Shown in pieces: positions 1-23,311 of a stretch of 23,311 nt of DNA (the first letter of the stretch is position 1; each line of letters begins with the position of its first letter). The notes under the pieces were generated by a model. It was given only the letters and a program-made list of their open reading frames with translations. It made no database searches and was not told the DNA's origin. The translations under genes and the position numbers were made by a program. This DNA comes from a virus, in IMG/VR virus record IMGVR_UViG_3300009149_000294, positions 1-23,311 of that record; one strand, given 5' to 3'.

Positions 1-6
1 ATAATA

Positions 7-54
7 TATGTTACATCTACGAGATATGTGACAGATTTTTGAGTTTATGTGACA
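7..54. repeat. three TATGTkACA direct repeats (operator-like)
   Basis: TATGTTACA at 7-15 and TATGTGACA at 25-33 and 46-54, spaced 18 and 21 bases apart start to start, in AT-rich non-coding DNA at the left end. Roughly two-turn spacing suggests repeated binding sites for a regulator or replication protein. The repeat is seen directly; the role is inferred. No matching regulator gene can be assigned. Confidence 0.4.
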
Positions 55-214
55 ACTTATAGTTCAAGATGTGTCGGCTGTTGCAAGCCATATTATATCA
101 AGTCATATTGACCTTTCTTTCGTAAAACCATCAACCTTTGAGCTGTGCGGGCAGCCTGTAATATGGCCTGTCAAGTTGGTGGTTGCAATTATGCTTTTCA
201 TCACCCTCCTCCGA

Positions 215-256
215 AGCCAGATTCGAAACGGTTGACGGAGTAGAATCTGGCTTTTT
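215..256 (+). terminator. rho-independent terminator candidate
   Basis: Perfect 10-bp inverted repeat AGCCAGATTC (215-224) / GAATCTGGCT (243-252) with an 18-nt loop, followed by TTTTT overlapping the stem end. The shape fits an intrinsic terminator on the + strand ending a transcript from the left. The long loop lowers confidence. Confidence 0.55.
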
Positions 257-344
257 ATTGAAATCAATGCGCAGGGCGGTTGGGCCTCCAAACCGAAAAT
301 GAACGGTGCGCTGGAGCGAGCGAGACCGCCCATTCTGAAAACAA

Positions 345-418
345 CGCGGGGTGGAGCAGATATGGTCAGCTCGCCGGCCCCATAAGCCGGAGGTCGTCGG
401 TTCGACCGGCCCCCGCTA
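345..418 (+). tRNA. tRNA-Met (CAT), initiator-like, with shortened T-loop
   Basis: Folds as a cloverleaf close to bacterial initiator tRNA-fMet. Acceptor stem is CGCGGGG (345-351) with CCCCGCT (411-417), and C1 faces T72 unpaired, as expected for an initiator. D-stem is GAGC/GCTC (354-357/369-372). Anticodon stem is CCGGC/GCCGG around the loop CCCATAA, with anticodon CAT at 381-383. Variable region is AGGTC. T-stem is GTCGG/CCGGC (396-400/406-410). Discriminator A is at 418 and no CCA is encoded. The T-loop is only TTCGA, 5 nt instead of 7. The stem GGC/GCC next to the anticodon loop differs from the usual initiator GGG/CCC. It may be a diverged phage tRNA, a decaying copy, or a remnant of integration at a host tRNA gene. 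Confidence 0.75.
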
Positions 419-436
419 TTACGGGTTATGGGTTTG

Positions 437-517
437 TCTGGGTGACGGCGAATAAATGGTAACTAACTAAAAGGGTTAAAGGATTAAGTCCTGGCACGTT
501 GCCAACCGTCACCCAGA
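437..517 (+). ncRNA. structured element closed by a 12-bp perfect stem
   Basis: TCTGGGTGACGG (437-448) pairs perfectly with CCGTCACCCAGA (506-517). The intervening 57 nt contain small local hairpins, GGA/TCC at about 481-491 and GGCA/TGCC at 493-503, and the 3' side is followed by a T-rich run (518-523). There is no coding potential in the span. It sits 18 nt after the tRNA-like gene, so it could be a processing or terminator structure, or a small RNA. The structure is visible; function is unknown. Confidence 0.45.
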
Positions 518-543
518 TATTTTCAAGCGGCGAGGTTTGCTGG

Positions 544-586
544 GGTTGCACTGGCCCCCCCCCCCCAGCCATCTTCCCCGGCAACC
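544..586 (+). repeat. 12-nt poly-C tract inside a hairpin
   Basis: A run of 12 C (555-566) is flanked by CTGG/CCAG (551-554/565-568) and by GGTTGC/GCAACC (544-549/581-586), so the tract sits inside an imperfect stem-loop about 20 nt before the first gene. Homopolymers this long are prone to length change in replication and in sequencing, so the count should be treated as uncertain. Confidence 0.5.
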
Positions 587-607
587 TCAATTTTGAAAGA
601 ATGAAAA

Positions 608-874
608 ATGAAACATACTTGGAATCATAAAGTAGCGAGACTAACAGGGGTTCCAGAACAGAAGCAAACCCCTTATGGTCTTCACCCTGGATGTTCTGTA
701 AGTAAATGCAATTCGCCACAAGAATATTATGTTCAATATGATTATGTAACCGGCAGGCGAGGACGCGTCAGTAGTCAAGGTCGATATTACTGTAAAAGTC
801 ACGCAGAAAAGTTCTGCAAAAAACACAATATTAAAATAGAAGAAGTATCTGAAATATCTTGGACGGTACATTAA
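608..874 (+). CDS. hypothetical small Cys/His-rich protein
   Basis: Encodes 88 residues with cysteines near positions 29 and 34, then a CKSHAEKFCKKH segment near the C terminus, a pattern compatible with one zinc site. The middle is Tyr/Arg-rich. The family is not recognised. The start at 608 is preferred over the ATG at 601, which stops after nine codons; no strong Shine-Dalgarno is present. Its stop overlaps the ATG of the next gene by one base (TAATG), so the two are probably translationally coupled. The gene is AT-rich compared with the head genes downstream, which may mean separate ancestry. Confidence 0.6.
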   Translation: MKHTWNHKVARLTGVPEQKQTPYGLHPGCSVSKCNSPQEYYVQYDYVTGRRGRVSSQGRYYCKSHAEKFCKKHNIKIEEVSEISWTVH

Positions 875-1326
875 TGAAAATTGCTAAATTCTCAATCATA
901 TTAGCGCTTCTTTGCTGTCCGGAAAGTTACTGCGACGGCGCTGTTGAAGTCAATGTTGCTTCGGTAGATGAACTACCGGTTATCTTAGCTGCAGCGGAAC
1001 GAAATAACTGCCGGGGGGATGATCTGTTGATTCTTTTTGCAATTCGCAGGGCGGAAAATGGCAGACCCGGTTGTGAGTTTGGAATACTGCATCCGAAGGC
1101 CCTGGCTGCCATAGAAGCAGAGCCGCGCCGGGGCCTGGACATCCAGGCGGGCTGGGCCGCCGCCACGATTATTAAGAATCGGCAGCGATGGAGCGAAGGC
1201 GGTTTCCCTTATGATTTTATTACGTTTTTGGGTAATCGCTATTGCCCTGCAGCAGCGGACCAGGAAGGGAACCGGAACTGGAAGCGAAACGTGCGCTATT
1301 GGTTCGAGAAATTCAAGGGGACATAA
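874..1326 (+). CDS. secreted lysozyme-like / transglycosylase-like protein
   Basis: 150 residues. The start at 874 is chosen because it overlaps the upstream stop (TAATG) and begins an N-terminal hydrophobic signal (Lys at 2 and 5, hydrophobic 6-15). That signal could be a cleaved Sec peptide or a signal-anchor as in SAR endolysins. The mature part has AIRRAENGRPG (Glu61, candidate catalytic acid), then DIQAGWAAATIIKNRQRW and a C-terminal FLGNRYCP...NWKRNVRYW region. This order resembles small phage muramidase/transglycosylase-like proteins, from memory of the family rather than a search. The likely role is peptidoglycan cleavage at lysis or entry. It lies far from the other lysis candidate (lipoprotein at 3073). 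It could instead be a non-catalytic lysozyme-fold protein. Confidence 0.6.
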   Translation: MKIAKFSIILALLCCPESYCDGAVEVNVASVDELPVILAAAERNNCRGDDLLILFAIRRAENGRPGCEFGILHPKALAAIEAEPRRGLDIQAGWAAATIIKNRQRWSEGGFPYDFITFLGNRYCPAAADQEGNRNWKRNVRYWFEKFKGT

Positions 1327-1361
1327 TAAAAAACGGATTGTACTTCTTGCAGGGAAGCTAA

Positions 1362-1586
1362 ATGGACATCACAAAAAGCAATATTTTTCATCGCTGGGAA
1401 ATGCTGACTAATCCGCATTTTTCAGAAGTCCCGGAAATGACCAAGCTGGATTTCACCGAAGTTGTCGACCATACAATGCTGATTGATTTGGTTAATGATG
1501 GTCGGCCGTTTACTGATGATGAAATCGAGCAATGCCGGCAGCGGGTTATGAGGTTCTGCCAGGACCAGCACAAAAACAGGAATTAA
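1362..1586 (+). CDS. hypothetical acidic protein
   Basis: 74 residues, no recognised family. An AGGGA Shine-Dalgarno lies before the ATG. The protein is acidic in the middle (FTEVVDHTMLIDLVNDG, PFTDDEIEQCRQ) and ends in a basic tail, suggesting a small helical protein. It ends 4 nt before the next start, so it is in the same transcription unit as the replication-type genes that follow. Function unknown. Confidence 0.6.
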   Translation: MDITKSNIFHRWEMLTNPHFSEVPEMTKLDFTEVVDHTMLIDLVNDGRPFTDDEIEQCRQRVMRFCQDQHKNRN

Positions 1587-1590
1587 GTAA

Positions 1591-2136
1591 ATGACGGTTC
1601 GTGATACAAGTTTGTCGGCGTTAGCGGAAATAGCTGAAAAGTTAGGACCTGATGAAGCAGCGCTTCTGGCGGTCCTTGATGAAATCGGGCCGGCAAGCGA
1701 TAAAAGAATCCTCGAAGCGCTCAATCAAAAAGAGCAGGTAACACTCAAACCGAAGCATCAAAAACGAGTATGGCAGATAAATTCAGTAACCGGTCGCCGC
1801 AACGCCCTGGTCAATAAATATGGGGTTGTCGAAGATTTAGGTGCCTTCAAAAAGGATGGCCGAAAGGCGGTTCATATCTGGCGGGCAAGGGGCGACAGCA
1901 GAAGGCCCGAACAGTTTGGCTTTCGGCCGGTCAGGATTTCACTTGCAAAGGTGCGAGTACCAAATCCGGCTGAGCAGCGAGAACATTTACAGCAAATCAG
2001 AGAAAAAGCGGGACAGCCGGTCCTGCACAGATTACGGGTAAGTGAGGCCGCCAGAACGTTGGTTGAATATCGGCACAGCAAGCATCGAAAACAGACGGTT
2101 AAAACGAGTCAGGGATTATTATTTGCGGGAATTTAA
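1591..2136 (+). CDS. winged-helix-like DNA-binding protein, probable replication/regulation
   Basis: 181 residues with an AGGA ribosome binding site. The N-terminal half (about 10-85) reads like a winged helix: helical ALAEIAEKLGPDEAALLAVL, then EIGPASDKRILEALN, a basic stretch, and VTGRRNALVNKYGVVEDLG, which resembles the recognition-helix and wing region. The C-terminal half is rich in Arg, Lys and His. The stop is 3 nt from the next start. Position directly before a replication-initiator-like gene suggests a DNA-binding helper in early phage replication or regulation. This is inference from sequence character and context. Confidence 0.5.
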   Translation: MTVRDTSLSALAEIAEKLGPDEAALLAVLDEIGPASDKRILEALNQKEQVTLKPKHQKRVWQINSVTGRRNALVNKYGVVEDLGAFKKDGRKAVHIWRARGDSRRPEQFGFRPVRISLAKVRVPNPAEQREHLQQIREKAGQPVLHRLRVSEAARTLVEYRHSKHRKQTVKTSQGLLFAGI

Positions 2137-2139
2137 TAA

Positions 2140-3045
2140 ATGACACAGGCATATCGGATTGTCGATTGGGTTCGGTTGTATGAGGTCGATATTAACGGCC
2201 ATGCAGTTGGGCGGTATGAAAAGCCGCCATCTATTGAGAAATTGCGCAAATCACCCCTGTCATATATTCGGCTGGAAAATACCGGTCACGCCCAAACTAT
2301 TATCGATAGGAAAATAAACCAGAAGGCCTGGGTGGCCGGCCAGATGGACGAAATGGCTGTTCATGGCCTGTTTGATAAATTGCTGAAAATAGCAGGCAAC
2401 CAGCCCCGCCAATTTCGAGGATGGATACTCGATGAGCATCAAAAACCGTTGACGGCAAAAGGCATTGCTGAATTCCTGGGCATTTATGAGGTTGGATGTG
2501 TTCAAAAAGCGCTTGGAATTTTAACAGACCCGGAAGTTGGCCTGTTGAATGTAAGTGAATTTGTGGAAAACCTGTTAAATGTGTGTGAGCCTGGGCAAAC
2601 TTGCGCACAAATGCGCAGAAGTCCGGACGAATGCGCACTCTTCAAGAACGAAACCGAAATAAAGGAAATTAAACCGAAAGAAACGAAAAGAGAAAATTCG
2701 GCTTCGGATTTTTCTTCTGATTTTTCGGATTCGGCTTCCCATCACCAGCGGTTGGAAGCAATCAAAGAAACAAGAAGCGCCACCGTAAGCCAAATCTGCG
2801 TGATTTTACAAATCCCAAACAACCCATCAGACATCACGACTTTCCGTGATATTTTCGACCAAGTTGAACAAGGAATTATCAGTGGCGAATTGAATGTAAA
2901 AATATTTGATTCGATGATTATTTCAGCCAAAGAAGCCGCCAGCCATAGATTCAAAAAATTAGGTCGGTTTGTCAATGCGATGAAAAGACCGCCTTTTAAC
3001 TATATCCCCGAACGCAGGCAAGTAGCAGGTTCAAAATATAGGTAA
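2140..3045 (+). CDS. putative phage replication initiator / replisome organiser
   Basis: 301 residues. A basic N-terminal region is followed by a helix-turn-helix-like segment (LTAKGIAEFLGI...VQKALGIL, about 103-128) similar to N-terminal domains of phage replisome organisers. A Ser/Asp/Lys-rich low-complexity linker follows (about 175-205, encoded by a TTTTCxGAT-rich imperfect repeat at 2695-2745). The helical C-terminal part (about 206-301) ends in FVNAMKRPPFNYIP. DNA-binding head, flexible linker and partner-binding tail is the usual architecture of lambda O-like or DnaD-like loaders. No helicase loader or helicase is recognised nearby. An alternative is a regulatory HTH protein. Confidence 0.5.
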   Translation: MTQAYRIVDWVRLYEVDINGHAVGRYEKPPSIEKLRKSPLSYIRLENTGHAQTIIDRKINQKAWVAGQMDEMAVHGLFDKLLKIAGNQPRQFRGWILDEHQKPLTAKGIAEFLGIYEVGCVQKALGILTDPEVGLLNVSEFVENLLNVCEPGQTCAQMRRSPDECALFKNETEIKEIKPKETKRENSASDFSSDFSDSASHHQRLEAIKETRSATVSQICVILQIPNNPSDITTFRDIFDQVEQGIISGELNVKIFDSMIISAKEAASHRFKKLGRFVNAMKRPPFNYIPERRQVAGSKYR

Positions 3046-3072
3046 ATGTCAATTTTTTTAAGGAGAACGAAA

Positions 3073-3573
3073 ATGAAAAAATGGATTTTAACAATGATTT
3101 TGCTTGGATTGGCTGCTGGCTGTACTTCACCGGCAGTAACCGCAACAGGTGGGGTTGCGGCTGGCTTCGCTGCAAGCGAAACCGTCAAAGGTGCGAAAGC
3201 GGACCTGGCAAGACGCGAAGCCGAATTGATTGATTTTTACAACGAAGGCGTTGAACATGGTGCAGAACAGGAAGCCCTTGATGAAATCGAGAGGCAAATC
3301 CGCTTTGTCCAATACACGCGTAGTGGCATCGAAACAGGTGAGCAGTTTTTAGGCGTGGATTGGACGGACCCGAAGCAAACCGGCGGTGCTATCGGGCTTG
3401 CAATAACGACGCTGCTAACAATACTTGCCGGCCGCAAGTTAAACCAAACACGGAAAGTATTAGCCGGCAAGGACGAAGGGATTGATAAGTTTTGTGGGAC
3501 CCATTCCCCCGAAGTCGCCGGTGAATTGCACGACATCGTAAAAGAAAAAACGAACGCCAGTGTGGCAAGTTAG
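3073..3573 (+). CDS. phage lipoprotein with C-terminal membrane segment
   Basis: 166 residues from the ATG at 3073, chosen over the in-frame ATG at 3046 because AAGGAG at 3059-3064 is well placed and the N terminus becomes a clean lipoprotein signal (MKKWILTMIL, lipobox LAAGC with Cys17). The mature region is a Lys/Glu/Arg-rich helix (about 38-85). A Gly/Ala/Leu membrane-like segment follows (GGAIGLAITTLLTILAG, about 104-120). An inner- or outer-membrane lipoprotein with a coil and membrane stretch could act in lysis as a spanin-like or holin-like protein, but no paired partner gene is visible. Function is inferred. Confidence 0.6.
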   Translation: MKKWILTMILLGLAAGCTSPAVTATGGVAAGFAASETVKGAKADLARREAELIDFYNEGVEHGAEQEALDEIERQIRFVQYTRSGIETGEQFLGVDWTDPKQTGGAIGLAITTLLTILAGRKLNQTRKVLAGKDEGIDKFCGTHSPEVAGELHDIVKEKTNASVAS

Positions 3574-3595
3574 CATCGGCAAGGACGCCAAAGGC

Positions 3596-3633
3596 GGCCC
3601 CGCCGGTTGCGGCATACCACGGCCGGCGGGGCC
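3596..3633 (+). promoter_or_regulatory. GC-rich 11-bp hairpin in the leader of the radical SAM gene
   Basis: GGCCCCGCCGG (3596-3606) pairs perfectly with CCGGCGGGGCC (3623-3633), with a 16-nt loop. It ends just before the TTGGAG ribosome binding site of the gene at 3649. There is no T run, so it is not a classic terminator; an mRNA-stability or translation-control stem is more likely. Confidence 0.5.
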
Positions 3634-3648
3634 TATTGGAGTAAAAAT

Positions 3649-4410
3649 ATGGGAATAATTTATAGACCATCAGGCAGAGCAGCGGAATATGCGCACCTGG
3701 CAATCAATCATTACGTTGGCTGCCGTCACGGCTGCATGTATTGTTATGTTCCTGCAACAACCCGAAACAATGATTTTCATACAAAGCAAGCGCCAAAGAA
3801 AGATGTCCTTTACAAATTGACCAGGGCGGCACCAAATTTTGCGGGGACTGATGAGCGGGTTTTGCTCTGTTTCGCCTGCGACCCATATCAGCCGCTTAAT
3901 GATGAGCTGAATTTGACCCGGGAGGTTATCAAGATTCTCAAAGACAACGACATTCCCTTCCAGGTTTTGACAAAAGGTGGGATGCGGGCAGTTTCTGATT
4001 TCGATTTATACGGGCCAAACGATGCCTTCGCAGCGACTTTAACTTTTCTGGATGAAGCCAAATCGAAACGAGCGGAACCGAACGCGGCCTTGCCCGAAAG
4101 CCGAATCAGGTCCTTGTCGGTTGCGAAACAGAAAGGCATAAGGACCTGGGTCAGTTTGGAGCCGGTGATTGATACAAAGGCGTCGCTGGAGTTAATTCGC
4201 ATAACCCATTCTTTCGTTGACCACTACAAAATCGGCAAACTGAACCACGCAAGCGGCGACCTTACTTTCCAGGCGCTTCGCAGGTTTGGAATTAAAGCGA
4301 TAGAACTTTGCCGTGAATTCGGCGTTGATTACTGGATTAAGGCGGACCTGGCGAAGTACCTCGACGGGATTCATTTTACAAACACAGATACGCGGAAAGT
4401 GAAAAGATAA
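3649..4410 (+). CDS. radical SAM protein, spore photoproduct lyase (SplB/COG1533)-like
   Basis: 253 residues from the ATG at 3649 (TTGGAG upstream); longer in-frame starts would run through the GC hairpin. The canonical CX3CX2C cluster motif is YVGCRHGCMYCY (Cys25/29/32), binding a 4Fe-4S cluster and S-adenosylmethionine. Next come the FACDPYQPLN segment typical of COG1533 proteins, strand motifs VLTKGG and WVSLEPVID, and a C-terminal YWIKADLAKYL. Family members include spore photoproduct lyase, which reverses a thymine lesion by radical chemistry. Phage members are poorly characterised and may modify or repair DNA. It lies in the early region, upstream of two DNA methyltransferases. The substrate is not known. 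Confidence 0.85.
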   Translation: MGIIYRPSGRAAEYAHLAINHYVGCRHGCMYCYVPATTRNNDFHTKQAPKKDVLYKLTRAAPNFAGTDERVLLCFACDPYQPLNDELNLTREVIKILKDNDIPFQVLTKGGMRAVSDFDLYGPNDAFAATLTFLDEAKSKRAEPNAALPESRIRSLSVAKQKGIRTWVSLEPVIDTKASLELIRITHSFVDHYKIGKLNHASGDLTFQALRRFGIKAIELCREFGVDYWIKADLAKYLDGIHFTNTDTRKVKR

Positions 4411-4430
4411 AAAGAAAGAGGTAAAAAACA

Positions 4431-4676
4431 ATGCATGAAAGAAAATACACAATCAAAGAAGATAGAATAGTTAAACGTAGTAATGAAGTGCCAATTCCTG
4501 ATGATGAACCATTGTTTCTTTTTAGGGCGAAAGACCGCAAAGCGTTAGCTGCTTTAGTTGCTTACAATATGATTCTGGATAATTTAGACCAAAAAGAAGC
4601 AGTTACGAAAGCCGTAAATGATTTTAGAAGATTTCAGGAAGAACATCCTGAAAGAATGGCAGAACCAACTCCCTAA
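4431..4676 (+). CDS. small phage protein with EPLFLFRAKD motif
   Basis: 81 residues with an AGAGG ribosome binding site. The core PIPDDEPLFLFRAKDRKALAALVAY, reported here as residues about 22-46, resembles small phage proteins carrying an EPxFxLRAxD signature. These are commonly found in early regions and lack known function. The C terminus is helical and charged. It is followed after 0 nt by the next short ORF (ATG at 4677), indicating the same operon. The AT-rich base use matches the genes at 608 and 8180 more than the head genes. Confidence 0.65.
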   Translation: MHERKYTIKEDRIVKRSNEVPIPDDEPLFLFRAKDRKALAALVAYNMILDNLDQKEAVTKAVNDFRRFQEEHPERMAEPTP

Positions 4677-4835
4677 ATGGAACCATTGGACGATGAAACT
4701 TTGTGGGGTGAACCTAATAAAACCGCGCAGCAAAGCGAAGGCGCAATGACGCAGGAAGAAATCGAGCAGGTCGAAATCGACCAGCGCACCGCCGAAGCGC
4801 AGTTGGCGACGGCTATGTTTTTGGAGGCCGAATAA
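4677..4835 (+). CDS. very small acidic protein (52 aa)
   Basis: An ORF of 52 residues, MEPLDDETLWGEP to FLEAE, starts directly after the stop of the gene at 4431. It ends with TAATG overlapping the next ATG by one base. It is strongly acidic and predicted helical (about 24-52). The exact fit between two coupled genes supports real coding, though there is no clear ribosome binding site of its own. Function unknown. Confidence 0.6.
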   Translation: MEPLDDETLWGEPNKTAQQSEGAMTQEEIEQVEIDQRTAEAQLATAMFLEAE

Positions 4836-5191
4836 TGAATTGGTTTATTTTGGTAATCGCCTTAGCCGGCTTGGTCCTGAACATCCTGAAAAAACGCGAA
4901 TGTTTTCTGTTGTGGATTATTTCGAATGGCTATTGGATTTATCACAATCACCAAATCGGCGAAACGGTCCAGGCGATTCTTTTTGCCGTTTTTGCCTTCT
5001 TTAGTTTTTGGGGGCTTATGATATGGGCGCCCGAAAAGAAATCACAATTAACCGCGGCAACCGAAACCTTCTGCCATCGGATTCTGCGCACGCAGAAAAT
5101 TTCTATCAGAGAGGGCAATAAAATAAAAATCAAATGGCTTTTTACCGAAGCGAAAAAACTGTTAAGGATTATCGAAGATGAAGAAACCTAA
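4835..5191 (+). CDS. PnuC-like small membrane protein
   Basis: 118 residues with three hydrophobic segments (about 2-18, 23-38 and 47-65). They include LLWIISNGYWIYHNHQIGE and QAILFAVFAFFSFWGLMIW, which resemble the Trp/Tyr-rich core of PnuC-type nicotinamide riboside transporters and the shorter phage membrane proteins related to them. A basic cytoplasmic tail of about 50 residues follows. Full PnuC has about 7-8 segments, so this is at most a half-type or a distant relative. The start overlaps the upstream stop by one base, a good SD (TTGGAGG) precedes it, and its 3' end overlaps the recombinase gene by 14 nt. Confidence 0.55.
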   Translation: MNWFILVIALAGLVLNILKKRECFLLWIISNGYWIYHNHQIGETVQAILFAVFAFFSFWGLMIWAPEKKSQLTAATETFCHRILRTQKISIREGNKIKIKWLFTEAKKLLRIIEDEET

Positions 5192-5813
5192 ACGAATCCG
5201 GTCCCGCGGCGGCTTGTCACCAAATAAATATTTGAGTGACGAGCAAATCAAACAATTGCGAAGTTACCTTGCCAGGAAAGTTAACGAAGCGATCTTGTGC
5301 GGGCGCTGGCCAATCCGGCCATTTATCAATGCTATGATTGTCGATTTACTTTTGAATTCCGGCCTTCGCGCTGCCGAACTTTGCGACCTTCAATTGCGGG
5401 ACCTGCCAGGTTACCACGGCAAATCGATTATCGACGTTCGCGAAGGCAAGGGAAGAATTCAGCGGTCAATTGTCATATCCGACGTTCTAACCGAACGGTT
5501 GAAAAAATATATCAAGCTGCATCGCCACGCGGCGAAGCCGAAAAGTTATTTGTTCACGAACGAACAAAACCGTGGCCGATTAAGTCCGGCGTCCCTGCGG
5601 AGCAAGCTGCGAATCATCGGCTTTTTTGCCAACGTCGGTCAGTTGAACCCGCACCGGTTCCGGCACACCTACGCAACACACCTATACAAAAGCTGCCAGG
5701 ACCTTGTTTTTGTCGGCGACCAGCTGGGACACAAGAACCCAAAAACAACGGCGATTTATGCCAAAATCGCAAGCGATTTGCGGCAGAAATTTGCGAACGG
5801 TTTCGACCTGTAA
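5178..5813 (+). CDS. minimal tyrosine recombinase / phage integrase
   Basis: 211 residues containing the complete tyrosine-recombinase catalytic set: Arg64 (NSGLRAAEL), Lys91 (EGKGRIQR), His159 and Arg162 (HRFRHTYATH), His185 (LGHKNP) and Tyr194 (TTAIYAKI). It cleaves and rejoins DNA at att or dif-like sites via a 3'-phosphotyrosine. Usual XerC/integrase length is about 300. Here the N-terminal core-binding domain is largely absent, with only about 45 residues before the catalytic domain, so DNA recognition may differ or need a partner. It overlaps the membrane-protein gene upstream and is followed by a repeat-rich gap that may hold its target site. Confidence 0.85.
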   Translation: MKKPKRIRSRGGLSPNKYLSDEQIKQLRSYLARKVNEAILCGRWPIRPFINAMIVDLLLNSGLRAAELCDLQLRDLPGYHGKSIIDVREGKGRIQRSIVISDVLTERLKKYIKLHRHAAKPKSYLFTNEQNRGRLSPASLRSKLRIIGFFANVGQLNPHRFRHTYATHLYKSCQDLVFVGDQLGHKNPKTTAIYAKIASDLRQKFANGFDL

Positions 5814-5963
5814 ATTGCAAAACTTTTACGAAAATGAGAGCAAACATAAAAGAAAGTTGTAAGGCATTATTATACAGCTAATTATGAAAGGGCGGTTTTT
5901 AAAAATAATGTTAGGCGGACATAACTTTTGTCGGCCCCCTTATTTTTGAATCAGAAATCCAGA

Positions 5964-5992
5964 AGCGGACAGGGCCAAATGTCCGCTTTTTG
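5964..5992 (+). terminator. rho-independent terminator
   Basis: AGCGGACA (5964-5971) pairs with TGTCCGCT (5980-5987) around an 8-nt loop, followed by a T run. This is a standard intrinsic terminator ending the early operon after the recombinase. Confidence 0.8.
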
Positions 5993-5999
5993 GTTTTGC

Positions 6000-6064
6000 C
6001 AACGTAAAATAAAGACTTACATCAATTTTTGGGAAAATCAAAATCAACGTAAAATAAGGACTTA
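6000..6064 (+). repeat. 20-bp direct repeat, operator/promoter candidate
   Basis: CAACGTAAAATAAAGACTTA (6000-6019) recurs at 6045-6064 with a single A-to-G change, 45 bp apart. The repeats flank an AT-rich stretch upstream of the methyltransferase locus and downstream of a terminator. Likely uses are a repressor or activator operator pair, duplicated promoter elements, or recombinase arm sites. Which one cannot be told from sequence alone. Confidence 0.6.
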
Positions 6065-6100
6065 TGAACGGCGAAAAAAAGTTACTTTGAGGGTTTTTGA

Positions 6101-7009
6101 GTGTGGATTTTACCAAAGAATTTAGATTGCTTTCACTCTGTTCAGGATATGGGGGGATTGAGCTTGGATTACGAAGAATTATCCCGACTTTGCGAGCGGT
6201 CGCTTATGTGGAGGTCGAAGCTTTCGCTTGTGCGAACCTGGTTAGCAAGATGGAAAAGGGTTTTCTGGATGCAGCACCTATCTGGACGGATATTAAAACC
6301 TTCAATGGACGATGCTTTCGTGGCAAGGTGGACATCATCACTGCCGGTTATCCCTGCCAGCCGTTTAGTAACGCAGGAAAGCGAAAGGGAACAGACGACC
6401 CTCGACACCTTTGGCCGTATATTGAAAGAATCATTGAAGCAGTTAGACCTGTTTGGTGCTTCTTTGAAAATGTCAGCGGACACCTTACCCTTGGATTCCC
6501 TATTGTTTATCGAAGCCTACGAAATATGGGTTACTCAGTTGAGGCAGGACTGTTTACGGCGGCAGAGTGCAACGCATCGCACAAACGAAAACGGTTGTTT
6601 ATATTGGCCCACCAGCACCATAGGAGATGCGAAACAGTCCAAGACTTACAAAAGGGGAAATCCTCAATTACATTCCCTTGTCGAAAATTGGCCGACACCA
6701 AATGTCCCAAATCGGGGCAAAGAAATCGACAAAAGCCACAGGCCGAAAGCGGGCGGGATAGACTTGCAATCAACCGTTGGCCTGCTCGACCAGGACAGCC
6801 CCAATACGAATGGGAAGAGCCAAGGGTTGTGGCCGAGTCCGACAAGTGCCGACACAGAGGGCATAGGTCCTCGCCCGAGCAGAATAGCAACAAACAGAAA
6901 AACAGAATATCTCAGCCGAACAGTGAACACAAAGAAAGGCAAACTGAATCCCGATTGGGTAGAGCAGTTGATGGGACTCCCTGTAGGGTGGACAGATTGC
7001 GATTATTAG
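6101..7009 (+). CDS. overprinted second frame of the methyltransferase locus (LNPxWVExLMGxP protein)
   Basis: 302 codons open from a GTG at 6101, covering almost the whole methyltransferase gene in the +1-shifted frame. The product is not random in character. It has SLKMSADTLPLDS, FIEAYEIWVTQLRQDC, two WPTP/WPSP motifs (WPTPNVPN, WPSPTSADTEG), and ends in LNPDWVEQLMGLPVGWTDC. From memory, this last motif ends many phage and bacterial proteins annotated as DNA methylase-related. GAGGG (6089-6093) serves both this GTG and the methyltransferase GTG at 6103 (GTGTG). It could be an accessory or specificity partner of the methyltransferase. Alternatively the frame is open only because of codon constraint. 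Confidence 0.6.
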   Translation: MWILPKNLDCFHSVQDMGGLSLDYEELSRLCERSLMWRSKLSLVRTWLARWKRVFWMQHLSGRILKPSMDDAFVARWTSSLPVIPASRLVTQESEREQTTLDTFGRILKESLKQLDLFGASLKMSADTLPLDSLLFIEAYEIWVTQLRQDCLRRQSATHRTNENGCLYWPTSTIGDAKQSKTYKRGNPQLHSLVENWPTPNVPNRGKEIDKSHRPKAGGIDLQSTVGLLDQDSPNTNGKSQGLWPSPTSADTEGIGPRPSRIATNRKTEYLSRTVNTKKGKLNPDWVEQLMGLPVGWTDCDY

Positions 7010-7092
7010 GTAACGGAGTGGTGCCGCAACAAGCGGCAAAAGCGTTTCGTATTTTATATGAAAGATTTTTGAACGATGAAAACAATCTATAA
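6103..7092 (+). CDS. dcm: DNA (cytosine-5-)-methyltransferase, Dcm-type
   Basis: 329 residues from GTG 6103; TTG 6097 is too close to GAGGG (6089-6093). Motif I is LLSLCSGYGGIELGL (SAM binding). Motif IV is GYPCQPFS with catalytic Cys85. Motif VI is ENVSG (about 122-126), motif VIII-like is HKRKRLFILA, and motif X is LLGNGVVPQQAAKAF near the C terminus. It transfers methyl to C5 of cytosine in duplex DNA, usually for phage protection from host restriction. The region between VIII and X (about 170-300) is low in hydrophobics and rich in Arg, Gln, Ser and Pro, without a clear target-recognition domain. That is what one expects if this stretch is constrained by the overlapping frame. Its 3' end overlaps the next gene by 17 nt. 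Confidence 0.9.
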   Translation: MDFTKEFRLLSLCSGYGGIELGLRRIIPTLRAVAYVEVEAFACANLVSKMEKGFLDAAPIWTDIKTFNGRCFRGKVDIITAGYPCQPFSNAGKRKGTDDPRHLWPYIERIIEAVRPVWCFFENVSGHLTLGFPIVYRSLRNMGYSVEAGLFTAAECNASHKRKRLFILAHQHHRRCETVQDLQKGKSSITFPCRKLADTKCPKSGQRNRQKPQAESGRDRLAINRWPARPGQPQYEWEEPRVVAESDKCRHRGHRSSPEQNSNKQKNRISQPNSEHKERQTESRLGRAVDGTPCRVDRLRLLGNGVVPQQAAKAFRILYERFLNDENNL

Positions 7093-7291
7093 ATATGTTT
7101 ACTTCGAAGTGATAGAAGAAAAACCGAAAACGAAGGTTTGGGGTTGCTTTACAAACGCCGGCCATAGCAAGCTGGGCGAGGTCAAGTATTATATTTGGCG
7201 ACAATATTGCTTTTTCCCAACACCCGACACCGTTTTTTCCACGGGTTGTTTGGACGACATAAAACACTTCATAGGGCAATTGAACAAGTGA
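7076..7291 (+). CDS. small conserved phage protein (WRQYCFFPxPDTVFSxGCL)
   Basis: 71 residues beginning inside the methyltransferase 3' end. The sequence YYIWRQYCFFPTPDTVFS followed by GCLDDIKHFIGQLN resembles a small phage protein family with a conserved WRQYCFFP core, as recalled and not searched. No function is established. Its TGA overlaps the GTG of the following gene (GTGA). Tight overlaps on both sides place it in the methyltransferase operon. Confidence 0.7.
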   Translation: MKTIYKYVYFEVIEEKPKTKVWGCFTNAGHSKLGEVKYYIWRQYCFFPTPDTVFSTGCLDDIKHFIGQLNK

Positions 7292-7482
7292 CAGAGCAAG
7301 TTTATCAATACGTTTGGGGCAACAACAAAACGCCCAAAGGCCAGCATCGGCTGAAACATTTCAAAGGCCGTAAGTGCAGGGCCTTGACCTTCGGGGCCAA
7401 GAATAGCTGCCTGGTTGAATTCCTGGACAATGGCGAAATGCTGAATTGCAGCCGCCGCTCTTTGCGAAAGGTTAGTGAATGA
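7288..7482 (+). CDS. small conserved phage protein (GRKCRxLxxGxxNSxLVEF)
   Basis: 64 residues from GTG 7288. This start is chosen because it overlaps the upstream TGA by 4 nt (GTGA), whereas the longer ATG at 7195 lies inside the upstream gene and gives an unlikely N terminus. The C-terminal half, GRKCRALTFGAKNSCLVEF then NGEMLNCSRRSLRKV, has alternating strands like a small SH3-like or KOW-like barrel. It resembles short phage proteins often found beside DNA methyltransferases. Function unknown. Confidence 0.65.
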   Translation: MTEQVYQYVWGNNKTPKGQHRLKHFKGRKCRALTFGAKNSCLVEFLDNGEMLNCSRRSLRKVSE

Positions 7483-7518
7483 TTGAGTTTAAGCGGATAG
7501 CGAAAGGAGATTGAGCTA

Positions 7519-7731
7519 ATGGCAAAGAAAAGAATCACGGCGAAAACAAAGATTAAGGAAGTGACGTTGACGGCCGGCAAAGAAGGTAAGGCCGGCAGGC
7601 TGAAAGTTAAGTTCGACAAGCTGGAATTTCCGAGGGGCCAGGAAGATACGGTCAAGGGATGGCTTGATGGCAAGGATGAGGTCTGCGTTTCAATCGAACT
7701 GGACCAGGCAAAGCTGCCAGGGACCGAATAA
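7519..7731 (+). CDS. hypothetical basic small protein
   Basis: 70 residues with a strong AAGGAG ribosome binding site (7503-7508). Lys-rich N-terminal half (KKRITAKTKIKEVTLTAGKEG), then strand-rich KVKFDKLEFPRG, GWLDGKDEVCVSIELDQA, compatible with a compact beta fold. No known family is recognised. It ends 1 nt before the next start, so both are likely co-translated. Confidence 0.6.
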   Translation: MAKKRITAKTKIKEVTLTAGKEGKAGRLKVKFDKLEFPRGQEDTVKGWLDGKDEVCVSIELDQAKLPGTE

Positions 7732-7732
7732 G

Positions 7733-7984
7733 ATGGACATAAAAGAATTGCGAAGGTGTAAGAACTGCGCCGCCTGGGAACGAATCGGCAACAGCGTTAA
7801 GGGTGAATGTCGAATCAATCCGCCGATGGCGAACAAGGAAGGCGATGCAGTATGGCCCAAACCCCACGAAGATAAATGGTGCATTGCTTTTCTAATAACA
7901 AAAGAAATAGCTGCACAATTGAAGGCGTCGTCGATTGTGATTCCGCGACCAGGACCGCCGCCGGCAAACATAAACCGCGGATAA
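7733..7984 (+). CDS. small zinc-binding phage protein (CKNCxxW...GECRxNPP)
   Basis: 83 residues from ATG 7733; an upstream in-frame ATG at 7664 would overlap the previous gene heavily. Cysteines are in RCKNCAAW (11, 14), GECRINPP and KWCIAF. This four-Cys layout is common in small phage proteins with a CxxCxxW...GxCRxNPP...WC pattern and probably binds one metal ion. The C terminus is Pro-rich (PRPGPPPANINRG). Context is the small-gene run after the methyltransferase. Role unknown. Confidence 0.65.
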   Translation: MDIKELRRCKNCAAWERIGNSVKGECRINPPMANKEGDAVWPKPHEDKWCIAFLITKEIAAQLKASSIVIPRPGPPPANINRG

Positions 7985-8179
7985 AACAAATGGGTCCTTC
8001 CTGGCCTTGTGAAAGCCCTACGGTCAGCAAGGGCGCGCAAAGAGAGATTTTTTTGGTGGAAAAATGATGTCCTGTCCTGCGGAAAACGGGGTTTTTATGA
8101 TTGTTACTTTGTTAACGCGAGAAGCAGATTAACTGTGCGGGAGTTTTTGGTCGGTTTTGTCAACTGGTAAGAGTGAAAA

Positions 8180-8866
8180 ATGGGTAAAAGCGAGAAGCAT
8201 ATAGAATTACAGAATATGGTTGTTCGATGGATAAGAAACCGCTCATACAAAATATGCGGGCTGCCGGAGAGTAATGTTGTTGGTTATATTGCAGATTTTG
8301 TGGCTATTGCTGGTATGCACGATGCGTACCATACACGTTACGCCAGGCATTCAGGGTTGACGAAAAAATATATGGCTCCTGATTTTGACCCCGGTGGTGA
8401 AAATATCTACCGAGTACACGGCGATATTGACAGGTGGTATGTTTGTGTATTTGAAGTCAAAGTTTCACGCTCCGATTTCCTAAATACTTTTGGTGGTAAA
8501 AATACACCTCACGCAAAAGCGAGAATGGAACCTGCCGGAACGGCTCATTGGGTAGTTGCTGCAAAAGGCGTTTGCAAACCAGGGGAACTGCCTGATTTTT
8601 GGGGGCTATTGACACCTTACGGTATGGGATTAACTGAATTGAAAATACCAAAGCTACATATATTACCAGAGAGTAAATTACACGCAATGGCCTTTGAAAT
8701 GCTTTGGCTGCAAATGAATTATCGAACGAGTTATTATGACCAACTTAATGAAATGTCTAAGACTATAAAATCTGTTCACGAAGCGATAATCAAAGGCAGG
8801 TCAAGGGGAGAATTGCTTCGCCGATCTAATAAAGCAATAGAAGCTTGTCGAGGATTTGTGCATTAA
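8180..8866 (+). CDS. putative PD-(D/E)xK nuclease, MmcB-like
   Basis: 228 residues. An N-terminal helix (KHIELQNMVVRWIRNRSY) is followed by YIADFVAIAGM, whose Asp39 is a candidate metal ligand. Then comes CVFEVKVSRSDFLNTF, a typical E-x-K core with Glu and Lys at about 93 and 95. Last are AHWVVAAKGV and ELPDFWGLLTPYGMGL, which match the order seen in MmcB-type restriction-endonuclease-fold proteins. Likely function is DNA cleavage in repair, recombination or host DNA attack. The C-terminal about 70 residues are helical and basic. A 195-nt gap precedes it (7985-8179), so it may start its own transcript. The gene is relatively AT-rich. Confidence 0.65.
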   Translation: MGKSEKHIELQNMVVRWIRNRSYKICGLPESNVVGYIADFVAIAGMHDAYHTRYARHSGLTKKYMAPDFDPGGENIYRVHGDIDRWYVCVFEVKVSRSDFLNTFGGKNTPHAKARMEPAGTAHWVVAAKGVCKPGELPDFWGLLTPYGMGLTELKIPKLHILPESKLHAMAFEMLWLQMNYRTSYYDQLNEMSKTIKSVHEAIIKGRSRGELLRRSNKAIEACRGFVH

Positions 8867-8918
8867 AAAAATATCAGGAAGAATTGAGTCAAAAAATCAG
8901 TAACACTGAAAAGCGATT

Positions 8919-9749
8919 ATGAAGATTGCGAGGGTTTTTGCCAGAAAGACAAAGATGTCACCGAAAGATAGCGATGCTTATTTCGGGTTGCCGAGTCTAT
9001 ATACACCTAAATATGATGAGATTCATATTTCGGTGAGTTTTACCTGGGACCTGCCGAAGGTGGATATTCTCAAAGAGGAATGGTCCAGATATGGCAGGGT
9101 CAAAGTCGGCGGGCCAGCCCTCGAGGACCCGGGCGATGAGTTTGTCGCCGGCAGGTATCTCAAAGAAGAAGTTACGATTACTTCGCGGGGCTGTCCGTAT
9201 AATTCAGAGCGCTGTTCGTTTTGCTTTGTACCGAAACGAGAGGGCAAAATCAGAGAGTTACCGATCGTCCCGGGCAATATCGTTCAGGACAATAATCTTC
9301 TGGCCTGTTCAAAAGCGCACCGTGATAAGGTATTTGCGATGCTTCGAACGCAGAAAAAAATTGATTTTTCCGGTGGTCTGGAAGCGGGTCGAATTACAGA
9401 TTCAATAGTCGAAGAATTGCGCTCGTTGAAAATCAATCAGCTGTGGCTTTCCTATGATCTGCCGGAACGAAAGCCCGACTTAATCAGGGCGGTTGAGAAG
9501 CTCAAACGTTACTTTCCGAGGTACAAAATTCGCTGCTATGTCCTTATTGGTTATTTGGGGGACACGCTTTACAAGGCAGAAGAACGATTACAAGAAGCCT
9601 GGGACATCGGAACGCTGCCTTTTGCGATGAGATATAGAACAGCAGCGGGACAATGGGAAGGGACATATTTATTTACTGAGCGGCAGTGGAACTTGCTGAC
9701 GAGGAAGTGGACAAGGCCGGCGGCGATTAAGGCCGGTATGAAAGGTTAG
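8919..9749 (+). CDS. radical SAM protein with B12-binding-like N-terminus and expanded Cys motif
   Basis: 276 residues. N-terminal strands (IHISVSFTWDLPKVDILKE, then RVKVGGPALEDPG) resemble the B12-binding-like domain seen in some radical SAM proteins. The cluster region is TSRGCPYNSERCSFCFVPKR: Cys92, Cys99 and Cys102, spacing CX6CX2C instead of CX3CX2C. Downstream features are IRELPIVPGN, QDNNLLACSKAH, FSGGLEAGRI and a C-terminal CYVLIGYLGDT. This order is recalled from phage and environmental radical SAM proteins where the cluster reads CPNxCxFC. The reaction is unknown; DNA, nucleotide or protein modification is possible. The gene immediately after (9753) encodes a probable partner. Confidence 0.8.
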   Translation: MKIARVFARKTKMSPKDSDAYFGLPSLYTPKYDEIHISVSFTWDLPKVDILKEEWSRYGRVKVGGPALEDPGDEFVAGRYLKEEVTITSRGCPYNSERCSFCFVPKREGKIRELPIVPGNIVQDNNLLACSKAHRDKVFAMLRTQKKIDFSGGLEAGRITDSIVEELRSLKINQLWLSYDLPERKPDLIRAVEKLKRYFPRYKIRCYVLIGYLGDTLYKAEERLQEAWDIGTLPFAMRYRTAAGQWEGTYLFTERQWNLLTRKWTRPAAIKAGMKG

Positions 9750-9752
9750 GAA

Positions 9753-10199
9753 ATGAAGGATGTGTCGGTAAATATAACTATTAAAATCGTCCACTGTGAG
9801 CGTTGCGGAGCCCGTTGCAAAGTAGCTGAGCTGCGAGACCCAGAGGCGAAAATGCTGCGTTGGTCTAAAGAGCCCAAAGGCCTGTGCATCAACTGCGCTG
9901 TCCACGATTTCCTAAGAAACACCTACCCAATAAATATGCTTTTGGCGGAGTTTGGCCCGAAAGGTCTGCTCCTTCCGCACATACAAAAACAGTTCATGGG
10001 GATTATGCGGGCTGGCTTTGCTGATGCCAAACCCGATGAGATTGACTGGAATCGAATAGTTGAAAACTGGGATTTACCGTTCCCGAAAAAGATAAAGCCA
10101 AACTCGACTAATCCGTGTAGCCAACAGGAACTCGATGAGATTGCATCTGGCCAAAGACCGGGGCTGGGCACTTCAGGATTAATGGAGAATTCGAAATGA
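9753..10199 (+). CDS. zinc-binding protein coupled to the radical SAM gene
   Basis: 148 residues. Start is 3 nt after the radical SAM stop, with TTAGGAA as ribosome binding site. The N-terminal module CERCGARCK plus LCINCAVHDFL gives four or five cysteines for one zinc finger. The middle segment (about 55-110) has INMLLAEFGPKGLLLPHIQ and FPKKIKPN. Tight coupling suggests it acts together with the radical SAM protein, for example as a substrate or adaptor. No family function is known to me. The 3' end overlaps the next gene by 4 nt (ATGA). Confidence 0.6.
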   Translation: MKDVSVNITIKIVHCERCGARCKVAELRDPEAKMLRWSKEPKGLCINCAVHDFLRNTYPINMLLAEFGPKGLLLPHIQKQFMGIMRAGFADAKPDEIDWNRIVENWDLPFPKKIKPNSTNPCSQQELDEIASGQRPGLGTSGLMENSK

Positions 10200-10426
10200 A
10201 GATACCGTTACTGCCGGTGCATATTTTAACGACTGATGGGCTGGCTACTGAAATTAAAAATGCGAAGGACGAAATTGAAAAAGAGAAGACCGAATATAAG
10301 CGGTTCACCTGCCGGCAAATCGCGGAGCTGCTGAAAGAAAATTTCGACCTGGCTAAACAGGCCCGCACCCGAGCGCGGGCGCAATACAAACCGATTTTGG
10401 TAAAAAAGAAGAAAGGCGGTGAATGA
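10196..10426 (+). CDS. small charged helical protein
   Basis: 76 residues overlapping the upstream stop by 4 nt (ATGA). It is almost entirely Lys/Glu/Arg-rich helix (EIKNAKDEIEKEKTEYKRF, RQIAELLKENFDLAKQ) with a basic C-terminal tail (KKKKGGE). The RQIAELLKENFDLAKQARTRAR part could be a small helix-turn-helix. No known family. It is followed by the heptamer repeat locus. Confidence 0.55.
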   Translation: MKIPLLPVHILTTDGLATEIKNAKDEIEKEKTEYKRFTCRQIAELLKENFDLAKQARTRARAQYKPILVKKKKGGE

Positions 10427-10441
10427 TGGGGGCGGAAGACT

Positions 10442-10490
10442 GAACATCGAACGTTGAGCGTTGGAAGTTGAATGTTGGAAGTTGAATATT
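10442..10490 (+). repeat. degenerate heptamer repeat array (7 units)
   Basis: Seven consecutive 7-nt units of consensus GAANGTT, such as GAACGTT, GAATGTT and GGAAGTT (twice), ending in TTTTT, between the genes at 10196 and 10507. Similar short tandem heptamers are described in cyanobacterial and some other bacterial genomes. The same family appears inverted at 20217-20258. Confidence 0.75.
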
Positions 10491-10506
10491 TTTAGGCAGG
10501 GATGCC

Positions 10507-11328
10507 GTGAATCACGGAAATGTTGACAAGGTGATGGCCGATGCGAAGAAAATCGCACAAGAGTGGAGCGAAGACAGAGCTCCCTTAAAGAAGCTGATGC
10601 GCAAATACCGCTGCTGTTATTCTACGATTGTGCGGGCGATTCGCGCTGAGATTTCAAAAGAACAATGGCAACGAATCAGGTATCGGCATGAAGTAAAAGG
10701 CGGGCGTAAAACACGCTTCAAAAAGGGATGCATCAGCTGGAACAAGGGCATCCATTATAACCCGGGCGGGCGATCGGTAGAGACGCGATTTAAGCCAGGT
10801 CGGATTCGAGGAGCTGCCGCTCAGAAATACAGGGCCGTTGGAACTATTACAATTCGGCATGATCAGTTATTTCGACGGCAAAACAAATCAAAACTCACAC
10901 GTAAAGATGGCACCAGGCGAAAAGGCAAACCTCGACGCTGGATTAAAATCAAGAACACCGGGCCTCCTCAATATTGCTGGATTCCGTATGCACGTTACTT
11001 GTGGCTCAAATATAAAGGTCTGATACCCGTGGACTACTTTGTAGTTCATAAAGACGGCAATCAGATGAATGATAATATCGATAATTTTGTTCTGATGAAC
11101 CACAGCACGGCATTGAAGCTGCAGCGGGCGAGAGACCCGGAGACAATGATTGTTATGGCAAAAACTAAACGGCACAAAAGTAACAGACAGATAAATAATC
11201 ATTTCAGTTTCTTCTGGCAATGTAAAAACTGCAGCGCGGATTTCAGGCAGAAAAGGCGGCCTCAGCGCTGCAAAAAATGCGGCGGCGGGGTGTTCGAGAG
11301 AATTAAACGGATAAAACAAGCGGGATGA
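10507..11328 (+). CDS. HNH endonuclease with HTH N-terminus and zinc-ribbon tail
   Basis: 273 residues from GTG 10507 with AGGGA upstream. N-terminal HTH-like segment (LKKLMRKYRCCYSTIVRAIR). Basic middle with KPGRIRGAAAQKYRAVGTI. HNH core RYLWLKYKGLIP..YFVVHKDGNQMNDNIDNFVLMN (His in VVHKDGN, Asn in the DNIDN segment, about 179-200). A C-terminal CKNC...CKKCGGG zinc ribbon. This layout matches phage HNH proteins found as free-standing homing endonucleases or packaging-associated nucleases. It lies 5' of a DNA methyltransferase, overlapping it by 4 nt, so a restriction-modification-like pair is conceivable but not shown. Confidence 0.8.
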   Translation: MNHGNVDKVMADAKKIAQEWSEDRAPLKKLMRKYRCCYSTIVRAIRAEISKEQWQRIRYRHEVKGGRKTRFKKGCISWNKGIHYNPGGRSVETRFKPGRIRGAAAQKYRAVGTITIRHDQLFRRQNKSKLTRKDGTRRKGKPRRWIKIKNTGPPQYCWIPYARYLWLKYKGLIPVDYFVVHKDGNQMNDNIDNFVLMNHSTALKLQRARDPETMIVMAKTKRHKSNRQINNHFSFFWQCKNCSADFRQKRRPQRCKKCGGGVFERIKRIKQAG

Positions 11329-12701
11329 AAAGTAAGGTAAAAGTTAAAAGTAAAAAGGCAAAAACAGAAATGAAAAAAACGCAGCCAAAGATACGAAAGT
11401 TCAAATTATCGCAGCTAAGGCCAGCGGGTTATAACCCCCGCCTTATCAGTAACGAGGCGTTCGCAGGCTTGTCAGCGTCGATACTAAAGTTCGGATGCGT
11501 TGAGCCGATAGTTGTTAACGTGCGCAGCGCCAAGAACACCATCATCGGGGGACATCAGAGATACCGGGCCCTACTGAAATTGCATCGGGCGAATTACAGT
11601 TGCTTTTGCGTAACGGTGGACCTTAGCAAAAGCGATGAGAAGATCTTAAACCTTACACTAAATAATCTGCATATACAGGGCAGGTTCATAAAAGAATTAG
11701 GTGAATATATCGATACACTCCGGGCAGAATTGCCGAACGATAAGGATTATCTTGCCCTGCGAATCGATGAACTTCACGCCGAGGTTGGTATGACCGGAAA
11801 ACAGGGATTAGTTTTAGATGATGAGATTCCGGAGCCGCCGAAAAAGGCGGTCACAAGGCCCGGGAATTTATGGCTCCTGGGAAACCATCGATTGCTCTGC
11901 GGTGATAGTACGAAGGATGCGGATGTAGCCAGACTTATGAATGGTAAGAAAGCAAGCTTGTTCGCCACGGACCCACCGTATTGTGTTGATTATACTGGGG
12001 ATGATCGACCAAAAACGGGCAGAGATTGGTCTGATACTTATCATGAAATTGACATTCCCGATGCCATGCGGTTTACAAAAGATTTTTATGTAGTAGGATT
12101 GAAATATATCAGGAAGAAAACCGCCCTTTATTTGTGGCATGCCTCAAAACGTATAAATATGATCCAGCGGATTTGTCAAGAGCTTAACATACTTATACAT
12201 CAAACGATTATTTGGGTCAAACCTTGTGCTGTTATTACTTATTCGTTTTATATGTGGCGTCACGAGCCCTGTCTTTTGATGTGGGTCAAAGGAAATAAAC
12301 CGCCATTTAGGCCCAGAGATAAATCCATCGGTACCGTTTGGCCAGTAGGTTATATCAAATCGGGTGACCCGACAACGCCGGAATATTATACCGATGTCTG
12401 GGAACTGGACTGGGCCGGCAAGAAACGCAATCCCGGCATCGAACATCCGACGGTCAAGCCAGTCGAGGTGTTTGCCATACCGATGAGAGTGCATACGAGA
12501 GTGGGGGATATTTGTTATGAGCCATTTTGCGGCTCGGGTTCGCAGATTATAGCAGCTGAAAAACTCGATAGAAGATGCTTCGCAATGGAGCTCGAGCCGG
12601 TTTTCTGCGATGTAGCGGTCAAACGATGGGAGGAATGGACGGGGAAGAAGGCAAAGCTTGCCCAGAGTGCCAAACGGGCCAAACGGGCCAGGCGGGTATA
12701 A
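11325..12701 (+). CDS. ParB-domain / DPPY-type DNA methyltransferase
   Basis: 458 residues. A basic N-terminal tail is followed by a ParB/Srx-like domain (about 24-110, with GLSASILKFG and IIGGHQRYRAL). Next is RPGNLWLLGNHRLLCGDST (about 179-195) and methyltransferase motif IV DPPY (216-219), then HPTVKPVEVF (about 374-383). Motif I PFCGSGSQIIAAEKL comes last (about 400-414), the beta-class order. It methylates adenine N6 or cytosine N4 in DNA using SAM. Fusion of ParB-like and methyltransferase domains is common in phages. It is coupled to the HNH gene by ATGA and ends with an Ala/Lys/Arg-rich tail that may be partly degenerate. Confidence 0.9.
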   Translation: MKSKVKVKSKKAKTEMKKTQPKIRKFKLSQLRPAGYNPRLISNEAFAGLSASILKFGCVEPIVVNVRSAKNTIIGGHQRYRALLKLHRANYSCFCVTVDLSKSDEKILNLTLNNLHIQGRFIKELGEYIDTLRAELPNDKDYLALRIDELHAEVGMTGKQGLVLDDEIPEPPKKAVTRPGNLWLLGNHRLLCGDSTKDADVARLMNGKKASLFATDPPYCVDYTGDDRPKTGRDWSDTYHEIDIPDAMRFTKDFYVVGLKYIRKKTALYLWHASKRINMIQRICQELNILIHQTIIWVKPCAVITYSFYMWRHEPCLLMWVKGNKPPFRPRDKSIGTVWPVGYIKSGDPTTPEYYTDVWELDWAGKKRNPGIEHPTVKPVEVFAIPMRVHTRVGDICYEPFCGSGSQIIAAEKLDRRCFAMELEPVFCDVAVKRWEEWTGKKAKLAQSAKRAKRARRV

Positions 12702-12766
12702 ATATACGTTCCAGGAGTAAAAACGGCACACAGGGCAACGTGGTGTGTCCAAAGGGGTGAAAAAAA

Positions 12767-12848
12767 GGTGCTGATGCGGGCGGAATATCAGTTAAACCGC
12801 CTGAGTGGCCAGGAATAAGCTGGCCGTTCATTTTTTCGCATCAGCGTT
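12767..12848 (+). ncRNA. three-way-junction RNA-like element
   Basis: Closing stem GCTGATGCG (12770-12778) pairs perfectly with CGCATCAGC (12837-12845) and extends by three G-U pairs to 12767/12848. Inside are hairpins GGCGG/CCGCC (12779-12783/12797-12801) and GGCCAG/CTGGCC (12807-12812/12820-12825), followed by T6. The tidy nesting suggests a folded RNA, an attenuator, or a packaging signal. The structure is read by eye, not by folding software. Confidence 0.45.
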
Positions 12849-12875
12849 ACTTTGTTAGAAACAGTGACAAGGGAC

Positions 12876-12903
12876 CCCATTTTGCGATGAATTGCAAAAT
12901 GGG
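12876..12903 (+). promoter_or_regulatory. 10-bp perfect hairpin upstream of small terminase
   Basis: CCCATTTTGC (12876-12885) / GCAAAATGGG (12894-12903) with an 8-nt loop. There is no T run, so it is not a normal terminator. It may be a protein-binding palindrome, an mRNA stem controlling the terminase gene, or part of a packaging site. Confidence 0.45.
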
Positions 12904-13049
12904 AACCCTAAAAATATCAGAGAACAGGATGTAGAACAATTAAAAAAACGGATGCCGACCCTGTTGAAATCGCAGAGAAACAGAGACGTCTGTATTTACT
13001 TGAGAAAATCAAAAACAATCAGCCCCTGACGAAGGCGGAGCTCGAAGAA

Positions 13050-13583
13050 TTGACTGAACACGAAAAGAAAAACAAGCAGCGAAGAGGAGCGAAAGGGCAG
13101 GGAAAAAAGAAAACCGCGATTGCGGATTCTCTAATGGAGGGCGGACTCAATTCCCAAAAGGCGGCTGCCAAATACGCGAAAGTCAACGTGCGCACTATTC
13201 GAAGGTGGGTACAGGCGGGAATGCCTACGGGAAAGCTCGATGGTAAGACCATTTATATCGCCGAAATGCTCGATTTCTATAAGCTCAACGAGGGTAAGGA
13301 AACGAGCAAGGACCGCAAGCGCGAGCAGAAAGCACAGGCGGACTATAAGACGACGAAGGCACAGCTGCTCGAATTGGAGCTGAAAATCAAACAGGGTGAG
13401 CTTATCGAGCGGGATTCGATAGAAAAAGAGAGAATCCTGCGAATCTTAACGGTTAAGAGGGCACTGCTGGGATTGGGCAGGACACTTGCCCCCCAACTGG
13501 CAACCATCAAGAACCCGCGCAAAATACAATCGCGAATCGATAAGGAAGTGCGCACGATTATTGAAAAATTTGCAAAGAGCTAA
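13050..13583 (+). CDS. terminase small subunit, Nu1-like
   Basis: 177 residues from TTG 13050. It has a basic N-terminal segment, then a helix-turn-helix (SQKAAAKYAKVNVRTIRRW, about 32-50) followed by the GMPTGKLDGKTIYI wing. A long Lys/Glu/Gln-rich helix typical of Nu1-like subunits that pair with GpA-type large terminases comes next, and a C-terminal region that would contact the large subunit. It recognises viral DNA for packaging. The same frame stays open and protein-like back to 12912 (LTKAELEELTEHEKK joins smoothly) without ATG, GTG or TTG, so the true start may be an unusual codon such as ATT 12939. It lies 2 nt before the large subunit gene. Confidence 0.8.
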   Translation: MTEHEKKNKQRRGAKGQGKKKTAIADSLMEGGLNSQKAAAKYAKVNVRTIRRWVQAGMPTGKLDGKTIYIAEMLDFYKLNEGKETSKDRKREQKAQADYKTTKAQLLELELKIKQGELIERDSIEKERILRILTVKRALLGLGRTLAPQLATIKNPRKIQSRIDKEVRTIIEKFAKS

Positions 13584-13585
13584 CG

Positions 13586-15559
13586 ATGCCGCAGACAGAA
13601 CAGAAAATATTCTCGAAGGTCGAACGTGATGCCTGGCGGCTGCCTTCAAAACTGACCGTCAGTCAGTGGGCGGACAAGCCGGGCAATCGTATACTCGACC
13701 CGGACACCTCAGCGGAGGCCGGCCAGTACAATTCGGCAAGGACTCCCTATATGCGGGGCCCGATGGACGCCTTCACCGACCCGGAGGTCGAGGAAATCGA
13801 TGTTATGAGCGCCGGCCAGGTGGCCAAATCGACAGCCATACAAAATATGATCGGCTATTGCATTGACGAGGACCCAGGGCCATCGATGTATGTTGTGCCG
13901 AGGGAAAAGGATGTGGTGGACCGGTCAATGAAAATATTTAAGCCGATGGTCATGCTCTCAGAAGCGCTTCGAGGCCATACTACCGGAAACCCGCGGGACC
14001 TGCAGACCGATTACTTTACGTTCGATAGGATGACACTGTATTTTGCATGGGCCGGCTCAGCGCCGGAAATGGCGCAGAGGACAATCAAGAACCTGTTCTT
14101 CGATGAGCCGGACAAGTACCCGCTATTCGCCGGACGCGAGGCGAACCCCATCGCCCAGGCGGTAAAGCGGACGGTGACTTTCTGGGACCGCAAAATTGTT
14201 AAGATGTGCACACCGACGACAGAATTAGGGTATATCAACATATCTTACGGTTTATCGAACAAGCAGGAAATATTCTGCCCGTGCCCGCACTGCGGAGAGT
14301 TTAAGGTCTGGAAGTTCAGCCAGCTCAAACTGCCGAAAACACTGCGGGATCCGGAGAAAATCATTGAAACGGGCGATGTATGGTACGAATGCGAGGTATG
14401 TGGAACCTGTTTCAGGGAAGAACAGAAGGCCGATTTGGTGGCAGCTCATATATGGCTGCCGGAAGGCCAAACAATAGATGCAGACGGCAATATAACCGGT
14501 CAGCCGAAACGCTCCAAGAGACATAGTGGCTTTAATATTTCAGGGCTTGTCAGTCCCTGGATGAGCTGGCCCAGGATTATGGCCGACTGGTTCAATGCGA
14601 ATACCGAACAGGGAATAGCGCAAGGCGCCCTGATGGAATTTCAGAATCTGACCCTGGGCCAATCATACAAAGAGACGGGAAAGAAACTAAAGGCATCGGA
14701 GGTCCGCAAGCTGACAGGGGGGTTCAGCAAGGGTACGGTCCCCGCCGATTGCCTGCTATTAGTGGCAAGCGCGGACTATCATAAATCACGCGCCCGGGGG
14801 ATAGTGCGCATCGATTACGAGGTGCGGGGGTTCGGGTACGGTCTTAAAAACTGGGTCATATCGAGCGGCTCGGTACCCTCCTTCGAGAAACTCGATGAAG
14901 AAATATTGATGAGTCCCTTCCCCTGGTCTGATGGTACGTCTCAAGAAGAAAAACCCTGGCTGGCCGTTATGGCAATGTTCGTCGATTCGGGATACGAGCC
15001 GGATGATGTTTACGAATACTGCCGGCATCGGCCGGGACTTACCATACCGACCAAAGGTGAGCCCGGGCCGCGAATGAAGCCACTGCAGGCTTCATCGCTG
15101 GAGTCGGCTACTGAGCATCGCCTGACAGCGCGGCACCGGCGGCGGTACAGGGGGATGCAACTGTTAATTATCGATACCTTTTATTTTAAGGACCAGGTGA
15201 CGAGCTGGGCCCAGCCGAGGATGGACGATGAAGGTAAGATAAAAGCTGAGGCTTTAACACAGTTTTACGATGAGATACCCTCTTATTACTTTACCGAATT
15301 TACGAACGAGCAGAAGGTACAGGTCAGGGATAAGAGGGGTAATGCACGCTGGCTATGGCAGACTGTCGTCACCGGCGCACCTACACACACACTCGATACG
15401 GCGGTGCTCTGCGCTGCAGCGGCCTATTACAAGGGCGTGCATTACCTGCGGCCGGCGAAAGAAAAAAAAGCAGCGCCAGCGGCGGCGAGGACAGGACGAA
15501 AGCCGGCCCGGAAGCGCCGAGGCCGCGGCGGGTTTTTGGATGACCTGCCGGAATTATGA
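13586..15559 (+). CDS. terminase large subunit, GpA family
   Basis: 657 residues, matching the usual size of lambda GpA-type terminases. ATPase: Walker A-like SAGQVAKST (about 75-83), Walker B NLFFDEPDKYP (about 169-179). A zinc-like insertion has cysteines at 231, 233, 236, 269, 272 and 275. The nuclease domain has acidic segments VASADYHKS and AMFVDSGYEPDDVYEYC typical of the RNase H-like fold. It drives DNA translocation into the prohead and cuts genome ends. The C terminus is Ala/Lys/Arg-rich and ends in GFLDDLPEL, a motif repeated at the start of the next protein. It follows the small subunit by 2 nt. Confidence 0.95.
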   Translation: MPQTEQKIFSKVERDAWRLPSKLTVSQWADKPGNRILDPDTSAEAGQYNSARTPYMRGPMDAFTDPEVEEIDVMSAGQVAKSTAIQNMIGYCIDEDPGPSMYVVPREKDVVDRSMKIFKPMVMLSEALRGHTTGNPRDLQTDYFTFDRMTLYFAWAGSAPEMAQRTIKNLFFDEPDKYPLFAGREANPIAQAVKRTVTFWDRKIVKMCTPTTELGYINISYGLSNKQEIFCPCPHCGEFKVWKFSQLKLPKTLRDPEKIIETGDVWYECEVCGTCFREEQKADLVAAHIWLPEGQTIDADGNITGQPKRSKRHSGFNISGLVSPWMSWPRIMADWFNANTEQGIAQGALMEFQNLTLGQSYKETGKKLKASEVRKLTGGFSKGTVPADCLLLVASADYHKSRARGIVRIDYEVRGFGYGLKNWVISSGSVPSFEKLDEEILMSPFPWSDGTSQEEKPWLAVMAMFVDSGYEPDDVYEYCRHRPGLTIPTKGEPGPRMKPLQASSLESATEHRLTARHRRRYRGMQLLIIDTFYFKDQVTSWAQPRMDDEGKIKAEALTQFYDEIPSYYFTEFTNEQKVQVRDKRGNARWLWQTVVTGAPTHTLDTAVLCAAAAYYKGVHYLRPAKEKKAAPAAARTGRKPARKRRGRGGFLDDLPEL

Positions 15560-15564
15560 AAAAT

Positions 15565-15592
15565 AGGAGTCAGAAGTCAGGAGTCAGAAGTC
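15565..15592 (+). repeat. heptamer repeat array, two copies of a 14-mer
   Basis: AGGAGTCAGAAGTC occurs twice in tandem (15565-15578 and 15579-15592), that is four heptamers, in the 37-nt gap after the large terminase gene. Of the same general heptamer style as 10442-10490 but with another consensus. It lies between two copies of the sequence encoding FLDDLP(E/D)L. Confidence 0.75.
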
Positions 15593-15596
15593 AGAA

Positions 15597-15851
15597 ATGG
15601 GAAACGGATTTCTCGATGACCTGCCGGACTTAGGGATAAGGTCGGCAAAGAGACGAAAGAAAAAGAAGACAGTCCCTGTTTCGGCCCCCGAATCAAAAAA
15701 GACCGAACAGAAGATAGAGGTTATGATATGGCATACAGTGCAATGCCCCAGATGTAAAAGCGAAAAAGTGCCGGTTATTACAACGAGAAAGCCGATTAGA
15801 TACCATAAATGCGAGAATTGTGGGCATCATTTCAAGTCGGTTGAAGCATGA
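15597..15851 (+). CDS. Com-like zinc-ribbon protein
   Basis: 84 residues. The N-terminal GNGFLDDLPDL repeats the C-terminal peptide of the large terminase, followed by a basic run (KRRKKKKT). The C-terminal half is a zinc ribbon, CPRCKS...KCENCGHHFKS (two CxxC pairs about 23 residues apart), similar to the Mu Com translational regulator and other small phage zinc ribbons. It may bind nucleic acid or the packaging motor. The duplicated peptide suggests contact with a common partner. Start ATG 15597 follows the AGAAGTCAG repeat, which lacks a classical ribosome binding site. Confidence 0.65.
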   Translation: MGNGFLDDLPDLGIRSAKRRKKKKTVPVSAPESKKTEQKIEVMIWHTVQCPRCKSEKVPVITTRKPIRYHKCENCGHHFKSVEA

Positions 15852-15890
15852 AAAACCAGAATTCGACCGCAAAAAAATTTTTTACTTTAA

Positions 15891-15905
15891 TACTACAACG
15901 TAGTA
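15891..15905. promoter_or_regulatory. short palindrome upstream of gpW
   Basis: TACTAC (15891-15896) and GTAGTA (15900-15905) with a 3-nt centre, in an AT-rich 99-nt gap (15852-15950) before the head-tail joining gene. Possible operator or promoter spacer region. Only the palindrome is visible; no promoter can be fixed. Confidence 0.3.
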
Positions 15906-15950
15906 ATCAGCATATTTACTAATTCACGCCTGTATCGTAGTTTCCAAATT

Positions 15951-16151
15951 ATGGCGGCCACTTTAGCAGAACAGTTGGCGAGCGTTCAGGCGATGATTGC
16001 CAAGATTGAGGCAGGCGCCCAGTCGGTTACCGCAGAGGACGGCCGGTCGGTTACCAGGCCGAATCTGCAGGCTTTATATGACCGCGAAAAGCAACTCCTG
16101 CGACGGGTGGACTACGAAAGCACACACGGCAAAACTTTAGCGGAGTTCTAA
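15951..16151 (+). CDS. head-tail joining protein, gpW family
   Basis: 66 residues, the usual size of gpW (lambda W, 68 residues). The pattern LAEQLASVQAMIAKIEAGAQ, a short strand region (SVTAEDGRSVTR), and helix NLQALYDREKQLLRRVDYE matches the alpha-beta-beta-alpha gpW fold. It plugs the portal after packaging. Location between large terminase and portal is the lambda order. The stop overlaps the portal ATG by one base (TAATG). Confidence 0.85.
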   Translation: MAATLAEQLASVQAMIAKIEAGAQSVTAEDGRSVTRPNLQALYDREKQLLRRVDYESTHGKTLAEF

Positions 16152-17929
16152 TGGTTAGACGAAAAAAAGATTTTCGGCCGAGAGAAGGATTTTCCGAACG
16201 GACTTCGGAAAGAATTGATTCGCTTGTCGGAATCGTTTCGCCACGCAGGGCCTATTTGCGCAAGGCATATCGGTTCAGCTACGATGCAATCGATTCAACC
16301 AGGATGCGAAAGAAACGTGGCAAAACCGGCGGGACCGGCGATACACACCTGACGGAAATCAATCTTTTTAAGCTGCGTGACATCTGCCGCGACCTGTGCC
16401 GCAACAATCCGCTAATCGAAGGGATGTTCGAAACCGACCGCGATGGCATTATCGGCTCGGGGCCTAAAATCCAGGCCAGGACAAAAGATAACGAATTGAA
16501 TTCGGAACTTGAAGCAGCGTGGACGGAAACAATGCTGCAGTCACCCTGCGATGTTTCGGGCCGATTGAACTTCAACCAGTTTTTGGGGATTGCCTTTTTG
16601 TCTTATCGCAGAGACGGCGATGTTGGCGTTATATTTCTGGATGACAAGCTGCAGGCGGTCGAGGGTGAACAGATAGGAACGCCTTACGGAATCAAGAGCC
16701 CGCCGAAGAACTTCGAAATCGTAAACGGCCTTGCTTTCAGTAAACTTTCGAAGCAGCTAATCGGTTATTACATAGGTGAATCGGACAGAAAATGGGGCTA
16801 TATCAAGCCGGGAAGTTTCAAACAATATACAGCCGATAAAGTCCACCTGCTTTGCAATCCGCACAGGTTCAGCCAGAGCCGCGGCAAACCTGCATTATCT
16901 TCTGCAATCGATTTTATCGATAAGACCTGCGGCTATATCGACGCCGAATTAGTGGCTGCTAAGGTACAGGCCTGTTTCACAATGTTTGTTTCGCAGGAAT
17001 ATCCGGACATGCCGGACCCTTATACCCACGGAATTTCTTCATCCGGCGAAACAGAAGAAGGCGAACAGTTAGAGAAGATGGAACCGGGCGTAATATTGCG
17101 AGGCAGCCCGGGCGAGAAGGCGGCCGGTATCGGTGGAACCAGGCCATCAGGGCTGTTCGACCCGTTCATTCAGCGAATGCTGACCTTTATTGGCCGGCCG
17201 TTGTGCATGCCGCTTATGCTGATTACCCTAGACTTTGCCGGCGCTACGTTTATGAATGCGCGGATCGCCTATCAGAAGGTACAGGATGCCTGGGAGCGCG
17301 AGCAGGAGTGGGTAGTCAAGCCGTTTGTCTCGCGGGTTTACCGATGGCGGTTGCAAAACCTTATCGATTCGAAGCAAATAAAAACCAAAACCAACGGAGA
17401 TACCTTCCGGCATGAAGTTATCTGCAAGCGATGGCCTTACGTCGACCCGTTCAAAGAAGCGAAGGCCGATGAATTCCAGATAAAGAATAAGACATCCTCA
17501 AGAACGCTTATCTGCGCTCGACAGGGAACGGATTTTCCGGATGTAGCAGGACAGCTTGAAACAGAAGAAAATATATTAAAAGAAAAAGGATTGGTCGTTC
17601 AGGAAGATAAATCAGGCAAGAAAATGGAGAATTTAGCGAGGGCGGTAAGAAGCGGAGTGCCGGTATCGGTTGCGGAGGCGAGAACCGCGCTGGGATTACC
17701 GGAAAAACCGACCACAAAGGAACTGCTCCGTTTCAATGACCAGGATGTACTTCAATATCATATCGAAGGCGGGATATTGACCATAAACGAAGTAAGAAAA
17801 GTATTAGGCCTCGAAGATGTAAAGTGGGTGAACGTCCCTGTCAGAAAGACAGGTGTTCAGCCGGTAGGCGTAAGAAGGAATCAGGAAAAAGACGACGAAA
17901 AAGAGAAGCATGAAAAAGATGGGAAATGA
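16151..17929 (+). CDS. portal protein, lambda GpB type
   Basis: 592 residues. Features of lambda-type portals: basic N terminus, LRDICRDLCRNNPLIEGMFET and DGIIGSGPKIQAR (about 75-115), the wing strands DGDVGVIFLDD, VHLLCNPHRFSQSRGKPALSSAIDFI, and the crown helices near YQKVQDAWEREQEWV. The Glu/Lys-rich C terminus is flexible. It forms the dodecameric DNA channel at one capsid vertex and docks the terminase. It is coupled to gpW upstream and overlaps an HNH gene by 4 nt downstream. Confidence 0.92.
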   Translation: MVRRKKDFRPREGFSERTSERIDSLVGIVSPRRAYLRKAYRFSYDAIDSTRMRKKRGKTGGTGDTHLTEINLFKLRDICRDLCRNNPLIEGMFETDRDGIIGSGPKIQARTKDNELNSELEAAWTETMLQSPCDVSGRLNFNQFLGIAFLSYRRDGDVGVIFLDDKLQAVEGEQIGTPYGIKSPPKNFEIVNGLAFSKLSKQLIGYYIGESDRKWGYIKPGSFKQYTADKVHLLCNPHRFSQSRGKPALSSAIDFIDKTCGYIDAELVAAKVQACFTMFVSQEYPDMPDPYTHGISSSGETEEGEQLEKMEPGVILRGSPGEKAAGIGGTRPSGLFDPFIQRMLTFIGRPLCMPLMLITLDFAGATFMNARIAYQKVQDAWEREQEWVVKPFVSRVYRWRLQNLIDSKQIKTKTNGDTFRHEVICKRWPYVDPFKEAKADEFQIKNKTSSRTLICARQGTDFPDVAGQLETEENILKEKGLVVQEDKSGKKMENLARAVRSGVPVSVAEARTALGLPEKPTTKELLRFNDQDVLQYHIEGGILTINEVRKVLGLEDVKWVNVPVRKTGVQPVGVRRNQEKDDEKEKHEKDGK

Positions 17930-18375
17930 GAGTGTCATCTAAAAAAAGAAAACCGTTGTTTACTAAGATTAACGGACAATATTATGCAAAAGTTAATTGC
18001 CCCGATTGTGGACGGGAACATCCTGTTTCTCATAAAAATTATTACCGTATGAAATCTTTCCGTTGTATTAAGTGTAGTCAGGTATATTCGGCAAAAAAAC
18101 ATAGAGATCCGAATCGAACATATCATCGTGGTGGTTATATTCAGTATTATCGTCCGGAAAATCCGATGGCAAATGCCAGAGGATTAATAGATGAACATCG
18201 TTTGGTTATGGCCAAGACTCTGGGACGAAGTTTGAAATCCAGCGAGCATGTTCATCATATAGATGGTGATAAAACAAATAATAATTCTAAAAACCTGTTA
18301 ATTTTGTCGAAATCAGAGCATCACAGGTTACATGGGACAATTCAGGAAAAGGAGAAAAGATATGCCACTGCCTGA
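17926..18375 (+). CDS. free-standing HNH endonuclease inserted in the head operon
   Basis: 149 residues. An N-terminal zinc module (CPDCGREHP ... CIKCSQ) is followed by HNH core EHRLVMAKTLGRSL, SEHVHHIDGDKTNNNSKNLLIL, with final HHRLHG. This is the classical HNH homing-endonuclease layout (His-His, Asn, His). It cuts DNA and often spreads itself between phages. It overlaps the portal stop by 4 nt and the protease start by 14 nt, so it sits between two genes normally adjacent. Its coding is clearly more AT-rich than both neighbours, which fits recent acquisition. Confidence 0.85.
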   Translation: MRVSSKKRKPLFTKINGQYYAKVNCPDCGREHPVSHKNYYRMKSFRCIKCSQVYSAKKHRDPNRTYHRGGYIQYYRPENPMANARGLIDEHRLVMAKTLGRSLKSSEHVHHIDGDKTNNNSKNLLILSKSEHHRLHGTIQEKEKRYATA

Positions 18376-19843
18376 TGAGCATAGCTGCCGATTGCAGGAT
18401 CCGAAAAAATACACACGCTTCGCCCGAAAAAAATGCGACCAGAAGCATAAGGGAAAGTGTATCGATGTGATTTATGGCATCAAGGATGTCAAGGCGGCGG
18501 AACAGGCCGGTTATAATTTCAGCGCTCTACCCTGGCTAAATCAAAGACTTTATAACGCGGGGGAATTTGCGTTCGCCGGCGGCAGGGTCTTCCAGGCAAT
18601 CAAACCGACCAGGGGAAACCAACCGCCGAACGTGAACTATTGGAAATTGGTTTCTGAAATACAGGCCTTGCGCTTTGCGACGAAGATCTGGTCGGCTTCC
18701 GATGCCAGGGCCGTCTGTAAGGACCGCAAAGGGACATTCGAGCCGGCGAAACCGAAGAAGAAACAGGCAGAGCAAGCGAACACAGCGCCACAGAGTGCCT
18801 GTTCGTTTGGCGAGGACTGCCAGATTAGTTTCATTGAGGGCGAGGGGAAAGACTACGATTTAGAAATTATCGGTTACTCCGGCAAGATAATTTTTAATCA
18901 CTGGTACTGGGGCAATGTCGCCTTCGATTTAGAAGGTATCAAATTCGATAAGGCCAAAATGCCGATTCTCGAAGAACACTGTCGCCCGACACATCTGGCC
19001 TTTTCAAAGAAACAGGAGATTAATGATGCTGTCCGCCTATATTGCCAGTTCTTAACAAATGCCAGGTCACAGGAAATAAAACAGGATATGAAAGAAGGGT
19101 TCCCGATGCAGGCATCGGTTCATATTATCCCATTGACTATTGAATACGTGAAGGAATCGGCTTCCGTAAAAGTCAACGGCCAAATCCTTACCGGCCCGGG
19201 CGCTGTTTTTAGACAGAGCAGAATCCGTGAGGTCAGCCTTTGCACCCTGGGCGCTGACAGAAATACAAAGGCCGCTGTCGCGGCTAAAGAAACGGAAGAA
19301 AAAGTAACTTTTAACGTTACAGAAACAGAAAAGGAGATTGATATTATGGAATTTGAACTACTAACCGCAGAACAATTAACGGAAGAGAGGCCGGACCTTG
19401 CAGCCGAGATGATGGCTTCGGGCGTGGACAAAGGTGAGAAAGAGACCCGCGAATTGTTTAACCAGTTCGCCGAAAAATTCGGCGATGACCCCGCTTTTTG
19501 CCTTGAGCAATTCAAGGCCGGCGTCACTATCGAAGAAGCTGTTGCCGCCCAGAATGAAAAGCTGAAGGCCAGTAACGAGGAACTGGCAAAGGCAGCCAAA
19601 GAAGCGAAGGAAACAGCAGCGACGACCGCCAAAGTGGACCCTGCCAGGCAGGAATTCAGCGATAAGCAGACCGAAACGAACGGCGGCGATGGAGATACGA
19701 CTTTAGTCGGCGAAGCGAAGTGGAAGGATGAGTTCAGCAAATCGGAAGATTTGCAGGGCCAGTTCAAAACCGAAGAAGTATACATCGCCTTTAAGAAGCA
19801 CGATAAAGCCAGCGAAGTCCATATCGCGGGCAGAAGGGAGTAA
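18362..19843 (+). CDS. prohead protease-scaffold polyprotein with inserted CBM-like domain
   Basis: 493 residues from ATG 18362 (AAGGAG at 18349-18354), preferred over the in-frame ATG at 18332. N-terminal DEHSCRLQDP, GKCIDVIYGI and WSASDARAVCKDRKGTFEPA are the segments usual in phage capsid proteases. Residues about 57-97 (RLYNAGEFAFAGGRVFQAI, YWKLV) look like a chitin-binding type 3/CBM5-12 domain inserted between them. Protease core: ILEEHCRPTHLAFS (His206 candidate) and GFPMQASVHIIPL (Ser252 candidate), ending REVSLCTLGAD. The C-terminal Glu/Ala/Lys-rich region is scaffold, also made from an internal start. It processes head proteins during maturation. Confidence 0.85.
   Translation: MPLPDEHSCRLQDPKKYTRFARKKCDQKHKGKCIDVIYGIKDVKAAEQAGYNFSALPWLNQRLYNAGEFAFAGGRVFQAIKPTRGNQPPNVNYWKLVSEIQALRFATKIWSASDARAVCKDRKGTFEPAKPKKKQAEQANTAPQSACSFGEDCQISFIEGEGKDYDLEIIGYSGKIIFNHWYWGNVAFDLEGIKFDKAKMPILEEHCRPTHLAFSKKQEINDAVRLYCQFLTNARSQEIKQDMKEGFPMQASVHIIPLTIEYVKESASVKVNGQILTGPGAVFRQSRIREVSLCTLGADRNTKAAVAAKETEEKVTFNVTETEKEIDIMEFELLTAEQLTEERPDLAAEMMASGVDKGEKETRELFNQFAEKFGDDPAFCLEQFKAGVTIEEAVAAQNEKLKASNEELAKAAKEAKETAATTAKVDPARQEFSDKQTETNGGDGDTTLVGEAKWKDEFSKSEDLQGQFKTEEVYIAFKKHDKASEVHIAGRRE
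19331..19336 (+). promoter_or_regulatory. internal ribosome binding site for nested scaffold
   Basis: A perfect AAGGAG lies 9 nt before the in-frame ATG at 19346 inside the protease gene. The placement is as good as any gene start in the window and would direct independent synthesis of the scaffold domain. Confidence 0.7.
19346..19843 (+). CDS. scaffold protein, nested in frame within the protease gene
   Basis: 165 residues starting at codon 329 of the protease gene with its own AAGGAG. MEFELLTAEQLTEERPDLAAE opens a helical, Glu/Ala/Lys-rich protein with a coiled segment (NEKLKASNEELAKAAKEAKE). The C terminus is WKDEFSKSEDLQGQF...YIAFKK, a pattern seen at the end of similar capsid protease-scaffold proteins. 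This is the arrangement of lambda C/Nu3, where the scaffold Nu3 is made from an in-frame internal start. It would direct capsid assembly and then be degraded by the protease. Confidence 0.7.
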   Translation: MEFELLTAEQLTEERPDLAAEMMASGVDKGEKETRELFNQFAEKFGDDPAFCLEQFKAGVTIEEAVAAQNEKLKASNEELAKAAKEAKETAATTAKVDPARQEFSDKQTETNGGDGDTTLVGEAKWKDEFSKSEDLQGQFKTEEVYIAFKKHDKASEVHIAGRRE

Positions 19844-19851
19844 GTCAAATT

Positions 19852-20208
19852 ATGGCGAGACAAACGAAAGAAGAAAAAGCTCAGGCAGCCGAAGCGAAGG
19901 CTGCAAAGGCGGCGAAGGCCGAAGCTGAAAAGAAGACAAGGCCGATAGCGGGTAAGAAAGATAATATCCCAGCGCTGCAAATCAATATCGGCGACCCATT
20001 CATCGATGGTACGATTCGCTCCTACAAAGCAGTCGGCGGCAAGGCCGATACCAACGCCAGGCCGTTTGTTCTTTTGGCAAGCGACCCGGCAGCGGCGTCA
20101 GCATTGCAAAACTACAAATTGCGCTGCGGCGGCGCTTGCGATTCGGTTCGACTCACCGAGGCTGAAAAGACGATAGCGGCCTTCGAAGAATTCGCGAAGA
20201 AAAGTTGA
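19852..20208 (+). CDS. hypothetical head-module protein
   Basis: 118 residues with an AGAAGGGAGT leader (19832-19841) like those of the cement and capsid genes. The N-terminal third is an Ala/Lys/Glu-rich helix (about 1-30). The rest is a compact strand-rich part (IPALQINIGDPFIDGTIRSY, RPFVLLASDPAAA, LRCGGACDSVRLTEAEKTI). No family is recognised. Position between scaffold and cement genes suggests a minor head component. Confidence 0.6.
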   Translation: MARQTKEEKAQAAEAKAAKAAKAEAEKKTRPIAGKKDNIPALQINIGDPFIDGTIRSYKAVGGKADTNARPFVLLASDPAAASALQNYKLRCGGACDSVRLTEAEKTIAAFEEFAKKS

Positions 20209-20216
20209 AATTGTTT

Positions 20217-20258
20217 ATTGTTCAGCGTTCGATGTTTAATGTTCGACGTTCGCTGTTC
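20217..20258 (-). repeat. heptamer repeat array, inverted relative to 10442-10490
   Basis: Six 7-nt units ending mostly in GTTC, such as AGCGTTC, AATGTTC and GACGTTC. Read on the - strand the units are GAACNNN, including GAACATT and GAACGTC, the same family as the array at 10442. It fills the gap before the cement gene, with T-rich sequence after it. Confidence 0.75.
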
Positions 20259-20300
20259 ATTATTATTGTTTTTTGAAAAGATAAGAAGGGAGTAATTATT

Positions 20301-21131
20301 ATGGCTACATTAGCAGCAGATGCCCCTGTAGCGGAAGTAAAAGGCGCTTTATGTGCTATACCAATTATCGCCGATGACATCGTTTTCGAAGGCGCAGCGG
20401 TCGGCGATAATGCATCGGGTTACGGCAGACCTTTGGTAGCAGGGGACAATTTTATCGGTCACGCCATCGAGAAGGTCGACAATACAGGCGGCTCGGCCGG
20501 CGCTAAAAACATCGAGGTCCGGAGCGGCCGGTATCGACTGGAAGTTGCGCTGGTGGGCCTGATAACCGATGTAGGCCAGCCGGTCTATATGAGCGATGAT
20601 GCGACTTACACGTTCAGCGCGCCTGGCAATTCTTTCGTTGGCTTCATCAGTCGATATGTCAGCGCGACCAAGATGGAAGTCGAGTTTGTGTCAAGCAGGC
20701 TTGATTCAAATATCTACCGAAGGTCAGTAACTTTAACATCCGCCGAAATCCTGCTACTGGCAACGACACAAATCGAATTGATACCCGCACCGGGCGCTGA
20801 TAAGGCCATTCAGGTTTTGTCAATTCAAATGATTCTGGATTATGGTTCGAACGTCTTTACCGAGCCATCAGCGCCGGACGACCTTGAAGTCGTCTACGAT
20901 ACAGCTGGCGGAACGTCGATTGCCGATGTTATTGGCGACTTTATTATCACCGGCGCCGACACCTTTGCCCAGCCGCAAATCAAAGACATCGCAGGGGCGG
21001 CGGCAACGACGATGGTCAATAAAGCGGTAGTGCTTGACAACAACGGCGCCGATTACGGCGGCAACGCAGGGGACGATTCGCTTTTGCACGTTCACCTTGT
21101 CTACACCATCAACAGAGCATTGTTAGCTTAA
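20301..21131 (+). CDS. capsid cement/decoration protein (DUF2190-like) with extra C-terminal domain
   Basis: 276 residues, AGAAGGGAGT leader at 20284-20293. The N-terminal domain (about 1-130) has FEGAAVGDNASGYGRPLVAGD, VDNTGGSAGAKNIEVRSGRY and GLITDVGQPVYMSDDATYTF, typical of DUF2190-like capsid decoration proteins, which stabilise the capsid from outside. Those are usually about 110-150 residues. A second domain follows (about 140-276: EILLLATTQIELIPAPG, DLEVVYDTAGGTSIADVI), resembling a domain present in other phage structural proteins. This suggests a fusion. It ends before a structured region and terminator. Confidence 0.75.
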   Translation: MATLAADAPVAEVKGALCAIPIIADDIVFEGAAVGDNASGYGRPLVAGDNFIGHAIEKVDNTGGSAGAKNIEVRSGRYRLEVALVGLITDVGQPVYMSDDATYTFSAPGNSFVGFISRYVSATKMEVEFVSSRLDSNIYRRSVTLTSAEILLLATTQIELIPAPGADKAIQVLSIQMILDYGSNVFTEPSAPDDLEVVYDTAGGTSIADVIGDFIITGADTFAQPQIKDIAGAAATTMVNKAVVLDNNGADYGGNAGDDSLLHVHLVYTINRALLA

Positions 21132-21151
21132 TTCGGGGTTCTTTAATAATT

Positions 21152-21268
21152 AAAATCAGGTCTATCTGGCGAATAAGGACATTCGCCTTGTAGCGTCGGA
21201 CCGACGAAAAAAGGATGGCTGTGTAGGGGCCTACACCTTCTGCACAGCCGTTTTTTTTGCCTGATTTT
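21152..21268 (+). ncRNA. multibranched RNA-like structure between cement and capsid genes
   Basis: AAAATCAGG (21152-21160) pairs with CCTGATTTT (21260-21268). Enclosed are hairpins GGCGAAT/ATTCGCC (21168-21174/21181-21187), an inverted repeat CGTCGG/CCGACG (21194-21199/21201-21206), and the terminator stem GGCTGTG/CACAGCC (21217-21223/21243-21249) with T8. The whole 180-nt gap is thus structured. It may set capsid-gene expression by attenuation, or be a phage small RNA. Confidence 0.5.
21217..21258 (+). terminator. rho-independent terminator before the capsid gene
   Basis: GGCTGTG (21217-21223) / CACAGCC (21243-21249), with a further inner pairing TGTAGG/CCTACA that would compete with or extend the stem, then eight T (21251-21258). 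Strong intrinsic terminator just upstream of the major capsid gene, which then needs its own promoter, antitermination or partial read-through. Confidence 0.8.
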
Positions 21269-21311
21269 TGAAAATTGTTGTTTTGAAAAAAAGTTAGAAG
21301 GGAGTTTCATT

Positions 21312-22271
21312 ATGGCTTTTAAGGGAATTTCATCAGCGGGAGTAATCGGCGAATTTTTTCTTCAGCTGGAATCGCTGTTAGGCGCTGGCTGGATAAATTT
21401 AATTTCGATGATGTTCGATAGCGACCAGGAATCCGAAACATACAACTGGCTGGGAATGTCGCCTGCGATGCGCGAATGGATCGGCGGCCGTCAGGCGAAG
21501 GGGTTCCGTGAAAACGGAATTACCATTGTCAATAAGGAATTCGAGGCGACGGTCGAGATTCCGGTCAAATGGATGCGGCGCGATAAGACCGGTCAAATCA
21601 AGGTCCGCATCGGTGAACTGGCCCGCAGGGCGGTCGAGCATTGGGCCAAGCTGCTTTCAACGCTGATTACCAATGGGACCGGAGCAACCAGCGGGCTTTG
21701 CTACGATGGGCAATACTTCTTCGATATTGACCATTCGGAAGGCGACAGCGGGACGCAGTTAAACCTTTTGGCGGCTGCGCAGGTTCCAGCGCTGGATGTT
21801 ACAACGGCGGCCGCACCGACTTCTCTTGAAGCGGCAAAGGCAATCCTGGGCGTTATCGCGTATATGTTGAATTACAAAGATGACCAGGGTGAGCCGATGA
21901 ACGATGGCGCAAGGTCGTTTTTAGTTATGACTTCGCCTGTCCTTTGGTCCCATTTAGCGCCGGCGATTTACAGTTCATTGGTAACATCGGGCGAATCGAA
22001 TCCGGCGGCAGCGCTAATCGCAAGCACCGATTTCAAGATTTCGGTTGTCCCGAATTCGCGGCTGACCTATACGACGCAGTTCGTTGTTTTGCGGACCGAT
22101 GCCAAGACGAAGCCGTTCATTCGACAGGAAGAAGTGGGAATCGAAATGGATGCAGTTGCCGAGGGCAGCGAGGAAGAATTCAAGAACAAGCGTCACCTTT
22201 ACGGCGCCAGCGCTACGCGTAATGTCGGCTACGGATACTGGCAGCAGGCAGCGCACGCAACGTTGAGCTAA
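21312..22271 (+). CDS. major capsid protein, Mu gpT type
   Basis: 319 residues, AGAAGGGAGT leader (21296-21305). Similar to Mu-like head subunit gpT: TYNWLGMSPAMREWIG near 49-60, then GFRENGITIVNKEFEATVEI, WMRRDKTGQI, and a central CYDGQYFFDIDHSEGDSG region. A further ARSFLVMTSPVLW-type segment and a C-terminal EEFKNKRHLYGASATRNVGYG, where the Mu family has a conserved ending, complete it. It forms the capsid shell. It is flanked by terminators on both sides, consistent with high and separate expression. A Mu-type shell with a lambda-type motor and portal is a mosaic arrangement. Confidence 0.88.
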   Translation: MAFKGISSAGVIGEFFLQLESLLGAGWINLISMMFDSDQESETYNWLGMSPAMREWIGGRQAKGFRENGITIVNKEFEATVEIPVKWMRRDKTGQIKVRIGELARRAVEHWAKLLSTLITNGTGATSGLCYDGQYFFDIDHSEGDSGTQLNLLAAAQVPALDVTTAAAPTSLEAAKAILGVIAYMLNYKDDQGEPMNDGARSFLVMTSPVLWSHLAPAIYSSLVTSGESNPAAALIASTDFKISVVPNSRLTYTTQFVVLRTDAKTKPFIRQEEVGIEMDAVAEGSEEEFKNKRHLYGASATRNVGYGYWQQAAHATLS

Positions 22272-22304
22272 GAGCACTCGGACGGCTCAGGCCGATAATC
22301 GTTA

Positions 22305-22349
22305 GATCGGGCGGCGGCTTTCATACGCCGGCCGCCGCTCGATTGTTTT
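22305..22349 (+). terminator. strong rho-independent terminator after the capsid gene
   Basis: ATCGGGCGGCGGC (22306-22318) pairs with GCCGCCGCTCGAT (22331-22343), one G-U pair, 12-nt loop, followed by TGTTTT. Ends the capsid transcript. Confidence 0.8.
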
Positions 22350-22370
22350 GCATCAATAAGGAGCTTAAAG

Positions 22371-22586
22371 ATGGACGGTAAAAAGCCGGAAGAGCGCATC
22401 GGGATAAATGAAGAAGCGATTACAATGCTCAAACAAAGTGATGAAGAACAATGGACGGCAATCAATAAGCTTCGAACCCGACTGCCTAACTGGGCGGTTT
22501 TTCTAATCGCCGGACTGACCGGAGCGCTGGGCTGGACCCTGCATTACGCGAGTATGGCGGCCCAGGTGGCCGAGGCAGGACAGTAA
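22371..22586 (+). CDS. small membrane protein, XhlA-like or holin-like
   Basis: 71 residues with AAGGAG (22360-22365) before the ATG. Residues 1-37 are charged and helical (RIGINEEAITMLKQ, EEQWTAINKL). One membrane segment (WAVFLIAGLTGALGWTLHYA, about 41-60) is followed by a short tail. Layout like XhlA or small phage holin/antiholin proteins: helical cytoplasmic part plus one C-terminal membrane helix. It lies just after the capsid terminator. Function inferred from topology only. Confidence 0.55.
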   Translation: MDGKKPEERIGINEEAITMLKQSDEEQWTAINKLRTRLPNWAVFLIAGLTGALGWTLHYASMAAQVAEAGQ

Positions 22587-22604
22587 AGAATTAAAAAAAA
22601 CGAA

Positions 22605-22823
22605 ATGAGTGAACCGGAACAAAAGAAAACTTTGGAACAGCACAAGCAGGTCCGCGACCAGCTGGAAAAGCTGAATCGATTAAGCGAACAGGCTGTGGAA
22701 ATCCATCGGCAGGCAATTTTAGTAATGACCGAGACCAACAGTGTTGAAATAGTTTGCAATAATCTTCGAAACGAATTGCTGGAAATCGATAATGGTATTG
22801 TCGAAAAACTGGACAGGGGATAA
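22605..22823 (+). CDS. small coiled-coil-type protein
   Basis: 72 residues, almost entirely charged helix (KTLEQHKQVRDQLEKLNRL, EIHRQAILVMTE, NLRNELLEIDNGI). It starts 18 nt after the upstream stop with only a weak ribosome binding site and ends 2 nt before the next gene, so it belongs to the same operon. No family is recognised. Confidence 0.55.
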   Translation: MSEPEQKKTLEQHKQVRDQLEKLNRLSEQAVEIHRQAILVMTETNSVEIVCNNLRNELLEIDNGIVEKLDRG

Positions 22824-22825
22824 AT

Positions 22826-23017
22826 ATGGAAAGCATTGAAAAAAACAAATATGGATTGAGCAGAAAAACCAACGTAATCATTGCTGGTGCGGGTTCAATA
22901 GCACTTGCGAAGGATTCCTGGTATGCCGTAGTGGCTATTTTGACAGCAATTCTCTTAGGGATTACTTATCAATTCATTCTTGATTATCAAAGGGGACAAA
23001 ATGAAAAGAATTTATAG
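22826..23017 (+). CDS. small membrane protein
   Basis: 63 residues with AGGGG upstream. Charged N terminus, one or two hydrophobic stretches (NVIIAGAGSIALA and WYAVVAILTAILLGITYQF, about 18-52), then a charged tail. Could be a holin-type membrane protein together with the gene at 22371. The 3' end overlaps the next ORF by 17 nt. Confidence 0.55.
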   Translation: MESIEKNKYGLSRKTNVIIAGAGSIALAKDSWYAVVAILTAILLGITYQFILDYQRGQNEKNL

Positions 23018-23311
23018 TTTTATGATTTTGCTATTACTGACAAGTTTCTCTTTATACGCCCAATCTATCGGCCCCGTTGGTGTTCGCAAGACAAAAGGCA
23101 CAGCCACAATGCTTGTGGCCGCTTCCGATGCCCCATCAGATATAAAAAGAATAGCTGATTATCGCTGTTCCGGTACAGACGACCACGTACAAATCAACGA
23201 GGCGATTCAAGCTCTTCCGGCGAGTGGCGGTATTGTTCACTTATCAGTTGGCGATTTCGATATTGGCTCGGTAAGCGGAGCGTCTAATTATTACGGTATT
23301 CTTATCGATGA
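23001..23311 (+). CDS. secreted right-handed beta-helix (pectate-lyase-like) protein, 5' part
   Basis: Incomplete: open from ATG 23001 (AGGGG upstream) to the window end, 103 codons. The N terminus is a clean Sec signal (MKRIYSFMILLLLTSFSLYA, cleavage about residue 20). Then comes YRCSGTDDHVQINEAIQALP followed by GGIVHLSVGDFDIG, the usual opening of pectate_lyase_3/right-handed beta-helix proteins, as in tailspikes and polysaccharide-binding surface proteins. A signal peptide is not expected in a tailspike assembled in the cytoplasm, so it may be a surface or secreted protein made during infection, or a bacterial gene carried by the phage. Confidence 0.7.
   Translation, partial: MKRIYSFMILLLLTSFSLYAQSIGPVGVRKTKGTATMLVAASDAPSDIKRIADYRCSGTDDHVQINEAIQALPASGGIVHLSVGDFDIGSVSGASNYYGILID

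Follow-up and report, generated by a model that had tools for sequence, protein, structure and literature searches.

Two conserved overlapping frames at a phage C5-methyltransferase locus and the case for an overprinted two-chain enzyme

The window, by which we mean the whole stretch of DNA that was analysed (23,311 nucleotides), is a 23.3-kb virus record with tailed-phage genes for an integrase, terminase, portal, head protease and major head protein. At positions 6101-7092 two reading frames lie on the same strand and overlap almost completely. Frame 1 (alpha) runs from 6097 or 6103 to 7092 and encodes 331 aa from TTG 6097 or 329 aa from GTG 6103. Frame 2 (beta), in the +1 frame relative to alpha, extends from GTG 6101 to 7009 and encodes 302 aa. 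An earlier interpretation of this DNA from its letters alone (the sequence-only reading) had described two long overlapping frames here, and both ORFs were present, as were the peptides it quoted. The features of the locus are as follows.

6089..6093, + strand: single Shine-Dalgarno-like GAGGG, able to serve both starts (read in the sequence)
6101..6105, + strand: GTGTG double start (beta 6101, alpha 6103); ATGTG in most relatives
6103..7092, + strand: alpha, 329 aa, catalytic chain of a C5-methyltransferase, containing motifs I-VIII and X (PF00145, phrog_363, AF2, Foldseek)
6101..7009, + strand: beta, 302 aa, chain overprinted in the +1 frame, with WPTP modules and motif IX at its C-terminus (phrog_1008, tblastn relatives, constraint tests)
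6130..6171, + strand: alpha motif I, LSLCSGYGGIELGL
6331..6369, + strand: alpha motif IV with catalytic PCQ, DIITAGYPCQPFS
6457..6483, + strand: alpha motif VI, CFFENVSGH
6583..6612, + strand: alpha motif VIII, KRKRLFILAH
6605..6616, + strand: beta module 1, WPTS
6625..6984, + strand: alpha residues 175-294, predicted disordered, at the expected site of the target-recognition domain (AF2, codon-position variation)
6689..6703, + strand: beta module 2, WPTPN
6830..6844, + strand: beta module 3, WPSPT
6941..6997, + strand: beta motif IX, KLNPDWVEQLMGLPVGWTD (HMM 9e-17, hhalign to one-ORF methyltransferases)
6991..7047, + strand: alpha motif X, DRLRLLGNGVVPQQAAKAF (HMM 1e-17, confident AF2 helices); the last part of beta motif IX overlaps it from the other frame

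Alpha matched PF00145 over residues 9-202 (4e-36) and phrog_363 (3.6e-61). It keeps the C5-methyltransferase motifs I, IV (PCQ), VI (ENV), VIII and X, and its predicted structure has the SAM-dependent methyltransferase fold. An HMM search of frame 1 gave no match to motif IX. When alpha was compared by hhalign with one-ORF phage methyltransferases, which hold motifs I-X in one frame, the alignment covered motifs I-VIII only (5.9e-65) and ended at residue 175. The AlphaFold (AF2) model has a catalytic domain with pLDDT above 90 and a motif X of confident helices (86-97); the 120 residues 175-294 have pLDDT of about 38-63 in most blocks, with one of 75, and contain no helix or strand. Foldseek aligned the model with HaeIII and HhaI (~1e-13) over ~170 columns of its 327 residues. 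By these matches and the predicted structure, alpha is a C5 cytosine DNA methyltransferase without a small domain (TRD) or motif IX of its own, and no foldable recognition domain is found in it.

The C-terminal sequence of beta, LNPDWVEQLMGLPVGWTD, can be aligned with motif IX where one-ORF phage methyltransferases hold it in frame. The one-ORF motif IX region in turn aligns with residues 273-307 of M.HhaI, which links beta to that enzyme. The hhalign match between frame 2 and the one-ORF enzymes was confined to motif IX-X, with 4.2e-15 for the last 20 residues of beta and 1.5e-7 for motif IX alone. Residues 78-300 of beta also matched phrog_1008 (1.5e-25), a profile that additionally spans motif X, which at the window locus lies in the alpha frame; this span is a first hint that motif X may sit in different frames among relatives. 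Both phrog_1008 and phrog_363 are annotated 'DNA methyltransferase', and the families are silent on being two frames of one locus. In relatives the number of WPTP modules per beta is mostly 2-3 (range 0-6).

Taken alone, frame 2 gave no match in Pfam, NCBIfam, PADLOC or PDB sequence searches. Its AF2 model was poor (pLDDT 56.7, pTM 0.24), and Foldseek on this model found no fold relative. Small modulators are a frequent product of overprinted phage genes, and this, together with the missing database matches, favors the hypothesis that beta is a separate regulator, inhibitor or anti-restriction protein and not a piece of the enzyme. We consider that hypothesis improbable, since motif IX of one-ORF enzymes has its homologue at the C-terminus of beta, alpha has no motif IX, and in relatives where motifs IX and X are both in the +1 frame beta carries motif X as well. 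The sequence-only reading had suggested an overprinted methyltransferase with a specificity or inhibitor partner; the pair and the specificity role are supported, and the inhibitor role received no support.

The same reading had put the chance of a random frame staying open this long at about 5 in ten million. That figure is too strong once the alpha amino acids are held fixed, as permuting alpha's synonymous codons within the window gene left a mean of 5.6 stops in frame 2, and none in 5 of 20,000 permutations. With alpha recoded by the codon usage of 14 other window genes the mean rose to 9.2 stops and none of 10,000 sequences was stop-free. The +1 frames of nine other window genes contain 8-30 stops. 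Open length is much weaker evidence than the conservation seen among relatives. A tblastn scan of IMG/VR with frame 2 yielded 108 viral relatives, of which 80 were kept; the frame-2 homologue had the same relative frame in 80/80 of these loci, nearly all of them open in both frames. To avoid selecting on frame 2, a second set of relatives was picked by frame 1 alone. Here beta was stop-free from its start to motif IX in 45 of 47 readable loci, so that the frame is not broken in homologues; breakage there was one of the outcomes by which the sequence-only reading would have stood refuted. The two exceptions are L125, with one beta stop, and L147, with motif IX in alpha's frame.

Stop avoidance was found in both directions. 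In 77 non-redundant loci, a set chosen as open, 5.4 beta stops per locus were expected on permuting alpha and 11.8 alpha stops per locus on permuting beta, and 0 were observed in either case. We label loci by the frames of motifs IX and X, with a for alpha's frame and b for +1. In the TRD of 146 (b,a) loci, permutation of the beta codons predicted 825 alpha-frame stops, against 3 observed; the third frame had 1332 stops observed vs 1296 expected.

Codon-position rates gave a second measure of constraint. In the full-overlap clade, to which the window belongs, the ratio of third- to first-position variation in the alpha N-terminus was 1.20, 1.29, 1.41 and 1.56 in four identity bins. Where beta starts later, the ratios at matched identity were 1.62, 2.00, 2.36 and 3.86, with non-overlapping intervals. 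Third-position variation in alpha is thus, on these comparisons, depressed in loci whose beta extends over the N-terminus as well. The (a,a) loci were tried as single-frame controls and dropped, as a nested beta is present in them from about codon 82 on, and the contrast was therefore limited to the unshared N-terminus. In the TRD and motif IX the most variable site is alpha codon position 1, which is the wobble position of beta (TRD: 10 and 3 pairs). The motif I-VIII region is led by alpha and the pattern is reversed in the TRD/motif IX region, to judge from these rates. This beta-wobble pattern and the predicted disorder bear out the earlier impression that the other frame dictates the sequence of alpha's target-recognition region. 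A test of where synonymous changes are placed gave z of 3.1-4.7 for frame 2; control genes and the third frame reached 1.5-3.3, so this test was treated as weak and we relied on stop avoidance and codon-position rates. The loci are mutually related, so the counts are not independent events, and the TRD alignments are loose. As far as sequence comparison can establish it, selection acts on both frames, in a different part of the locus for each, and frame 2 is a genuine gene; the constraint in both frames that the sequence-only reading had made a check on its proposal was found. Very long same-strand overlaps with conservation of both products are uncommon beyond the well-studied viruses, and for most candidates openness is the only evidence. 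The window locus has independent evidence of selection for each frame, and one of its frames carries a motif known in frame in other enzymes.

The two genes begin two bases apart. The single GAGGG that had been proposed to serve both GTGs is at 6089-6093, with a spacing of 7 nt to GTG 6101 and 9 nt to GTG 6103. The beta start has the form xTGTGG in 125 of 148 loci (112 ATG, 11 GTG and 2 TTG), and in these the alpha start is the GTG two bases past it. No alternative alpha start, upstream or up to 30 codons downstream, exists in 22/77 loci. The window differs from most relatives in that its beta starts with GTG, not ATG. A Shine-Dalgarno match of at least 4 bases was present upstream of the same start in 56 of 76 readable relatives and absent at 20/76 starts examined. 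From the frequency of xTGTGG and the loci with no other alpha start, we infer that ATG for beta and GTG for alpha are retained together across great divergence.

The frames of motifs IX and X differ among the relatives, with 146 (b,a), 64 (a,a) and 15 (b,b) loci. L049, L114 and mycobacteriophage Eris are examples of (b,b) loci, in which alpha ends beyond motif VIII and only beta carries the modules, IX and X, something that no mere shadow could produce. The hypothesis that it is a non-coding shadow, with alpha's motifs and codon bias keeping the +1 frame open and similar, we regard as barely credible. It can draw on the naturally stop-poor +1 frame of these methyltransferases, on the only modest excess over controls in the placement of synonymous changes, and on the match of frame-2 residues ~76-180 to the +1 frame of enzymes with motif IX in alpha (L085 3e-15, L087 2e-9). 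It does not explain why stops are avoided even with the alpha protein held fixed, why the ATGTG start is conserved, why the TRD and motif IX have a beta wobble pattern, why N-terminal constraint occurs only in loci where beta starts there, or why frame 2 runs on alone with IX and X after alpha ends. The similarity of residues ~76-180 was dropped as evidence for beta, being partly a shadow of alpha. The refuting outcome named by the sequence-only reading, a frame-2 motif seen only as a shadow of methyltransferase genes, nevertheless fails, given the (b,b) loci L049 and L114.

A tree built from motifs I-VIII places 39 of 87 rows in the full-overlap clade (support 97/92), and the (b,a), (b,b) and (a,a) types are interspersed, so the frames have switched several times. 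Rare IX/X combinations, the third frame included, were seen in L147 (2501-3594), L077, L151 and L211; these may reflect indels from assembly, or else genuine additional frame switches.

A motif order of I-VIII, TRD, IX and X that runs across the frames would also fit one chain made by a programmed +1 frameshift that, past motif VIII, takes ribosomes into the TRD and motif IX of frame 2, and for (b,b) relatives a single shift would be enough. (b,a) loci such as the window, however, would require a second shift at the 4-nt IX/X overlap. Such an enzyme would have no need of an open, constrained frame 2 with a start upstream of motif VIII, yet this is present, and the nested beta of relatives has its own conserved internal ATG. 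We have no slippery-site data, and we hold a frameshifted single chain to be very improbable.

The reading we favor, at a probability of about 0.82, is that the locus encodes one split, two-chain C5 methyltransferase, overprinted and co-initiated, with alpha as catalytic chain and beta supplying target recognition and motif IX. Sequence comparison shows that both frames are coding and conserved, that their starts overlap, that the motifs are partitioned between them, that beta has a homologue of motif IX and that alpha is without a foldable recognition domain; the following steps are inferred. Ribosomes would load at the one Shine-Dalgarno site and begin at either of the two starts two bases apart, so that a single message would yield both chains, the choice of start setting their ratio; no expression data support this co-initiation. 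Alpha would bind SAM and catalyse, and beta would provide target recognition through its WPTP modules as well as motif IX. Assembly and module-based recognition are inferred without binding data. The assembled chains may methylate phage DNA, presumably against host restriction, an activity and a biological role for which there are no methylation data.

Beta of M.EcoHK31I is said to be encoded inside alpha in another frame (so reportedly Lee, Kam and Shaw in 1995), and in this the window would be alike, with beta within alpha's gene in a different frame. M.EcoHK31I is a two-polypeptide C5-methyltransferase whose large subunit has motifs I-VIII and X and whose small subunit has motif IX alone; its predicted TRD was assigned to the large subunit, which remains a prediction (PMC3404938). 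As in that enzyme (YGGCCR), the large chain of the window has I-VIII and X and motif IX is in the other chain. The window differs in that its two chains are of similar length (beta 302 aa, alpha 329 aa), that beta starts 2 nt upstream of alpha, not internally, and that beta has WPTP modules. It also differs in its phage setting, with no restriction enzyme recognised nearby, and in that the recognition region appears to be in beta, not alpha (wobble pattern, predicted alpha disorder). Compared with M.EcoHK31I, the near-complete overlap, the conserved ATGTG double start, the frame-hopping of motifs and the wide occurrence in phages and plasmids are new here. We found no paper on overprinted phage methyltransferases in open-access PubMed Central; an earlier description is not excluded. 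M.AquI (CYCGRG) is naturally split as well, with motifs IX-X and a portion of the variable region in its small subunit (PMC3404938). Its partition resembles that of L049, L114 and mycobacteriophage Eris, where the second chain has IX and X; the window differs in having motif X in alpha and in its almost full overlap. Naturally split methyltransferases, M.EcoHK31I among them, already serve targeted methylation (PMC3439449), and new natural splits are for this reason of practical use.

Betas that contain motif IX, either nested or of full length, are present in phages of Paenibacillus, Lacticaseibacillus, Acinetobacter, Acidovorax and Synechococcus, and plasmids of Leptospira, Citrobacter, Lacticaseibacillus and Shinella carry them too. 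Scanning with the Graduation methyltransferase yielded nothing beyond its self-match. As a rule one frame is annotated, and in the annotated plasmid records of these four genera it is alpha. The beta frame is the GenBank CDS, with the catalytic alpha unannotated, at L156 984-2150 (Acidovorax phage Alfacinha3 gp46) and at L084 1472-2587 (Synechococcus phage Ssp-JY39). Only some records have both frames in RefSeq, e.g. Paenibacillus phage Jacopo (NC_048718), one of the Paenibacillus larvae Fernvirus phages in which the overlapping gp56 and gp57 are both called DNA methyltransferase. Like the window, Fernvirus beta has motif IX in the +1 frame; unlike it, this beta is nested, starting 202 nt inside alpha. 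The Fernvirus genome paper lists cytosine methyltransferases and, in the passages found, leaves the nesting undiscussed (PMC6070908). Gene callers usually retain one frame, and the recognition subunit, or the catalytic one in Alfacinha3 and Ssp-JY39, is therefore missing from the annotation. A prediction of specificity from alpha alone would use a probably disordered stretch.

In the (a,a) one-ORF loci the modules are mainly in b in 38/64 and mainly in a in 1/64. Their +1 module ORF has an internal ATG in RKGxxD|ERHLWP (85% of 62 loci) and ends near motif IX. The Asp of RKGxxD is GAT in 85% of loci, vs 41% at other Asp codons, and within GC-rich genes in 89%, vs 21% at other Asp codons (p = 2.6e-5). 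That a whole family of phage C5-methyltransferases is two-chain and overprinted, with recognition modules always +1, IX and X jumping frames, and dose set through an internal ATG (at alpha RKGxxDE) or ATGTG, is in our judgement an evenly balanced proposition. If true, many 'complete' one-chain methyltransferases lack their real recognition subunit in databases. The family offers natural replicates of IX/X frame moves, through which one can directly test how overprinted genes and split enzymes arise.

Some further observations concern individual genes. Among the one-ORF phage methyltransferases (L161-L240 from IMG/VR, e.g. L163, L173, L209, L215 and L221, and also L155 of Gordonia phage CheeseTouch), LPTP/WPTP modules are mostly +1; L213 has LPTP modules in both frames of one gene, the first in b and later ones in a. 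Within the window, 11325-12701 encodes a ParB-N domain fused to an N6/N4 DNA methylase (PF02195 1.4e-6, PF01555 1.5e-14), a second methyltransferase of the same phage. Two genes are radical-SAM-like, at 3607-4410 (PF04055 4.3e-9) and 8919-9749 (phrog_9298 1.3e-21). The gene at 4835-5191 encodes a 118-aa protein resembling the C-terminal part of NMN transporters, just under the cut-off (PF04973 1e-5), and is directly followed by the tyrosine integrase gene at 5178-5813.
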